64,000 nt of DNA. Source: Bacteroidaceae bacterium. Its GTDB lineage: Bacteria; Bacteroidota; Bacteroidia; Bacteroidales; Bacteroidaceae. The DNA lies in assembly GCA_017935785.1 (NCBI GenBank), contig JAGBGU010000016.1, positions 1-64,000 on the forward strand, read 5' to 3'. The stretch's first letter is position 1. The number at the start of each line of letters is the position of its first letter. Below the pieces are notes generated by a model that saw nothing but the letters and a program-made list of their open reading frames with translations, was not told the DNA's origin and did not search any database. The position numbers were made by a program, and so were the translations under genes. Below are positions 1-64,000 of this stretch, one piece after another.

Positions 1-697
1 ACAAGATGAGGATAAAGAAAATGTAAGCATCACCTATACCCGCACCCTCAACAACACGGAATGGAACGCGCTGTACCTTCCCTTCGAGATTCCAGTGAGC
101 CAGCTGACGGACAAGTATGAGGTGGCCTATATCAACGCCATCCACTCGTATGATGATGATGACAACGGAGAGATAGACCGCATGTCCATGGAGGTGATCA
201 AGCTGAGAGAGGGAACCCTCCATGCCAACCATCCGTATCTGATAAAGGCCAGGACAACGGCTGCCAAGCAGATGAGCATCACGGTGGAGAATACAACACT
301 CTACAAGGCGGAGAGCAGGACGCTCGACTGCTCATCGGTCTATACCAAGTTCGAGATTACGGGTATCTACGAAAAGATGACAAGCGCCCAGCTTGCCGGC
401 TGCTATGCCCTTTCCGGCGGCTCATGGAAGAACCTTGCATCAGGCTCTTCGCTGAACCCCTTCCGCCTGTATCTGCGTGTGAGCAGCCGCGAAGGCTCTC
501 CCGTAAAACTGTCCGAAGCCGCCATGGCGCGCATCGGCATACATGTGCAGGGCGAAGAGACTGCCACCTCCGTTGAAGAGCGCCTGATGCAGAAACAACA
601 CAAGACCGACGCTGTCTATGACCTGAGCGGCCGCCGCATAACCAACCCCAAGAAGGGACAGACCTATATTGTGAACGGAAAGAAAAGAATGTATTAA
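1..697 (+). CDS. Secreted protein, C-terminal part (start outside window)
   Basis: The reading frame is open from base 2 of the window, so this is the last 231 residues of a longer protein; the GTG at base 95 lies inside the frame and is not the real start. The visible part is beta-rich and contains the phrase LYLPFEIPVS. It ends in a YDLSGRR...GQTYIVNGKK segment. That ending is common at the C-terminus of large secreted or surface proteins of Prevotella and Bacteroides and resembles a short type IX-like sorting tail. No catalytic domain is visible. The product is presumably exported, but its function cannot be told from this fragment. The 43-residue peptide gene that starts 28 bases downstream is probably co-transcribed. 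Confidence 0.75.
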   Translation, partial: QDEDKENVSITYTRTLNNTEWNALYLPFEIPVSQLTDKYEVAYINAIHSYDDDDNGEIDRMSMEVIKLREGTLHANHPYLIKARTTAAKQMSITVENTTLYKAESRTLDCSSVYTKFEITGIYEKMTSAQLAGCYALSGGSWKNLASGSSLNPFRLYLRVSSREGSPVKLSEAAMARIGIHVQGEETATSVEERLMQKQHKTDAVYDLSGRRITNPKKGQTYIVNGKKRMY

Positions 698-724
698 CCG
701 TATAAATGTCAAATCAACAAAAAA

Positions 725-856
725 ATGAAAAAGTTTATGGAAAATGTGTATGAAAGCCCGGAACTTAGTGTGGTAGCATGTCAGATTGAAAAAGGCTTTG
801 CCGCTTCACCCGATTCAGACCATGTGGATATCGGTGGAGAAGGCACTCCCGACTAA
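725..856 (+). CDS. Small peptide, 43 aa, with EKGFAAS motif
   Basis: ATG AAA AAG opens a 43-codon frame ending in TAA. The peptide begins MKKFMENVYESPELSVV, continues CQIEKGFAAS and ends in a polar, acidic, Gly/Pro-containing tail (PDSDHVDIGGEGTPD). Short peptides with a YxSPEL/APxLxVxE core followed by GFAxS occur beside large secreted-protein genes in Prevotella; that statement is from memory and was not searched. There is no membrane segment and only one Cys, inside the core. It sits 28 bases after a secreted-protein gene and just before a good terminator, so it is the last gene of that unit. It could be a precursor peptide whose C-terminal tail is released, or a secreted partner of the upstream protein. 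Confidence 0.6.
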   Translation: MKKFMENVYESPELSVVACQIEKGFAASPDSDHVDIGGEGTPD

Positions 857-876
857 AGAAATCTGACCCGTTATGG

Positions 877-914
877 AAGGGCTGCATCGGTTTTTAATGC
901 CGGTGCGGCCTTTT
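877..914 (+). terminator. Rho-independent terminator after the small peptide
   Basis: A 14-base stem with G-U pairs (AAGGGCTGCATCGG against CCGGTGCGGCCTTT) closes a U-rich loop and is followed by TTTT. It starts 21 bases after the stop of the 43-residue peptide gene. Confidence 0.7.
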
Positions 915-960
915 CCCTTGTCTGCAAAATTCTTTATACGAAAATGGGGCAAAAAGTATC

Positions 961-1026
961 ACTTAAGTGTTTCTCCGGAAACAGTTAAGTGTTTTTCGGG
1001 AAAGACTTAAGTAAAACTCGAGAAAC
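961..1026. repeat. Three tandem 22-bp repeats
   Basis: Units at 961-982, 983-1004 and 1005-1026 each start A(C/G)TTAAGT and continue through a short inverted motif (TCCGGA, TCGGGA, CTCGAG) to AAA(C/G). The period is exactly 22 bases. No gene overlaps them. The remainder of the 857-1113 gap holds only the two hairpins listed. Confidence 0.8.
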
Positions 1027-1054
1027 ATTTGAGCATTTATTTACCTATATGTCA

Positions 1055-1086
1055 GAAATGCTCTCCTTGAGATTAGAGAGCATTTC
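1055..1086 (-). terminator. Strong hairpin downstream of rhamnosidase gene
   Basis: GAAATGCTCTC and GAGAGCATTTC form a perfect 11-bp stem with a 10-base loop. It lies 28 bases past the stop codon of the minus-strand rhamnosidase gene. There is no clear T tract, so it may act as an mRNA 3'-end stabiliser rather than a classical terminator. Confidence 0.5.
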
Positions 1087-1113
1087 CGAATTATGAGTTC
1101 TTAAAATAGGAGT

Positions 1114-3735
1114 TCATTCCGCATAGATGAACTTGTACGTGCCCTGTCCCAATTCTTTTGTACCGATGGGCAGTACAAGGGTGGCTGTGCAGTTTACGGG
1201 TATGGTTACATTTACTGTAGTCTGTCCATTCTTTCTGCGCAGTTCGGAACTTACTTTTCCGTAGGGAGTCTGTTTGCTATAAGAAACAAAGTCCATCTGT
1301 TCGGGCACTTGCGGACGAATGATTATATGACGGTATCCGGGCTGGGTCTCGTCGTACTGCACGCCTGCAAGATTGCGGCTGAACCAGGTGAGTCCGCTTC
1401 CCATCATTGGGTGGTTGCGCGAGTTGCCGCCGTCCCATTGTTCCCACGTTGTGGTGGCACCCTGTGCTATCCAATGGCCGTAGCTTGGGAAATCAGTCTT
1501 GTTCATGGCCTCGTATGCAAGGTCGTTCATTCCATGGCGTGCCAGTGCCTCGAAGAAATATTTGGCTCCGATGAATCCTACGTTTACATGACCCTTTGTA
1601 CCTTCGGCAATTTCCTTGCGAACGGTGTTTATGAGCTGGGCCTGATGTTCGGCGCCCAATCCCATACTCAGCGCAAAGATGTTGTCCCCGTTTGGCCCGC
1701 AACTTTGAGTCTTCTCATCGAAGAACGTGCGGTCAAAGGCCGTGCGAATCTCCTCTGCCATTTGGGCATATTTTACAGCATCCTCTGTATGCCCAAGTGC
1801 TTTTGCTGCACGCGATGTAATGTCGGCACAATGCCAAAGATAAAATGTATGTACAAGAGATTCCTTTGCAATCTTACTATGGTCTGGCGGACACCAGTCA
1901 CCCAAGTTGAGCCAATACATGGGCTCCTTTTGCCCTACACTTGCACGCTGTTGGAACATTACGCCTTGGGGTGTCATCCAGGTGGTCATGTATTGCAGCT
2001 GACGTTTCATGGGTTCGTAACAGCGTTCCAGCAGTCGTTTGTCACCATAGTTCAAATAGAACTCCCACGGCATAACGTTCATGGCTGCTCCCCAAGCGAC
2101 ACCGCCGCCGGCACCGGGCTGCCATGGCGCAGAATTGGGAACATAGCCGTCATTGCGGTTTTGTGCGTCTCGGACGTCACGAATCCATTTGGCATAAAAT
2201 GCCGCTGCATCAAAATGTTCCATTACAATACCACAGGCTCCCTGTCCGTCACCGGTGTAAGGTAAGCGCTCACGATGGGGGCAATCACTTGCGATGGAAC
2301 CGTGCATATTGTCTTTTTGGGAGCGTTTCCAGATGGTGAGTATCTGGTTGAACAAGGGATTTGAACATTCAAATACGGCATTTTCTGCCACATCACTGTT
2401 TACGGCTTCTGCCTGAAGGTTAGACGATGTAAGCTGTTCAATGCCGGAAATGTAGGCTTTTCTGAAGACAAACCATGTAAAGTGGGGTGCATAGCTTTCC
2501 TTACCCGAGCCATTGCATACATAGCGCTGTATCCCCTGAGGCGATTCGCATTCGTAATCGATGCGAATGGTGTCGCCTGCCTTGGCTGTTATGTCTTTAA
2601 GCCGTAGCCATCCGGATATTTCCACACCAAAGTCCACCTCATATCTGCCGTCTTCGCGTCTCTTGAACTCAACAGGCTTCAACACCTCCATAATCTTGTC
2701 TGCCGGTGATGTCATGGCAGACATTTCTCCGGTTGGACCATTAATGGCAACTGCCTGTTCCCATGAACTTTCATCGCATGTTGTTGATGCCCAGTCTGGA
2801 GTCTCGTAACGTGCATCGTATAGCTCACCCTGGAATAGTCCGTTGTAGTGGATGGCCGAATTCTTTACTTTCCAACTATTGTCTGTAGGTGCAACCACTT
2901 CATTTGTTCCGTCTGTATATTCAATGTTTATCTGGCAACGCAGACAAGGGTCGGTAAAGTGGGACGCAATGTGTTTGTCGGGCTTTGCCCATCCGTGACC
3001 CAGCAGCACACCGATGGCGTTGTTGCCACTCTTCAAAAGGTCAGTCACATCATAACTCATGTACAAAACCCGGTATCCCTCGAACTCGTCGTTTAGGGCG
3101 ATAGCGTGTGTGTGCAGGTCGGAACGGTAAGAATAATTTGAAATGTTGGGGACGAGTTCGTCATTGCCCACACGCTTGCCGTTCATGTAAAGTTGATGAA
3201 AACCTAATCCGCAAATGAAGACTTTGGCTTGCTTTACTTTTCTTCCGATGTAAAAAGTGCGTCTAAGCATTGGCGCATTAGTTGTGGTTTTAGCCGGTTT
3301 TATCCATTGCGCCTTCCAATCGGTGGGTTTCAGTAACCCCATTCCCCAGGTAGCCACTTGGCTCCACTTGGATACTTTTCCGTCTTCATCCCAGGTACGG
3401 ACACACCAATAGTAGTCTTTGCCAGACTTCAACGGCTGTCCGAGATATGGAATCAATACGGATTCGGATGATATCTGCTTGTCTGTATCCCACATGTCGA
3501 AGACTCCGGCTTTAGCCTTTGCCTCAGATGTCGCTACGCCTATCTGATATGCAGTCTGACGTTTTCCGCGCTCTTTCTTGTTCATGGCCTCGTTTATCCA
3601 ACTGAAACGCGGCACTGTCTCATCCACCACAGTTGGATTGTGCATGTGCTCCACTCTAAGGTCTGTCACCTTAAGTTGTGCCTTGGCTGCTGTCGTAAAA
3701 AGCAACGCCATGGGAAGCATTAGTGTTTTATTCAT
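1114..3735 (-). CDS. Alpha-L-rhamnosidase, GH78 family
   Basis: The 873-residue protein is a secreted exo-glycosidase predicted to remove terminal alpha-L-rhamnose from plant or bacterial glycans. A signal peptide (MNKTLMLPMALLFTTAAKA) leads into an N-terminal Fn3-like domain (about 25-140), then the beta-sandwich domains and the (alpha/alpha)6 barrel (about 460-790) and a C-terminal beta domain. The family block DCPHRERLPYTGD, which carries the acidic catalytic residues, and the TTWEQWDGG block are both present. Length is typical for GH78. The gene is last in a minus-strand series and sits 28 bases after the ABC ATPase gene, so it may be read through from upstream. No SusC/SusD pair or regulator is adjacent, which is unusual for a Bacteroidales glycan enzyme. 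Confidence 0.9.
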   Translation of the reverse strand: MNKTLMLPMALLFTTAAKAQLKVTDLRVEHMHNPTVVDETVPRFSWINEAMNKKERGKRQTAYQIGVATSEAKAKAGVFDMWDTDKQISSESVLIPYLGQPLKSGKDYYWCVRTWDEDGKVSKWSQVATWGMGLLKPTDWKAQWIKPAKTTTNAPMLRRTFYIGRKVKQAKVFICGLGFHQLYMNGKRVGNDELVPNISNYSYRSDLHTHAIALNDEFEGYRVLYMSYDVTDLLKSGNNAIGVLLGHGWAKPDKHIASHFTDPCLRCQINIEYTDGTNEVVAPTDNSWKVKNSAIHYNGLFQGELYDARYETPDWASTTCDESSWEQAVAINGPTGEMSAMTSPADKIMEVLKPVEFKRREDGRYEVDFGVEISGWLRLKDITAKAGDTIRIDYECESPQGIQRYVCNGSGKESYAPHFTWFVFRKAYISGIEQLTSSNLQAEAVNSDVAENAVFECSNPLFNQILTIWKRSQKDNMHGSIASDCPHRERLPYTGDGQGACGIVMEHFDAAAFYAKWIRDVRDAQNRNDGYVPNSAPWQPGAGGGVAWGAAMNVMPWEFYLNYGDKRLLERCYEPMKRQLQYMTTWMTPQGVMFQQRASVGQKEPMYWLNLGDWCPPDHSKIAKESLVHTFYLWHCADITSRAAKALGHTEDAVKYAQMAEEIRTAFDRTFFDEKTQSCGPNGDNIFALSMGLGAEHQAQLINTVRKEIAEGTKGHVNVGFIGAKYFFEALARHGMNDLAYEAMNKTDFPSYGHWIAQGATTTWEQWDGGNSRNHPMMGSGLTWFSRNLAGVQYDETQPGYRHIIIRPQVPEQMDFVSYSKQTPYGKVSSELRRKNGQTTVNVTIPVNCTATLVLPIGTKELGQGTYKFIYAE

Positions 3736-3763
3736 GAGATTATATTTTTTGAATGATTACGTT

Positions 3764-4471
3764 TTAATCGCAAATCTTGAAATAGTTTTCCAACTCTTCC
3801 TGCGCCTTGCCGTCCGAGTTGTCTATGTCTCGTATAATTACACCGTTTTCCAGCAATGCTATGCGCGGACTGATATCTACGGTGTGCTGCAGGTTATGGC
3901 TGCTGACCAATATGGTTGCGCCTGTTTCATGATTATATTCAAGAATCAGATTCTTGATGGCGCTTTGGCTGCTGGGGTCAAGGAAATTGAAGGGCTCGTC
4001 AAGAATAAGAATCTGTGGGCGAAGCAGCATGGCAGCCACAATGCCTACTTTCTGTTTGTTGCCGGCAGAAAGGTTACGAATCAGTTTGTTCTGTCCAATT
4101 AATTCGCCAGCCATAAAATGTTCGAACTTTTGCAGAAAAGCATTATATTCATCTTCTGCGATACCCGAGATTCGCGCAACAAATTGCAAGTATTCATCTG
4201 GTGTAAGATAATCAATCAGGAAGGAATCGTCTATAAACGCACCTGTCCAACTTTTCCATTCTTCTGTTTTGGAAACGTCAGTGCTATTCATCAGCACACG
4301 ACCTTCATCGGCCTTTATCAAGTCGAGCATCAGACGGAAAAGCGTACTCTTTCCGGCTCCGTTATTTCCAACAAGACCAAGAATCTGGCCGGAAGGTATT
4401 TCAAATTGATTTATATTTACAGCAGTCTTTTCGCCGAAGTTTTTGCGGAGGTTTTCAATAGTAATATTCAT
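3764..4471 (-). CDS. ABC transporter ATP-binding protein
   Basis: The 235-residue ATPase subunit carries Walker A (GLVGNNGAGKST, about 32-43), the signature LSAGNKQKVG, Walker B LILDEP and a switch His in SSHNLQH. The start context and length fit a stand-alone ATPase of the CcmA/NatA type. The DUF5687 membrane protein gene ends 19 bases upstream on the same strand and is its likely permease. Substrate and direction are unknown; export is usual for this type. Confidence 0.9.
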   Translation of the reverse strand: MNITIENLRKNFGEKTAVNINQFEIPSGQILGLVGNNGAGKSTLFRLMLDLIKADEGRVLMNSTDVSKTEEWKSWTGAFIDDSFLIDYLTPDEYLQFVARISGIAEDEYNAFLQKFEHFMAGELIGQNKLIRNLSAGNKQKVGIVAAMLLRPQILILDEPFNFLDPSSQSAIKNLILEYNHETGATILVSSHNLQHTVDISPRIALLENGVIIRDIDNSDGKAQEELENYFKICD

Positions 4472-4490
4472 AATGAGAAAGAATTTATGA

Positions 4491-5984
4491 TTAGGAATTG
4501 CGGCTTGCTCTATATCCTTCCATATTGATATATCTGCGATTCATGAAGCGTACATAGATGTTGCGGAGCCATATCTTGTGGGTAACAATGCCAGTAAGGC
4601 CGAGAACAATCATAGGGACATAGCCCCATACTGGTCCCATAATCCATACGCAGATTTTTTCCAAACCGATGGGGAGGAACAGTACTACCATGGATACAAT
4701 CTGTTGTGTGGCGTTACCTTGTTTTCCCGTTACCTTTTGATTAAGCGGCAATGTATTGTTATTATATACGGCAAGCTGGAACACTCCGGGATAAATGACA
4801 CCTATGGTAAAAAGGAAATAGGCAACGTTCATCCAAATTGAGATTTTTCCGATAATGGTAAGCGGAATGACGAGCATGAGCGGAATGAGCATCATGGCCG
4901 AATTGAAATAGAATTTGGCGCGAAGCAGTTCGTAAATACTTTCTCGCCGGCTCATCAGTCCGTCAATGTAATTTCCTTCATAGCACATTATCGTAATCAA
5001 TGTCATCGTACCTAATCCCACATAGTCGTAAAGCAGGATAAAGCTCTTCATGAATTCGCCGTCGTAAATATCGGTGAAATAAAGCATTGCACTTAATAGC
5101 GTCATCAGGCCAAGCAGAATGAAAAACGACATTCTTACCTGTTTGTTACGCAATCGGAGTTTGATTTCGAGTTTAAGGTATTCCCCCATTGCACCATAAC
5201 GGTTGAAGTACGACATCTTGCTCGCATGCTTTATCTCTTCTTTTTTTGCCACCTCGTTGTAAGTCATACTGCCTTGCAGGATAAAGTTGGCATAATACCC
5301 CAAACCAATTATTACTGCTGTTGCAAGATAGGGCAGGGGATTGCCCAGTGCAAACTGGTACATGAACTCGGTGCATGGCATATCCAGACAATTTTTTTCG
5401 GGCAGGAGTATGAGCAAAATGAGACCTCCGTGTACAAGGATCGGAATCAGTAACCATGCAAGATGTCGCATACAGAGAGCACGCACAAAGAGATAAAAAA
5501 AGCCGTTAGCAATGCAAAGCATCCACCAACCCATCAACCAGCCTACGAAACTCCACCAACCGAGCAACGGCATAACGGCAAGAAGTCCGAAGGGAACAAG
5601 AAAGAACCACCAGAACATGTTTCCTAAGCTAAAGCCAGAACGCGTCAGATAGACATGCATGAGAAACTTTCTGCTTATGGGGAGCAGGCGGTAAGGTTTA
5701 ACAGTCTGTGCCGGTGTTTCCTGCATGGTGAACCTTGTCCAGAAATCTACAAAGAGAAGCCATAGAAAATAGCCGTCCAAAATATGGAAAGATGCCACTC
5801 CGTTATATTCCTCTCTTAATCCTAACGGCATTACAACACCCATCAGTATGAGTATTGCAGCATAATACAGAATCATGAACCAGCCGAGAAATTTCATGAA
5901 GCGGTTCTTCTCGAACATGGGATGTCTTTCATCACGCAAATTGTCGTTCTTGCGCAAAAGTTTATAGAGTTGCCATTTGTTCAT
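4491..5984 (-). CDS. DUF5687 family membrane protein (ABC permease)
   Basis: The 497-residue polytopic inner-membrane protein has roughly ten to twelve hydrophobic segments, for example FMKFLGWFMILYYAAILILM near residue 30 and WMLCIANGFFYLFVRAL near 150. The layout (cytoplasmic N-terminus beginning MNKWQLYKLLRKN) matches DUF5687 proteins of Bacteroidetes. These are encoded beside an ABC ATPase, as here, and are thought to be its membrane half. It lies between trxB (24 bases) and the ATPase gene (19 bases). What it transports is not known. Confidence 0.8.
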   Translation of the reverse strand: MNKWQLYKLLRKNDNLRDERHPMFEKNRFMKFLGWFMILYYAAILILMGVVMPLGLREEYNGVASFHILDGYFLWLLFVDFWTRFTMQETPAQTVKPYRLLPISRKFLMHVYLTRSGFSLGNMFWWFFLVPFGLLAVMPLLGWWSFVGWLMGWWMLCIANGFFYLFVRALCMRHLAWLLIPILVHGGLILLILLPEKNCLDMPCTEFMYQFALGNPLPYLATAVIIGLGYYANFILQGSMTYNEVAKKEEIKHASKMSYFNRYGAMGEYLKLEIKLRLRNKQVRMSFFILLGLMTLLSAMLYFTDIYDGEFMKSFILLYDYVGLGTMTLITIMCYEGNYIDGLMSRRESIYELLRAKFYFNSAMMLIPLMLVIPLTIIGKISIWMNVAYFLFTIGVIYPGVFQLAVYNNNTLPLNQKVTGKQGNATQQIVSMVVLFLPIGLEKICVWIMGPVWGYVPMIVLGLTGIVTHKIWLRNIYVRFMNRRYINMEGYRASRNS

Positions 5985-6008
5985 GACACAAGGAATTCGG
6001 GTATTGGA

Positions 6009-6944
6009 TTATTTTAATGAACTCAGATACTTCTCGGCTTCCATTGCAGCCTTTGCTCCGCTGCCTGCCGCAATTATCGCCTGACGATAATGAGGGTCAG
6101 CCACGTCACCTGCGGCATAAATTCCGGGGATGGATGTGCAGGGTGAGCCGTCTTTGGTCTTAATATAGCCTATTTCGTCTGTTTCTATCCATGGCTTGAA
6201 CACATCACTGTTGGGACGGTGACCTATGGCAAGGAAGAATCCGTCAATTGGCAGGTCGTACTGCTTTTCTCCCGGTTCGCCTTTCTTATATACAACATGT
6301 GCACCTTCCACACCATTCTCGCCATACAGTCCGAGCGTGTTTGTCTCAAGCAACACGTCAATCTTATCGTTGTTAAGTACACGTTCCTGCATTATCTGAC
6401 TTGCGCGCAGATACGGTTTGCGCACTATCAGATACACTTTGTTAGCCAAACCGGAAAGATAATGCGCCTCCTCGCATGCAGTATCTCCACCACCTACAAC
6501 CGCTACCACCTTCTTGCGGTAGAAGAAACCGTCGCAAGTGGCGCAAGCGCTTACGCCCATTCCCATATATTTCTGCTCATCGGGCAGACCAAGGTACTTG
6601 GCACTGGCACCGGTTGCTATAATCACACTATCTGCGATAATTTCTGTGTCGTCATCAAGCCAAAGACGATACGGAGCACTTGAGAAATCTGCACGTTCTA
6701 CGGCAGACATTATAAATTTGCATCCGAAACGCTCTGCTTGTGAACGCATATTTTCCATCAATTCATTGGCATCAATTCCATCGGGAAATCCGGGAAAGTT
6801 TTCCACTTCGGTGGTTGTGGTAAGCTGTCCGCCCGGCTGCATACCCTCTATCAATACCGGAGATAAGTTGGCTCTTCCAGCATATATTGCTGCCGTATAT
6901 CCGGCTGGTCCGCTTCCAATAATCAATAATTTAATCTTTTCCAT
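6009..6944 (-). CDS. trxB: Thioredoxin reductase
   Basis: This 311-residue flavoenzyme reduces thioredoxin with NADPH in the cytoplasm. FAD-binding GSGPAGYTAAIYAGRA is at the N-terminus, the redox-active CATC pair lies near residue 136, the NADPH-binding GGGDTACEEA follows, and the C-terminal FAD contact GIYAAGDV is present. Length is standard for the low-molecular-weight bacterial enzyme. Five bases separate its ATG from the upstream lolA stop, so the two are co-transcribed. Confidence 0.95.
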   Translation of the reverse strand: MEKIKLLIIGSGPAGYTAAIYAGRANLSPVLIEGMQPGGQLTTTTEVENFPGFPDGIDANELMENMRSQAERFGCKFIMSAVERADFSSAPYRLWLDDDTEIIADSVIIATGASAKYLGLPDEQKYMGMGVSACATCDGFFYRKKVVAVVGGGDTACEEAHYLSGLANKVYLIVRKPYLRASQIMQERVLNNDKIDVLLETNTLGLYGENGVEGAHVVYKKGEPGEKQYDLPIDGFFLAIGHRPNSDVFKPWIETDEIGYIKTKDGSPCTSIPGIYAAGDVADPHYRQAIIAAGSGAKAAMEAEKYLSSLK

Positions 6945-6949
6945 AACAT

Positions 6950-7579
6950 TTATCTTAAGTCTATGATTTCATAATCGGGATATTCCTCTTTCTTGAATGT
7001 AAAGTCAGATTCTGAGAACTGTAGTCCCCCCTGTATGGTTTCCAGACTAATGCGGTTCCAGACATTTCCTTGGCGGACTCGTATACAATACAATGTATAG
7101 TCAGACTTTCTTACATCAACATAAATCTCCTGTAAACTCATGCTTTTCTTCTTGGCTGTCAGATGTACTTCGTACACATCATGACCGCGTAGCTTGTTGT
7201 CCTTCACTCTAATGTCGTATCCGTTCTTATAAAGCGAGAGAAACGAATAGGGATGTACAGATTGAATCTCTTCAATAGTAGGATTCGTAATGTTTACCTC
7301 TTTATTATCGGGGACAAGCGTCCATTGTGTGGTTCCGTTATACCATGTTACAAGCTCGGGCGTATTCAGATAATATTTCATGCCTTGTAAGCTCATCTGC
7401 CCTTCCATCCGTCCCTGTTCTTCATTTCCTTTGAATGCAGTAGCCTTGAATTTTACGCATACATCGCCATACTTTTCGATGCGTTTGGCTGCTTCATCCA
7501 AAATTTTCATACCGTCATTCTTCGCACTTAGTGTCAGACATAAAAAAGACACCAGTAAAAACAAATAATTCTTCTTCAT
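6950..7579 (-). CDS. LolA-like outer-membrane lipoprotein carrier
   Basis: The 209-residue protein has a signal peptide (MKKNYLFLLVSFLCLTLSA) followed by an incomplete beta-barrel of the LolA/LolB type, with alternating hydrophobic strands such as VCVKFKATAF and MKYYLNTPELVTWYNG. LolA collects lipoproteins at the inner membrane and carries them across the periplasm. FtsK, LolA and TrxB genes commonly cluster in Bacteroidales, which supports the call. Here a sialidase gene separates it from ftsK. Confidence 0.8.
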   Translation of the reverse strand: MKKNYLFLLVSFLCLTLSAKNDGMKILDEAAKRIEKYGDVCVKFKATAFKGNEEQGRMEGQMSLQGMKYYLNTPELVTWYNGTTQWTLVPDNKEVNITNPTIEEIQSVHPYSFLSLYKNGYDIRVKDNKLRGHDVYEVHLTAKKKSMSLQEIYVDVRKSDYTLYCIRVRQGNVWNRISLETIQGGLQFSESDFTFKKEEYPDYEIIDLR

Positions 7580-7592
7580 GTTACTTTAGTTT

Positions 7593-8894
7593 TTATTTGA
7601 CATTCTTTACATCTATTTTATATGCTCCATTGGTTATGCCTTCAATGGAATACTTTTGGTATTTGATGGTGTAACCGCCACCCCATGAAGAGCAGTACGT
7701 CTCTTCTTCAAACAGGAATCCGATAGTGTTATCTGCCTGAAGTGTCATTGTTGAATATGCGCTGGGTAAAGCGCTGGCCTGTATGCTGCCATTCCAATCT
7801 TTGGCAAAATTAGCCGGTGTGTCGTAAGCTGACTTGTCGCCTAATTCTTTATAATATATACCGACATTAGTACGGCCGGGACCAAAGGGAACACTTTGTA
7901 AAACAAGATTGGTCTGTTTTTTGTCTGATATTCTTATTACCGGCAATACCAGAATTTCCCCGTTGCAAGCGTTGCTTTTTGCGGTTGTTCCGTTGTTTTC
8001 TGCACCCGAGAATGCTTGTTTCCCCCATTTTCCGGTAGCTTTCTCTTTGTTCTCAAATTCAAATATGTTGAAAAGTCTGCCGCCTCCGCATCTGCTGCTA
8101 ATGACAATGCGGCCGTCAGGAAGTTCTTCCACCTTAGGCTCGTCTCCATTAATAATAGGTACATCATCCTTTTCGCCCAAAACATTCCAATTATTGCCGA
8201 AATCATCGCTATATAACACGTAATTCAGGCGTTCACCGTTTACATCGGTAACCAAGTTTGAACAATACAGACGGTAGTATTTATCTACTTTTGTATACCG
8301 GCTTTGGTGGATTTTTCCTGATCCGATGAACATAGCTCTTACGGGACCTCGCTTACAGTTGTCGAACATTCCATATATGTTTTCTGCGATGTCCTTAGGC
8401 TCACTCCACGTTTGCCCGTTGTCCTCACTGTGCATAATGGCAATGCCCTGATGCTTCTCGCGAGTTCCTGCAGGGAAAGACACGTTGCCGGCGCAACTCA
8501 GAAGAAACACTTTAGAACTGTTCTTATCCGCTATGATACACGGGTCACCAAAACCTGTGTGAAAGGCATCCAAGGCGCGTCCTTTACCTTTTACTATGGT
8601 AAAATGGGGCTGCCATGTATGTCCGTTGTCCTTACTGATACGCGCCCTTAAGTCGATACGTCCGTCTCCTGTCCCTGCAAAACCGATGTCCATTCGGCAA
8701 TAACGATAGTCGGCCACTGCAATCAAGTCGCCGTTGGAGGCTGTTGTAATGGCAGGAATACGATAAGGAATATCTGTTTCGAGGCGAGTGGGGAAGACAT
8801 CATGCTCCTCCATTACCTGTTGCGCTTGTACAAAGCAGGCATAACCGCTCATCAGTATGGCTGAAAGGATAATTCGGCTGCTAAAATGTGTCAT
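7593..8894 (-). CDS. Exo-alpha-sialidase, GH33
   Basis: The 433-residue secreted sialidase removes terminal sialic acids from host glycans. A signal peptide ends near QAQQ. The RIP motif appears as YRIPAI near residue 43 and provides the first Arg of the triad. Asp-boxes follow in order: SKDNGHTW, SEDNGQTW and SDDFGNNW. ELPDGRIVISSR carries the catalytic Glu region and a further Arg. It is a single catalytic domain without a carbohydrate-binding module. It is squeezed between ftsK (24 bases) and lolA (13 bases) with no room for its own promoter, so it depends on the housekeeping unit for transcription. Confidence 0.92.
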   Translation of the reverse strand: MTHFSSRIILSAILMSGYACFVQAQQVMEEHDVFPTRLETDIPYRIPAITTASNGDLIAVADYRYCRMDIGFAGTGDGRIDLRARISKDNGHTWQPHFTIVKGKGRALDAFHTGFGDPCIIADKNSSKVFLLSCAGNVSFPAGTREKHQGIAIMHSEDNGQTWSEPKDIAENIYGMFDNCKRGPVRAMFIGSGKIHQSRYTKVDKYYRLYCSNLVTDVNGERLNYVLYSDDFGNNWNVLGEKDDVPIINGDEPKVEELPDGRIVISSRCGGGRLFNIFEFENKEKATGKWGKQAFSGAENNGTTAKSNACNGEILVLPVIRISDKKQTNLVLQSVPFGPGRTNVGIYYKELGDKSAYDTPANFAKDWNGSIQASALPSAYSTMTLQADNTIGFLFEEETYCSSWGGGYTIKYQKYSIEGITNGAYKIDVKNVK

Positions 8895-8918
8895 TGTCTA
8901 TATATTAAGGATTTATAC

Positions 8919-11453
8919 TTATCTTAAATTTGAAAGTCTGAATTGTAAGTCTTCTTCGCTTATGCAAAGAACCTCGCGTGGCTTGCTGCCTTTTGCAGGG
9001 CCTACAATGCCGGCTTTTTCCAACTGGTCCATCAGACGGCCAGCACGATTATAGCCAATGCTGAACTTACGTTGTATCATACTTGTACTTCCGCTTTGGT
9101 CAACAACAACCATTCTTGCCACCTCTTCAAACATGGGGTCAAGATGATTCATGTCCACATCCAAATTACTGTCATCCTCGCCTTCCATTTCTACGCGCGG
9201 CAACAGATGGGGGCCGAGATAACTTTGCTGGCAGGCAACGTGCATACATATCTTCTCCACTTCAGGAGTGTCCACGAAAGCACATTGCACTCGAGTAGGC
9301 TCATTGCCGGAAAGGAACAGCAAATCACCCTTTCCAACCAATTGGTTTGCGCCCGGACGGTCAAGAATGGTACGGCTATCCACCATAGCGCTTACCTTAA
9401 ATGCCATTCGTGCGGGGAAGTTCGCCTTGATGGTACCGGTAATGATATTGGCAGTGGGTCTCTGTGTGGCTATTATCATGTGGATTCCCACCGCACGCGC
9501 CAGTTGGGCAATACGGGCAATCGGGAGTTCAATTTCCTTGCCTGCAGTCATTATCAGGTCACCGTACTCGTCAATAATCACAACTATATAAGGCATAAAG
9601 CGGTGGCCATTATTCGGATTCAGCTTGCGGTCCTTGAACATTTGGTTGTACTCCTTCACGTTTCTGCATCGTGCGTTTTTCAGCAAATCGTATCGTGAGT
9701 CCATTTCCACGCAGAGACTCTTCAGCGTCTGTATAACCTTGTTCACATCAGTAATGATTGGTTCGTCCCCCTCATTTCCTTCTACTTGTGCAAGGAAATG
9801 GTTGATAATGGGTGAGTAAATGCTGAATTCCACCTTCTTGGGGTCAACCATAACCAGCTTCAGTTCTGCTGGATGCTTCTTGTATAGAAGGGAAGTAATA
9901 ATTGCGTTCAAACCGACAGATTTTCCCATACCCGTCGCTCCGGCAACGAGCAAGTGCGGCATTTTTGCCAAATCCACCATGAACACTTCATTGGTAATGG
10001 TTTTGCCAAGTGCCAAGGGCAGTTGAAAGTCTGTCTCCTTGAATTTGCGGCTGTTCAGGATACTTTCCATGGAGACCATCTGTGGCTTGGCGTTAGGTAC
10101 TTCTATACCGATGGTTCCCTTGCCCGGAATGGGTGCGATGATACGGATTCCCAAAGCACTCAGGCTCAGGGCAATATCGTCTTCAAGATTCCTGATTTTG
10201 TTGATGCGTACACCAGGAGCCGGTGTTACCTCATACAATGTAATAGTAGGACCTACCGTGGCTTTTATGCTGGTAATGCTTACACCAAAGTTATTTAGCA
10301 CGTTTATGATCTGCTCTTTGTTCTTGTGCTGTTCCTCCATGTCAATATGTCCGCCCGTTTCATCGTACTTTTTCAGCAAGTCCAACGTGGGATACTTGTA
10401 CCTTGAAAGGTCAAGCTTAGGGTCGTATGGTTCCAAAGCGTCAGTTGATGTAACATCTGCAGGTTCGGGGCCTGCGCCTTCGGTTACTTTCATAGGTACA
10501 TCCTGACTATCTGATTCTTCTTCATTGGCGGCTTCATCATCATTGTTTGCGGTAGTATCCTCAATGATAATCTCCAATTCGTGGTTTTTTGCCTCATCCT
10601 TAGCCGGCGCTTCATAGGCCACGTCTGTAAATTCTATGGTTGTGGCCGTATCCTCTGGCAAATCGTTGTGCGGAGTGGTTATTTCATTCAGTTGCTGTGA
10701 ATCATCAATCTGTTGAATTTCCAGTGTGTCCGAATCATCGGTATCGTCAACTTCATCAGCCAACTCTTCAGCTGAAGGCTTCTTTTTGATTACCAACAAG
10801 GAACGCAGATAACACAAGGCTTCGTCACTCAAATAGGCAAGATAGCACACTGCAATTACCAGCAATACCATAAACAAGCCCGGCGTGCCCACTTTTTCAC
10901 GTACAAGCTGTATTTGTGCCAGACCGATTGCGCCGCCAAGACTGATATGATTAGATTCTAAAGAAGGGAGAGTCAGGCTGATGTATGACAGAGCCGCCGA
11001 TGACCAAATCATCAGAACCATGCAGTTCAGAAACCATTTGTGCAGCCTTATCTCATAAATTCGCATTATTCTGATACTCGTAACCAGCAACATGATCGGA
11101 ATGAAGATGCTGGGCAACCCGAACATTTCCATAATCATGTATTGCGAAATCTCAGCACCCCAATTTCCCATCCAATTTGTTGCAATGGCATCCGGATTGC
11201 TGATTATTTTCTGGTCTTCAGCGCCAGTGAACAAATGCGAAACTAAAGAAAGGATTATAAAAGAAGATACCAGACACAGAACCACGCCTATAATAAAACG
11301 GATGTTTTCTTTGCGGGTCACTTCCATTTCATCGGAGTTTTCCTCATTATTAGTGAGTAGTTTCTTCAGTGAAGACATCCTATCTTTGAACGATGTCTTT
11401 TGTGGTACGGCTTTTCTTTTTTTGTTTGTTTTATTTTGCGTTCTTGTTGTCAT
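8919..11453 (-). CDS. ftsK: DNA translocase FtsK/SpoIIIE
   Basis: The 844-residue septal DNA pump moves chromosome dimers and termini through the division site. The N-terminal third holds four membrane segments (about 50-215), followed by an acidic Asp/Glu-rich linker (about 235-350). The RecA-like motor has Walker A GATGMGKSVGLN near residue 500 and Walker B VVIIDEYGDL. The C-terminal winged-helix gamma domain (about 785-844) contains the FSIGYNRAGRLMDQLEKAGIVG signature. Length and architecture are complete. The gene heads the minus-strand series and is divergent from the DUF5063 gene across 128 bases. Confidence 0.95.
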   Translation of the reverse strand: MTTRTQNKTNKKRKAVPQKTSFKDRMSSLKKLLTNNEENSDEMEVTRKENIRFIIGVVLCLVSSFIILSLVSHLFTGAEDQKIISNPDAIATNWMGNWGAEISQYMIMEMFGLPSIFIPIMLLVTSIRIMRIYEIRLHKWFLNCMVLMIWSSAALSYISLTLPSLESNHISLGGAIGLAQIQLVREKVGTPGLFMVLLVIAVCYLAYLSDEALCYLRSLLVIKKKPSAEELADEVDDTDDSDTLEIQQIDDSQQLNEITTPHNDLPEDTATTIEFTDVAYEAPAKDEAKNHELEIIIEDTTANNDDEAANEEESDSQDVPMKVTEGAGPEPADVTSTDALEPYDPKLDLSRYKYPTLDLLKKYDETGGHIDMEEQHKNKEQIINVLNNFGVSITSIKATVGPTITLYEVTPAPGVRINKIRNLEDDIALSLSALGIRIIAPIPGKGTIGIEVPNAKPQMVSMESILNSRKFKETDFQLPLALGKTITNEVFMVDLAKMPHLLVAGATGMGKSVGLNAIITSLLYKKHPAELKLVMVDPKKVEFSIYSPIINHFLAQVEGNEGDEPIITDVNKVIQTLKSLCVEMDSRYDLLKNARCRNVKEYNQMFKDRKLNPNNGHRFMPYIVVIIDEYGDLIMTAGKEIELPIARIAQLARAVGIHMIIATQRPTANIITGTIKANFPARMAFKVSAMVDSRTILDRPGANQLVGKGDLLFLSGNEPTRVQCAFVDTPEVEKICMHVACQQSYLGPHLLPRVEMEGEDDSNLDVDMNHLDPMFEEVARMVVVDQSGSTSMIQRKFSIGYNRAGRLMDQLEKAGIVGPAKGSKPREVLCISEEDLQFRLSNLR

Positions 11454-11530
11454 GATTCTACATTATTATATTCAATCTGCAAAATTAGCGTAAAATTTTC
11501 AATATTTTCGTTTTTAAGAATAAAAAAATG

Positions 11531-11538
11531 TAACTTTG
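11531..11538 (+). promoter_or_regulatory. Probable -7 box upstream of the DUF5063 gene
   Basis: TAACTTTG fits the Bacteroidetes TAnnTTTG -7 consensus 43 bases before the ATG at 11582. A T-rich stretch lies at the -33 position but has no exact TTTG. A minus-strand TAATTTTG at 11480-11487 could serve ftsK. Confidence 0.45.
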
Positions 11539-11581
11539 CAAATCAATAATCATAGACTACTGTTTTTTCACTGTTTTCTAA

Positions 11582-12133
11582 ATGCAACAGACAAACGATA
11601 CAACCACATCCATCTATGCGCAGGGCACCTTGGATTTTGTAACCGTTGCGGCTGAATTCTGCGCTTTTTTGGAGCAAAGTTCAGGCAGAAGCAAGGAGCA
11701 GTTTGTGGATACCATGCTCAAACTTCTGCCTTATCTTTACATGAAGGCCACTATGGTTAAACGCATAGAAAGCAACGGTGATTTTCTGCCCGATGATAAA
11801 GTAACGGAAGAAGACTATAATTGGATTCGGAACATCATTTATTCTATCATGGGTAATGACGATGATTACGAAGAATTGGTGTTCGATGCCAATATACAGT
11901 CTGATGAGACAAAATGGTGCTCCATAAGCGAGAACCTGTCTGATATGTACCAATCATTGCGAAACTTTGTTTCCGCCTACCAGATAGGTGTGGAGGACTG
12001 TATGCACGATGCCCTTTGGCTTGTGATGGACCAGTTTGAGTTGTTCTGGGGGAAGTGTCTTGTTGACAGTCTGTGCAAACTGCATCAGATAAGATATAAA
12101 ATTACTGCCGATTCTGATGAGGACGCTTTATAA
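11582..12133 (+). CDS. DUF5063 domain protein
   Basis: The 183-residue, acidic, all-helical cytoplasmic protein matches DUF5063 in my reading, based on the FVTVAAEFCAFLEQ start, the LPYLYMKATMV segment and its genomic partner. DUF5063 has no known function and often lies next to an RNase D-like exonuclease gene in Bacteroidales. That is the case here, with a 17-base overlap between the two reading frames, so translation is probably coupled. Confidence 0.75.
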   Translation: MQQTNDTTTSIYAQGTLDFVTVAAEFCAFLEQSSGRSKEQFVDTMLKLLPYLYMKATMVKRIESNGDFLPDDKVTEEDYNWIRNIIYSIMGNDDDYEELVFDANIQSDETKWCSISENLSDMYQSLRNFVSAYQIGVEDCMHDALWLVMDQFELFWGKCLVDSLCKLHQIRYKITADSDEDAL

Positions 12134-12872
12134 TAAATTTGACAAAAAGTCGCTGGCAAATCTGCCCATTGTAGCGTTCGATAAGAAAATTGTTGTCGTC
12201 AATAATACTTTCGATGCAGAAAAGGCCGTTGATTTTTTGCTAAAACAAGACATGCTTGGTTTTGATACGGAAACCCGACCCTCCTTTCAGCGAGGGAACG
12301 TCAATCAGGTTGCCCTTTTGCAGATATGCGCCGAGGATGTGTGTTTCCTCTTCAGACTGAATCATATAGATATTCCCGATTGCCTTATACGCATTCTTAC
12401 AGACACAAAAATAACTAAGGTTGGTCTGAGTCTCAGAGATGACCTTTCCGTGCTCAGGCGTAGGCGCGAATTTACCCCAGGCACCTTTATAGAACTTCAG
12501 CAGTTTGTAAAGGAATTCGGAATAGAAGACATGAGTTTGCAAAAGCTCTTTGCAAATGTTTTCAGACAAAAAATAAGCAAGAACCAGCAATTGACCAATT
12601 GGGAGGCAGACATCCTGACGGACAAACAGAAACTATATGCAGCCACCGACGCATGGTCATGTATCATGATTTATAAAGAACTGTGCCGGCTAAAAAATGA
12701 AGGTTATGAACTAAAGGTGTTACCTCAGGAACCAGTTATTTCAGATGAAAAAGAAGCAAGCCAAGAACCGGTAGAAATCAAACTCCCTCCCGAGGGAAAA
12801 AAATCTTCCTCGCGAGGGAGAAAAAAACGAGTGTCCAAGAAACGTGAAAAGAAATTAAAGGAAAATACATAA
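12117..12872 (+). CDS. RNase D-like 3'-5' exonuclease
   Basis: The 251-residue DEDD-family exonuclease has motif I FDTETRPSF near residue 44, motif II KVGLSLRDDL near 102 and motif III YAATDAWSCIMIY near 178, so all four metal-ligand acids are present. The substrate is probably RNA by relation to RNase D; DNA cannot be excluded. After the catalytic domain comes a Pro/Glu linker and a very basic tail (SSSRGRKKRVSKKREKKLKE). The DNA encoding the start of that tail is a pair of CCTCsCGAGG palindromes (12783-12820), which suggests that a repeat was captured as coding sequence. Confidence 0.88.
   Translation: MRTLYNKFDKKSLANLPIVAFDKKIVVVNNTFDAEKAVDFLLKQDMLGFDTETRPSFQRGNVNQVALLQICAEDVCFLFRLNHIDIPDCLIRILTDTKITKVGLSLRDDLSVLRRRREFTPGTFIELQQFVKEFGIEDMSLQKLFANVFRQKISKNQQLTNWEADILTDKQKLYAATDAWSCIMIYKELCRLKNEGYELKVLPQEPVISDEKEASQEPVEIKLPPEGKKSSSRGRKKRVSKKREKKLKENT
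12783..12820. repeat. Paired CCTC(C/G)CGAGG palindromes inside a gene
   Basis: CTCCCTCCCGAGGG (12783-12796) and TTCCTCGCGAGGGAG (12806-12820) stand nine bases apart in the same orientation. Closely similar pairs occur in non-coding DNA at 27780-27818 and 42796-42837. This copy lies within the 3' part of the exonuclease gene. Confidence 0.6.
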
Positions 12873-12882
12873 TTTTGATGAT

Positions 12883-14067
12883 ATGAGTACGACATCACTA
12901 TATTTGAAAAGAGGCAAAGAAGAAAGTCTCAAAAGGTTTCATCCGTGGATTTTTTCAGGAGCAGTTCAACGGATTGACGGCAATCCCAACGAAGGCGAGA
13001 TTGTTAATGTATACACTTCGGAAGGCTATTTTATAGCCAAAGGTCATTGGCAAATTGGAAGCATTGCCGTTAGAGTGCTTACGTTTGAAAATGAGGATAT
13101 AGATATTGATTTTTGGAAAACCCGTCTTCAGACTGCCCTCAATGTACGCAGAAGCATAGGAGTTTCAGGCGTTGAGAATAACAACACTTACAGACTTGTA
13201 CATGGCGAAGGCGATTGTCTCCCAGGTCTTATAATAGATATTTACGGACAGAATGCTGTTATGCAGGCTCATAGCGTAGGAATGCATCTTGACAGAAATA
13301 TTATTGCAGAAGCGTTGTGCAGCGTTATGGGCGGTGAGCTTAAATCAATATACTATAAAAGCGAAACCACATTACCCTTCAAGGCCGGATTAGGACAGGA
13401 AAACGGCTTCATCTATGGTAGCAGCGACGATAATGTTTCCATTGAGAACGGACTGAAATTCCATATAGATTGGTTAAAGGGTCAAAAGACGGGATTCTTT
13501 GTAGACCAAAGAGATAACCGCAGTTTGGTTGAGCATTACTCTAAGGGTAAAAATGTCCTAAATATGTTCTGTTATACCGGCGGATTCAGTGTCTATAGTA
13601 TGCGAGGCGGAGCCAATCTTGTGCATAGTGTAGACAGTAGTTCCAAAGCTATTGATTTGGTCAATGCCAATATGGAACTGAATTTCCCTTCTGACGCCCG
13701 TCATGAAGCGTTTGCAGAGGACGCCTTTAAATACCTTGACAGAATGACAGTACCTTACGACCTGATTATTCTTGACCCTCCTGCATTTGCAAAGCACAAG
13801 GACGCTTTGAAGAATGCAATAAGAGGATATACCAAACTTAATGCCAAGGCATTTGAAAAAATACAGCCAGGGGGTATTCTGTTTACTTTCAGTTGTTCTC
13901 AGGCCGTAAACAAGGACCAGTTCAGAATGGCAGTCTTTACAGCGGCGGCTATGAGCGGAAGAAGCGTTCGGATTTTGCATCAGCTTCACCAACCCGCAGA
14001 CCATCCCATTAATATCTATCATCCCGAAGGTGAATACCTGAAAGGCCTTGTGCTGTATGTTGAATAA
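12883..14067 (+). CDS. RlmI-like class I rRNA methyltransferase
   Basis: This 394-residue SAM-dependent enzyme is related to RlmI, which makes 5-methylcytosine in 23S rRNA. An N-terminal PUA domain (RFHPWIFSGAVQRI, about 15-28, to residue 80) is followed by a middle domain containing GLIIDIYG. The Rossmann fold has the SAM-binding NMFCYTGGFSVY near 225, VDSS as the acidic loop and LDPPAFAKHK as the catalytic motif IV. FSCSQ supplies the motif VI Cys. The gene starts 10 bases after the exonuclease stop. Exact target position is inferred from the family only. Confidence 0.88.
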   Translation: MSTTSLYLKRGKEESLKRFHPWIFSGAVQRIDGNPNEGEIVNVYTSEGYFIAKGHWQIGSIAVRVLTFENEDIDIDFWKTRLQTALNVRRSIGVSGVENNNTYRLVHGEGDCLPGLIIDIYGQNAVMQAHSVGMHLDRNIIAEALCSVMGGELKSIYYKSETTLPFKAGLGQENGFIYGSSDDNVSIENGLKFHIDWLKGQKTGFFVDQRDNRSLVEHYSKGKNVLNMFCYTGGFSVYSMRGGANLVHSVDSSSKAIDLVNANMELNFPSDARHEAFAEDAFKYLDRMTVPYDLIILDPPAFAKHKDALKNAIRGYTKLNAKAFEKIQPGGILFTFSCSQAVNKDQFRMAVFTAAAMSGRSVRILHQLHQPADHPINIYHPEGEYLKGLVLYVE

Positions 14068-14105
14068 ATGCATTGGTATAGAATTTGTCAGTCAGAAGTA
14101 AGAGA

Positions 14106-15380
14106 ATGAGTATCAAATTTAGGCTTACCCTTCTTAGCTTTCTACAGTTTGCCGTTTGGGGAGCATACCTCACAAGCATGGGTACCTTTTTGGCCAAAAA
14201 CGGTTTGGCAAGTCAGATAGGGTGGTTCTATAGCGTGCAAGGGTTGGTGTCACTCTGTATGCCTGCATTGATGGGTATATTGGCCGACAGATGGATTCAA
14301 GCCCAGCGCTTGTTAAGCGTATGCCATTTAATGGCCGGCACTTTCAAGTTGTTTGTCTGTTTTTATGCGCTTCAAGCACAGGATTCGTTGTCATTCGCCC
14401 CTCTGTTCTCGCTTTACGCTTGTAGCGTGGCATTCTTTATGCCAACCATAGCCCTTTCCAACAGCGTTGCTTATACCGCACTTGAAAACGCAGGCTTGGA
14501 TACTGTCAAATCATTCCCTTCGATAAGAGTGTGGGGTACAATTGGTTTTATCGTGAGTATGTGGATTGTGGATTTGGGAGGAATGCAGACCAGCCCCTAC
14601 CAATTTGCATGGAGTGCATTCTTGAGCTTTATACTTGCTTTGTACGCACGGACATTACCTTCTTGCCCTGTTAAAAGGGACAATGGCAAGAAGACACTTG
14701 TACAGGCTCTTGGCCTCAATGCATTTGCGTTATTCCGGAACTATCGCATGGCAGTGTTTTTTGTCTTCAGTATGCTTTTGGGCGTATGTCTGCAGATTAC
14801 GAACGGTTTTGCCAATCCGTTCATTTCCAGTTTTGGACAAATAGAGGAGTATGCGGGAACCTTTGGAGTAGCGCATGCTAATATTCTGATTTCCATGAGC
14901 CAAATAAGCGAAACATTGTGCTTTTTGTTTATCCCGTTCTGTCTGAGCAGATTTGGCATTAAACGCGTTATGCTGATAGCAATGTTGGCATGGGCGTTGC
15001 GTTTCCTTTTCTTTGCAGTCGGGAATCCGGGTGAAGGCGTGTGGCTTTTCGTACTTAGTATGTTGGTTTACGGCATTGCTTTCGATTTTTTCAATATCAG
15101 CGGTTCTTTGTTCGTAGACAAGGAGACGGATTCGTCGGTACGCAGTAGCGCACAAGGCCTGTTTATGATGATGACCAATGGTTTCGGTGCCACATTCGGT
15201 ATGATTATCGCACAAATGGTTATCAATAAATACGTCTACAATCTACCATCAGAAGCGGCGGGTTCAGACGTAATTCAGGGTTGGACCACCTGCTGGTATA
15301 TCTTTGCACTTTACGCCTTGTGCATAGCAGTTGCGTTCTCATTTTTGTTCAGTTACAAACATATACCCAATAAAAAGTGA
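14106..15380 (+). CDS. MFS transporter, nucleoside:H+ symporter-like
   Basis: The roughly 424-residue protein has twelve hydrophobic segments and the NupG/XapB-like opening LSFLQFAVWGAYLTSMGTFL. The MFS motif A equivalent appears as GILADRW. The frame extends upstream to a TTG at 14085, but the ATG at 14106 is preferred because the hydrophobic first helix starts just after it. Nucleoside uptake is the likely role by family. The stop codon overlaps the GTG start of rsmE (bases 15377-15380). Confidence 0.8.
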   Translation: MSIKFRLTLLSFLQFAVWGAYLTSMGTFLAKNGLASQIGWFYSVQGLVSLCMPALMGILADRWIQAQRLLSVCHLMAGTFKLFVCFYALQAQDSLSFAPLFSLYACSVAFFMPTIALSNSVAYTALENAGLDTVKSFPSIRVWGTIGFIVSMWIVDLGGMQTSPYQFAWSAFLSFILALYARTLPSCPVKRDNGKKTLVQALGLNAFALFRNYRMAVFFVFSMLLGVCLQITNGFANPFISSFGQIEEYAGTFGVAHANILISMSQISETLCFLFIPFCLSRFGIKRVMLIAMLAWALRFLFFAVGNPGEGVWLFVLSMLVYGIAFDFFNISGSLFVDKETDSSVRSSAQGLFMMMTNGFGATFGMIIAQMVINKYVYNLPSEAAGSDVIQGWTTCWYIFALYALCIAVAFSFLFSYKHIPNKK

Positions 15381-16108
15381 AAGAGGTAAGATATTTCTTT
15401 GATGCAGATATGAAGGGTGAACTGCCCGAAGAAGAAGCAAGACATGCAGTAAAGGTTTTGCGTCTGACAAGTGGTGACACCATATTTCTTATGGACGGTA
15501 ACGGTTGTTATTACGAAGCGGAGATAACCACCGCAACCGGCCACCGGTGTTTTTATAAAGTGATTGAAAAACAGCCGCAGTCACCTGCTTGGTCAGGACA
15601 TTTGCATTTGGCAATGGCACCTACCAAGATGATGGATAGGGTTGAATGGTTTGCAGAGAAAGCAACAGAGATAGGCTTTGATGAACTTACTTTCCTCAAT
15701 TGCACCAACAGCGAAAGGCGTGTGATAAAGTGTGAAAGGATAAACAAGATTCTGATTTCAGGTATGAAGCAAAGCCATAAAGCATGGAAGCCAGTCTTGA
15801 ACGAAATGACAGACTTTAAGTCATTTGTCAAATCACCGCGCTGTGGGCAAAAGTTTATTTGCCATTGTTATGCTGATGAAGATGTGGCCGAGAACGGTTC
15901 CTATACTCGCCCTTATCTGTTGGATATATTAAAAAAAGGCGAACCCGCTACTGTCCTAATCGGACCTGAAGGCGATTTTAGCATTGAAGAAGTTAAGATG
16001 GCATTGGCCAACGGATACCAAAGCGTCAGTCTTGGAAAAAGCCGCCTGAGGACAGAAACGGCAGCTCTTGTAGCCGTCCATTGCATGCAAATTAAAAATC
16101 AGAACTGA
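15377..16108 (+). CDS. rsmE: 16S rRNA (uracil-1498 N3)-methyltransferase
   Basis: The 243-residue SPOUT-type methyltransferase has an N-terminal PUA-like domain (EARHAVKVLRLTSGD) and the C-terminal knotted SAM site with LIGPEGDFS and SLGKSRLRTETAALV, both hallmarks of RsmE. The start is GTG in a GTGA overlap with the preceding stop, which means translational coupling. The stop codon shares one base with the next ATG. Confidence 0.93.
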   Translation: MKEVRYFFDADMKGELPEEEARHAVKVLRLTSGDTIFLMDGNGCYYEAEITTATGHRCFYKVIEKQPQSPAWSGHLHLAMAPTKMMDRVEWFAEKATEIGFDELTFLNCTNSERRVIKCERINKILISGMKQSHKAWKPVLNEMTDFKSFVKSPRCGQKFICHCYADEDVAENGSYTRPYLLDILKKGEPATVLIGPEGDFSIEEVKMALANGYQSVSLGKSRLRTETAALVAVHCMQIKNQN

Positions 16109-17463
16109 TGAGTAAAAGAAAGTGGATTTTCCTCATTTCATCCATAGTCTTGGTATTGGCGTGTGTATTGTATATATGCAGCAGAAAAGTTTCTGAAGGC
16201 AGATATTTGTCGGTTTTACCGCATAATGTAATAGCGTTGTCGCGTATTCATGTAGACAGAATTGCCAAGGAATATAAAAAAGCGCCGGACATACTTGCAG
16301 AACTGTTTTTATACGATTACTCCAATAAAACCGGTATAGATTTTGGTCAGCCACTGTATGCCTTTGCTGATTTTGATAAAAGAATAGGCATTGTGGGTGC
16401 AATTTCCGAACAGTCTGCTCTTACCGAATTCCTTGAAGGTAAGAATATACAGGTTTTTCAAGAAAATAACCTTAATTGGGCATACCTGTCCAATTTTCTG
16501 CTCGTGTATGACCGAGAAAAGATATTGGCATTCTTGAATTTATCTCTAACTGATAGTATTAAGGGTTATATGACACAACTTATGATGCAGGAAGGACAAA
16601 CTTATTGTGCCTTCCATCATAAGTTAGACTCATTGGACTGTCCGATGTCATTTGTCGGCAATGCAAATATTCTGCCCGAATCCGTTACCGCAGCCTTAGA
16701 GCAAACATTTCCTAAAAATGTAAGCGTTGAAGATTTTATCGTGAGTGCAGGATTTAGTGTTCATGGCAACGACCTCCGCATTGACGGCACTATTGAGACT
16801 GATAAGCCTGAACTGTTAAAACTTTTAGATAAAATAGACAGTACATTTCATCCCGTTGGCGAATATAAACCTATTGGCATTTCAAATAATAAGGTTTCAT
16901 CGGCTGTTTTTATGAATGCTGATGGGCAGAGCCTGTTGAAGTTGGCAAGAAGTATTCCCAATATAAGGTTGGGGCTGCTTGCCCTGAATATGTGTATCGA
17001 TGCAGACTTGATTATATCTGCCATGGACGGTCCGTTGACATTCCTCACAGCGTCGGACTCTCTTGGGACAAGACATACATATTTTATTGCATCGCTGTGC
17101 GATACGAAGTTTTTGGAGAATACGGACAGTTGGGATGACAACCTTACTTCAGGCGCTGTGAATTTGGAAAAATATGCTCCAAACAAATTCAGTATCGGAG
17201 CTTGGGACAAGACATTCTGTTTTGAGATAACAGACCGGACATTATGTGTGTCAAACACGTTTTGCCATGGTGGCGCTACACGCTTCATAAATGATAATGC
17301 CATTACGCAAACGCTATCTTCAGAAAGCAGAATGGTGATACAAATGAGACTTAACCATCTCATGCAACAGAATCTCCCCGAATCGTGGAATAACATCCTG
17401 CATGGCGGAATACTCTCCGTTACATTCAGTGATAGCAGACATTTTAGCATTCAACCCCAATAG
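16108..17463 (+). CDS. Membrane-anchored DUF4836-like protein
   Basis: The 451-residue protein starts with a single hydrophobic anchor (WIFLISSIVLVLACVLYI), then a long periplasmic domain. The pattern LSVLPHNVIALSRIHVDRIAKE after the anchor resembles DUF4836/DUF3352 proteins of Bacteroidales, which begin with a phrase about P.(D/N).V.V..ID. No catalytic motif is visible. The ATG overlaps the rsmE stop by one base, so it belongs to the same operon. Function unknown. Confidence 0.6.
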   Translation: MSKRKWIFLISSIVLVLACVLYICSRKVSEGRYLSVLPHNVIALSRIHVDRIAKEYKKAPDILAELFLYDYSNKTGIDFGQPLYAFADFDKRIGIVGAISEQSALTEFLEGKNIQVFQENNLNWAYLSNFLLVYDREKILAFLNLSLTDSIKGYMTQLMMQEGQTYCAFHHKLDSLDCPMSFVGNANILPESVTAALEQTFPKNVSVEDFIVSAGFSVHGNDLRIDGTIETDKPELLKLLDKIDSTFHPVGEYKPIGISNNKVSSAVFMNADGQSLLKLARSIPNIRLGLLALNMCIDADLIISAMDGPLTFLTASDSLGTRHTYFIASLCDTKFLENTDSWDDNLTSGAVNLEKYAPNKFSIGAWDKTFCFEITDRTLCVSNTFCHGGATRFINDNAITQTLSSESRMVIQMRLNHLMQQNLPESWNNILHGGILSVTFSDSRHFSIQPQ

Positions 17464-17497
17464 TTAGCATGGATTAAGACGCAAAAACATACATACA

Positions 17498-19033
17498 ATG
17501 GATATACTAAAAGACTTATATAAAACGCATACCGGTTTTGAGTGTGTTGCCTGTGAGCCCATTCCCGGTGCGGGAAGTAACCGGAAGTATTACAGACTGA
17601 CTTGTGAGAAAGGAAACCCTCTGATTGGTGTTGTGGGTACAAGCCGCGACGAAAATCATGCGTTCTGTTATCTTTCAAAACATTTTATCACGTCAAAACT
17701 CCCTGTACCACACGTTCATGCCATTAGCGATGACGGATTGTGCTATCTACAGGATGATTTGGGTGACACCACGCTTTTCGACGCACTAAAAGCCGGCCGT
17801 GATGCAGGCGGACGTTACACCAGTCATGAAAAGGAACTGTTGCGTCGTACTATTGCAGCGCTCCCCGACATACAGATACGCGGAGGCAGAAACCTTGATT
17901 TCAGCCATTGCTACCCGCAAGCCTCTATGGATACTACCAACGTGCTGTTCGACCTCAATTATTTTAAATACTGTTTCCTTAAGGCTACGGGAGTGGATTT
18001 CCATGAACTGAAACTTGAAGCTTCTTTCCAACTTATGTCGCGTGACATAGCAAACATTCCCTCCAACTATTTCATGTATCGCGACTTTCAGTCAAGAAAC
18101 GTAATGGTGGACAAGGAAGGTAATCCGCACTTTATCGATTTCCAAGGCGGTAGAAAAGGTCCTTTACAATATGATTTGGCAAGTTTCCTGTGGCAAGCTT
18201 CCGCAAAGTATAGCAAGGACTTGCGTAACGAACTGATTGAAGTTTATTTGACAAATCTGAAACATTACATCGAGGTTGATGAAAGAAAATTCAGAAAAGA
18301 CCTGCAACTCTGCATACTCTTTCGCTTGCTGCAGGTTTTGGGTGCCTACGGATTCAGAGGCTATTTTGAACGTAAGAAGCATTTTCTTGACAGCATTCCC
18401 CCTGCATTGGACAACCTCAGGGATTTGCTGAACCATGGCGGATGTCCTTATCCATATCTTACGGAGATTCTTAATGATATGGTAAATCTGCCGCAGTTTG
18501 CGCCCAAAGTTCCTGAGACAAAGAAGCGTGCCGACGGATACAAAATTACAGAAAACAATCCTTATAACGCCCATATTGCCGATGGACCCGCCACTTTTAG
18601 CAAATATGACGGTAAAGGGCCTCTTGTGGTTAAGGTATTCAGTTTCTCATACAGAAACGGTATTCCTGAGGATGAAAGCGGTAATGGCGGTGGCTATGTG
18701 TTTGATTGCAGAAGCACACATAACCCCGGCCGTTACGAACCTTATAAAAAGCTGACGGGATTAGACGAACCTGTCATCCGTTTTTTGGAGGATGACGGTG
18801 AGATTCTTGTCTTCCTGCATAGCATATACAGATTGGCCGATGCGCATATCCAACGTTACATTCAGCGCGGATTCACCAGTCTCATGTTCTCATTCGGCTG
18901 TACAGGCGGACAGCACCGCAGCGTGTACAGCGCACAGCGTTTGGCTGAACATATTCATGACAAATTCGGCATAGAGGTCAGGATATGCCACAGAGAACAG
19001 AACATAACACAAACATTACCGGCAACAGTATGA
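17498..19033 (+). CDS. AmgK-like sugar kinase fused to RapZ C-terminal domain
   Basis: The 511-residue protein has two domains. Residues about 1-340 form an aminoglycoside-phosphotransferase-like kinase with catalytic MYRDFQSRN near 193-200 and metal-binding IDFQGGRKGP just after. This subfamily includes AmgK, the anomeric MurNAc/GlcNAc kinase of peptidoglycan recycling. Residues about 370-505 are a RapZ C-terminal domain with its signature GCTGGQHRSVYSAQRLA. In E. coli that domain binds glucosamine-6-phosphate and controls GlmS. The next gene, overlapping by four bases, encodes a MurU-like nucleotidyltransferase, which supports the sugar-kinase role. The RapZ P-loop domain itself is absent. 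Confidence 0.85.
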   Translation: MDILKDLYKTHTGFECVACEPIPGAGSNRKYYRLTCEKGNPLIGVVGTSRDENHAFCYLSKHFITSKLPVPHVHAISDDGLCYLQDDLGDTTLFDALKAGRDAGGRYTSHEKELLRRTIAALPDIQIRGGRNLDFSHCYPQASMDTTNVLFDLNYFKYCFLKATGVDFHELKLEASFQLMSRDIANIPSNYFMYRDFQSRNVMVDKEGNPHFIDFQGGRKGPLQYDLASFLWQASAKYSKDLRNELIEVYLTNLKHYIEVDERKFRKDLQLCILFRLLQVLGAYGFRGYFERKKHFLDSIPPALDNLRDLLNHGGCPYPYLTEILNDMVNLPQFAPKVPETKKRADGYKITENNPYNAHIADGPATFSKYDGKGPLVVKVFSFSYRNGIPEDESGNGGGYVFDCRSTHNPGRYEPYKKLTGLDEPVIRFLEDDGEILVFLHSIYRLADAHIQRYIQRGFTSLMFSFGCTGGQHRSVYSAQRLAEHIHDKFGIEVRICHREQNITQTLPATV

Positions 19034-19761
19034 AGACAATGATTTTTGCAGCCGGATTAGGTACAAGGTTGAAACCTATGACTGACAGTATGCCCAAAGC
19101 GCTTGTGCCCGTAGGCGGGAAACCCTTGCTGCAAATTCTTTTGGAAAAGCTTAAGCGCCATGGTTGTACCGAGGCCGTTATCAATGTACATCATTTTGCT
19201 GATATGATTGAGGATTGGTGCGCAGCGCATGATACGGGTATTGATATAGCATTCAGCGATGAACGCAGCGAATTGCTCGAAACAGGCGGTGGCATACGCC
19301 ATGCCATGGATTTGCTCTCGTCATCGCGGTTTCTCATTCATAACGTCGACATTCTGAGCAATGCCAACCTTTCTGAGTTTTACTCGTCTGGCAAGGGTAG
19401 GGCAGCCGTCTTGCTTGTGAGCCAACGCAATACTAACCGTTACCTGTTGTTTGATGATGATTTCCGTCTTGTGGGATGGATAAACGAAGCCACAAAGCAG
19501 ATAAAGAGCCCATACCCCAATTTAGACCCTGAAAAGTGTAGGCGGCTCGCTTTTTCCGGCATTCATCAGATGGAACCTGCCTTGTTCTCGCATTTCCAGG
19601 GATGGCCCGCCAAATTCGGAATTATAGACTTTTATCTGAGCATTTGCCATATTGTTCCCATCTATGGCTATATACAGGATGATTTGCAGCTGATGGACGT
19701 TGGCAAGCTTGACACGCTTGAACGTGCCGAAGTGTTTTTGAAGGAAATTACTGATGTTTGA
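19030..19761 (+). CDS. MurU-like sugar-1-phosphate nucleotidyltransferase
   Basis: The roughly 243-residue Rossmann-type transferase opens with MKTMIFAAGLGTRLKPMTDSMPKAL, the classic G-x-G-T-R-x(n)-K signature, and has VHHFADMI and HNVDIL metal-site motifs. By analogy with MurU it would make UDP-MurNAc from MurNAc-1-phosphate supplied by the kinase encoded just upstream. The ATG at 19030 overlaps the upstream stop (ATGA); the earlier in-frame ATG at 18985 would lie deep inside the kinase gene and is rejected. A mannose- or glucose-1-phosphate substrate cannot be excluded from sequence alone. Confidence 0.85.
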   Translation: MKTMIFAAGLGTRLKPMTDSMPKALVPVGGKPLLQILLEKLKRHGCTEAVINVHHFADMIEDWCAAHDTGIDIAFSDERSELLETGGGIRHAMDLLSSSRFLIHNVDILSNANLSEFYSSGKGRAAVLLVSQRNTNRYLLFDDDFRLVGWINEATKQIKSPYPNLDPEKCRRLAFSGIHQMEPALFSHFQGWPAKFGIIDFYLSICHIVPIYGYIQDDLQLMDVGKLDTLERAEVFLKEITDV

Positions 19762-19788
19762 AACAAACATAGATAATCAGGTAAAGAT

Positions 19789-22700
19789 ATGCGCCTCGAC
19801 GAACTGACAGACTTATACCGGCTGCATCCGCAACTGCAAGCGTTGAACAGGCTGTTGCTTTCCGATGAAAGGACAGTACGCCTCAATGAAATTCAGGGCA
19901 GTTCCGTGCCTGTTCTTTTCTCCACCCTGATGAAGCACTTCAATTGTGCGCAGGACGTGCCGTATGTCTTTATTATGGATGACGAGGAGGAGGCAGGTTA
20001 TCTCTACCATGATTTTGTTCAGGTTTTGGGCGATGAAAAGGTGCTGTTTTTCCCAAGCAGTTTCAAGCGGGCGGTAAAGTACGGCCAACGCGATTCGGGC
20101 AATGAAATCATGCGTACCGAGGTGCTGAGCCGCATTCACGACGCCGCTTCGCTATTCATTGTTACCACACCCTCTGCCCTGTCGGAAATGGTTGTGACGA
20201 GAGAGAAACTGAACCAACAGACAATTTCGCTTTCAGAAGGCGAGCGGGTAGACATAGCGTTTATGCAGGAGACGCTCCTTAATCTTAAGTTCAACCGTGT
20301 GGATTACGTTTACGAACCCGGCCAATATGCCGTTCGCGGAAGCATTCTTGACGTTTTTTCGTACAGTTGCGAGTATCCCTTCCGGATTGACTTCTTCGGT
20401 GACGATGTGGACAGCATCCGCACGTTCGATGTCAATACGCAGCTTAGCGAGAAGAGGCTTGCTTCCGTCAATATAGTCCCCCAGCTCTCGGTGGAAGCAG
20501 AGAACCGTCAGTGTTTTCTCGAATTCCTTCCGCCTTCCGCCCGTCTCGTGCTGAAAAGCAAGGCCTATGTGCATGATGTGGTGGAGCGGATATTTCATGA
20601 CGGCTTTTTGCAGCAGGCCATTATTGCGGGCGAGGACAAAACCGAGTTGGAGGAATTTCAGGAGCGCGAAAAGCTTGCACGTGATACACTCTTGGTGCGC
20701 CCATCGTCGTTCCGTCTGCTTGCAGACCGCTTCCGTACCATAGAACTCAGTGGCGGTCAGGCGGATTCATCCGCAGACGTCCTCTCTTTCTCCACTCGCG
20801 TTCAGCCTGTCTACCACAAGAATTTTGACCTGATTTTCCAATCTTTTCAGGATTTTATGGCAAAGGGCTACAGACTGTATATCCTTGCCGACAGCGAAAA
20901 GCAGGCAGAGCGCCTAAGGCAGATTTTCGAGGACAAGCAGTCACACATCAGCTTCACTCCCGTAAAGCGCACATTGCATTGCGGTTATGTGGATGACAAC
21001 CTCAAGGCCTGTTTCTTCACAGACCATCAGATTTTTGACCGTTACCACAAGTATAACCTCAAGAGCGAGAAGGCGCATCGCGGAAGGGTGGCGCTTACGC
21101 TGAAGGAGATACAGCAGTTCGAGCTTGGCGATTATGTGGTACACATAGACCATGGCATTGGCCGTTTCGGCGGCCTTGTACGCATCCCCAACGGCGAGCA
21201 GATGCAGGAAGTCATCAAACTCATCTACAACCATGACGACATTGTCTTCGTCTCCATCCATTCCCTGCACAAGGTCTCCAAATATAAGGGACAAGAGGGC
21301 GAGCAGCCGCGCATCAGCACGCTTGGTACGGGCGCATGGGAGCGCATGAAGGAGCGCACCAAGAAGAAGATTAAGGACATTGCGCGCGACCTGATTCTGC
21401 TCTATAGCCGCCGGCGCGAGGAAAAGGGTTTTGCGTTCTCTCCCGACAGCTTTATGCAGCACGAGTTGGAGGCCTCGTTCCGATACGAAGACACGCCCGA
21501 CCAGCTTAAGACTACGCAGGACGTAAAACAGGATATGGAGCGCTCACGGCCCATGGACCGCCTTGTGTGCGGCGATGTTGGCTTTGGCAAGACCGAGGTG
21601 GCTGTGCGCGCCGCCTTCAAGGCCTGTGCCGACAACAAGCAGGTGGCCGTGCTTGTGCCCACCACCGTGCTGGCGTATCAGCACTACCGCACTTTCAGCG
21701 AGCGGCTGCGCGATATGCCCGTGAGCGTAGAATACCTCTCTCGTGCGCGCAGTGCCGCCAAGACAAAACAGATTTTGGAGGAACTGAAGGAGGGCAGGAT
21801 TAACATTATCATCGGCACGCACAAGCTCATTGGCAAGGGTGTCAAATTCCACGACCTCGGGCTGCTCATCATCGACGAGGAGCAGAAGTTCGGTGTCTCC
21901 ACCAAGGAAAAGCTGCGTCAGATGCGCGTAAATGTCGACACGCTGACACTCACCGCCACGCCCATACCCCGTACGCTGCAATTCAGCCTGATGGGCGCGC
22001 GAGACCTCAGCATCATACAGACTCCGCCGCCCAACCGTTACCCCATCCACACGCAGGTGTGTACCTTTAGCGCCGAAGTCATTGCCGAGGCCGTCAATTT
22101 TGAGATGAGCCGCAACGGACAGGTCTACATAGTGAATAACCGTATTTCCAATCTGCCCGACCTCGAGGCGCTTGTGCGCAAGCATGTCCCCGATGCCCGC
22201 GTGGCGGTTGGCCACGGGCAGATGCCGCCCGATAAGTTGGAGGACATCATCCTCGGTTTCAGTAATTACGACTATGACGTGCTCATCTCCACTACCATCA
22301 TAGAGAGCGGTATCGACATCCCCAACGCCAATACCATTATCATCAATTCGGCGCAGAACTTCGGTCTGTCCGACCTTCATCAGATGCGCGGTCGTGTGGG
22401 CCGCAGCAACAAGAAGGCCTTCTGCTATCTGCTGGCTCCTCCGCTGTCAGCGCTCTCTGCCGATGCACGCCGCCGTTTGCAGGCCATAGAGAATTACAGC
22501 GACTTGGGCAGCGGAATCCATATCGCCATGCAAGACCTCGACATACGCGGCGCGGGCAACCTCTTGGGCGCGGAACAGAGCGGTTTCATCGCCGATTTGG
22601 GCTACGAAACCTATCAGAAAATACTCTCTCAGGCCGTCCGTGAACTGCGCAACGACGAGTTTCAGGACGTCTTTGCCGAGGAGGTCAGGAGCGGCCGGAT

Positions 22701-23181
22701 AACAGAGGGGAAAGACTTTGTGGAGGATTGCCAGCTCGAGTCTGACCTTCCCATGTATTTCAGCGAGGACTATGTGCCCACCGCCAGTGAGCGCATGCTG
22801 CTCTATCGTGAACTTGACGGGCTGGAACGGCCCGAGGACGTGGATGCCTTCTGCCAGCGCATGAACGACCGTTTCGGGCCCATTCCGCGCGAAGGAATGG
22901 AACTTGTGCAGGTGGTGCGTCTGCGCCGTTTGGGGCGCTATTTCGGCGCGGAGCGGATAGTGCTGAAGAACGGTCGTATGCGGTTATATTTTGTGCAGAA
23001 TCAGGACAGTCCGTTCTATCAGAGTGCCGCCTTCGGGCAGATTATCCAGTTTGCCGCCGCCAATGTCCACCGCTGCAAGCTCGACGTGGTGGGCGGCCAT
23101 AACACGCTGCTGCTCATGAAGGTGCCTTCAGTCAGCGAGGCCGTCGGGCTGCTCACCCAAATCAGCGAAGTTCAGTCCTGA
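19789..23181 (+). CDS. mfd: Transcription-repair coupling factor
   Basis: The 1130-residue protein clears RNA polymerase stalled at DNA damage and recruits UvrA. UvrB-like N-terminal domains come first, including [20 protein letters not shown]. The RNAP-interaction domain ([23 protein letters not shown]) follows, then the RecG-like motor with Walker [19 protein letters not shown] box, TATPIPRTL, and the TRG motif region [15 protein letters not shown]. Length is normal for Mfd. The 3' end overlaps the convergent lipoprotein gene by ten bases. Confidence 0.97.
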
Positions 23182-23798
23182 ACTTCCACTGTTGTGAATC
23201 TGTTGCCGCGCCTGATGATGCGCCCTTCAGTGTGTGCGCCGTCACGGGGTATAACGATGCTGTCCTCCTCGGCTCGCGTAGCGGGCGAATAGTAGGGGAA
23301 ATGATAGTCACGCGGCCCATAGCAGTAGTAGGCGTTAAAGCCGGACCAGTCGTAATAGTCGGCCCATTTTTCCAGGTAGAAACTGTCGTAACTGTCAACA
23401 AAATAGCCCGCAAACACATTGTTGCTCATCGTGTACTCGCTGATGCTTGTGTTCAGCGTGCGGTCATACGGATAGTATAGACTTACTATGCCGTTCCTTA
23501 TTCGCCAATTAAAATAGAAGTATTGGTATTCGTACGGACCGGCGTCGTAGTAGTCAATCTGCCTGCCGGTGCCGCTGGTGGCAAAATCATGGTCGGGGAA
23601 GAACTCAATGCGCGTGTCATAGCAGTTGAAAGTATAGATGCGGCCGCGGTACTCGTATAGGTAATACATGCCCCAGTCGCCGCGCCACTTTCCTGTCAGT
23701 ACTCGTGATTGCATCACATCGTCGTCACAAGCTGTCATGCAGCAGGTCATCAGTGCGCCCGTAAGCAGCATAAACATGTTTCTTATCATCCTTCTCAT
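23172..23798 (-). CDS. Hypothetical lipoprotein, Tyr/Asp-rich
   Basis: The 208-residue protein has a lipoprotein signal (LMTCCMTACDDD, with lipidation expected at the Cys before DDD). The mature part is strikingly rich in Tyr and Asp, for example YYLYEYRGR, YDAGPYEYQYFYFNW and WADYYDWSGFNAYYCYG. Repeated TGKWRGDWGMYY-like strands suggest a small beta-barrel or lipocalin-like fold. I do not recognise the family. It is probably anchored in the outer membrane facing the periplasm. Its last ten bases overlap the end of mfd on the other strand. Confidence 0.75.
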   Translation of the reverse strand: MRRMIRNMFMLLTGALMTCCMTACDDDVMQSRVLTGKWRGDWGMYYLYEYRGRIYTFNCYDTRIEFFPDHDFATSGTGRQIDYYDAGPYEYQYFYFNWRIRNGIVSLYYPYDRTLNTSISEYTMSNNVFAGYFVDSYDSFYLEKWADYYDWSGFNAYYCYGPRDYHFPYYSPATRAEEDSIVIPRDGAHTEGRIIRRGNRFTTVEVQD

Positions 23799-23872
23799 AA
23801 TCGTTACTTTTTTTATTGTTTATGCTGCAAAATTATCAAGATTTACCTGATGCGCCAAGGGAATTTTCCTAT

Positions 23873-23912
23873 AAAAAAGGGGAAAAACCCTCCGCCACGA
23901 GGGATTTTCCCC
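23873..23912 (-). terminator. Terminator of the VirE-N/DUF3987 gene
   Basis: GGGGAAAA-a-CCCTC and GAGGG-a-TTTTCCCC pair around a six-base loop. In the minus direction the stem is followed by six T residues (plus-strand A run 23873-23878). It begins nine bases after the stop codon at 23921. Confidence 0.85.
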
Positions 23913-23920
23913 AATAATGG

Positions 23921-26227
23921 TTAGCATTTGGCGTAGCCCGTTTTGGTTCTGACTACGCGGCCTGCCTGCTTCCAACGTTTCAGCTGGCAGCTTGCCGTAT
24001 TGCGCTTTGTGTCTGGTTTTTCTTTTATCATTAGTTGAAAAACATCGTCGAGCGAGAATGCCGCGGGCAGTGCGGCATAGATTGCCTCGTTGCCGCCCGT
24101 GGCACGGCGGCCGCAGGGGGCGGCGGCGTAATTTTTGGCGGCGTAGGCGGCAGTGATGCGGTGCCGGAAGTAGCGCATGCTTTCGTCTATGAGGCTGTCG
24201 GCGATGGTTTCGTAATTATCCCGGCAGGCTTTGTTTTGCAGCGCCGACACAATGGGAAGCCATGCTTGCGGATTGCGCTTGAGCAGTGCCTCGGCGCCCT
24301 GATAGCCGTGGTCGGCCATGAGGCGCTCTGCCGCACGCACTAACAGCATGCAGACGGTCATGCGGAAGGCAGTAACGTGCGTGCGCATACGCGCCCGCGC
24401 CAATACTTTGTCCTGCTGTGCTTCTGCCTCTTGCCGGATGCCTTCCAGCCATTCCCCTGCCCAGTGTTCCAACTTGGGTAGTGCGGCCGTGCCGCACATC
24501 AGCGTCAGCAGGTGTGCTGTGCGCTGTATGTACTCCTTCTGTGCTCCCGTGAGCGGTTTGTGCGGCTCAAGAGGGGCGAAGGTGTTGTCCGGTGTGCTGG
24601 CTATGGCCATGCGGTTACATGTACCGTCCGTGACGTTTGGCACCATACGGTGCAGGGCATCTGGCGTTCCGCAGTACACTGCGTTCCACAGCAGCTGCGG
24701 TATGTGTGCATTGACCCCCTCCGCACCCACGGTTTCTCGCTCGTAAGGTGCGCCGTCGTATGCCTTACGCTGCATGGCAGTTACATCCTGCATGTTCGCC
24801 GCCATCCTGCTCGTGAATTCGTCCGCCTCCTCGGTATAGCTGAACGCGTGCTTGCCGCCTGTTTGCGACAGACGCGCACAGAGCTGCGGCAGTGTGGCGT
24901 TCACCGTTGGCATACGTATAACCCCTGCGGGCTTTGCAGGTTGCTCTTTTGCCGATGAGCCTGTACGGCGCTTCTTCTGCCGCCATTCCTCCTCGGCGGC
25001 CAACAGGGCGGCGTCGGCTGAGCGCAGTTCGGCAGTCCATGTGTATATGATGTCCGTCAGTGACGACTTGTTGCTGCCGCTCTCGCCGGTGATGAACGAA
25101 GTCAGATTAAGCGCTGTGCTTTTGCCGTTGTATGTTACATTCACTCCTGTGGCCAATGCGCCTACCATCGGCGCAAGTGCCGCCAAAAGGGGCATGTCCA
25201 TACTGCGGGGCAGTGCGCCGAGGCAGTGCCTTATGCTTTGCGGCAGCGTACGGCGCGAGAGGGTATAGGTGCGGCTGCTTTCCCGCAGCAGCTTTTCCAA
25301 TAGTGTACGGAGCTTGCTTGGCATGGCTGCGGGGCGGTAGTTGGCTGTTACGTTGTTTATAAGGGCATCAAGTTCGTCGGCGGCGAGCGTGCAGCCGTGG
25401 CAGGCCTGTCGAAGGATTTCGGCATTGCCCGTGAACCAGCTCATGGCCGTCAGAAAGCTGAACCACCGTGTGTTGCGCTCGCCCTCCTGCGGCAGGAGGC
25501 CGTCGTTGTACTGCTGCCACCATTTTTGCGATATTTCGGGCCAAGTGAAAGCAAGGCTTTTGTACAGCGGCTGCTCGTCGTGCGAAAGGTGTTCGCGCGC
25601 AGGAGCGGCGGGAGTGCCCGCAGGCTGTGCTTTGGCGTTGGTTTTTGGTTTCGCGCTTTTGGCTTCTTCTTCTTCGGGTACGTAAGGGCAGTCCTCCACC
25701 GCGAACACGTCGTCATGCAGATAAAGTAATGTACTGCTGTCTCCGCAGAAGAAGACGCGTGTGATGTCCTTTGCGCACATGTCGGGCTCGATGCCGAGTT
25801 TTTGCGCGGCAAGCAGCAGATTTTCGCTCTGGGGCTGCGTGGCGTCGGGGCGACGCATGATAATGTGCAGCCCTTTGCGTGTGCTCTGTAGAAAGAGTAT
25901 GGCGTGCTCTTCTTTGCTTGCCAGTATGCGTTGCGTGTCTTCCTCTTTTTTCTGCTGCCAGCCGGGGGCTGCGGTGTCGTAGTCGACATCCACCATAATC
26001 ATATTCGTGGGATACTGCTTGCTGCCCGCGAGCATGAAGCCGTTGTGCCCCGGGTTGCACTGTGCGCAGATTTGTACCTGCGCGCGCTTGCCGTTTGCGT
26101 CGCCCCGGAGCGCGGCTTGGCACGCGCTTTTGTTTTGCGCAGAATCGATGAGCGCGAGGAACTCTTGGCGGTTGTGAATGAGTGAGCAGACCTTCTGCCC
26201 CTCGTCGTTGACTGTTACTCTGTACAT
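23921..26227 (-). CDS. VirE-N / DUF3987 domain protein (primase-helicase-like)
   Basis: The 768-residue protein has an N-terminal BT4734/VirE-N-type domain (about 30-190), with the acid pair MIMVDVDYD and the block STRKGLHIIMR. A DUF3987 NTPase-like part follows with a P-loop GESGSNKSSL near residue 380 and YTEEADEF as a likely Walker B. The C-terminus has a winged-helix look (SCQLKRWKQAGRVVRTKTGY). Family relatives sit with HU-like and smalltalk genes in Bacteroidales, and this gene shares that neighbourhood. The biochemical role is unproven; the order of domains recalls primase-helicase proteins of mobile elements. The DNA is visibly GC-richer than the flanks. Confidence 0.8.
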   Translation of the reverse strand: MYRVTVNDEGQKVCSLIHNRQEFLALIDSAQNKSACQAALRGDANGKRAQVQICAQCNPGHNGFMLAGSKQYPTNMIMVDVDYDTAAPGWQQKKEEDTQRILASKEEHAILFLQSTRKGLHIIMRRPDATQPQSENLLLAAQKLGIEPDMCAKDITRVFFCGDSSTLLYLHDDVFAVEDCPYVPEEEEAKSAKPKTNAKAQPAGTPAAPAREHLSHDEQPLYKSLAFTWPEISQKWWQQYNDGLLPQEGERNTRWFSFLTAMSWFTGNAEILRQACHGCTLAADELDALINNVTANYRPAAMPSKLRTLLEKLLRESSRTYTLSRRTLPQSIRHCLGALPRSMDMPLLAALAPMVGALATGVNVTYNGKSTALNLTSFITGESGSNKSSLTDIIYTWTAELRSADAALLAAEEEWRQKKRRTGSSAKEQPAKPAGVIRMPTVNATLPQLCARLSQTGGKHAFSYTEEADEFTSRMAANMQDVTAMQRKAYDGAPYERETVGAEGVNAHIPQLLWNAVYCGTPDALHRMVPNVTDGTCNRMAIASTPDNTFAPLEPHKPLTGAQKEYIQRTAHLLTLMCGTAALPKLEHWAGEWLEGIRQEAEAQQDKVLARARMRTHVTAFRMTVCMLLVRAAERLMADHGYQGAEALLKRNPQAWLPIVSALQNKACRDNYETIADSLIDESMRYFRHRITAAYAAKNYAAAPCGRRATGGNEAIYAALPAAFSLDDVFQLMIKEKPDTKRNTASCQLKRWKQAGRVVRTKTGYAKC

Positions 26228-26607
26228 GTTCGTTCGTTTTTTGAATTTAATATTTTACGCAGTTGTTGCTGCCACTTCTCTTCCAGCTGCGGCTGCAGTT
26301 CGTCGCTTATCTTTTGCAGCTCCTGCTCGATACGTGTGTGTCCGCTCTTGCCCCCGCGGTAGCGCTCATATATATAGCCGCGCGTGGCCAGGTCAAAGTA
26401 GAAGTCCAGGTCGCTGACGGGGCGCGTTTGTGCCCATCTGTAATAACTGGCGGTTAGCGTGTTTATCAGTATCGGGTGGTCCTCGGGCCAGTACTGAGCC
26501 AGAAGCCTGCGGCACGCTTCTGGGTGGAAACAGTCAGTCATGCGAAGAATGTCTTCGTCGGTGACGGGTGCTGAGTCTGCGTGGTACGCATCATTAAATA
26601 CTTTCAT
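26215..26607 (-). CDS. Unrecognised small protein of the DUF3987 islet
   Basis: The 130-residue, mostly helical protein contains DILRMTDCFHPEACRRLL and a basic-acidic C-terminal helix (IEQELQKISDELQPQLEEKWQQQLRK). No known domain is recognised. Its 3' end overlaps the start of the VirE-N/DUF3987 gene by 13 bases, so both are translated from one message and probably work together. A minus-strand TAAATTTG (plus 26690-26697) is a candidate -7 box about 83 bases upstream. Confidence 0.65.
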   Translation of the reverse strand: MKVFNDAYHADSAPVTDEDILRMTDCFHPEACRRLLAQYWPEDHPILINTLTASYYRWAQTRPVSDLDFYFDLATRGYIYERYRGGKSGHTRIEQELQKISDELQPQLEEKWQQQLRKILNSKNERTCTE

Positions 26608-26657
26608 ATTTATAAAATTTTTTTTATTTTATTGTTATTACAACCTTTTTTTTCTCT

Positions 26658-26681
26658 AATCACAGCGGGCCCTCTGTGATT
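26658..26681. promoter_or_regulatory. Inverted repeat with GGGCCC loop in leader
   Basis: AATCACAG and CTGTGATT form a perfect 8-bp stem around CGGGCCCT. It lies between the candidate -7 box (26690-26697, minus) and the ATG at 26607. It could be an operator or a leader hairpin. The remainder of the 26608-26840 gap holds the terminator listed next and a purine-rich stretch (26720-26760). Confidence 0.45.
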
Positions 26682-26776
26682 TTCGAATGCAAATTTAGTG
26701 TATAATCTGCACACCGTGAAGGATTTCGTCCGGGAGGAACGGGAGGGACGGGAGAAAGTGAACTTTCTTTTTCATC

Positions 26777-26804
26777 AAAAAAAAAGCACCCCTTAAGGGG
26801 TGCT
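26777..26804 (-). terminator. Terminator of the 230-residue protein gene
   Basis: AGCACCCC-ttaa-GGGGTGCT is a perfect 8-bp stem with a four-base loop, followed in the minus direction by nine T residues. It lies 36 bases after the stop codon at 26841, so that gene is a separate transcript from the DUF3987 pair. Confidence 0.88.
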
Positions 26805-26840
26805 TATGTGTCGTGTTTTGTTTGTTTTTACTACTTACAG

Positions 26841-27533
26841 TTAGCCGTTATATTTGTCTTTAAGATACGTGCCGATTTTGTTTATCCAAGTCTTTACCTG
26901 CCCGTCGCGCTGAGCTGAGCCGTGCAGCGTAGTGCGAAACGCGCAGTGTTGCGTAAGAAACTCCCACAAGTGGGTGCCGCGGTTTTTGCGCAGCGTCTTG
27001 TCCGTTTCCGCCCAGCGCGCGTACAAAGCTAATATTTGCGCGTTTGTGGTATCCCTGGGGTCGGGGCTGCTGATAATTCGCTCTTCCATGGCGAAGGCAG
27101 CGAACACTTCTTCTCTGCGCTGCATCATTATTTTCTCGCGCGGGAAAAGCTTGCAGGCAGATGGCTTGTCTGTGTCAGTGGTGTCAGTCTGTGTCAGTCT
27201 GCCGCGCAGGCATATGCCCAACCACACGCGCAGCGCGTCGGCAAAGATAGCGTGCATATCATCGCTGTGCTCTGCTGCCGCGCAGCACAGGGCTTGTTGT
27301 GTTTGTTGTATATCATCCGCAAACCCGTGTGTGTGCCATTGGTCATATTGCCGCACTATTGTATTAACGAGGCGCACAAGTGCATCCTCGTCTGCCTCGT
27401 GCTGTGTCACCGCGCGCAGTATGCCGCGCGGGTGAAAGAAAACGCCGTCCTCGCGTGTAAGCACGCCCCAGTCTTTGTTCTCTATTGTTTGCGCGCGCAT
27501 GTGACACGCTATGCTATCATCCAGTTTTGCCAT
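26841..27533 (-). CDS. Unrecognised 230-aa protein of the DUF3987 islet
   Basis: The chosen start is the ATG at 27533 (MAKLDDSIACHMRAQ), because the 80 residues in frame upstream are Cys/His/Arg-rich nonsense read from the palindromic region and a TACATTTG -7 box lies only 21-28 bases before this ATG. The protein is helical, with RLTQTDTTDTD encoded by near-identical GTGTCAG repeats near 27175-27200. The C-terminal third (LALYARWAETDKTLRKNRGTHLWEFL) looks like a compact helical domain. No family recognised. It is divergent from the HU-like gene and shares its control region. Confidence 0.65.
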   Translation of the reverse strand: MAKLDDSIACHMRAQTIENKDWGVLTREDGVFFHPRGILRAVTQHEADEDALVRLVNTIVRQYDQWHTHGFADDIQQTQQALCCAAAEHSDDMHAIFADALRVWLGICLRGRLTQTDTTDTDKPSACKLFPREKIMMQRREEVFAAFAMEERIISSPDPRDTTNAQILALYARWAETDKTLRKNRGTHLWEFLTQHCAFRTTLHGSAQRDGQVKTWINKIGTYLKDKYNG

Positions 27534-27553
27534 TTTTTTGTTTTTTGTGTGTA

Positions 27554-27584
27554 CAAATGTAAGTATTTTATTGCATACATGCAA
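27554..27584 (-). promoter_or_regulatory. Candidate promoter of the 230-aa protein gene
   Basis: On the minus strand TACATTTG (plus 27554-27561) matches TAnnTTTG, and a TTG (plus 27582-27584) stands 20 bases upstream. The first 19-base palindrome (27600-27618) lies just beyond the -33 position, where a regulator could bind. Confidence 0.5.
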
Positions 27585-27599
27585 GTCATACGATGGCAA

Positions 27600-27729
27600 A
27601 TGTCGACAGTGTCGCCATCGAGAAAGTGTGTGTGTCACCCCTAAAAAAATTCTATTATATATAGATATATATAATAGGCAATATAAAGAAGACAGACACT
27701 GTGTTACAAAATGTCGACACTGTCGACAT
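27600..27729. promoter_or_regulatory. 130-bp dyad-symmetric region: two 19-bp palindromes round an AT palindrome
   Basis: Site A (27600-27618) reads ATGTCGACA-G-TGTCGcCAT with one mismatch. Site B (27711-27729) reads ATGTCGACA-C-TGTCGACAT and is perfect. A third palindrome, CTATTATATAT-AGAT-ATATATAATAG (27652-27677, perfect 11-bp stem), lies between them. Its centre, 27664.5, is exactly the midpoint of the two sites, so the segment is a large imperfect inverted repeat with matching outer and inner parts. It lies between the divergent 230-residue protein gene and the HU-like gene. It could be an operator pair that loops, an origin, or a resolution site. The remainder of the 27534-27957 gap holds the two promoters and the CCTCCCGAGG pair. 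Confidence 0.8.
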
Positions 27730-27779
27730 CGGAGGACATCAAAGCAGTTTGTCAGCGCGCGCGGACGGGGCAAAAATCA

Positions 27780-27818
27780 TTTTCCTCCCGAGGCAGTGGA
27801 TTTTTCCTCCCGTGGGAG
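27780..27818. repeat. Paired CCTC(C/G)CGAGG palindromes
   Basis: TTTTCCTCCCGAGG (27780-27793) and TTTTTCCTCCCGTGGGAG (27801-27818) are direct copies separated by seven bases. They resemble the pairs at 12783-12820 and 42796-42837 and lie 50 bases upstream of the HU-like promoter. Confidence 0.6.
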
Positions 27819-27868
27819 ACCAAAAAACAGCAAAACGGGCAAATAAGCGAAAATAATTTGGTTTTTAT

Positions 27869-27899
27869 TTTGATAAATCAAAATAAATCCATATCTTTG
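27869..27899 (+). promoter_or_regulatory. Consensus Bacteroidetes promoter of HU-like gene
   Basis: TTTG (27869-27872) and TATCTTTG (27892-27899) are separated by 19 bases, the textbook -33/-7 arrangement. The ATG follows 59 bases after the -7 box, leaving an A-rich leader. Confidence 0.8.
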
Positions 27900-27957
27900 C
27901 GGCAGATTTTTCATTAAACACATCAAAAAAACTAAAAATAAACTAAAAACTAAAACT

Positions 27958-28485
27958 ATGGCAATTAAACTTAAAGCAATTGAAAGAAACGTAGCCTTTG
28001 AGAAAGGCACGCAGAAGTGGGCTTTCGTGATGCAGCCCGAGTTGTACAGCCGCCTGAACGAACAGAAGGTGGTGCAGGAAGCCGCCCTGCGCAGCGGCAT
28101 CGGCAAGGGAGCCGTCAGCGCAGCATGGGAAGCCATCGGCGACGTAATCCGCGCGTGGGCAACCGAGGGCCACAGCGTGGCAGTGCCCGGACTGGGAACC
28201 ATGCGATTCGGCGTGCGTGCCGAAGCAGTGGAGAACGTGGAGGACGTGAACAGCACGCTCATCACCAGCCGCCGCGTAATCTTCACCCCCAGCACCGAGA
28301 TAAAGGACGAGCTGGCAAAGACCGCCATCAGCATCACCTGTTACGACCGCAACGGCAACGTCATCAAGCAGGTAACCAGCGACGACGACGGCAATGTGGA
28401 CAACGGCGAAGAGCCCGACCCTACGCCCAGTAATCCAACGCCCAACCCCGATGATGAGGAGGGTGACGGAGGATTGGCGGGGTAG
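27958..28485 (+). CDS. HU-like DNA-binding protein with acidic Gly tail
   Basis: The 175-residue protein has an N-terminal HU/IHF-like fold (about 1-125): VVQEAALRSGIGKGAVSAAWEAIGDVIRAW forms the dimerisation helices and GHSVAVPGLGTMRFGV the entry to the beta arms, as in Bacteroidales HU-family proteins. The C-terminal 35 residues are an Asp/Glu/Pro/Asn-rich tail ending GDGGLAG. The second HU-like protein (60319-60891) ends in the same GLAG after its own acidic stretch. The gene has a consensus promoter and is followed by the smalltalk peptide, its usual partner. It probably organises DNA at, or regulates, its own islet. Confidence 0.88.
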   Translation: MAIKLKAIERNVAFEKGTQKWAFVMQPELYSRLNEQKVVQEAALRSGIGKGAVSAAWEAIGDVIRAWATEGHSVAVPGLGTMRFGVRAEAVENVEDVNSTLITSRRVIFTPSTEIKDELAKTAISITCYDRNGNVIKQVTSDDDGNVDNGEEPDPTPSNPTPNPDDEEGDGGLAG

Positions 28486-28525
28486 GACCAAACGCACCCA
28501 AGCCCCCCTCTGCCCATTCGGGCAT

Positions 28526-28952
28526 CTCCCCCTCTATGGGGAGAACTGAGGGGGAACAGGGGGCTAACGCTCGCTAACGGCTAATGGCCTTTCATACACA
28601 CAAAGTAATTGTGAGCCAAAGCATAATGTCATCCTGAATTTAGTTCAGGATCTCACCGCGAGCCATCACTAATCCTTCTCCGCGGACAGATGCTGAAACA
28701 AAAGTTACCTTTGTTCAATTTGCTCACGCTCTGCATAGCTCAAGCAAGCTTGGCTCTGCTCTCGCTTAGCCGCAAATTTCAGCATGACAATACAAGGAGC
28801 TAACGGCCAACAGCCAAAGTAAAACAAAACTAAAACCACACCCTCCAAAAAAGTCTCCCCATAGAGGGGGAGAATTAGTGGGGGTCTTTAACCCTTAATC
28901 AACACCCCCCGACAAAACAAAGTCTCCCCCTTTGGGGAGATTTTGAAGGGGT
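28526..28952. repeat. Three CTCCCC-GGGGAG dispersed repeats
   Basis: Hairpins CTCCCC...GGGGAG occur at 28526-28543, 28855-28872 and 28924-28939, each followed by a short A/T stretch and a G run (GGGGG, GGGGGTC, GGGGTC). Copies two and three are direct repeats starting GTCTCCCC and ending GGGTC. They resemble REP-type interspersed repeats. Together with the long inverted element at 28627-28789 they fill the gap between the HU-like and smalltalk genes. Confidence 0.7.
28627..28789. repeat. MITE-like element with TGTCATnCTGAA ends
   Basis: The left end TGTCATCCTGAA and the reverse complement of the right end, TGTCATGCTGAA, match with one difference, giving a 163-base unit with terminal inverted repeats. 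Just inside the left end ATCCTGAA-TTTAG-TTCAGGAT is a perfect 8-bp hairpin. The right half is rich in GCTC/AGC steps. No frame of useful length is present. Similar GTCATnCTGAA elements are dispersed in many Bacteroidetes genomes, from memory. Confidence 0.65.
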
Positions 28953-28971
28953 CCGTAGTCAAATTATGATT

Positions 28972-29067
28972 ATGAGAAACAAAGAAACCTGGAAAATAAT
29001 CATCCAAACCGTAATCAGTATTCTGTCGGCCATTGCCACTACGCTCGGCCTTAACTCCTGCCTGTAA
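28972..29067 (+). CDS. Smalltalk-type membrane micro-protein, 31 aa
   Basis: The 31-residue peptide reads MRNKETWKIIIQTVISIL and then SAIATTLGLNSCL. A basic/Trp start and one hydrophobic helix ending in a near-terminal Cys are the hallmarks of the smalltalk family of Bacteroidales. An alternative in-frame ATG at 28966 would add two residues. Smalltalk genes normally lie between an HU-like gene and an N-acetylmuramoyl-L-alanine amidase gene; here the HU-like gene is present but a patatin gene takes the amidase position. It is probably an inner-membrane peptide of unknown role. Confidence 0.85.
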   Translation: MRNKETWKIIIQTVISILSAIATTLGLNSCL

Positions 29068-29084
29068 CAGGCAGCTCTAATGAT

Positions 29085-29121
29085 AAAGGCGGACCCCACT
29101 GAACGAGGCCTGCCTTTTTTT
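29085..29121 (+). terminator. Terminator after smalltalk gene
   Basis: AAAGGC and GCCTTT pair across a 21-base loop that also carries GG/CC contacts, followed by a seven-T run. It ends the HU-like/smalltalk unit before the patatin gene. Confidence 0.65.
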
Positions 29122-29177
29122 GCGCTCCTTTAACACACATTATATTATATAATACGCGGCATATGAAAATATATTCC

Positions 29178-29185
29178 TATCTTTG
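29178..29185 (+). promoter_or_regulatory. Candidate -7 box of patatin gene
   Basis: TATCTTTG fits TAnnTTTG 30 bases before the ATG at 29215. No TTTG stands at the -33 position, so the match rests on one element. Confidence 0.45.
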
Positions 29186-29214
29186 CAGCACACACACACA
29201 ACCCATCACCAAAG

Positions 29215-30255
29215 ATGACAGACAAGAAAAAGAATGTGGCGCTGGTGCTGAGCAGCGGCGGGCCGAGAGGATTTGCTTACATAGGGGCGATAGAGTCGTT
29301 GCAGGCGCATGGCTACACAATCACCTCGGTGGCAGGCACAAGCATGGGTTCGCTCATTGGGGGCATATACGCCGCCGGCAGGCTGCCCGAGTTCAGGGAA
29401 TGGCTCTACAGCCTTGACGCGTGGAAAGTATTCTCGCTTATGGACCTCAGCGTGGCCAAGAACCACATTGTCAAGGGCGAACGCATCATTGAGGCCATGA
29501 AGGAGATTGTGCCCGACGTGATGATTGAGGACATGGCCATTCCCTACTGTGCGGTGGCCACCGACCTGTACACGGGCGAAGAGGCGGTGTTTGACCGCGG
29601 ACCGCTCTTTACGGCCATTCGGGCCTCTATCAGCATCCCCTCGCTGTTCCGACCCGTGGACTACGGCCACACCACCCTGATTGACGGCGCCGCCGCAAAC
29701 TGTCTGCCCCTTGACAGGGTAAGCAGACGGGGCGACGACATATTGGCGGCGTTTGACGTGAACGACGTAAACGTGGCGTCCCTGAGGCAGATACTTGCCG
29801 ACGAACACAGGGCAAGGATGGCGGACAACGCCTTCCATGACAGCAAACGCGCGGAGATAAGAGAAGCGTGGGAGGAGCTGAGAGAAGGCACGGACATCAG
29901 CCTTGTGAAGCGACTGAAAAGGGTGGGGAGCCGCAGCATGGGGGTGCTGAAGGATGTTATGCACTACCAACGGCAGTTTGACGAGGACACGGCGTTGGAC
30001 GTGGGCGAGAACTACTACGACCTGCTCGACCGCACCTTCAATCTGATGACACACCGCATAACGGAACTGACGCTGCAACTGCACAAGCCCGACATCTTGG
30101 CGCGTATGCCCTTTGACAGCTATGGCGAAATATCCGACTATGCCCGCGCTTACGAGATATCGCAGATAGGCAGAATACTTATGGACGAAGCCATTGAGGA
30201 ATGGGAGAACAGGACCCTTAATGGGGAAGACAACAGCCAACGGACTATAGACTAA
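29215..30255 (+). CDS. Patatin-like phospholipase
   Basis: The 346-residue serine hydrolase of the RssA/NTE group has the oxyanion loop SSGGPRGFAYIGAIE near residue 14, the nucleophile motif GTSMG near 43, and the catalytic Asp in DGAAANCLP near 160. Together these form the Ser-Asp dyad of patatins. No signal peptide is seen, so it acts in the cytoplasm or on the inner leaflet, probably on phospholipids or lysophospholipids. It has its own candidate promoter and a terminator after it, so it is monocistronic although it adjoins the smalltalk gene. Confidence 0.9.
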   Translation: MTDKKKNVALVLSSGGPRGFAYIGAIESLQAHGYTITSVAGTSMGSLIGGIYAAGRLPEFREWLYSLDAWKVFSLMDLSVAKNHIVKGERIIEAMKEIVPDVMIEDMAIPYCAVATDLYTGEEAVFDRGPLFTAIRASISIPSLFRPVDYGHTTLIDGAAANCLPLDRVSRRGDDILAAFDVNDVNVASLRQILADEHRARMADNAFHDSKRAEIREAWEELREGTDISLVKRLKRVGSRSMGVLKDVMHYQRQFDEDTALDVGENYYDLLDRTFNLMTHRITELTLQLHKPDILARMPFDSYGEISDYARAYEISQIGRILMDEAIEEWENRTLNGEDNSQRTID

Positions 30256-30270
30256 CAGCCAACAGTTACA

Positions 30271-30307
30271 AAAAAAGGGGCGCTCAGTGCCCCCTCTTTT
30301 TTTTTTT
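30271..30307. terminator. Bidirectional terminator between patatin and nitroreductase genes
   Basis: GGGGC and GCCCC flank a seven-base loop with an A run on the left and eleven T residues on the right, so the hairpin can stop transcription from both convergent genes. Confidence 0.8.
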
Positions 30308-30313
30308 GCGTTA

Positions 30314-30814
30314 TTACCGCCAAATGTCGTCAATATCTTTTCTGGTCTTGCCGGGGTTCTCTGCCGCGGCATAACCGATGGGGATGAGCGCTGCGGGCTC
30401 GTATCCCTCGGGAAAATCAAAGAGTCCCTTGAGCTGGTTGATGTCGAAATTACATACCCAACAGGTGGCAAGTCCCTGTTCGGTGGCGGCAAGGCAGAGG
30501 TGTTCAATGGCGATGGCGATGTCGATGTCGCCATGATTATGGGTGTCATAGCGGCGCGTCCATGCCTCGGCATCGTTCTTGCAGCAGAGGACAATGGCGG
30601 GTACGTCGTTAATCCAATCGCGGTGGTAGCTGGTCTTTACGGCCTGAAGGCGCGGCTCGTCCGTAATCCAATAGAAGAGCCAGGGCTGACGGTTGACGGC
30701 GCTTGGAGCAAGCCTAACGCATTCCTTTATATAATCCTGCTTTTCCTGTTCTATCTCACGCTTTTCAAAAGCCCGGCAACTGTAGCGTGCCTCGCATAAG
30801 TCTTTAAAGTTCAT
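30314..30814 (-). CDS. Nitroreductase family protein
   Basis: The 166-residue flavoprotein opens with FKDLCEARYSCRAFEKREIE, the FMN-binding Arg cluster of nitroreductases, and has the RLAPSAVNRQPW block. The conserved AATEQGLATCWVCNFD segment follows. It would use FMN and NAD(P)H to reduce quinones or nitro compounds; the natural substrate is unknown. It is the third gene of a minus-strand unit with a thioesterase and an EFR1-like flavodoxin-ferredoxin, 41 bases downstream of the latter. Confidence 0.9.
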   Translation of the reverse strand: MNFKDLCEARYSCRAFEKREIEQEKQDYIKECVRLAPSAVNRQPWLFYWITDEPRLQAVKTSYHRDWINDVPAIVLCCKNDAEAWTRRYDTHNHGDIDIAIAIEHLCLAATEQGLATCWVCNFDINQLKGLFDFPEGYEPAALIPIGYAAAENPGKTRKDIDDIWR

Positions 30815-30855
30815 GTTGTCTTAATAATATATTTGATGGTTATTGATATTTGTTA

Positions 30856-31611
30856 TTATACGTAGGGGTTGACAAACTGTCCGTGCCTGTGCGTATGTGG
30901 GCCGTATTGTATGGCAAAGCGCGGACAATGGTGGAGGCATCTGAGGCAAAGCGTACACTCGCCCGTTACCCACATGGGACGGCCTGCGTTCATTTCAATG
31001 GCGTTGGTGGGGCAGCTGTCAGCACAAAGTCGGCAGGCTATGCAGGAGTCTGTAGTGTGGAAGGGCGACGTGGGCCTGTGGTGCTGATACATGATTTTAT
31101 GAACAGCGTCTGCAATGAGCGGCGGAAGGCAGCTGATGCGCTTGGCGCGCCGCTTGTCTGCTACCGCGCGTGCCACCCTTTCCATTACGGGTATGGCCGC
31201 CTGCGTTATGCGTAACGAGCGGGCCTTGTCGGTGAGGTTGAATAGGGGTGTCCAGACATCCACCATACGCACGCTGAACGAGGCGGTGAGCCCAATGCCC
31301 TTGTCCCTGAGCAAGCTGCGGAGCTGTCCGTGCGGATTGCCGCATACCATGCCGTACGTGACGGCGGCGAAGCAATACTGACCCGCATATCCGCTGAAGG
31401 AAACGCGCGAGACAAACTCCCTGACAAGCGCCGGCATGCCCCAAAAGTGCGTGGGAAAGACCCATCCGAGCCGTTCTTCTGCGCTAAGGCAGAGGGCGGT
31501 TGTGCCGCTTCTCATCAGCTCGGCCATATCACACACGCGCTCATGAGCCTGTCTGCCTATGAGCTCGGCCAAATGCCTGCTGTTGCCTGTGCCTGAGAAG
31601 TATAGAATCAT
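30856..31611 (-). CDS. EFR1-type flavodoxin-ferredoxin fusion
   Basis: The 251-residue protein begins with a flavodoxin-like domain (MILYFSGTGNSRHLAELIG, FMN-binding loop) and ends with two 4Fe-4S motifs, CIACRLCADSCPTNAI and CTLCLRCLHHCPRFAI. This pairing is called EFR1 or EFR-type ferrodoxin and passes electrons between FMN and iron-sulfur centres in anaerobes. The neighbouring nitroreductase is a plausible electron acceptor. The gene starts 18 bases after the thioesterase stop. Confidence 0.88.
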   Translation of the reverse strand: MILYFSGTGNSRHLAELIGRQAHERVCDMAELMRSGTTALCLSAEERLGWVFPTHFWGMPALVREFVSRVSFSGYAGQYCFAAVTYGMVCGNPHGQLRSLLRDKGIGLTASFSVRMVDVWTPLFNLTDKARSLRITQAAIPVMERVARAVADKRRAKRISCLPPLIADAVHKIMYQHHRPTSPFHTTDSCIACRLCADSCPTNAIEMNAGRPMWVTGECTLCLRCLHHCPRFAIQYGPHTHRHGQFVNPYV

Positions 31612-31629
31612 GGCCGTGACCGGAGGGTG

Positions 31630-32109
31630 TTACTCGTCTTCTGTAAGGAAGGGCATGAAATGCATTTCCTGCTCTGACTTTTCCTTTGAGAAGGTAAAAT
31701 ACAGGCAGGTGGCTTCCGTGCATACTCTTCCGTTGTGGTCGATAAGCTCGGCGTCTATGGTGACAAGGTTGCGCCTCTGCTCGCGGATGCGGGCTTTGGC
31801 GGTAATTTCGCCCTCGTTAGTGGGGATATGGTGCTTGTATCTGACCTCCATCTTTGACGTTACGCCTGCCGTCTGCAACTTACGCGATACGGCCCATGAG
31901 CAAATCTCGTCCATGATAAGCGCCTGCACACCGCCATGGAGCGTATTGACCCACCCCTGATGGTTGTCAGAGGGTTGCCACTTGGATATAATCTCGTCCC
32001 CCTCCTCATAAAATTCAAGGTGAAGACCGATGGGATTGTCGGGCGAACAGCCTATGCATTTATACTCGGGATTATCAGTCCACGGGTTGAGAATTTTCTT
32101 CATGCTCAT
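31630..32109 (-). CDS. PaaI-type hotdog thioesterase
   Basis: The 159-residue single hotdog-fold protein has the family motif HGGVQALIMDEICSWA near residue 59 with the Asp/Glu active-site region, and EVRYKHHIPTNEGEITAKARI. It probably hydrolyses acyl-CoA or a related thioester in the cytoplasm. ATG codons at 32109 and 32103 are both possible starts. A minus-strand TAATTTTG (plus 32134-32141) with TTG 20 bases further is a fair promoter for the three-gene unit. Confidence 0.85.
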   Translation of the reverse strand: MSMKKILNPWTDNPEYKCIGCSPDNPIGLHLEFYEEGDEIISKWQPSDNHQGWVNTLHGGVQALIMDEICSWAVSRKLQTAGVTSKMEVRYKHHIPTNEGEITAKARIREQRRNLVTIDAELIDHNGRVCTEATCLYFTFSKEKSEQEMHFMPFLTEDE

Positions 32110-32133
32110 GATAAATTAAATGAAATATTCACA

Positions 32134-32164
32134 CAAAATTAACGCTTTTGGCTGAATTCAGCAA
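32134..32164 (-). promoter_or_regulatory. Candidate promoter of the thioesterase-EFR1-nitroreductase unit
   Basis: Minus-strand TAATTTTG (plus 32134-32141) matches TAnnTTTG and TTG (plus 32162-32164) lies 20 bases upstream. It stands back-to-back with the beta-galactosidase promoter. Confidence 0.5.
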
Positions 32165-32181
32165 GAATTACTTTCAAAAGA

Positions 32182-32212
32182 TTGTGTATCTGATAATAAG
32201 TGTGTATATTTG
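32182..32212 (+). promoter_or_regulatory. Candidate promoter of the beta-galactosidase gene
   Basis: TTG at the -33 position (32182-32184) and TATATTTG (32205-32212) are about 20 bases apart, 34 bases before the ATG at 32247. Confidence 0.5.
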
Positions 32213-32237
32213 AACAAATAAATTCATAAAAGATTAA

Positions 32238-36143
<3,906 letters not shown>

Positions 36144-36206
36144 TCTGCCTTCCCGATAGAATCAGATACAGCGTTGCACTTGCACTCCGTTAGAAATCCG
36201 AGGCAC

Positions 36207-36227
36207 GATGCAGCGCTGCATCTTTTT
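36207..36227 (+). terminator. Terminator of beta-galactosidase gene
   Basis: GATGCAGC-GCTGCATC is a perfect 16-base palindrome directly followed by five T residues, 64 bases after the stop codon. Confidence 0.75.
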
Positions 36228-36247
36228 AAACAGGATGCAACATAGAC

Positions 36248-36284
36248 AAAAAATCGCCCAAAAGCATTTGCGTACTTTTGGGCG
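36248..36284 (-). terminator. Terminator of htpG
   Basis: CGCCCAAAAG and CTTTTGGGCG form a perfect 10-bp stem; in the minus direction it is followed by ATTTTTTG. It begins 29 bases past the htpG stop. Confidence 0.88.
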
Positions 36285-36312
36285 AAGGGGGGCTTAAAAG
36301 TGTTCTTTACTC

Positions 36313-38367
36313 TTACTTAATCAGGTCGATGCTGCGCTTTACAAAGCGGTTAAGCGCCTCGCCCTTGAGCATGCCGTTTTGCAGCAATGCAAGGTCTATG
36401 AGTTGGTGAACCTGCGCGTTTGACTGTGCGTACTGTGCCAACACATCGTTCTTCATGCGGTTCTGCTCCTGAATATCTTCGGAACATTTCTTCAGGTCGT
36501 CCTTTTCCTCCTGAGTGATTTCCTCGGGTTTCTTCTTGTCCTGTTCCTGTCTGAGCACGGCTTGGCGTGCAGAGAGTCCGCGAATTTCTGCTTCGATGGG
36601 TTTCAGCGCCTCTGCGGTCTGCTCTTCACTGTGAGCAAGAACCTGCTTAATCAGCGGTGAGTCTGTGTTTAGCACAAGATTGTACATATCGGGCATCTCT
36701 CCGTAGAAGCTCATTCCGGGTTGCAGACGCGACATTTCCTTCATGCGGCGCATGTATTCGCTTTGTGTAATCATCACAGGCAGCTGGTCCTCGCCCATGG
36801 GCTGTGCCTCTACATGGAAGTCGGTCTTGTCCGTGCGCGGCATCAGACTGTTGAAGATGGCGCTGAGCTTGCTGCTGCGTTCTTCATCAAGCATCTCCTT
36901 CTTTACGTCTTCCTTCAGTATAAGACGGTCAACGGTGTCAGAGTCCACACGGGTTATAGTTGTCTTTTCCAGCTTTTGTTCGAGCATTCCCACCAGCGGT
37001 GTGTCCAACTGGCCGTCCATGAGCAGTACGCTGTAGCCCTTGTCCTTTGCGGCCTGTATGTAGGTGTATTGTGCTTCGGGGTCATTGGCATAGAGGTAGA
37101 CCACCTGACCGTCTTTGTTTGTCTGGTTTTCTTTTACAAGGGTGTTGTATTCCTCCAAGGTAAAGTACTTTCCGTCCGTGTCCTTGAACAGGAAATAAGC
37201 CTTAGCCTTGTCATAGTAGTCCTGTTCGCTGAGCAGTCCGTAATGGATGAATATCTTTATATCGTCCCATTTCTTTTCAAAGTCTGCTCGCTCTGTCTTA
37301 AAGATGCTTGCCAGCTTGTCGCTCACCTTCTTTGTAATGTAAGAACTGATTTTCTTTACATTGGCATCGCTCTGCAGATAGCTGCGGCTTACGTTCAGTG
37401 GAATGTCGGGGCTGTCAATCACACCGTGCAGGAGAGTGAGGAATTCGGGTACGATTCCCTCTACTGCATCGGTTACAAAAACCTGGTTGCAATAGAGTTG
37501 AATCTTATTGCGCTGCATCTCTATGTTGTTCTTTATCTTTGGGAAATAGAGAATGCCGGTAAGATTGAAAGGATAGTCTACGTTCAGGTGAATCCAAAAC
37601 AGCGGTTCGTCAGCCATGGGGAAGAGGTGACGGTAAAAGTCCTTATAGTCTTCGTCTTTCAGTTCGCTGGGCTTCTTTGTCCAAAGGGGCTCAACGTTGT
37701 TGATGATGTTGTCCTCTTCTGTCTCAACCTGTTTTCCGTCCTTCCATTCCGTTTTCTTACCGAAGACTACGGGGATGGGAAGGAAGTGGCAGTACTTGCG
37801 CAGCAGACCTTCAATCTTTCCGCTTTCAAGGAACTCTTGGCAATCATCGTCAATGTGCATGATTATGTCGGTTCCGCGGTCGGCTTTTTCTACTTCCTCC
37901 ATGGTAAATACAGGACTTCCGTCGCAGCTCCACTTTACGGCGGGAGCATCCTCCTGATAGCTCTTGGTAATGATGTCTACCTGCTTGCTAACCATGTAGC
38001 TACTGTAGAAACCAAGTCCGAAATGGCCGATGATGGCGTTGGCGTCGTCCTTATACTTGTCAAGGAAATCGTTTGCGCCGCTAAAGGCAATCTGGTTGAT
38101 GTACTTCTCAATCTCATCGGCTGTCATTCCGATACCGCGGTCGCTCACGGTAATGGTCTTTGCATCCTTGTCCACACTGACGCTTACCTTCAGCTCGCCC
38201 AACTCGCCTTTAAAGTCGCCTTTTCCGGCAAGTGTCTTCAGCTTTTGTGTGGCATCAACGGCATTGCTTACGATTTCGCGGATGAATATCTCGTGGTCGC
38301 TGTAGAGAAATTTTTTGATTACGGGGAAAATGTTCTCGGTCGTAACCCCAATGTTTCCTTGTTTCAT
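36313..38367 (-). CDS. htpG: Hsp90 chaperone HtpG
   Basis: This 684-residue cytoplasmic ATP-dependent chaperone has the GHKL nucleotide site in order: FIREIVSNAVDATQKL near residue 29, VSDRGIGMTADEI near 95 and the glycine lid GHFGLGFYSSYMV near 137. The middle domain has the catalytic Arg in LNVSRSYLQ. The C-terminal dimerisation part lacks MEEVD, as in bacteria. It is somewhat longer than the E. coli protein (624 residues), with an extra charged helical stretch near the C-terminus (LRQEQDKKKPEEITQEEKDD). It lies 12 bases downstream of clpC. Confidence 0.96.
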   Translation of the reverse strand: MKQGNIGVTTENIFPVIKKFLYSDHEIFIREIVSNAVDATQKLKTLAGKGDFKGELGELKVSVSVDKDAKTITVSDRGIGMTADEIEKYINQIAFSGANDFLDKYKDDANAIIGHFGLGFYSSYMVSKQVDIITKSYQEDAPAVKWSCDGSPVFTMEEVEKADRGTDIIMHIDDDCQEFLESGKIEGLLRKYCHFLPIPVVFGKKTEWKDGKQVETEEDNIINNVEPLWTKKPSELKDEDYKDFYRHLFPMADEPLFWIHLNVDYPFNLTGILYFPKIKNNIEMQRNKIQLYCNQVFVTDAVEGIVPEFLTLLHGVIDSPDIPLNVSRSYLQSDANVKKISSYITKKVSDKLASIFKTERADFEKKWDDIKIFIHYGLLSEQDYYDKAKAYFLFKDTDGKYFTLEEYNTLVKENQTNKDGQVVYLYANDPEAQYTYIQAAKDKGYSVLLMDGQLDTPLVGMLEQKLEKTTITRVDSDTVDRLILKEDVKKEMLDEERSSKLSAIFNSLMPRTDKTDFHVEAQPMGEDQLPVMITQSEYMRRMKEMSRLQPGMSFYGEMPDMYNLVLNTDSPLIKQVLAHSEEQTAEALKPIEAEIRGLSARQAVLRQEQDKKKPEEITQEEKDDLKKCSEDIQEQNRMKNDVLAQYAQSNAQVHQLIDLALLQNGMLKGEALNRFVKRSIDLIK

Positions 38368-38379
38368 ATAATTGTTTGT

Positions 38380-40911
38380 TTATGTTTTATATGAGTTTTG
38401 TATGCTGATTTCTATCTTTTCTTCTGCTATGTCGGCATGGAGCGTAGAGTTAGCCGGCACATCGGTATTAATGAGCAATTCGCATAGCTCGTCTTCAAGA
38501 TAATCCTGAATGGCCCGTTTGATGGGGCGTGCACCATACTGAATGTCATATCCCTTAGTGCCGAGAAAATCACGTGCCTGCGGAGAAATGTCAAGTCGGT
38601 ACCCGATGCCTTCCATCCGCTTCTCAAGCGGAGACAGTTCAATGTCCACAATCTTTCTGACGGCATCCTTGTCCAATTGGTCAAAATGTATAATATTGTC
38701 CAGTCGGTTCAGAAATTCGGGCGCAAACTGCTTTTGCAGAGCCTTTCGTACGATATCCTGGCTCAACTTACGGTTGCGGCTTATGTCTTCAGAGTTTTGG
38801 AAACCAATTCCGTTACCGAATTCCTTTATCTGACGCGTTCCGCAGTTGCTAGTCATGATAATGATGGTGTTCTTGAAGTCTATTGTGCTTCCGTTTCCAT
38901 CAGTCAGACGGCCTTCGTCCATTACTTGCAGTAGAACATTAAAAACGTCGGCATGCGCCTTTTCAATCTCGTCAAGCAGGACGATGGAGTAGGGCTTCCG
39001 CCTTACTCTTTCAGTTAGCTGACCGCCCTCTTCGTACCCTACGTAACCCGGAGGAGCTCCCACCATTCGGCTGACGGTGTGTTTCTCCATATATTCGCTC
39101 ATGTCAATGCGGATAATACTATCTGCACTTCCGAACAGTTCTTCGGCCAAAATCTTGGTGAGATAGGTCTTGCCCACACCCGTGGGGCCGACGAACATAA
39201 ATGTTGCAATGGGCTTGTTGGGGTCTTTTAGTCCGATGCGGCTGCGCTGAATGGCGCGTACCAGTGTGGAAATGGCTGCATCCTGACCCACTACCTTTTC
39301 CTTTAATATATTGCCAAGCAAACGTAGTTTCTGGCTTTCTTCCGTTCCAATGCGTTTTACAGGGATGCCGGTCATCATGCTCACAACCTCGGCAATGTGC
39401 GTATCCGTTACTCGTATATGCTCTTCGCTGAGCTGTTCTTCCCACTCCATTTGGGCCTGCTTCAGCTGCTCTTCCGCTTGGACGGCCTGGTCTCTGTATT
39501 CTGCGGCCAATTCAAAGTTCTGCAGTTTTACAGCATTGTTCTTCTGTTTTTGCAGCCTGGCTATTTTTTCTTCCAATTCCTGCATGCTCTTGCTTACGGG
39601 AATATCCTGAATATGAACTTTGCTTCCTGCCTCGTCCATTGCATCAATGGCCTTATCCGGGAAACAACGGTCTGTAACGTATCGCTCAGTCAATCTTACA
39701 CAAGCCTCTATCGCTTCAGGCGTATATTTTACCCGATGATGCTCTTCATACCGTCCTTTCAGCTGTTGCAGAATCTTCAGCGTTTCATCCTTAGTGGTGG
39801 GTTCCACCTGAATTTTCTGGAATCTGCGTTCTAATGCTCCGTCTTTTTCTATAGTCTTACGGTATTCATCTGTAGTGGTCGCACCTATGCATTGAATTTC
39901 ACCGCGGGCAAGTGCAGGTTTCAGCATATTGGCGGCGTCCATGCTTCCGCTGGCATTTCCGGCTCCCACCATTGTATGAATTTCGTCAATGAAGATGATT
40001 ATGTCGGGATTCTTCTGAAGTTCCTGTACTATGTTGCGGATACGTTCTTCAAACTGTCCGCGGTATTTTGTGCCTGCTACCACGCTAGAAAGGTCGAGTA
40101 CGAGTACGCGCTTATCCCATAGCTGGCGGCATACCTTGTGTTGGGCTATTCTGATGGCCAATCCCTCCACAATTGCGCTTTTGCCCACGCCCGGCTGCCC
40201 TATCAGTATGGGGTTGTTCTTTTTACGGCGGCTGAGAATTTGTGCCACGCGTTCAATCTCCTTTTCTCTGCCAATAACGGGGTCGAGAACGCCTTCGGCC
40301 GCAGCTTTTGTCAGGTCAGTGGTAAAATTGTCCAACACGGGTGTCTTACCTTGGCTTGTCGTCTTTGCCGTTTGTGTGCGTGCTGACGACTCTGCACCGC
40401 TGCGGTTAGCAGTGGGTGTCATATTGTCCTCATCATCTTCTTCATCGGCATCATCGTCGCTTACGTTATGCTGTATGCTTTGCGGATGGGCAATCGAAGC
40501 CACATCGCTGTAGCTGATATTCTGTTTTTCGAGAATTTCGCTTGCTTCATTGTCACTGGCTTTCAGAATGGCCAATAAGATATGGTGGGTGTCAATAGTG
40601 TCAGAGTGCATAAGACGTGCCTCAAGCACACACAGGCGCAACACTCTTGTAGCATGATTGTCAAGATTGATTTCATCCATCTGTGGCATGCTCAATACCT
40701 GATGCTTACGTGCCATGTTTTCAAGCATTTGTTTTACCTCGTTAAGGTTGACGTCAAGTTGGCACAACAGTTTTCTGGCTTTGTTTCCTTCGTGGCGTAG
40801 GATACCTAACAGCAGGTGTATGGGTGTCACCTTGTCATTATGGAGTCGCTCAGCTTCTTCTTTGCTATAGCTGAGCACATTTGTCATATCAGGAGAAAAC
40901 TTGTTAGTCAT
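38380..40911 (-). CDS. clpC: ClpC-type AAA+ unfoldase
   Basis: The 843-residue protease regulatory ATPase has an N-terminal Clp repeat domain (about 1-140), an acidic linker (DDADEEDDEDN), AAA1 with Walker A IGQPGVGKSAIVEG and Walker B IIFIDEIHTM, a coiled-coil M domain containing a UVR-like stretch (AEYRDQAVQAEEQLKQAQ), and AAA2 with FVGPTGVGKTYL and VLLDEIEKAH. It feeds substrates to ClpP, whose gene is not in the window. Together with htpG directly downstream it forms a protein-quality-control pair probably sharing stress regulation. Confidence 0.95.
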   Translation of the reverse strand: MTNKFSPDMTNVLSYSKEEAERLHNDKVTPIHLLLGILRHEGNKARKLLCQLDVNLNEVKQMLENMARKHQVLSMPQMDEINLDNHATRVLRLCVLEARLMHSDTIDTHHILLAILKASDNEASEILEKQNISYSDVASIAHPQSIQHNVSDDDADEEDDEDNMTPTANRSGAESSARTQTAKTTSQGKTPVLDNFTTDLTKAAAEGVLDPVIGREKEIERVAQILSRRKKNNPILIGQPGVGKSAIVEGLAIRIAQHKVCRQLWDKRVLVLDLSSVVAGTKYRGQFEERIRNIVQELQKNPDIIIFIDEIHTMVGAGNASGSMDAANMLKPALARGEIQCIGATTTDEYRKTIEKDGALERRFQKIQVEPTTKDETLKILQQLKGRYEEHHRVKYTPEAIEACVRLTERYVTDRCFPDKAIDAMDEAGSKVHIQDIPVSKSMQELEEKIARLQKQKNNAVKLQNFELAAEYRDQAVQAEEQLKQAQMEWEEQLSEEHIRVTDTHIAEVVSMMTGIPVKRIGTEESQKLRLLGNILKEKVVGQDAAISTLVRAIQRSRIGLKDPNKPIATFMFVGPTGVGKTYLTKILAEELFGSADSIIRIDMSEYMEKHTVSRMVGAPPGYVGYEEGGQLTERVRRKPYSIVLLDEIEKAHADVFNVLLQVMDEGRLTDGNGSTIDFKNTIIIMTSNCGTRQIKEFGNGIGFQNSEDISRNRKLSQDIVRKALQKQFAPEFLNRLDNIIHFDQLDKDAVRKIVDIELSPLEKRMEGIGYRLDISPQARDFLGTKGYDIQYGARPIKRAIQDYLEDELCELLINTDVPANSTLHADIAEEKIEISIQNSYKT

Positions 40912-41168
40912 ATTCTGTATAAAATTCTGTATTCAGTGGCTCATATTACAAATAGCATGCCAAAGTAGTAATTGTGACTTAACAAATTTATTTATCAATG
41001 TTAATATAGGACATTTTTAACCTGTTTTTTCTGGCTCTCTGTTTAATATAATTGTATTTTTATGAATTCTTTACTCTATTGTTTTTGTCTTATAAGTGTA
41101 TATTATAATATGTGTAAGCGTCAATATTATGCACAAATGTTTATTTAGTGTGCAAAACAAAACAAAAA

Positions 41169-41200
41169 TTTGCACAATTTAAATATATGTGTTACCTTTG
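41169..41200 (+). promoter_or_regulatory. Promoter of the FadL-like porin gene
   Basis: TTTG (41169-41172) and TACCTTTG (41193-41200) are 20 bases apart, 43 bases before the ATG at 41244. The rest of the 332-base clpC-porin gap is AT-rich with no other feature I can support. Confidence 0.7.
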
Positions 41201-41243
41201 CAGCGCAAAACGTAAATATCAATTTTATTATATTATCAAAGAG

Positions 41244-42665
41244 ATGAAGAAAAAACTTTTTGTAACAGCCGCGATGGCTGTATGTGCAGGCTCGGCAATG
41301 GCTGGTGGCTTGCTTACTAACACCAATCAGAATGCCGTTTTCCTGCGTAATCCAGCTCGCGATGCAGTTATTGCAATCGACGGTGTGTACAGCAACCCTG
41401 CCGGTGTGGCCTTCCTTCCTCAGGGATTCCACCTTTCTCTTAGCTGGCAAGGAGCTTTCCAAAAGCGTCAGATTACATCAAATGCACCTTTCTACCTCTT
41501 GAATACCGAAAACCAAAAAGGTGAGCATTTCTTCGAAGGAAAGTCTGTAGCACCTGTTATACCATCGTTCCAGGCAGCCTACGTTATCAATGACAAGTGG
41601 AGCGTTTCTGCCCAGTTTGCCGTTGGTGGCGGTGGAGGAAAGTGTGAGTTCGACAACGGTCTGCCCATGTTTGAGAAATTGGTTGGTGCACAATTGAATA
41701 ATACCGTGAATGGTGGTTTCAAACCCTATTCTCTTAATCAGTCTCTTACTGGAGAACAGTATTTTTATGGTGTTCAGATAGGTGGTACTTATAAGATCAC
41801 TGATATGGTATCTGTATTTGGTGGTTTGCGTGGTGTAATCGCAAGATCAGGTTATACGGGAGCCATTCGCAATATTACGCTTGACGGAAAGAATTCTGCT
41901 TATTATGCGCAGGCTTCCCTTGATGCTGCAAATGCAGCCAAGATGTACCAGGCAGCTGGAGATATGGCCGCTGCTGGCATGTATGCTGATTTAGCGCAAA
42001 AGGCCGGTACAGCCTCTTACGTAATGCAGGATTTGGTTCTCGATTGTGACCAGAGCGCATTCGGCGTAACACCTATCCTTGGCGTCGATGTAAATCTTGG
42101 CAAGCTTAACCTGGCTGCTAAGTACGAATTCCGTACTAAGATTAATTTTGAAAACGAGTCTAACAATAGCGAAAACCTTGCCGCTCTGGCAACACAAGTT
42201 CCTGCAGTGGCTGTATACGCAGACGGAGCTAAGGTACGTTCTGACATCCCTGCTTTGCTGACATTCGGTGCTCAGTATTCAATCCTTAAGAATCTGCGTG
42301 CAATGGGAGGCTTCCACTATTACTTTGATAAGGATGCCAAGGGAAGCGCTACTGATGTAGAAAAGAATACTTGGGAGGTTACTTTCGGTGCTGAATACGA
42401 TGTAAACAATTGGTTGACCGTAAGTGCCGGCGGACAGCGTACAAAATATAATTTTGGTGAAAAGATTCAGGACACTAACTTCAACATCAGTTCAACCGCC
42501 CTTTGTTTAGGCGCCAGTTTCCATGTTAGCAAAATGGTTAATATCAACGCTGGTTACATGCACAGTTTCTATAACGACTATCTGCTCGATAGCGGTAATG
42601 GCATGACTGACCTTTACACCCGCAAAAACGATACATTTGGCGTAAGCGTTGACCTGAAGTTCTAA
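41244..42665 (+). CDS. OmpP1/FadL/TodX family outer-membrane protein
   Basis: The roughly 473-residue protein has a signal peptide (MKKKLFVTAAMAVCAGSAMA) and then the FadL-like NPA phrase (FLRNPARDAVIAIDGVYSNPAGVAFLP). Alternating beta strands run to a C-terminal aromatic residue (GVSVDLKF), as in outer-membrane barrels. FadL-type proteins import hydrophobic molecules such as fatty acids through a lateral opening. Translation should start at 41244; the 32 codons upstream in frame overlap the promoter. The gene is monocistronic between a good promoter and a terminator. Confidence 0.88.
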   Translation: MKKKLFVTAAMAVCAGSAMAGGLLTNTNQNAVFLRNPARDAVIAIDGVYSNPAGVAFLPQGFHLSLSWQGAFQKRQITSNAPFYLLNTENQKGEHFFEGKSVAPVIPSFQAAYVINDKWSVSAQFAVGGGGGKCEFDNGLPMFEKLVGAQLNNTVNGGFKPYSLNQSLTGEQYFYGVQIGGTYKITDMVSVFGGLRGVIARSGYTGAIRNITLDGKNSAYYAQASLDAANAAKMYQAAGDMAAAGMYADLAQKAGTASYVMQDLVLDCDQSAFGVTPILGVDVNLGKLNLAAKYEFRTKINFENESNNSENLAALATQVPAVAVYADGAKVRSDIPALLTFGAQYSILKNLRAMGGFHYYFDKDAKGSATDVEKNTWEVTFGAEYDVNNWLTVSAGGQRTKYNFGEKIQDTNFNISSTALCLGASFHVSKMVNINAGYMHSFYNDYLLDSGNGMTDLYTRKNDTFGVSVDLKF

Positions 42666-42706
42666 TTTCATTCATAGATTATACATATTATTTATTAGTT
42701 GCTAAG

Positions 42707-42741
42707 ACCGGATTCCTTTAGTTGTGGGAGTCCGGTTTTTT
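42707..42741 (+). terminator. Terminator of FadL-like porin gene
   Basis: ACCGGA and TCCGGT pair, with CC/GG contacts inside the loop, followed by seven T residues. Confidence 0.82.
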
Positions 42742-42795
42742 TATAGTGTAAAAAATAATTTATGTCAGATTTTCCTACTACGTAACGGAATTCTA

Positions 42796-42837
42796 TTTTC
42801 CTCGCGTAGAATTAGTTTTTCCCTCGCGAGGAAAAAA
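42796..42837. repeat. Paired CCTC(C/G)CGAGG palindromes
   Basis: TTTTCCTCGCG (42796-42806) and TTTTTCCCTCGCGAGGAAAAAA (spanning 42816-42837) repeat the paired design seen at 12783-12820 and 27780-27818. The second half is close to a perfect palindrome centred on CGCG. Confidence 0.6.
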
Positions 42838-42923
42838 TAATCCCTTCGTATAGCAGTGTTGCTGCTGTAAAGTTTTTTTGTTGATATTTTCTCACTTGCC
42901 AGTAAGCAACTATACCTCTCTTT

Positions 42924-42977
42924 GGGGATTTTTCCCCTAGTGTGAGGGAAATTCCCCTAAAATATAGGAAATTTCCC
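42924..42977. repeat. Cluster of GGGAAA/TTTCCC inverted motifs
   Basis: Three overlapping short palindromes (GGGGATTTTTCCCC, GGGAAATTCCCC and GGAAATTTCC) follow each other between 42924 and 42977, some 80 bases upstream of the basic secreted protein gene. A TACTTTTG at 43001-43008 is a candidate -7 box for that gene. Apart from these and the CGCG palindromes, the 42742-43054 gap shows nothing. Confidence 0.5.
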
Positions 42978-43054
42978 TTTTTTCTTAATTTTTATCCTTG
43001 TACTTTTGCATCAGAAATCATTAACGATAATTTATAAAAGAAAGGAGAAATATT

Positions 43055-43978
43055 ATGAAACGCTACATTCTTACATTGGTTTTGGCTTGCACAGCTTGTA
43101 TTAGTGCTTTGGCCATGAGTTATGAAGAGGCACGCAGAGAAGCTCATTATCTGACAGACAAAATGGCATATGAGCTTAATCTAAATGCAGACCAGTACGA
43201 CTATGCTTATGAAATTAATTTAGACTATCTGCTCAGCTTGCGTTCGCATCGTGATATTAACGGTTTGTATTATCGTCATCGTCTTGCTGACCTCCGAGAT
43301 ATTCTGTACGATTGGCAATACAATCTGTTCCTGGCTGCCGATTATTTCCTGCGCCCCGTAATTTGGCGTAACTCTTGCTGGTACTTTCCCATTTACGCTC
43401 ACTATAGAAGAGGGCATTTCTTCTATGCGCATCCAAGAGTCTATCATCATTATGTTGGCGGTCATGCACGTTCGCATTATCATGGCGGATTTTATGCCGG
43501 TAGAAGACCGCATTGGAACAAAGGTTTCAGAGGGTCTCATATGGGGCGTATAGAACATAATAAACATAAAAGAAACAGCACGTTCCGTGGTAATGGTTAT
43601 AGTTTTAATTTACCTGATAAGGGGCATGGAAAACCTTCAGCATCAGTCAATGGCGGACGCAGCACAACCCAACGTCATCAAACGGACAGAAAGTCTTCAG
43701 TAGATAATAATCGTACTAATTCACATAGCATGCACAGTTCGCGTATAGAGCGCTCGGCAAGCCAGGTAAATAAACAAAATTTGGCACATGGAAAGTCTGG
43801 CCGTGTAACTTTTAAAAACAGCAGCACATATTCTACTGTAAATCGTTCCAATGCTACCAACTCTTCACGCAACCATTCGGTTAGTAGTCCTAAACGGCAT
43901 GAGAGAAATGCGAGTTTTTCATCAACAAGATCCTCAGGAAGAGATAACGGGGCCAGAACAGGACGTGGAGGAAGATAA
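43055..43978 (+). CDS. Secreted basic His/Arg/Ser-rich protein
   Basis: The 307-residue protein has a signal peptide (MKRYILTLVLACTACISALA) and then a helical region of about 80 residues (YEEARREAHYLTDKMAYELNLNADQYDYAYEINLDYL) that resembles a Spy/CpxP-like metal- or stress-related helix hairpin. Residues 105-165 are packed with His, Tyr and Gly (HYRRGHFFYAHPRVYHHYVGGHARSHYHG is one stretch, quoted only by its composition elsewhere). The last 130 residues are disordered, Ser/Asn/Arg/His-rich. I do not recognise the family. His clusters suggest metal binding; this is inference. Confidence 0.7.
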   Translation: MKRYILTLVLACTACISALAMSYEEARREAHYLTDKMAYELNLNADQYDYAYEINLDYLLSLRSHRDINGLYYRHRLADLRDILYDWQYNLFLAADYFLRPVIWRNSCWYFPIYAHYRRGHFFYAHPRVYHHYVGGHARSHYHGGFYAGRRPHWNKGFRGSHMGRIEHNKHKRNSTFRGNGYSFNLPDKGHGKPSASVNGGRSTTQRHQTDRKSSVDNNRTNSHSMHSSRIERSASQVNKQNLAHGKSGRVTFKNSSTYSTVNRSNATNSSRNHSVSSPKRHERNASFSSTRSSGRDNGARTGRGGR

Positions 43979-44045
43979 ATAAATAACATTTATTAATTAA
44001 TCTCACTTTAATCATCAACTGACAAAATAATCGTATTTTAAAAAG

Positions 44046-44064
44046 GCAGAACCATACGTTCTGC
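44046..44064 (+). terminator. Hairpin between the basic protein gene and carB
   Basis: GCAGAAC-catac-GTTCTGC is a perfect 7-bp stem 68 bases after the stop codon, without a T tract. It is a weak terminator or a leader element. The remainder of the 43979-44181 gap holds the carB promoter. Confidence 0.4.
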
Positions 44065-44112
44065 GCTAAAACGAAACTTTTTCATACAATATTGCAAAGG
44101 TAATGTCTGTTT

Positions 44113-44146
44113 TTTGGGATAATCTGAAAAATATTCATTACCTTTG
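44113..44146 (+). promoter_or_regulatory. Candidate promoter of carB-fabI
   Basis: TACCTTTG (44139-44146) fits the -7 box 35 bases before the ATG. TTTG at 44113-44116 is 22 bases upstream, slightly far for the -33 box. Confidence 0.5.
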
Positions 44147-44181
44147 CGTAATTAAAGAAACCAACAACCAAAAATACGATA

Positions 44182-47100
44182 ATGAAAAAGAAGTTGAAGA
44201 ATGTGCTCGTCCTTGGCTCGGGAGCATTGAAAATCGGCCAGGCCGGAGAATTTGATTACTCAGGCAGTCAAGCACTCAAGGCATTGCGCGAAGAGGGTAT
44301 ACGCTCGATTCTGGTCAATCCCAATATTGCAACTATTCAAACCAGTGAGGGCATTGCAGATAAGGTATATTTCCTTCCTGTAAATACTCATTTTGTTACA
44401 GAAATTATTAAGAAGGAACGCCCGGACGGTATACTTTTAGCATTCGGCGGACAAACCGCCCTGAACTGCGGTACAGAACTTTATCTTAATGGCACTCTGA
44501 AAGAGTATGGTGTTGAGGTATTGGGTACCAGCGTTGAGGCGATTATGAATACCGAGGACAGAGACCTTTTCGTAAAGGAACTTAACAAGATAGACATGAA
44601 GGTGCCCGTAAGCCAGGCCTGCGAAAGCTTGGAAGAGGCGCTTGAGGCTGCAAGAAAAATAGGATTCCCCATAATGATTCGTTCAGCTTATGCGCTAGGA
44701 GGATTAGGCTCAGGAGTGTGCAAGGACGAACAGTCATTCATTGAACTTGCAGAATCAGCCTTTACATTTGCACCGCAGGTTTTGGTGGAAGAAAGTCTTA
44801 AAGGTTGGAAAGAAATAGAGTTTGAGGTTATCCGCGACGCCAATGACCGCTGCTTTACGGTTGCCAGCATGGAGAACTTTGATCCCCTGGGTATTCATAC
44901 GGGAGAATCAATAGTTGTAGCTCCTACATGCTCTCTCACTGAAGAACAGGTTGCGATGCTTCAGGAGATTGCCGTTAAATGTGTGCGCCACTTAAACATA
45001 GTAGGGGAGTGCAACATTCAGTATGCCTTCAATGCCGTAACAAACGATTATCGTATCATAGAAATCAATGCCCGTCTGAGCCGTTCCTCTGCTTTGGCGT
45101 CAAAAGCAACAGGATATCCCCTGGCTTTTGTGGCAGCCAAAATAGCTTTGGGCTATACGCTGGACCAGATAGGCGAAATGGGTACAACCAATTCTGCCTA
45201 CGTAGCTCCTTCGCTCGATTATCTCATCTGCAAGATTCCACGTTGGGACCTTACTAAGTTTGCAGGTGTGAGCCGCCGAATCGGTTCAAGCATGAAGTCT
45301 GTTGGTGAAATCATGTCAATCGGCCGCACTTTTGAAGAGCTCATTCAGAAAGGCTTGCGTATGATTGGACAGGGAATGCATGGATTTGTTGGCAACGACC
45401 ATACCAAATTCGAGAATCTTGATGACGAATTGGCCAACCCCACTGACTTGCGAATTTTTGCCATTGCACAGGCATTGGAAGAGGGTTATACTATCGACCG
45501 CATTGTAGAACTTACAAAAATAGATCCTTGGTTCCTCGAAAGACTGAAGAACATAGTGGATTATAAGGCTAAACTGAGCGAATACAACAGTGTAGAGGAA
45601 ATCCCCGCTGATGTAATGCGTCAGGCAAAGATTATGGGCTTCAGCGACTTCCAAATTGCCCGATTTGTGCTGAAGAATGCCGCAGGAAACATGGAGAAGG
45701 AAAATCTCAGCGTGCGTGCTTACCGTAAGAAACTCGGTATTGTTCCTGCTGTGAAGAGAATCCCCACAGTTGCAAGCGAGCACCCCGATCTCACCAACTA
45801 TCTCTATATGACCTATGCAGTAGAGGGTTATGACATCAATTATTATAATAATGAGAAGAGTGTCATTGTAATGGGTTCTGGTGCATATCGTATCGGTTCA
45901 AGTGTGGAGTTTGACTGGTGTTCTGTAAATGCCATCAACACCGCACGCAAGCTGGGTTATAAGAGCATCATGATCAACTATAACCCCGAAACCGTTTCTA
46001 CAGACTACGATATGTGTGACCGTCTGTACTTTGACGAGCTTTCTTTCGAGCGTGTACTTGATGTGATAGATCTGGAACAGCCTCGCGGTGTAATCGTTTC
46101 TGTGGGTGGTCAGATTCCCAACAATTTGGCAATGAAACTTTATCGTCAGGGAGTGCCCATTTTGGGTACATCACCCATCAGCATTGACCGTGCAGAAAAC
46201 CGTAACAAGTTCTCTGCGATGCTTGACCAACTTGGAATAGATCAGCCTGAATGGAGCGCGCTGACCTCAATGGACGATGTAAAAGCTTTTGTTGACAAGG
46301 TAGGTTATCCTGTTCTTGTTCGCCCCAGTTATGTACTTTCCGGCGCAGCCATGAACGTTTGTCATGACGATGAGGAGTTGAAGCGCTTCCTTGAGATGGC
46401 TTCGGAGGTAAGTAAAGAGTATCCCGTGGTTATCAGTCAGTTCATGCAGGAAACCAATGAGATTGAGTTTGATGCAGTTGCGCAGAATGGAGAGATTGTA
46501 GAATATGCAATTAGTGAGCACGTTGAATATGCTGGTGTTCACTCTGGTGATGCAACGATGGTATTCCCTGCACAACAGATATCTTTTGCCATAGCACGTC
46601 GTATCAAGAAAATCTCACGCGCTATAGCCAAAGAACTTAATATATCAGGACCTTTCAATATCCAGTTCCTTGCCAAGGGTAATATTGTTAAGGTAATTGA
46701 ATGTAATCTGCGCGCAAGCCGTTCGTTCCCCTTTGTCAGCAAAGTGCTGAAGCGAAACTTCATCGAAACTGCTACAAAGATTATGCTTGACGCACCCTAT
46801 AGCAAGCCAGATAAGAGCGCATTCGACATTGATCGTATCGGTGTTAAGGCCAGTCAGTTCTCATTTGCTCGTTTGCAGAATGCAGACCCTGTTTTGGGTG
46901 TAGACATGTCTTCAACAGGCGAAGTCGGATGCTTGGGTGACGATTATAATGAGGCATTGCTCAATGCCCTTATTGCCACAGGCTATAAGATTCCCTCAAA
47001 AGAAAAGAGCATAATGGTTAGTAGCGGTGAAACCAAGAGCAAGGTTGCTTTGCTTGATGTGGCGCATGCTTTGGTAAATGCGGGCTACAAGATTTGTGCT

Positions 47101-47412
47101 ACGGCAGGAACGGCAAAATTCCTTGAAGAAAATGGTGTGAAGGCTACTCCTGTATATTGGCCTGATGAGTTTGACGGAGCTGAAAACAATGTTATGCGCA
47201 TGATTAGCGACCATTGCTTCGACCTCATCATTAATATCCCCAAGAATCATACAAAACGTGAGTTGACAAACGGTTATAGGATTCGTCGCGGTGCGATTGA
47301 CCATAATATTCCTCTCATCACCAATGCGCGTTTGGCAAAAGCCTTCATTGAAGCATTTACAAGCTTGCAGTTGGAAGATATCCAGATTAAGAGTTGGCAG
47401 GAATACGAATAA
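44182..47412 (+). CDS. carB: Carbamoyl-phosphate synthase large subunit
   Basis: The 1076-residue enzyme makes carbamoyl phosphate from bicarbonate, ammonia and two ATP for arginine and pyrimidine synthesis. It has the duplicated ATP-grasp halves: first LGSGALKIGQAGEFDYSGSQA, and second MGSGAYRIGSSVEFDWCSVNA near residue 570, with the allosteric MGS-like domain at the C-terminus (VALLDVAHALVNAGYKICATAGTAKFL). Length is full. The glutaminase partner carA is not upstream or downstream, which is unusual because the two normally adjoin. fabI follows after 17 bases and is probably co-transcribed. Confidence 0.96.
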   Translation: MKKKLKNVLVLGSGALKIGQAGEFDYSGSQALKALREEGIRSILVNPNIATIQTSEGIADKVYFLPVNTHFVTEIIKKERPDGILLAFGGQTALNCGTELYLNGTLKEYGVEVLGTSVEAIMNTEDRDLFVKELNKIDMKVPVSQACESLEEALEAARKIGFPIMIRSAYALGGLGSGVCKDEQSFIELAESAFTFAPQVLVEESLKGWKEIEFEVIRDANDRCFTVASMENFDPLGIHTGESIVVAPTCSLTEEQVAMLQEIAVKCVRHLNIVGECNIQYAFNAVTNDYRIIEINARLSRSSALASKATGYPLAFVAAKIALGYTLDQIGEMGTTNSAYVAPSLDYLICKIPRWDLTKFAGVSRRIGSSMKSVGEIMSIGRTFEELIQKGLRMIGQGMHGFVGNDHTKFENLDDELANPTDLRIFAIAQALEEGYTIDRIVELTKIDPWFLERLKNIVDYKAKLSEYNSVEEIPADVMRQAKIMGFSDFQIARFVLKNAAGNMEKENLSVRAYRKKLGIVPAVKRIPTVASEHPDLTNYLYMTYAVEGYDINYYNNEKSVIVMGSGAYRIGSSVEFDWCSVNAINTARKLGYKSIMINYNPETVSTDYDMCDRLYFDELSFERVLDVIDLEQPRGVIVSVGGQIPNNLAMKLYRQGVPILGTSPISIDRAENRNKFSAMLDQLGIDQPEWSALTSMDDVKAFVDKVGYPVLVRPSYVLSGAAMNVCHDDEELKRFLEMASEVSKEYPVVISQFMQETNEIEFDAVAQNGEIVEYAISEHVEYAGVHSGDATMVFPAQQISFAIARRIKKISRAIAKELNISGPFNIQFLAKGNIVKVIECNLRASRSFPFVSKVLKRNFIETATKIMLDAPYSKPDKSAFDIDRIGVKASQFSFARLQNADPVLGVDMSSTGEVGCLGDDYNEALLNALIATGYKIPSKEKSIMVSSGETKSKVALLDVAHALVNAGYKICATAGTAKFLEENGVKATPVYWPDEFDGAENNVMRMISDHCFDLIINIPKNHTKRELTNGYRIRRGAIDHNIPLITNARLAKAFIEAFTSLQLEDIQIKSWQEYE

Positions 47413-47429
47413 TTAATTAAAGTAAGTCT

Positions 47430-48293
47430 ATGGCTTATAACTTGTTAAAAGGAAAACGAGGAATCATCTTCGGAGCGCTTAATGACCAGTCTATCGCGTG
47501 GAAGGTAGCGGAGAGAGCGTTTGAAGAAGGCGCACAAATTGTGCTGACCAATACACCTGTAGCTTGCAGAATGGGTACAATTTCTCAACTGGCGGAAAAG
47601 ACAAAATCCACAGTAATAGCCGCTGACGCAACAAAAGTGGAAGATTTGGAAATGCTTTTCGGCGAGGCAATTAAGGTGTTGGACGGTAAGATAGATTTCG
47701 TTTTGCATTCATGCGCAATGTCTGCCAACATGCGTAAAAAACGTCCGTATGATGATTTGGACTATGGATTGCTTGACAAAACACTTGACATCTCTGCAAT
47801 TTCTTTCCACAAGATGCTTCAGGTGGCCAAGAAATTGGATGCTTTAAACGATTTTGCATCAGTTCTGGCTCTAACTTATGTGGCAAGCCATCGTACATTT
47901 TTCGGATACAATGACATGGCAGATGCAAAGTCGCTTCTTGAAAGTATTGCTCGTAGTTTTGGTTATATTTACGGGCGCGAAAAAGGAGTTCGCGTGAATA
48001 CAATTTCACAATCGCCCACATATACAACTGCAGGTGGAGGTATTAAAGGTTTCGACGGCTTGTTTGATTTCGCTGACCGAATGTCGCCACTTGGCAATGC
48101 TAATGCGGACGAATGTGCAGACTATTGCGTCGTTATGTTTTCAGACCTCACCAGAAAAGTTACAATGCAAACGCTTTTCCACGACGGCGGTTTCTCCAAT
48201 ATGGGAATGTCATTGCGTGGCATGACGCAATATAACAAATCGTTCATTGACGAGAATACAGACAAAGAAACCGGTAAAATAATTTACGGATAA
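47430..48293 (+). CDS. fabI: Enoyl-ACP reductase FabI
   Basis: The 287-residue NADH-dependent enzyme completes each round of fatty-acid elongation. The N-terminal nucleotide loop is GKRGIIFGALNDQSIAWKVAE, typical of FabI's GxxxxxSxAxxxA variant. The active-site block LTYVASHRTFFGYNDMADAKS carries the Tyr-(Tyr)-Lys catalytic set, and the substrate loop NTISQSPTYTTAGGGI follows. It lacks any transmembrane part and acts in the cytoplasm. Pairing with carB has no obvious metabolic logic. Confidence 0.95.
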   Translation: MAYNLLKGKRGIIFGALNDQSIAWKVAERAFEEGAQIVLTNTPVACRMGTISQLAEKTKSTVIAADATKVEDLEMLFGEAIKVLDGKIDFVLHSCAMSANMRKKRPYDDLDYGLLDKTLDISAISFHKMLQVAKKLDALNDFASVLALTYVASHRTFFGYNDMADAKSLLESIARSFGYIYGREKGVRVNTISQSPTYTTAGGGIKGFDGLFDFADRMSPLGNANADECADYCVVMFSDLTRKVTMQTLFHDGGFSNMGMSLRGMTQYNKSFIDENTDKETGKIIYG

Positions 48294-48305
48294 TTTCCTA
48301 CAATA

Positions 48306-48356
48306 AATAATCCTCCAGAATGCCATATAATATAAAAAGCATTCCGGAGGATTATT
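48306..48356. terminator. Long hairpin between convergent fabI and GH25 genes
   Basis: AATAATCCTCC-a-GAATGC and GCATTC-c-GGAGGATTATT form an 18-bp stem with one A-C mismatch and a 15-base AT-rich loop. It sits in the convergent gap 12 bases after fabI and probably serves both sides. Confidence 0.8.
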
Positions 48357-48438
48357 GAATAAAAACAAAAAAATCAGTTTTTTAAATCTATCATATTATC
48401 GGCATTATGTTTACTGGAATCTTTTAATAATACTATTT

Positions 48439-49323
48439 CTATTCTTTTAAAGTAAGATTTGTGAGTTCTTGCAAGGAACCGTTAAAGATATTGCAGTCTA
48501 CATCTCCTTTAATGCCATCTAACTGGCCGCAATCTGTATGTTGCCAGAATTTCCATTCGCCTTTGTACTGAAGTTCCGGTACGTGGTAATGAGCAATCCA
48601 AAATGGGTATTGGTCAAATAACGGGTCGGACAAATACTTTTCACGAAATTTGAAGCCTGTGTATAGTATTGGTTTTACGCCATAGCGTTTTTCTACTATG
48701 TCCAACCATTTTTTTACGTTACGCTGCAATTCCTTAGTGCTGCTTTTCCCAATATGTTCTACATCTAATACCGGCGGTAAATCTCCAGGTTCAAGGTGTA
48801 CTTGATGCAAATAAAACTGGGCTTGTTTTACCGGATCTATGTCAGGTACAAAGAAATGGTAAGTACCGCGAATAAAATCGTTTTTCTTGGCCTGATAGAA
48901 ATTGTAGTTGAAGTGCTCGTCCATGAGGGTCATTCCTTCAGTGGACTTTATGAAAACAAATCTTACCGGGTCATTGTTCAAACTTGCATTGCGGAGGACT
49001 TCCCAGTCTATCTCACCCTGGTAATGGCTTATATCTATACCGCGAATATTATAACCGACCGGATAGATGGCTTCTTTGTGCGATGCCTTCCATCTGAAAC
49101 TGTGCGGACTGACAAAAAAACAATATATTATTGCAAGATAAACACAGCAGACGGCTGCTCCCCCAATCCAATATGCCCATACAGGAATACCTTTCAACCA
49201 TTTTAAGAAGGAAGAACTTTTATGCTTTGAATTTTTCCTTTTTGGGGGTTGTGTATTCCGTTTCTTGTAATTACGGTTATAATTATTTGATTTTAGGGTT
49301 GTTCCGGATTTATTAAAAGCCAT
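48439..49323 (-). CDS. Membrane-anchored GH25 lysozyme
   Basis: The roughly 294-residue muramidase starts at the ATG 49323 (MAFNKSG); the 17 codons upstream would run into the pfk terminator. After a Lys/Asn-rich cytoplasmic stretch comes one membrane helix (WAYWIGGAAVCCVYLAIIY, about 48-66). The GH25 domain follows with GIDISHYQGEIDW (Asp) and PPVLDVEHIG (Asp-x-Glu catalytic pair), plus PILYTGFKF. It would cleave peptidoglycan from the periplasmic face. The anchor means it is a cell's own remodelling enzyme, not an exported weapon. Confidence 0.9.
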   Translation of the reverse strand: MAFNKSGTTLKSNNYNRNYKKRNTQPPKRKNSKHKSSSFLKWLKGIPVWAYWIGGAAVCCVYLAIIYCFFVSPHSFRWKASHKEAIYPVGYNIRGIDISHYQGEIDWEVLRNASLNNDPVRFVFIKSTEGMTLMDEHFNYNFYQAKKNDFIRGTYHFFVPDIDPVKQAQFYLHQVHLEPGDLPPVLDVEHIGKSSTKELQRNVKKWLDIVEKRYGVKPILYTGFKFREKYLSDPLFDQYPFWIAHYHVPELQYKGEWKFWQHTDCGQLDGIKGDVDCNIFNGSLQELTNLTLKE

Positions 49324-49328
49324 TCTGT

Positions 49329-49364
49329 AAAAAAATATATGTGCCGGAAGACTCCGGCACATAT
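49329..49364 (-). terminator. Terminator of the PPi-phosphofructokinase gene
   Basis: ATATGTGCCGGA and TCCGGCACATAT make a perfect 12-bp stem with loop AGAC, followed on the minus strand by seven T residues. It ends just upstream of the lysozyme ATG. Confidence 0.92.
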
Positions 49365-49380
49365 TAATAGGCATATATAA

Positions 49381-51027
49381 TTACTTCTGTTCCAAAGCCA
49401 ATGTCTTAGTGCACTGGTCGCATACTTCTGTTGGTCCCCAGTACTGGATTGGACCGGGATAGATGTATGCTGTGTTCTTGGCCCATTCCTCACGGTTTGC
49501 TGCAAAGAACTTGAAGGGAGCACCATCCAATTCAACGAGAGCCTTTCTGATAACGGGCTTCATGGCACCGTTACGACGCTCCATGTTCATCATCATGGTG
49601 ATGGGTACACCACCGGCGATCCACTCTTCAGCAGGAGCTGTTGTGTTCTTGATAATTGACATATATCCGGTCTTACCGTTAGCAATCAGGCGGCTGGCAT
49701 TGAAACCGAGGCTATAGCAATAGTCGGCATCATAGTTAGAGGGAGCTGCGCAACGTCCTTCATAACCGAAGAAGTGGTGCTGGGCTGAGAACTTACCATT
49801 GTACTTGCCTTCCTTTTTCCATTCTGCCAACTTGTCTGCCACCATGCGGCTGAGCAGTTTTTCTGTTTCGATGAGTGAAACCTGTACATTGCCGTGGGGG
49901 TCACGGTCAAGGCAAAGCTGACGTGCCACATCTGCGGGCAAAGATTCCAATACAGCCAGGTTGTCTGCGGCAATATTGCCCTTAACGAAACTGATCTGCT
50001 CTTCTGCACTTCCAAATTCACGAGACTCGCCAGTTGCAGGGTCAGTGAGAACTTCATTCAACTCGGCAATAAGTTTCTTGATTGCGGGAATGAATTCAAT
50101 CAGACCTTCGGGGATAAGTACAGTTCCGAAGTTGTTTCCGTCAGCAGCACGGTCAGCAACAATCTGTGCCAGGTATGTTACTACGTCGTTCAAAGACATT
50201 TCCTTCTGCTCAACTTCCTCAGAAATCAGACAGGCATTGGGCTGTGTCTGGAGTGCGCACTCCAATGCGATGTGAGAGGCAGAACGGCCCATCAGCTTGA
50301 TGAAGTGCCAGTATTTGCGGGCACTGTTACAGTCGCGCTGGATATTACCAATCAGTTCGCTATATGTCTTGCAGGCAGTGTCAAAACCGAAGCTGGTTTC
50401 AATCTGCTCGTTCTTGAGGTCACCGTCAATGGTTTTGGGGCATCCGATAACCTGTACACCATAATTCTTTGCTGCATAATATTCAGCCAGAACACAGGCG
50501 TTGGTGTTAGAGTCGTCACCGCCGATGATAACCAAAGCCTTGATTCCAAGTTCACGCAGAATTTCAATTCCGCTTTCAAACTGAGATTCCTTTTCAAGCT
50601 TTGTACGGCCAGAACCAATGATGTCAAAACCACCGGTGTTACGGTATTCATCTATGAACTCGTCTGTGAACTCAACATATTTGTGGTCAACCAGACCGCC
50701 GGGACCCATAAGGAATCCGTACAGTTTGCTGTTGGGATTCAAGGTCTTCACGCCGTCATAAAGTCCGCTGATTACATTGTGGCCGCCGGGTGCCTGACCG
50801 CCAGAAAGAATGATACCCACATTGATGGCTTCCATTTGGGGAGCGTTACCTTCCTCGAATGTGATGACAGGCATTCCATAGGTATTGGGGAACATAGCCT
50901 TGATTTCATCCTGGTTTCCTACGCTCTGGGTTGCTGCACCTTCTTTGGCTACCACTGTACCTTTCAGTGCCTTGGGCAACTTGGGCTGGTAGGCAGCACG
51001 GGCAATTTGCAATGCGCTCTTTTTCAT
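49381..51027 (-). CDS. PPi-dependent 6-phosphofructokinase, long type
   Basis: The 548-residue glycolytic enzyme phosphorylates fructose-6-phosphate with pyrophosphate. The GGDDSNTNA motif near residue 170, with Asp after GGD, marks the PPi-dependent group; ATP enzymes have Gly there. LSGGQAPGGHNVISGLYDG (about 74) begins the substrate domain, and CPKTIDGDL and GRSASHIALECALQ follow. Length matches the long beta-type PFP common in Bacteroidales. It saves ATP in anaerobic glycolysis. Confidence 0.93.
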   Translation of the reverse strand: MKKSALQIARAAYQPKLPKALKGTVVAKEGAATQSVGNQDEIKAMFPNTYGMPVITFEEGNAPQMEAINVGIILSGGQAPGGHNVISGLYDGVKTLNPNSKLYGFLMGPGGLVDHKYVEFTDEFIDEYRNTGGFDIIGSGRTKLEKESQFESGIEILRELGIKALVIIGGDDSNTNACVLAEYYAAKNYGVQVIGCPKTIDGDLKNEQIETSFGFDTACKTYSELIGNIQRDCNSARKYWHFIKLMGRSASHIALECALQTQPNACLISEEVEQKEMSLNDVVTYLAQIVADRAADGNNFGTVLIPEGLIEFIPAIKKLIAELNEVLTDPATGESREFGSAEEQISFVKGNIAADNLAVLESLPADVARQLCLDRDPHGNVQVSLIETEKLLSRMVADKLAEWKKEGKYNGKFSAQHHFFGYEGRCAAPSNYDADYCYSLGFNASRLIANGKTGYMSIIKNTTAPAEEWIAGGVPITMMMNMERRNGAMKPVIRKALVELDGAPFKFFAANREEWAKNTAYIYPGPIQYWGPTEVCDQCTKTLALEQK

Positions 51028-51172
51028 AAGAATGTCATTAATTTTTTTGAATTATAAAATATTAAATATTTAAGCTTGTATAAAATCAATGGCAAATTTA
51101 CGGATTTGTAAAGACATATTAAAACAAAACAAGAAAAAAAACATTGCAACCCGCATTTTTTGTCTGTATTTG

Positions 51173-51203
51173 TTGTGTAGTTTGAAAACTTTCCATAATT
51201 TTG
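51173..51203 (+). promoter_or_regulatory. Candidate promoter of the 51.2-57 kb gene series
   Basis: TTGT (51173-51176) and TAATTTTG (51196-51203) are 19 bases apart, 30 bases before the ATG at 51233. It faces away from the PPi-phosphofructokinase gene. Confidence 0.45.
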
Positions 51204-51232
51204 AAGAAGAATCAATTTAAGCATGCAGATTT

Positions 51233-51499
51233 ATGAAAAGAAGAACATTGAAAAAGAACATAAATTATCTGGTACAGGAACTGATAGCAGAATGCTTATG
51301 GATATCTCATAGCCAGAAGAACACAAACCTCAAGGATGCAGAAAATGTGTTGGACAATATTCTGCTGTTGCAAAGGGAAGTGTTGTCCAGAGTGTCACAT
51401 CAGGGTGCACAATCCGGTAAAGTATATTTCAGACAATTAAGGAAAGAATTCATTATCCGTGTTGAAGAAATCATAGGACAAATCAAGACATTGGCATGA
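51233..51499 (+). CDS. Small basic helical protein
   Basis: The 88-residue protein is all helical (INYLVQELIAECLW; DAENVLDNILLLQREVLSRV; FIIRVEEIIGQIKTLA) with a basic start and no membrane segment. I recognise no named domain. The stop overlaps the ATG of the acyltransferase gene (ATGA), so the two are translationally coupled. Confidence 0.7.
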   Translation: MKRRTLKKNINYLVQELIAECLWISHSQKNTNLKDAENVLDNILLLQREVLSRVSHQGAQSGKVYFRQLRKEFIIRVEEIIGQIKTLA

Positions 51500-52041
51500 T
51501 ACAAAAAATCTGTCGTACACTTTTATATTCATGGATGGGCTTTTCTACAGATTTTACTGAAGAGAAGCCCAATAAATTCATTTTGGCCCTGGCTCCGCAT
51601 ACGAGTAACTGGGATTTTATAGTAGGGCTTCTGTACAGCTATGCCGAAGACTTCCATTGTAATTTTTTGATGAAGAAGGAGTGGTTCTTCTGGCCTATAG
51701 GCTCGTTTATGCGCTCCATTGGCGGTATTCCTGTATACAGAGATAAAAAGATGAAGACAACCGACGTCATTGCCAACCAGGCCAGGCAAATGCCAAAGTT
51801 CAGGATATGTATAACCCCTGAAGGAACACGAAGCGCCAATCCTGAATGGAAACGTGGTTTCTATTACATTGCACTTAAGGCAAACCTCCCTATCCTACTT
51901 TGTGGCTTGGATTACAAACAGAAAAAAATAATCTGCCACAGAACTTTTGTGCCTACCGGTGACATTGATAAGGAAATGAAAGAAATAAAGGAGTATTTTT
52001 CACAGTTCAAGGGAAAGCATCCTCATAAATTCGCTATTTAA
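51496..52041 (+). CDS. PlsC-like acyltransferase
   Basis: The 181-residue lysophosphatidate-acyltransferase-like protein carries the catalytic HTSNWDF (H-x4-D type) near residue 34 and the acceptor-binding EGTRSAN near 112, plus FIGGIPVYRD-like IGGIPVYRDKK. It lacks long membrane anchors, as do short PlsC relatives in Bacteroidetes. It probably adds an acyl chain to a lysolipid at the inner membrane; the acceptor is not certain. Confidence 0.85.
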   Translation: MIQKICRTLLYSWMGFSTDFTEEKPNKFILALAPHTSNWDFIVGLLYSYAEDFHCNFLMKKEWFFWPIGSFMRSIGGIPVYRDKKMKTTDVIANQARQMPKFRICITPEGTRSANPEWKRGFYYIALKANLPILLCGLDYKQKKIICHRTFVPTGDIDKEMKEIKEYFSQFKGKHPHKFAI

Positions 52042-52056
52042 ATAAATTGCCGTAAA

Positions 52057-54981
52057 ATGAATAAATACAAGATGTTGCGTATCTTTGTTACTGCAATTCT
52101 ATGTGTATTGTGCACAACTGCCGGTTATGCACAAGCGCAGAACAAGAAACTGAAAATCCAACTGACTGAATATTTCAAGAATTACATAAATCCGAATTAT
52201 ACAAGCAAAGACAAGATAACGGTAAAGGATGTGGTTTCCGACCCTTCAATACCCTTACTGTCAATATATGTCAGTGAGAGTTTTGGAGGGCAGCCCTTTA
52301 CCCCGGAACTTGTAAGCCAGATTTATCAGGAAGTGCAGCAAATATTGCCGGAACCCTATAATACATGGCAGTTGATGATTTATGCCAAAGGGTTTCCAAT
52401 CCAGAATCTGACCCCCATTTCCATGTGGCAGGACAAAAACGATTCCCTTCGTTTCTATCCCAAGAAGAGATTATTCAAAGGCAATCCCTGGGTAACACCG
52501 ATGAGCCTGCCCTATAAGATTGAGAACGGACTTCAGGACAGACATCTATGCGTTTGGGCGAGTCACGGTAAATTCTATCACGTAGGAAAAAAGAAGTGGG
52601 AATGGCAGCGTCCGCATTTATTCTGTACCACGGAGGATTTGTTTACTCAAACCATAGTTGTCCCCTATCTCATTCCAATGCTGCAGAACGCAGGTGCCGT
52701 GGTATTCACTCCGCGTGAGAGAGACTGGCAAAGAAACGAGGTGCTGGTAGACAATGATACCCCAAACAAGAACGGAACCTATGCCGAACAGAACGGTAAA
52801 TATGAGTGGACTGACGCAGGAATGGGATTCGCCCATGTCAGAGACTGGTATTTTGACCATGAATCTCCGTTTGAGGACGGTAGTGCAAGAATGATTGAAG
52901 CACAGTCGGGCAAACGCGACCTTAGTTCCATCTCATGGCTGCCTCAGATACCGCAGGAAGGCGAGTATGCAGTCTATGTATCATACAAGACCCTGCCTAA
53001 CAGCGTAAGTGACGCCACATATATTGTTCGCCACAGAGGTATAAACACGACGTTCAGGGTGAACCAGCAGATGGGAGGCGGAACATGGGTGTATCTGGGG
53101 ACATTTGACTTTGCCCAAGACAACCCCTATGACAATTGTGTTATGCTGAGCAACCAAAGCAACTACCGCGGTGTAATCACTGCAGATTGCGTGCGTTTTG
53201 GCGGAGGAATGGGAAATGTGGCCCGTATGTCCCCTGGGATGAGTTCAGGCTCTGGCAGCGGTTTGCCCAGATTCCTTGAAGGAAGCCGCTACTATTCACA
53301 ATGGGCTGGAGTGCCATACCATATCTATTCTCCCTTTGAAAGCGCGGATGACTATAGCGACGATATCAAAAGCCGTCCTTTGGTTGCCAATTATGTAGCC
53401 AGGGGCAGTGTCTATCTGCCAGGTGACAGCGGACTTTGTGTGCCTCTTGAACTTAGTCTGGGTGTGCACAGCGATGCCGGATGGAGACCAGACCACACCC
53501 ATATCGGAACGCTTGGTATCTATACAACAGACTGGAACAACGGTGTTACCGGAGCTGGTTTGAGCCGACTGACAAGCAGAGACCTTGTTGACATGATTAT
53601 GAGCCATATAAAGAAAGACATGGACATAAACTTCGGACAGTGGACGCGCAGGCAGATGTATGACAAGAATTATGGTGAAAGCCGTGAACCGCTGATTCCA
53701 GGTATCATACTTGAAACCCTTAGCCATCAGAATTTCTGGGATTTGTACCGCGGACACGACCCCTACTTCAAGTTTGTTATGGCAAGAGCAATCTACAAGG
53801 GCATACTTCAGTATCTTTCTGAAGTGTACAGGCTTGAAAACGTAGCCACACAACCCCTTCCCGTAACGGATGTGGCTGCTCATGTAGACCCCATCAACAA
53901 TCGTGTAGAACTGAGCTGGACTCCCACATACGACCCTCAAGACCCCAGTGCAGACCCCGAATCCTATATCATTTATACCAGGATTGGCAATGAAGGCTAC
54001 GACAATGGAACGGTAATAAACGGAAAGACCAGTGTAACCATTGACCTGCAACCGGAACAGATGCATTACTTTAAGGTTGCTGCCCTTAATTCCGGAGGAT
54101 GCAGCCTGATGAGTGAGGAAGTTTGTGCACAGTCTATGGGAAACGATGCCCCCAGAGTACTGATAGTAAATGGTTTCCAGCGTGTGGCAGGTCCGCAGCC
54201 GGTGGACACACCAGAGATGCAGGGGTTTGACATTTATCAGGACCCCGGTGTGGTGGACAACAAGATGCCGGGCTATTGCGGGGCACAGTTCAACTTTGAC
54301 ATGAACCGTATAGGCAAAAACATGGGAGAAAGCGGAGAAGAACTTGAAGGAGTGATAGTAGCCGGCAATACGCACAACTTCACCAGCCTTCATGCCAATG
54401 ACATCTGCAGTACGCTGCGCTGCAACATTGGCTCCTGCTCTTCATCTGCCATAGAACGCGTGCCTGTTACCCAATACCAGCTCATTGATGTGATTATGGG
54501 CGCACAGAAAGTAGACGGATACAGCAGCCGTATATACAAGACATTTACCCCTGCCCTCCGTCAGTCTCTTACCCATTTCACCCTTTCCGGAGGCAATGTA
54601 ATGGTAAGCGGAGCCTATATAGGTTCAGACATGATGGCCGCTGATGAACAAAAGTTTACGGCAGACATATTCAAATACCAGCTTACTGGTGTGCAGCCCA
54701 ATGACAGCATTACTTTTGTGAGCGGAATGAACACAGAACTTACCGTATATGGCAGAATGAACGAAGTGCGCTATCCAGTGCCCCGAATGGATGTTATCTC
54801 TCCCGTAGGAGGGGCTTTCCCCACCATGGCTTACCGTCCTGCCGGTGTTTCTGCAGCAGTAGCCTACCAAGGTGCAGACTATCACAGTCTGGCTTTTGGC
54901 TTCCCGCTTGAAAGCATTACCGATGTGGAAGTAAGGCGCAGCATATTTTATGCCGCCACCCAGTTCCTGTTAAACCGATAA
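52057..54981 (+). CDS. Secreted Amidase_3-like protein with golvesin and Fn3 domains
   Basis: The 974-residue protein has a signal peptide (ending near GYAQAQ). Proteins of this type are often named xanthan lyase or golvesin C-terminal-like. Reading the core, I see an Amidase_3-like zinc pattern: ASHG (His170), TTED (Glu193), TPRERD (about 218), GVHSDAG (His471) and the catalytic-Glu phrase ILETLSHQN (Glu553). A golvesin-type beta domain (about 265-385, ending ITADCVRFGGG) is inserted between Glu193 and His471. An Fn3 domain (about 600-695) and a C-terminal alpha/beta domain (about 710-974) follow. It is probably a periplasmic or surface peptidoglycan amidase, but that is inference. Confidence 0.7.
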   Translation: MNKYKMLRIFVTAILCVLCTTAGYAQAQNKKLKIQLTEYFKNYINPNYTSKDKITVKDVVSDPSIPLLSIYVSESFGGQPFTPELVSQIYQEVQQILPEPYNTWQLMIYAKGFPIQNLTPISMWQDKNDSLRFYPKKRLFKGNPWVTPMSLPYKIENGLQDRHLCVWASHGKFYHVGKKKWEWQRPHLFCTTEDLFTQTIVVPYLIPMLQNAGAVVFTPRERDWQRNEVLVDNDTPNKNGTYAEQNGKYEWTDAGMGFAHVRDWYFDHESPFEDGSARMIEAQSGKRDLSSISWLPQIPQEGEYAVYVSYKTLPNSVSDATYIVRHRGINTTFRVNQQMGGGTWVYLGTFDFAQDNPYDNCVMLSNQSNYRGVITADCVRFGGGMGNVARMSPGMSSGSGSGLPRFLEGSRYYSQWAGVPYHIYSPFESADDYSDDIKSRPLVANYVARGSVYLPGDSGLCVPLELSLGVHSDAGWRPDHTHIGTLGIYTTDWNNGVTGAGLSRLTSRDLVDMIMSHIKKDMDINFGQWTRRQMYDKNYGESREPLIPGIILETLSHQNFWDLYRGHDPYFKFVMARAIYKGILQYLSEVYRLENVATQPLPVTDVAAHVDPINNRVELSWTPTYDPQDPSADPESYIIYTRIGNEGYDNGTVINGKTSVTIDLQPEQMHYFKVAALNSGGCSLMSEEVCAQSMGNDAPRVLIVNGFQRVAGPQPVDTPEMQGFDIYQDPGVVDNKMPGYCGAQFNFDMNRIGKNMGESGEELEGVIVAGNTHNFTSLHANDICSTLRCNIGSCSSSAIERVPVTQYQLIDVIMGAQKVDGYSSRIYKTFTPALRQSLTHFTLSGGNVMVSGAYIGSDMMAADEQKFTADIFKYQLTGVQPNDSITFVSGMNTELTVYGRMNEVRYPVPRMDVISPVGGAFPTMAYRPAGVSAAVAYQGADYHSLAFGFPLESITDVEVRRSIFYAATQFLLNR

Positions 54982-55007
54982 CCTAATATTATAATACCTA
55001 TATAAAT

Positions 55008-55331
55008 ATGTTTCAGATTATATGTAATATAAAAGGTTCGCGCGCGATGTTAGTCAGCGAAACCCAGTTGCAGACAATAGAACGTTACAATCTTTTGTCT
55101 GATTTGCTTGACAGCAACGGCATTGTCAGCGAGGAAGTGCTTGACAAACTCCGTCTGAATGTAAAGTCGCTTTTGGAAAGCAATCATAACGACGCAGACC
55201 TTGTAGACCTTTGCAGCAATGTTATTTTTCATAAAAACATGAAAGCCTTTGGCCTACACCAGCTTATTCTCCTGTACATTGAATGGGAGAAAACACAGCA
55301 TGAGGGCGAGGAGACAACCGTAGAAGAATAG
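55008..55331 (+). CDS. Small hypothetical protein
   Basis: The 107-residue, mostly helical, acidic protein contains LVSETQLQTIERYNLLSDLLDSNGIVSEEVLDKLRLNVKSLL when read in parts. No family is recognised. The ATG at 55008 has an A/T-rich leader; an internal ATG at 55047 is preceded by GCGCGCG and is less likely. It stands 26 bases after the amidase-like gene and 47 bases before the YgiQ gene, in the same direction. Confidence 0.65.
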   Translation: MFQIICNIKGSRAMLVSETQLQTIERYNLLSDLLDSNGIVSEEVLDKLRLNVKSLLESNHNDADLVDLCSNVIFHKNMKAFGLHQLILLYIEWEKTQHEGEETTVEE

Positions 55332-55378
55332 GAACAAACACTCTTTTTCTTCTTCTTTCATCATAAAAGAGCAGGATT

Positions 55379-57277
55379 ATGTCATTGCCTATGTTGTCTG
55401 ATTGGCTCCCTACCACACGCAAGGAAATGGACCTTCGTGGATGGGACTGTGCCGACGTGATATTGTTCAGTGCTGATGCCTATGTAGACCATCCCAGTTT
55501 TGGCGCGGCAGTAATAGGCCGTGTCCTTGAAGCCGAGGGTCTGAGGGTTTGCATTGTGCCCCAACCCTCTTGGCATGGCGACTACAGAGACTTCAAACGT
55601 CTGGGCCGTCCACGTCTGTGGTTTGGTGTGGCCCCGGGCTGTATGGACAGTATGGTAAACAAATATACTGCAGCCAGAAGACTCAGAAGCGAGGATGCCT
55701 ACAGCCCTGACGGAAGGCATGACATGCGTCCCGAATACCCTACTGTTGTCTATACAAAAATACTGAAGGAACTTTATCCGGACGTACCCGTTGTGTTGGG
55801 AGGCATTGAGGCCAGCCTGCGCAGACTCACACACTATGATTACTGGAAGGAAGCCTACAAGCCAAGCATTCTGATTGAGAGTGGTGCCGACATGATAGTG
55901 TACGGCATGGGAGAACAGCCCACCATAGAACTGTGCCGCAGACTGCAGGAATGTATCTCTTCATCCCATCCCGCGCTGCATTATGATGAGAACGGCGAAG
56001 CCTTTATCACTACCAAGACTTTCCGCGAGGCTGTACAGACAGCACATTCTGTACCCCAGACAGTTTCAGTGTACAGGGAAAATGAAATCCCCGGCAATAT
56101 AAATGACAAAGACATTGTGCTGCATCCGTTTGAGGAGAGTGTGAAGAACGGAAAGCTCCATGCCGAGAACTTCAGACATATTGAGGAAGAGAGCAACCGC
56201 ATCCATGCACACAGGCTGCTGCAAAGACATGGCAGCAGGTGGGTGGTTGTCAATCCGCCCTATCCGCCTCTTACCCAGGAGCAGCTGGACCACTCGTTCG
56301 ACCTCCCTTATACCAGGCTTCCCCACCCCAAGTACAAGGGCAAGCGCATACCGGCCTATGAAATGATAAAGTTCAGCGTGAATCTCCATCGCGGATGCTT
56401 TGGCGGCTGTGCCTTCTGTACCATCAGCGCCCATCAGGGGAAATTCATTGTGAGCAGAAGCAAGGAAAGCATTCTGGCCGAAGTAAAGAAGATAGTGCAG
56501 ATGCCCGATTTCAAAGGCTACCTAAGTGATTTGGGAGGCCCAAGCGCCAATATGTATGCCATGAGAGGAAGCAATGCGGAGCTTTGTGAAAAGTGCAAGC
56601 GTCCCAGTTGCATCCATCCCAGGATATGCCCCAATCTTAATGCAGACCCTCGTCCGTTGCTTGACATATACAAGGCCGTTGATGCCCTGCCTCAGGTCAG
56701 GAAGAGCTTCATCGGAAGCGGTGTAAGGTATGATATGCTCCTGCATGAGTATGCCGACCCTGAAATAAACAAGGCCAACCGCCAGTATATACGCGAACTT
56801 ATTGTAAACCATGTAAGCGGGCGTCTGAAGGTGGCTCCCGAGCATACCAGCGATACAGTGCTGCAAGTTATGCGAAAGCCCTCTTTCAGCCAGTTTGTAC
56901 GCTTCAAGCATATCTTTGACAGCATTTGCAGCAAGGAGAGGCTGGCACAGCAGATAATACCTTATTTCATCAGCAGTCATCCCGCGTGCACCGAAGCTGA
57001 TATGGCAGAACTGGCCATCGAGACAAAGAACCTCGACTTCCACCTGGAACAGGTACAGGACTTCACACCCACCCCAATGACCGTCAGTACGGTAGCCTGG
57101 GCTACGGGTTACCATCCCTACACAATGGAGCGGGTATACAGCGCAAAGTCGCCGGCAGAGAAACAGACACAGCGCATGTTCTTCTTCTGGTACAAGCCCG
57201 AGGAGAAGAAAAGGATTATGCAGCGCCTAAAACAAATAGGGCGCCAGGACTTGATTAAGAGACTATTCAACAAATAA
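55379..57277 (+). CDS. YgiQ family radical SAM protein
   Basis: The 632-residue protein has a B12-binding-like N-terminal region (LPTTRKEMDLRGWDCADVI), the radical SAM cluster motif GCFGGCAFC (Cys339, Cys343, Cys346) and the family block FIGSGVRYDMLL. It ends in the YgiQ C-terminal part (VQDFTPTPMTVSTVAWATGYHPYT). A further Cys cluster, CEKCKRPSCIHPRICPN, is typical of YgiQ. The reaction is unknown. Length is standard. Confidence 0.92.
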   Translation: MSLPMLSDWLPTTRKEMDLRGWDCADVILFSADAYVDHPSFGAAVIGRVLEAEGLRVCIVPQPSWHGDYRDFKRLGRPRLWFGVAPGCMDSMVNKYTAARRLRSEDAYSPDGRHDMRPEYPTVVYTKILKELYPDVPVVLGGIEASLRRLTHYDYWKEAYKPSILIESGADMIVYGMGEQPTIELCRRLQECISSSHPALHYDENGEAFITTKTFREAVQTAHSVPQTVSVYRENEIPGNINDKDIVLHPFEESVKNGKLHAENFRHIEEESNRIHAHRLLQRHGSRWVVVNPPYPPLTQEQLDHSFDLPYTRLPHPKYKGKRIPAYEMIKFSVNLHRGCFGGCAFCTISAHQGKFIVSRSKESILAEVKKIVQMPDFKGYLSDLGGPSANMYAMRGSNAELCEKCKRPSCIHPRICPNLNADPRPLLDIYKAVDALPQVRKSFIGSGVRYDMLLHEYADPEINKANRQYIRELIVNHVSGRLKVAPEHTSDTVLQVMRKPSFSQFVRFKHIFDSICSKERLAQQIIPYFISSHPACTEADMAELAIETKNLDFHLEQVQDFTPTPMTVSTVAWATGYHPYTMERVYSAKSPAEKQTQRMFFFWYKPEEKKRIMQRLKQIGRQDLIKRLFNK

Positions 57278-57321
57278 GACAATACCCAACAACAACAAAG
57301 TAAATACAAAAACAAAATATT

Positions 57322-57774
57322 ATGGAATGGTTCGAATGTAAGGTAAGATATGACAAGACCATGGAGAACGGTCTGAGCAAACAGGTAACGGAAACCTATC
57401 TTGTGGATGCCCTGAGCTTCACTGAGGCTGAGCGGCGCTTTATTGAGGAGATAGAACCCTTTATGGGAGGCGAGTTTACCGTTACAGACATCCGTCGCAC
57501 CAAGATTGCAGAACTCTTTGAGAGCAACGACGGGCTGGCAGACCGCTGGTTCAAGTGCAAGGTGGCCTTTATCACCCTTGATGAGAAGACCGGCGCAGAG
57601 AAGCGTGCCAACCAGATGATGATGGTACAGGCCATTGACCTTAGGGATGCCGTAAAGGCGCTTGACAAGGCTATGGAAGGCACCTTGGGCGACTATGTGA
57701 TTGTTTCCGTGGCAGAAAGTCCTGTTATGGATGTCTACCGCTACAAATTGGCTGACGACGACCAGCAAGGATGA
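57322..57774 (+). CDS. DUF4494 domain protein
   Basis: The 150-residue protein opens MEWFECKVRYDKTMENGL and continues with two copies of a WF(E/K)CKV strand pattern, as in DUF4494 of Bacteroidales. The family is of unknown function and often precedes a YggS gene, as it does here. The stop overlaps the ATG of that gene (ATGA). Confidence 0.82.
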   Translation: MEWFECKVRYDKTMENGLSKQVTETYLVDALSFTEAERRFIEEIEPFMGGEFTVTDIRRTKIAELFESNDGLADRWFKCKVAFITLDEKTGAEKRANQMMMVQAIDLRDAVKALDKAMEGTLGDYVIVSVAESPVMDVYRYKLADDDQQG

Positions 57775-58439
57775 GCCGCATACAGGATACCATCAGGGAG
57801 ATTCTCTCACAGCTTCCCCCACAGACAAGGCTGGTGGCTGTCTCAAAGTACCATCCCTCTTCTGCCATTATGGAAGCCTATGAGGCAGGGCAGCGCATCT
57901 TTGGAGAGAGCCATGTACAGGAACTTCAGCGCAAGGCTGCCGAACTGCCCAAGGATATAGAGTGGCACTTCATAGGCCATCTGCAGACCAATAAGGTAAA
58001 GTACATTGTGCCTTATGTATCCCTTATCCATGCAGTGGACAGCGAGCGCCTTTTGGCAGAGATTGACAAGCAGGCCTCGCGCTGCGGCCGCATTGTCCCC
58101 TGCCTTCTTCAGCTTCATATTGCACAGGAAGAGACAAAATATGGTTTTACCGAGGCTGAACTCCTTGAACTGCTGCAGAGCCACAGGCTTGAACAGTACC
58201 AGTCGGTAAGCGTTTGCGGCCTCATGTGCATGGCCAGCAATGTGGATGATGAAGGGCAGATAAACCGTGAGTTCCATAAGGCCGACACCCTTTTTAACTC
58301 TCTAAAAAATAGCTTCTTTGCTGACAATACCGAATTTGCCGAAAAGTCATGGGGCATGAGTGACGATTACCCCATTGCCATCTCAAACGGTAGCACACTC
58401 ATACGCATTGGTAGTAAAATTTTTGGTACAAGAATGTGA
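57771..58439 (+). CDS. YggS family PLP-binding protein
   Basis: The 222-residue PLP homeostasis protein has the Lys-containing strand RLVAVSKYHP near residue 26, the GESHVQE motif, the block WHFIGHLQTNK and the phosphate loop SNGSTLIRIGSKIFG. It acts in the cytoplasm and controls free PLP rather than catalysing a reaction. The start overlaps the DUF4494 stop. Confidence 0.92.
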   Translation: MSRIQDTIREILSQLPPQTRLVAVSKYHPSSAIMEAYEAGQRIFGESHVQELQRKAAELPKDIEWHFIGHLQTNKVKYIVPYVSLIHAVDSERLLAEIDKQASRCGRIVPCLLQLHIAQEETKYGFTEAELLELLQSHRLEQYQSVSVCGLMCMASNVDDEGQINREFHKADTLFNSLKNSFFADNTEFAEKSWGMSDDYPIAISNGSTLIRIGSKIFGTRM

Positions 58440-58456
58440 AAATTTTGCACAAAATG

Positions 58457-58488
58457 TTTGGCGGTATGCAAAAAATAGCATAAATTTG
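58457..58488 (+). promoter_or_regulatory. Promoter of acyl-CoA synthetase gene
   Basis: TTTG (58457-58460) and TAAATTTG (58481-58488) are 20 bases apart, 33 bases before the ATG at 58522. This shows that the synthetase gene can be transcribed independently of yggS. Confidence 0.7.
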
Positions 58489-58521
58489 CACACAAATAAC
58501 AAAATTGTGCAGCAAAACAAG

Positions 58522-60198
58522 ATGAAAAATGTACCTTCTTTTAATATGATGTTGCAGGATTCAATCCGCAAACATTGGGAATTACCCTCTTTGTCAGACT
58601 ACGGAATCAATACATTCCGGTATAAGGACGTTGCCCGTGTAATAGAAAAACTACATATTCTCTTTGAACAGAGCGGCATACAGAAGGGGGATAAGATTGC
58701 TATCTGCGGAAAGAACTCCTCACGCTGGGGAATGGCTTTCTTTTCAGTAGTTACCTACGGAGCTGTGGCAGTACCCATTCTGCACGAGTTCCATCCCAAT
58801 CAGGTACATGACATTGTCAATCACAGCGAGAGCAAGCTCTTCTTTGTGGGCGAGCGCGAGTATGCCAATCTTGATGCGGCAGCCATGCCGGGTCTTACAG
58901 GTATCATTGGCATAAACGACTATGAGATACTCTCCAGCAAGAACGACAATCTGGTTCAGGCACGCGAAAACCTGAACAAGCTCTTCGGAGAAAGATTCCC
59001 CAATACATTCCGCCCCCAGGATGTACAGTACCACCAGTGTGAGCCGGAAGAACTGGCCGTAATCAACTATACCAGCGGCACCACCAGCAACAGCAAGGGT
59101 GTAATGATACCCTATCGTGCGCTGTCCAGCAACATAGAGTTTGGCATTGGTGCCATCGGACATTTTGTAAAGCCCGGCGACCGTGTGCTCAGCATGCTCC
59201 CCATGGCCCATATGTACGGAATGGCATTCGAGTTCCTCTTTGAGTTCATCAGCGGAATGCACATCAATTTCCTTACCAAGATGGCCTCTCCCACCATCCT
59301 TCTCAAAGCACTTGCCGAGGTTAAGCCCGTCATCATCGTCATGGTGCCCCTCATTATGGAGAAGATTGTCAGAAAGTCCATCATGCCCAAGATTCAGGAC
59401 CCCAAGGTAAAGCTTCTCATGAAGATGCCTGTTATCGGAGACAGCATAAAGAAGAAGATACGCGAGGGGCTGACTTCAGCGCTGGGAGGCAATTTCTACG
59501 AGGTTATCATTGGAGGAGCAGCCCTCAATCAGGACGTGGAAACCCTGTTGCGCGACATTAAGTTCCCCTTCACCATCGGCTACGGAGCTACAGAGTGCGC
59601 CCCCATCATCACCTACAGCGACTTCAAGGAATCAGTGGCCACATCATGCGGTAAGGTGGTTGTAAACCAAGAACTTAAGATTGACAGTCCCGACCCCCAG
59701 AACATAGCGGGAGAAATCCTTACCCGCGGACTCAACGTAATGCTTGGATACTACAAGAACGAGGAAGCCACAGCCGCCACCCTTGACAGTGAAGGATGGT
59801 ACCACACAGGCGACCTGGGTGTGATGGACAAGGACGGCAATGTCTTTATCAAAGGCCGCAGCAAGAACATGCTGCTGGGAGCCAACGGACAGAACATCTA
59901 TCCCGAGGAGATTGAAGACAAGCTCTCCAACATGACCCTTGTACAAGAGTGCGTGGTCATTCAGAACAAACAGACCCATAAGCTCTACGGACTGGTATAT
60001 CCCGACCAGGAGCAGGTGACAAAGCTGGGACTCACCCCAGACGATGTAAAGGCCATTATGGAACAGAACCGCAAGGAGCTCAACCCCAACATCCCCAACT
60101 ATGCACAGCTCAGCGGCATAAAGGTAATGGACAAGGAGTTTGAAAAGACTCCCAAGAAGAGCATCAAGCGTTTCCTCTATATGGACACCGAAATCTAA
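58522..60198 (+). CDS. Long-chain acyl-CoA synthetase (AMP-forming)
   Basis: The roughly 558-residue adenylate-forming enzyme activates fatty acids to acyl-CoA. The P-loop INYTSGTTSNSKGV (about 175), the YGATECAP motif and GWYHTGDLG are present, and KGRSKNMLLGANGQNIYPEEIE carries the C-terminal hinge. The frame runs upstream to 58360 within yggS, but the ATG at 58522 is chosen because the promoter lies between. It is a stand-alone gene with a terminator. Confidence 0.93.
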   Translation: MKNVPSFNMMLQDSIRKHWELPSLSDYGINTFRYKDVARVIEKLHILFEQSGIQKGDKIAICGKNSSRWGMAFFSVVTYGAVAVPILHEFHPNQVHDIVNHSESKLFFVGEREYANLDAAAMPGLTGIIGINDYEILSSKNDNLVQARENLNKLFGERFPNTFRPQDVQYHQCEPEELAVINYTSGTTSNSKGVMIPYRALSSNIEFGIGAIGHFVKPGDRVLSMLPMAHMYGMAFEFLFEFISGMHINFLTKMASPTILLKALAEVKPVIIVMVPLIMEKIVRKSIMPKIQDPKVKLLMKMPVIGDSIKKKIREGLTSALGGNFYEVIIGGAALNQDVETLLRDIKFPFTIGYGATECAPIITYSDFKESVATSCGKVVVNQELKIDSPDPQNIAGEILTRGLNVMLGYYKNEEATAATLDSEGWYHTGDLGVMDKDGNVFIKGRSKNMLLGANGQNIYPEEIEDKLSNMTLVQECVVIQNKQTHKLYGLVYPDQEQVTKLGLTPDDVKAIMEQNRKELNPNIPNYAQLSGIKVMDKEFEKTPKKSIKRFLYMDTEI

Positions 60199-60233
60199 AA
60201 TTCTTCTTTCATAAACAACTATATTAAGCAGAA

Positions 60234-60276
60234 CACCGCACCCCAGCGCTTACAACTGAGGTGCGGTGCTTTTTTT
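60234..60276 (+). terminator. Terminator of acyl-CoA synthetase gene
   Basis: CACCGCACC and GGTGCGGTG pair around a 17-base loop, followed by a seven-T run after a C. It lies 36 bases after the stop codon. Confidence 0.9.
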
Positions 60277-60318
60277 GCCTTGGATTAGCCGGTTTCTCTG
60301 GTATTTCCAGAAAATCCC

Positions 60319-60891
60319 TTACCCGGCCAGACCTTCGTCATCATCCTCGCCGCTGGGAGGGGTATTGCCAGTGCCGCCAGTGTCAGGCACGTCAGGGGTT
60401 GGGGTTTCATCCTCAGCATTGTCCTCCTCGCCGGGCTTAATGGTGGCCTCTTCGTTCAGGCGCTCTTTTTCAGCCTTTCTTGCAGCAGCCTGAGCTTCGC
60501 GGGTTCCTACATACTCAAACACACAATCGTTGAGCAGGTCCTTGAACTCGTTGCTGGGCTCCCAGTGCACTTTTACCTGTTTAATCAGCCCAGTGCTGAA
60601 GCTCTCCGCATTGTCCGCGCCATTGCTGATGAGGGTTACCGAGAAGGCGCCAAGGTCGCCAAGCTGAACCTTATTGCCCAGGAGCAATTGCTCTCTGATA
60701 CAGGAAGTTAGCTCTGTGGTCACCGCCATGATGTCGCCCTTGCTATATTTGCTGGCATGACCCGCCATGTGGGCTGCCATCTTACCCAGGTCGAGCAGCT
60801 GATAGTACTGGGCAACGGGATAAGTTTTGTTCCCCTTTTCGGGAAATCCGGGTTTGGCCAGTCTGAGGGCCAATGAATAAGGTATTGCCAT
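60319..60891 (-). CDS. Second HU-like DNA-binding protein, GLAG tail
   Basis: The roughly 190-residue protein has an N-terminal HU-like fold: MAIPYSLALR start, VAQYYQLLDLGKMAAHMAGHASKYSKGDIMAV helices and GNKVQLGDLGAFSVTL strand, as in the Bacteroidales HU-family. A Lys/Arg/Glu linker leads to an acidic Thr/Pro/Asp tail ending EDDDEGLAG. The first HU-like protein ends in the same way. Start at 60891 (MAIPYS) is preferred over an ATG at 60900 and a TTG at 60915 by comparison with MAIKLK of the first gene. The iteron-like GTTAC region (61124-61357) lies upstream. Confidence 0.8.
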   Translation of the reverse strand: MAIPYSLALRLAKPGFPEKGNKTYPVAQYYQLLDLGKMAAHMAGHASKYSKGDIMAVTTELTSCIREQLLLGNKVQLGDLGAFSVTLISNGADNAESFSTGLIKQVKVHWEPSNEFKDLLNDCVFEYVGTREAQAAARKAEKERLNEEATIKPGEEDNAEDETPTPDVPDTGGTGNTPPSGEDDDEGLAG

Positions 60892-61123
60892 AATTTGCAT
60901 TGTCCCATTCCCCAAGATAAGCTTTTAGTTTGTCTGCCGGAGGTGGGGAACGGAACCAAGATTTACTCCGACAGGGGTTAAACAATTAATCATTGCAAAG
61001 ATATTAATTATTATTTCCCGTTTGTAAAATAAAATACTTTAAAGGGTTTTATACCTTGTAACAGACTGATTGTGTGTAAGAAAAAATATTTGTATTCTTT
61101 CTTTTGTACACTTCACATACAGC

Positions 61124-61155
61124 GTTACAAGGTTACAGTGTTACGGTGTTACACA
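61124..61155 (+). repeat. Four tandem 8-bp GTTAC iterons
   Basis: GTTACAAG, GTTACAGT, GTTACGGT and GTTACACA follow one another with a strict period of 8 bases. A further GTAAC is at 61058-61062. They lie 230-265 bases upstream of the second HU-like gene. The 60892-61464 gap is otherwise AT-rich and has no believable gene. Confidence 0.8.
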
Positions 61156-61333
61156 TGAATACAGTCTCTTTCTTACACTATTTGTTTTCAGATATGAATA
61201 TAATACAAAACAAATGTTTTGTTTCTTTTATATTAAAAAAGGATTTTTTGTTTTACATGTTAGCACTTGAATATATACACAAAAGATATGTATATATGAG
61301 TCTTGCTAAATGTATAAGGTTTGCTTACCCAGC

Positions 61334-61357
61334 GTAACGCTGTAACGTGTAACACCG
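61334..61357 (-). repeat. Inverted cluster of GTTAC iterons
   Basis: GTAAC (reverse complement of GTTAC) occurs at 61334, 61342 and 61349, spaced 8 and 7 bases. GTGTAACACCG (61347-61357) is the exact reverse complement of CGGTGTTACAC (61144-61154) in the first cluster. The two clusters therefore face each other across about 180 bases of AT-rich DNA that also holds ATATATAC...GTATATAT (61271-61297). Confidence 0.75.
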
Positions 61358-61464
61358 AATAAGCAAAACCTCTATATGGCAACACACAGGCAAGAATGTT
61401 TAGTTCATAGTTCGACAAAGTATTGTCGAGCTTGCAGAGAAACTTTGTCCGTTACCTATATGTT

Positions 61465-62994
61465 CTAGTATTCAAATTCTTCTAATCGGAAGAATTGTGT
61501 ACGACCGCCCGAAATTTGGACGTCTCTTATTACACCAGAAATATAAGAATGTACATCTTGGAGTTTTCTGATTTTTTCAAATTTTGCTTCTTTGTATGCA
61601 CTTTTCACTAAATCAAGAGTGAACTCATCTACATCATCTAGCATATCCATAAACATTGGCGCATCATTTATATGCTTATTCTCATATTCAATTTGCATTC
61701 CATAATGCACCACCAATCCTAAGTATATTGCCAAATATGCAAAATACGGGTGTAACAAATCCGTTTTATCATTTTCTAAGGCGAATGAAAACATATCCAT
61801 AAACCCATCTAAGATTTCTCTTTTTTCTATAGGCCTGAGGTTATCCCTTGAATCATATACCTGGTTATAGAATTTTTTCCATTCGTTTTCGATTTTATAA
61901 TTGCGAGCAAACCTTAATTTATCGGATTGTGATATTTTATAACTATTTATACTGAGTGTTATATGTGCCCTTAAAAATCCCAAATCTGCACTTTTTTCAT
62001 AATATGATAAAGCAAGTGGAAGTTCTTCTTCATGGTCAGTATCATTGCCTTCTTTGAATAATTGCTTACCTTCATAAAAATTCTTTAGCTTATAGTCTGT
62101 AGCATCTATAAGCATTGGTAAAATTTCTTCTTCTATAAGTTCTGCGCAACTATCTTCTTTTTTATATACAATCTCGCTTTCGATATAGCTAGATACGGGT
62201 TTTAAGATTTCTATTATATCATCAGAAATCTCATCCTCAATATAGTAACTAAGGTATTCATAAATATCTTTGCCAAGTTCCAGTTCATCCCAACTCCATT
62301 TTGTAATTTGGTCAGTTGCGTTGAGATTAGCAATATATTCAAAATATTTGTTCCAGGCAAGTATGGCGTTTTGCGGATTGAATGCTCTGGAATCCTCATC
62401 CATATATATTTTTCCTAATTCGGCATAACATCTTGCATCGAATTTTACTCCTTGCTTAAAATAGCTAATTGCAGACTTTATATCATTATATTCTTTATAT
62501 ATTTTTCCTATTTGCAAAAGAGCTTGGTGATACCCCAAACTTTCACTTTTCTTAAAACATGACAGTGCTTCATCTTTGTCAATAAACGTATCGTTTCTTC
62601 CCAAAAGACTGTCTAAACCCGCTTCAAAATATGACTTTGCCAAATTTTCTTCTTCTTCCTCCTCATCCGCATCATTATTGATAGTGGCTAATGGTTCGTT
62701 ATCAGGGATGCTGTTTATCAAATTTATGGCTTCGGTTGGGTCTATCTGGAAAAACTCTCGATTATTGTTTACGCGGCAACCTTTTTCTTCAAGAATTGAG
62801 TGAACCAATCTTTCCGCTAAGGCACAATTTTGAAATTCTCTTTTATAAATAACTATGTATGGCATAGCAACACCTGTGGCAGAAGAGAGTTCTTTTGCTC
62901 TTTCATCAGGGTGTTTGGTTGTCATGCCAATTTTTACAACTCCGTTCATTGCGGGGTTAACCATTACATACACGTAGCCTTTTGAATTTTCCAT
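61465..62994 (-). CDS. T5orf172 (GIY-YIG-like) protein with Sel1/TPR repeats
   Basis: The roughly 509-residue protein begins with a T5orf172 domain (MENSKGYVYVMVNPAMNGVVKIGMTTKHPDERA read in parts; about 1-100). This is a GIY-YIG relative found in phage and mobile-element proteins. Then follow an Asp/Glu run (DADEEEEEENLA) and Sel1/TPR-like helix pairs (ALSCFKKSESLGYHQALLQIGKIY; AISYFKQGVKFDARCYAELGKIY). The rest is helical with no recognised domain. The start at 62994 is chosen over 63021 because homologues begin just before GYVYV. The DNA is much more AT-rich than its neighbours, which suggests transfer. Role unknown; nucleic-acid binding or cleavage is the family-based guess. Confidence 0.78.
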   Translation of the reverse strand: MENSKGYVYVMVNPAMNGVVKIGMTTKHPDERAKELSSATGVAMPYIVIYKREFQNCALAERLVHSILEEKGCRVNNNREFFQIDPTEAINLINSIPDNEPLATINNDADEEEEEENLAKSYFEAGLDSLLGRNDTFIDKDEALSCFKKSESLGYHQALLQIGKIYKEYNDIKSAISYFKQGVKFDARCYAELGKIYMDEDSRAFNPQNAILAWNKYFEYIANLNATDQITKWSWDELELGKDIYEYLSYYIEDEISDDIIEILKPVSSYIESEIVYKKEDSCAELIEEEILPMLIDATDYKLKNFYEGKQLFKEGNDTDHEEELPLALSYYEKSADLGFLRAHITLSINSYKISQSDKLRFARNYKIENEWKKFYNQVYDSRDNLRPIEKREILDGFMDMFSFALENDKTDLLHPYFAYLAIYLGLVVHYGMQIEYENKHINDAPMFMDMLDDVDEFTLDLVKSAYKEAKFEKIRKLQDVHSYISGVIRDVQISGGRTQFFRLEEFEY

Positions 62995-63032
62995 AACATT
63001 TATAATTTTAAAGTATGACAAAAAAAATACAG

Positions 63033-63224
63033 TTTCCTACATACAAAAGAAGCGTGAACAATGACTTATCACATTCGGAGGCTGTAGGAAATGCCCATGA
63101 CACAAGATAAGTAAAGCCCACGCTATAGCGCGAGCATTCACCTTCTTTGTCTCTTGTGTCAAACGCTGATTCTTGAACTTCCTACATTCCCGAATCTAAA
63201 GACAAAAAGTTGAACGCCAACTTT
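63033..63224. other. Structured non-coding segment with alternative pairings
   Basis: TGTAGGAAA (63083-63091) can pair with TTTCCTACA (63033-63041) or, over eight bases, with TTCCTACA (63179-63186). The second choice is extended by ATTCGG (63073-63078) with CCGAAT (63190-63195). Inside lie GACACAAGA (63099-63107) with TCTTGTGTC (63152-63160) and the palindrome CGCTATAGCG (63121-63130). A separate AAAGTTG-aacgc-CAACTTT hairpin ends it (63206-63224). No frame of useful length is present. It occupies the 5' leader side of the T5orf172 gene and the upstream side of the gene at 63446. The rest of the 62995-63445 gap holds only the promoter listed next. Confidence 0.7.
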
Positions 63225-63368
63225 CGATTCAATAAAAATTTGGGTCGAGTAAACCTCAAACCCTCTGCAAATATACAAAATATTTTTTAATGATGGCGGA
63301 TGTTGGCCTGTATTTTGTTGTTTCATTATAAAGTAAAGTCTCAGAATGCTTAAAAAGCTAAAGATATA

Positions 63369-63399
63369 TTTGCAGAACCAAGAATTTACTATATTTTTG
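63369..63399 (+). promoter_or_regulatory. Promoter of the gene at the window end
   Basis: TTTG (63369-63372) and TATTTTTG (63392-63399) are 19 bases apart, 46 bases before the ATG at 63446. The -33 TTTG is itself the end of another TAnnTTTG-like string (63365-63372), so two overlapping promoters are possible. Confidence 0.6.
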
Positions 63400-63445
63400 T
63401 GCTTAAATATGCCACTGAACTAATGATGTGGCAAAAACAAATATT

Positions 63446-64000
63446 ATGGTAACTACACCACAAAATTTATTTTCTGGAGTTTCTGCTCCTACAATTGATA
63501 AACTTATAAGCTATGTGCCTGCAGAAAAAGCATGTATGTTCCTTGACTCATATCTAAAGGATAATAAGCTTAAAACAAAGCCTTTTGCAAATCTTGATGA
63601 CTGCGATGTGTACAACAATCGTTGCATCAACAATGCTTTCTATTACGCCATTGTTCAGATGGATGAAGAATATACGGAAGAAATAATCACCGACATGTTT
63701 AACGATGCATACATGATTGCTTTGCATGCGCTTCACACCATTAGGCCTGAAATACACCATAAAAGATACAAGCAAGTTGCCAAAAGAGGAGAACGCAGCC
63801 CAATGATGGCAGAAATGGTACTAGCCATGTCCATGCGGCTGATGAAGAGTTCTTCGCCTGAATCCATGAAGACACAAATGCTCATAAAGCTAATTGAAGA
63901 CGATTTGTCAGATGAAGCACTCGCATGCCTGCAGTTTTTCAGGAGCGGCCCTGTCTTTGACCAAGCTGAAATGCATATGGAGCTATTAAAATGTGCAACA
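63446..64000 (+). CDS. Unrecognised protein, 3' end cut by window
   Basis: ATG at 63446 opens a frame of 185 codons that is still open at base 64000. The visible protein starts MVTTPQNLFSGVSAPTIDKL and is helical, with several Met-rich stretches (MMAEMVLAMSMRLMKSS) and a Cys-containing CDVYNNRCINN. I recognise no domain. A good promoter precedes it. It is divergent from the T5orf172 gene across the structured segment and may share a regulator with it. Confidence 0.7.
   Translation, partial: MVTTPQNLFSGVSAPTIDKLISYVPAEKACMFLDSYLKDNKLKTKPFANLDDCDVYNNRCINNAFYYAIVQMDEEYTEEIITDMFNDAYMIALHALHTIRPEIHHKRYKQVAKRGERSPMMAEMVLAMSMRLMKSSSPESMKTQMLIKLIEDDLSDEALACLQFFRSGPVFDQAEMHMELLKCAT

Follow-up and report, generated by a model that had tools for sequence, protein, structure and literature searches.

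The site described here lies in a chromosomal islet within a 64,000-nucleotide stretch of a Bacteroidaceae genome (GenBank assembly GCA_017935785.1, contig JAGBGU010000016.1, positions 1–64,000), hereafter the window, where it occupies part of a 424-bp intergenic region between two divergent genes. The gene to its right, on the forward strand, encodes a DNA-binding protein of the HU-HIG family (27958..28485; profile match to PF18291). On the reverse strand to its left is a cargo ORF of 230 aa (26841..27533), which matches no family and has no relative among 200 related genomes. Further along the same strand follow a small ORF of 130 aa (26215..26607) and the 768-aa primase-helicase (23921..26227), the proposed initiator; the small ORF lies just upstream of the primase-helicase, and its slot is filled by unrelated proteins in other islets. 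A second HU-like ORF of the window (60364–60804, reverse strand) is 24% identical to the HU of the islet.

The primase-helicase combines a VirE_N/BT4734-like AEP primase, a DUF3987 P-loop ATPase and a C-terminal winged helix. The DUF3987 match exceeded the cut-off in the genome search and was missed by plain hmmscan. The N-terminal AEP primase domain (residues 1–175; 25703..26227, reverse strand) carries the DxD (82/84), GxH (119–121) and KDxxR motifs, the last as KDITR at about residues 153–157, and the same alignment places the Walker A lysine at K387 and ends in a winged-helix-like tail. This winged helix (residues 705–768; 23924..24115, reverse strand) is the proposed reader of the repeats, with its recognition helix at residues 742–754 (23966–24004, reverse strand). 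The AF2 prediction is confident only at both ends of the protein, and its ATPase region is poorly modelled. A Foldseek search with the full model returned mostly noise; VIA-align resolved both end domains, matching the N-terminal region to RSF1010 RepB' (Z 7.1), LigD-Pol and CAPP PrimPol, and the C-terminal region to winged helices of Fur-type proteins, ORC and MCM, although both alignments are modest (Z about 5–7). The predicted combination of AEP primase, P-loop ATPase and winged helix would suit an initiator.

A symmetric site in the intergenic region

The first-pass annotation had described two 19-base palindromes and a central AT palindrome in this region, and all three were recovered at the same coordinates. 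The right arm (27711..27729; ATGTCGACACTGTCGACAT) is perfect, consisting of two perfect tandem units of the 8-bp word TGTCGACA with a period of 9; the left arm (27600..27618; ATGTCGACAGTGTCGCCAT, one mismatch) repeats this arrangement in inverted orientation, with two TGTCGACA-type units, the second of which reads TGTCGCCA. Since TGTCGACA is itself palindromic, a palindrome and a two-unit iteron array are equivalent descriptions here. Between the arms lies an AT-rich palindrome (27652..27677; CTATTATATATA-GA-TATATATAATAG), a candidate unwinding or cruciform element, whose arms measure 12 bp around a 2-nt loop, slightly above the 11 bp first given. Its centre coincides with the midpoint, 27664.5, of the two arm centres (27609 and 27720), as had been noted, and the gaps between it and the arms are both 33 bp.

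This symmetry is real and not a product of chance. In 3000 Markov shuffles of the 424-bp intergenic region, no 19-nt inverted repeat with one mismatch or none arose, and a perfect palindrome with an arm of at least 9 appeared in 29. With up to two mismatches, the window motif occurs at just these two places in the 2.95-Mb genome, and an Rfam scan of the region returned only sub-threshold chance matches. The site is also placed between two predicted promoters. The consensus of the Bacteroidales -7 box is TAnnTTTG; the HU gene has a match to it, TATCTTTG (27892..27899, forward strand), about 160 bp from the right arm, and the divergent 230-aa gene has another, TACATTTG (27554..27561, reverse strand), with the left arm directly upstream.

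Recurrence of the layout with locus-private words

A motif search of 200 relatives did not find the word TGTCGACA at homologous loci; its one match was an unrelated coding sequence in genome G043. The resulting impression that the site is not conserved was dropped once architecture was compared. The same layout recurs in about 30 Prevotellaceae loci: an HU-HIG gene, inverted arrays around an AT palindrome of 24–52 bp, cargo, and the primase-helicase. HU is transcribed divergently from the remaining islet genes, and a small ORF before the primase-helicase is sometimes present. The arms are imperfect arrays, and each locus has its own word, such as GATGACG(TCATC), TGTTAAC, TTACTCACT, GTTATAA, GGTTACAT, GTGTCAAA, TGTTGCAA, GCGCTTACAA and others. 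Within a locus the two arms match with a median Smith-Waterman score of 21, against 9 between loci, a difference reached in 0 of 100,000 permutations. At homologous loci the architecture holds, whereas the word changes and the spacing varies. The rule proposed in the first-pass annotation, that homologues lacking the palindromes would expose the symmetry as accidental, would mislead because the layout persists under changed words.

The site accompanies the primase-helicase. In 80 loci from named genomes, AT palindromes numbered 11 upstream of the DUF3987 gene and 0 in 555 kb downstream of it, and the arrays were made of GTCA-type units, e.g., GGTCATTTGGTCA, AGTCATTAGTCA and GTGTCATGAGTGTCA. 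A fixed criterion (AT palindrome score of at least 10, or flank match of at least 18) was applied to the fetched loci, in which 61 HU ORFs were matched by HMM. Of the 32 HU loci that have a primase-helicase in divergent orientation, 21 had the site by this criterion and the other 11 did not. Where at least 5 kb upstream of HU was visible and no primase-helicase was seen, the site was found at 2 of 13 loci; one of these two has a primase-helicase further out, and at the other the contig ends too early. Other DUF3987 proteins, mostly of integrase-style elements, had neither HU nor the site (0/18 loci). Upstream of HU at L048 (G113:C1) there is a long inverted repeat (CCACAGTGTCCCGCGTCCACTGGAACCG) whose arms have no AT palindrome between them, possibly a different form of the site. 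Contigs from short-read assemblies were seen to end at or inside AT-rich palindromic stretches at L249 (G077:C34) and L250 (G032:C54). Site counts in draft genomes are probably too low because short-read contigs stop at the sites.

The genome of the window contains a second copy of the islet on contig C58, with an HU that is 94% identical, a remnant of the primase-helicase and TTTTGCA-type arrays. Upstream of HU in this copy (L036) lies a KilA-N/Bro-looking ORF, cargo of the decayed islet, and the HU start is preceded by long low-complexity intergenic phrases (CCATTAGCTGTTAGCCATTGG, AAACTCTAAACTC) that are common to several HU paralogues.

The distance from the site to the initiator gene is 1.4–8.9 kb, with the cargo between. 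Many cargo proteins belong to no family, and several of the recognised cargoes are restriction-modification systems: a type I system with Fic proteins (L046), type IIG enzymes (L093 and L122), FokI with two D12 methylases (L109), an EcoRII-like system (L067) and DpnII with a D12 methylase (L192). Also found were HIRAN-domain proteins (L089, L106, L139 and L152, the last being a locus of the rumen isolate Xylanibacter ruminicola Ga6B6), a polyvalent-protein kinase, an M78 peptidase and a CdiA C-terminal domain. At the orthologous loci L139 and L141 the site and the primase-helicase are kept, and the intervening DNA is of different length and content. In genome G032 (L250/L251; contigs C54 and C60), the chromosomal place that holds the islet of the window (mfd-lipoprotein to patatin; window 19789–30252) is occupied by an oppositely oriented islet, with a primase-helicase of 20% identity, ATTTCAG arrays near two facing contig ends, and an HU promoter that is kept although the HU gene is lost. 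The cargo difference at L139/L141 and the islet swap in G032 indicate that islets and cargo turn over.

A plasmid or phage origin of the islet gained no support from plasmid, phage and viral-contig searches. The primase-helicase had no match in 72,556 plasmids; the profile of its main clade (A2) had none in the 2.9 million viral contigs of IMG/VR, where the A1 profile gave one distant match; and a phage search with the primase-helicase gave two unannotated fecal scaffolds. No tyrosine integrase (PF00589) was found on the 68.6-kb contig of the window (C46) or on C58, C55 and C39, and neither clear ends of the islet nor target-site duplications could be made out.

Co-variation of the word with the primase-helicase

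Array similarity follows the identity of the primase-helicases across 30 site-bearing loci (Spearman 0.735; 0 of 2000 Mantel permutations). The correlation falls with distance from the centre of the site, to 0.31 at 85–170 nt and 0.07 at 170–255 nt. It holds among 19 representatives below 72% identity (rho 0.565; 0/2000) and is weaker among 11 representatives below 60% identity (rho 0.28; 45/2000). On the protein tree, primase-helicases with GTCA words form one clade, those with TGTnnCA words its sister clade, and those with GTTACA words a third. HU as the reader of the word was rejected, as the word does not co-vary with it (rho -0.10 at 16 loci, against 0.43 for the primase-helicase at the same 16). 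HU and primase-helicase lineages are themselves uncorrelated (rho -0.06). The ORF beside the primase-helicase, also considered as a reader, comprises several unrelated protein types and gave a rho of 0.16.

The word also co-varies with two residues of the recognition helix. Within the GTCA clade the base preceding GTCA varies, and among the strongest columns of the protein are Lys753, associated with TGTCA (p 8e-6), and Gln746, associated with AGTCA (p 8e-5). GGTCA pairs with Arg746 and Arg753, with the single exception of L192, which has Cys at 753. Contacts of Gln with adenine and of Arg with guanine are textbook cases. With duplicates removed, Gln746 sorts 23 of 23 loci by AGTCA, with four independent changes, and Lys753 sorts 22 of 23 by TGTCA; the independent switches for the two residues number 4–5. 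The tree for this test was built without the winged helix, and label simulations kept the number of changes equal. Helix positions reached the observed fit in 0 of 1000 simulations, and the best position anywhere in the protein matched it in 0.022 and 0.031 of them. P217, in a low-confidence unstructured linker, also fits the A class perfectly, a fit taken as chance, in keeping with the value of 0.022 from the whole-protein simulation. Word classes were assigned from the DNA sequence, manually at several loci. Column 753 had already been seen, as a K/R pattern, in an initial scan of all loci that mixed in false arrays through loose detection of GTCA arrays, before the scan was repeated with site-verified classes and phylogenetic control.

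The code covers the GTCA clade only, and the window, with the word TGTCGACA and S746 and K753 in its helix, is a single case; its nearest relative, L040, also has S746/K753, yet a different word. At L181, in the 5294 region, the left arm has mostly TGTCA units and the right arm GGTCA units; this mixed-word site is possibly an intermediate in a word switch. From these patterns, we propose the C-terminal winged helix of the primase-helicase as the reader of the word.

A proposed initiation site and its relation to known systems

The shared layout, the co-variation of the word with the primase-helicase and the recognition-helix code lead us to read the 130-bp region, with a probability of about 0.7, as an iteron-type initiation site, either a replication origin or a replication-like loading site, of a chromosomal cargo islet. 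Short repeats in arrays stand beside an AT-rich stretch, and co-variation indirectly matches the repeats to the proposed initiator, which the islet itself encodes. The primase-helicase of the islet would bind both inverted arrays with the C-terminal winged helix, melt or extrude the central AT palindrome with the ATPase domain and make primers with the N-terminal primase domain, so that copying starts at the site; HU probably helps to bend the DNA. Co-variation is what points to the binding step, whereas melting, priming and replication or amplification of the islet are suggested by the domains and by precedent. The first-pass annotation had seen in the region a control or replication centre, possibly an origin. 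The recurrence of the layout at homologous islets and the co-variation of the repeats with the primase-helicase favour this view, in which replication itself is the conjectural part.

The main rival is an autoregulatory operator, where either the primase-helicase, by its winged helix, or a partner represses or loops the divergent cargo and HU promoters and no replication starts. This reading fits the position of the site, which has divergent promoters on its two sides and a left arm that directly precedes the cargo -7 box; paired symmetric operators with a fixed midpoint suit looping, and the same winged-helix co-variation would be expected. However, the reader is a primase and P-loop ATPase and no simple repressor, an operator has no need for a long central AT palindrome, and the HU -7 box lies some 160 bp beyond the right arm; we therefore consider a pure operator unlikely, though it deserves to be kept in mind. 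With divergent promoters on both sides, the proposed initiation site may also have a second role in autoregulating cargo and HU.

A site of recombination, resolution or cargo exchange would fit the uncorrelated HU and primase-helicase lineages, which suggest that the two halves re-assort near the site, and the differing cargo between the conserved site and the conserved DUF3987 gene at L139/L141. Yet the contig of the window has no tyrosine integrase in the PF00589 search, the arms are imperfect arrays and not identical crossover sites, and the winged-helix co-variation would be left unexplained, which makes this reading very improbable. We give hardly any credence to the two ligands originally suggested, the HU-like protein and the 230-residue protein. 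Adjacency speaks for them, but HU proteins of 94% identity adjoin different words in the same genome, the word does not co-vary with HU, and the layout persists at loci where the 230-aa ORF is absent. An accident or a decayed inverted insertion, with which the uniqueness of the motif in the genome would agree, is refuted by the recurrence at homologous loci with private words, and the shuffling test likewise opposes it.

More tentatively, and at slightly less than even odds in our judgement, Prevotellaceae chromosomes may carry several copies of an integrase-less islet, some with restriction-modification systems, every one owning a private origin orthogonal to the others; word and helix would switch together through an amino acid–base code, allowing several islets to co-exist within one cell and amplify independently. 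The proposal offers a function for the intergenic dyad beside a common and unexplained Bacteroidales gene set (HU-HIG, VirE_N/DUF3987) and ties this set to defence cargo. It also supplies a testable code for origin choice by a primase-helicase, in which Arg or Gln at 746 and Arg or Lys at 753 are set against G, A or T before GTCA. If replication is borne out, the islets would constitute a new class in gut and rumen bacteria, carrying defence genes and amplifying themselves without an integrase, and short-read contig ends at the sites would be easier to explain.

In SaPIs, specificity is private to the island, and inverted iterons surround an AT-rich core. In both SaPI Rep and SCCmec Cch2, the C-terminal domain recognises the iterons of the origin (PMC7581432), and the replication proteins of SaPIs and P4 combine primase and helicase activity (PMC7145576). 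The site of the islet would resemble these SaPI, P4 and SCC initiator–origin pairs in its working. As in SaPI/PICI elements, where an island-encoded helicase reads a short-iteron origin through its C-terminal domain and an AEP primase is involved (PMC7581432), the islet is predicted to have a helicase with a C-terminal DNA-binding domain in the same kind of arrangement as Rep. In contrast, the SaPI origin lies directly downstream of rep and the site of the islet 1.4–8.9 kb away with cargo between, and the islet belongs to Prevotellaceae, uses the DUF3987 family and has no integrase match (PF00589) on the contig of the window. SCC/SCCmec elements are likewise chromosomal cargo cassettes with primase-helicase functions and a C-terminal domain that binds intergenic iterons (PMC7581432), but they have ccr recombinases and CCPol-MP, whereas the islet encodes a single fused primase-helicase together with HU, and the iteron word is hypervariable in the islet. 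The PICMI satellites of Vibrio share a small island size, a DUF3987-type primase and restriction-modification or other defence cargo (PMC10803314); they are defined by an integrase, AlpA and Fis, unlike the islet, whose contig has no tyrosine integrase by PF00589. The domain make-up is that of the BT4734-like or VirE_N-DUF3987 primase-helicases of mobile elements, for which the available portion of the source gives DUF3987 as a predicted helicase and describes neither an origin nor a DNA code (PMC5862659). The 18 other DUF3987 loci examined differ from the islet in having no such site. Herpes simplex oriS, with an AT-rich palindrome between inverted initiator boxes, is alike in architecture only, without homology, the islet being bacterial and its initiator a different one. 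Initiator–iteron origins of chromosomal islands are already known; new to the literature, as far as it was searched, are the islet type, its hypervariable word, the residue–base code and the placement of a dyad origin-like site at a distance from the initiator gene.
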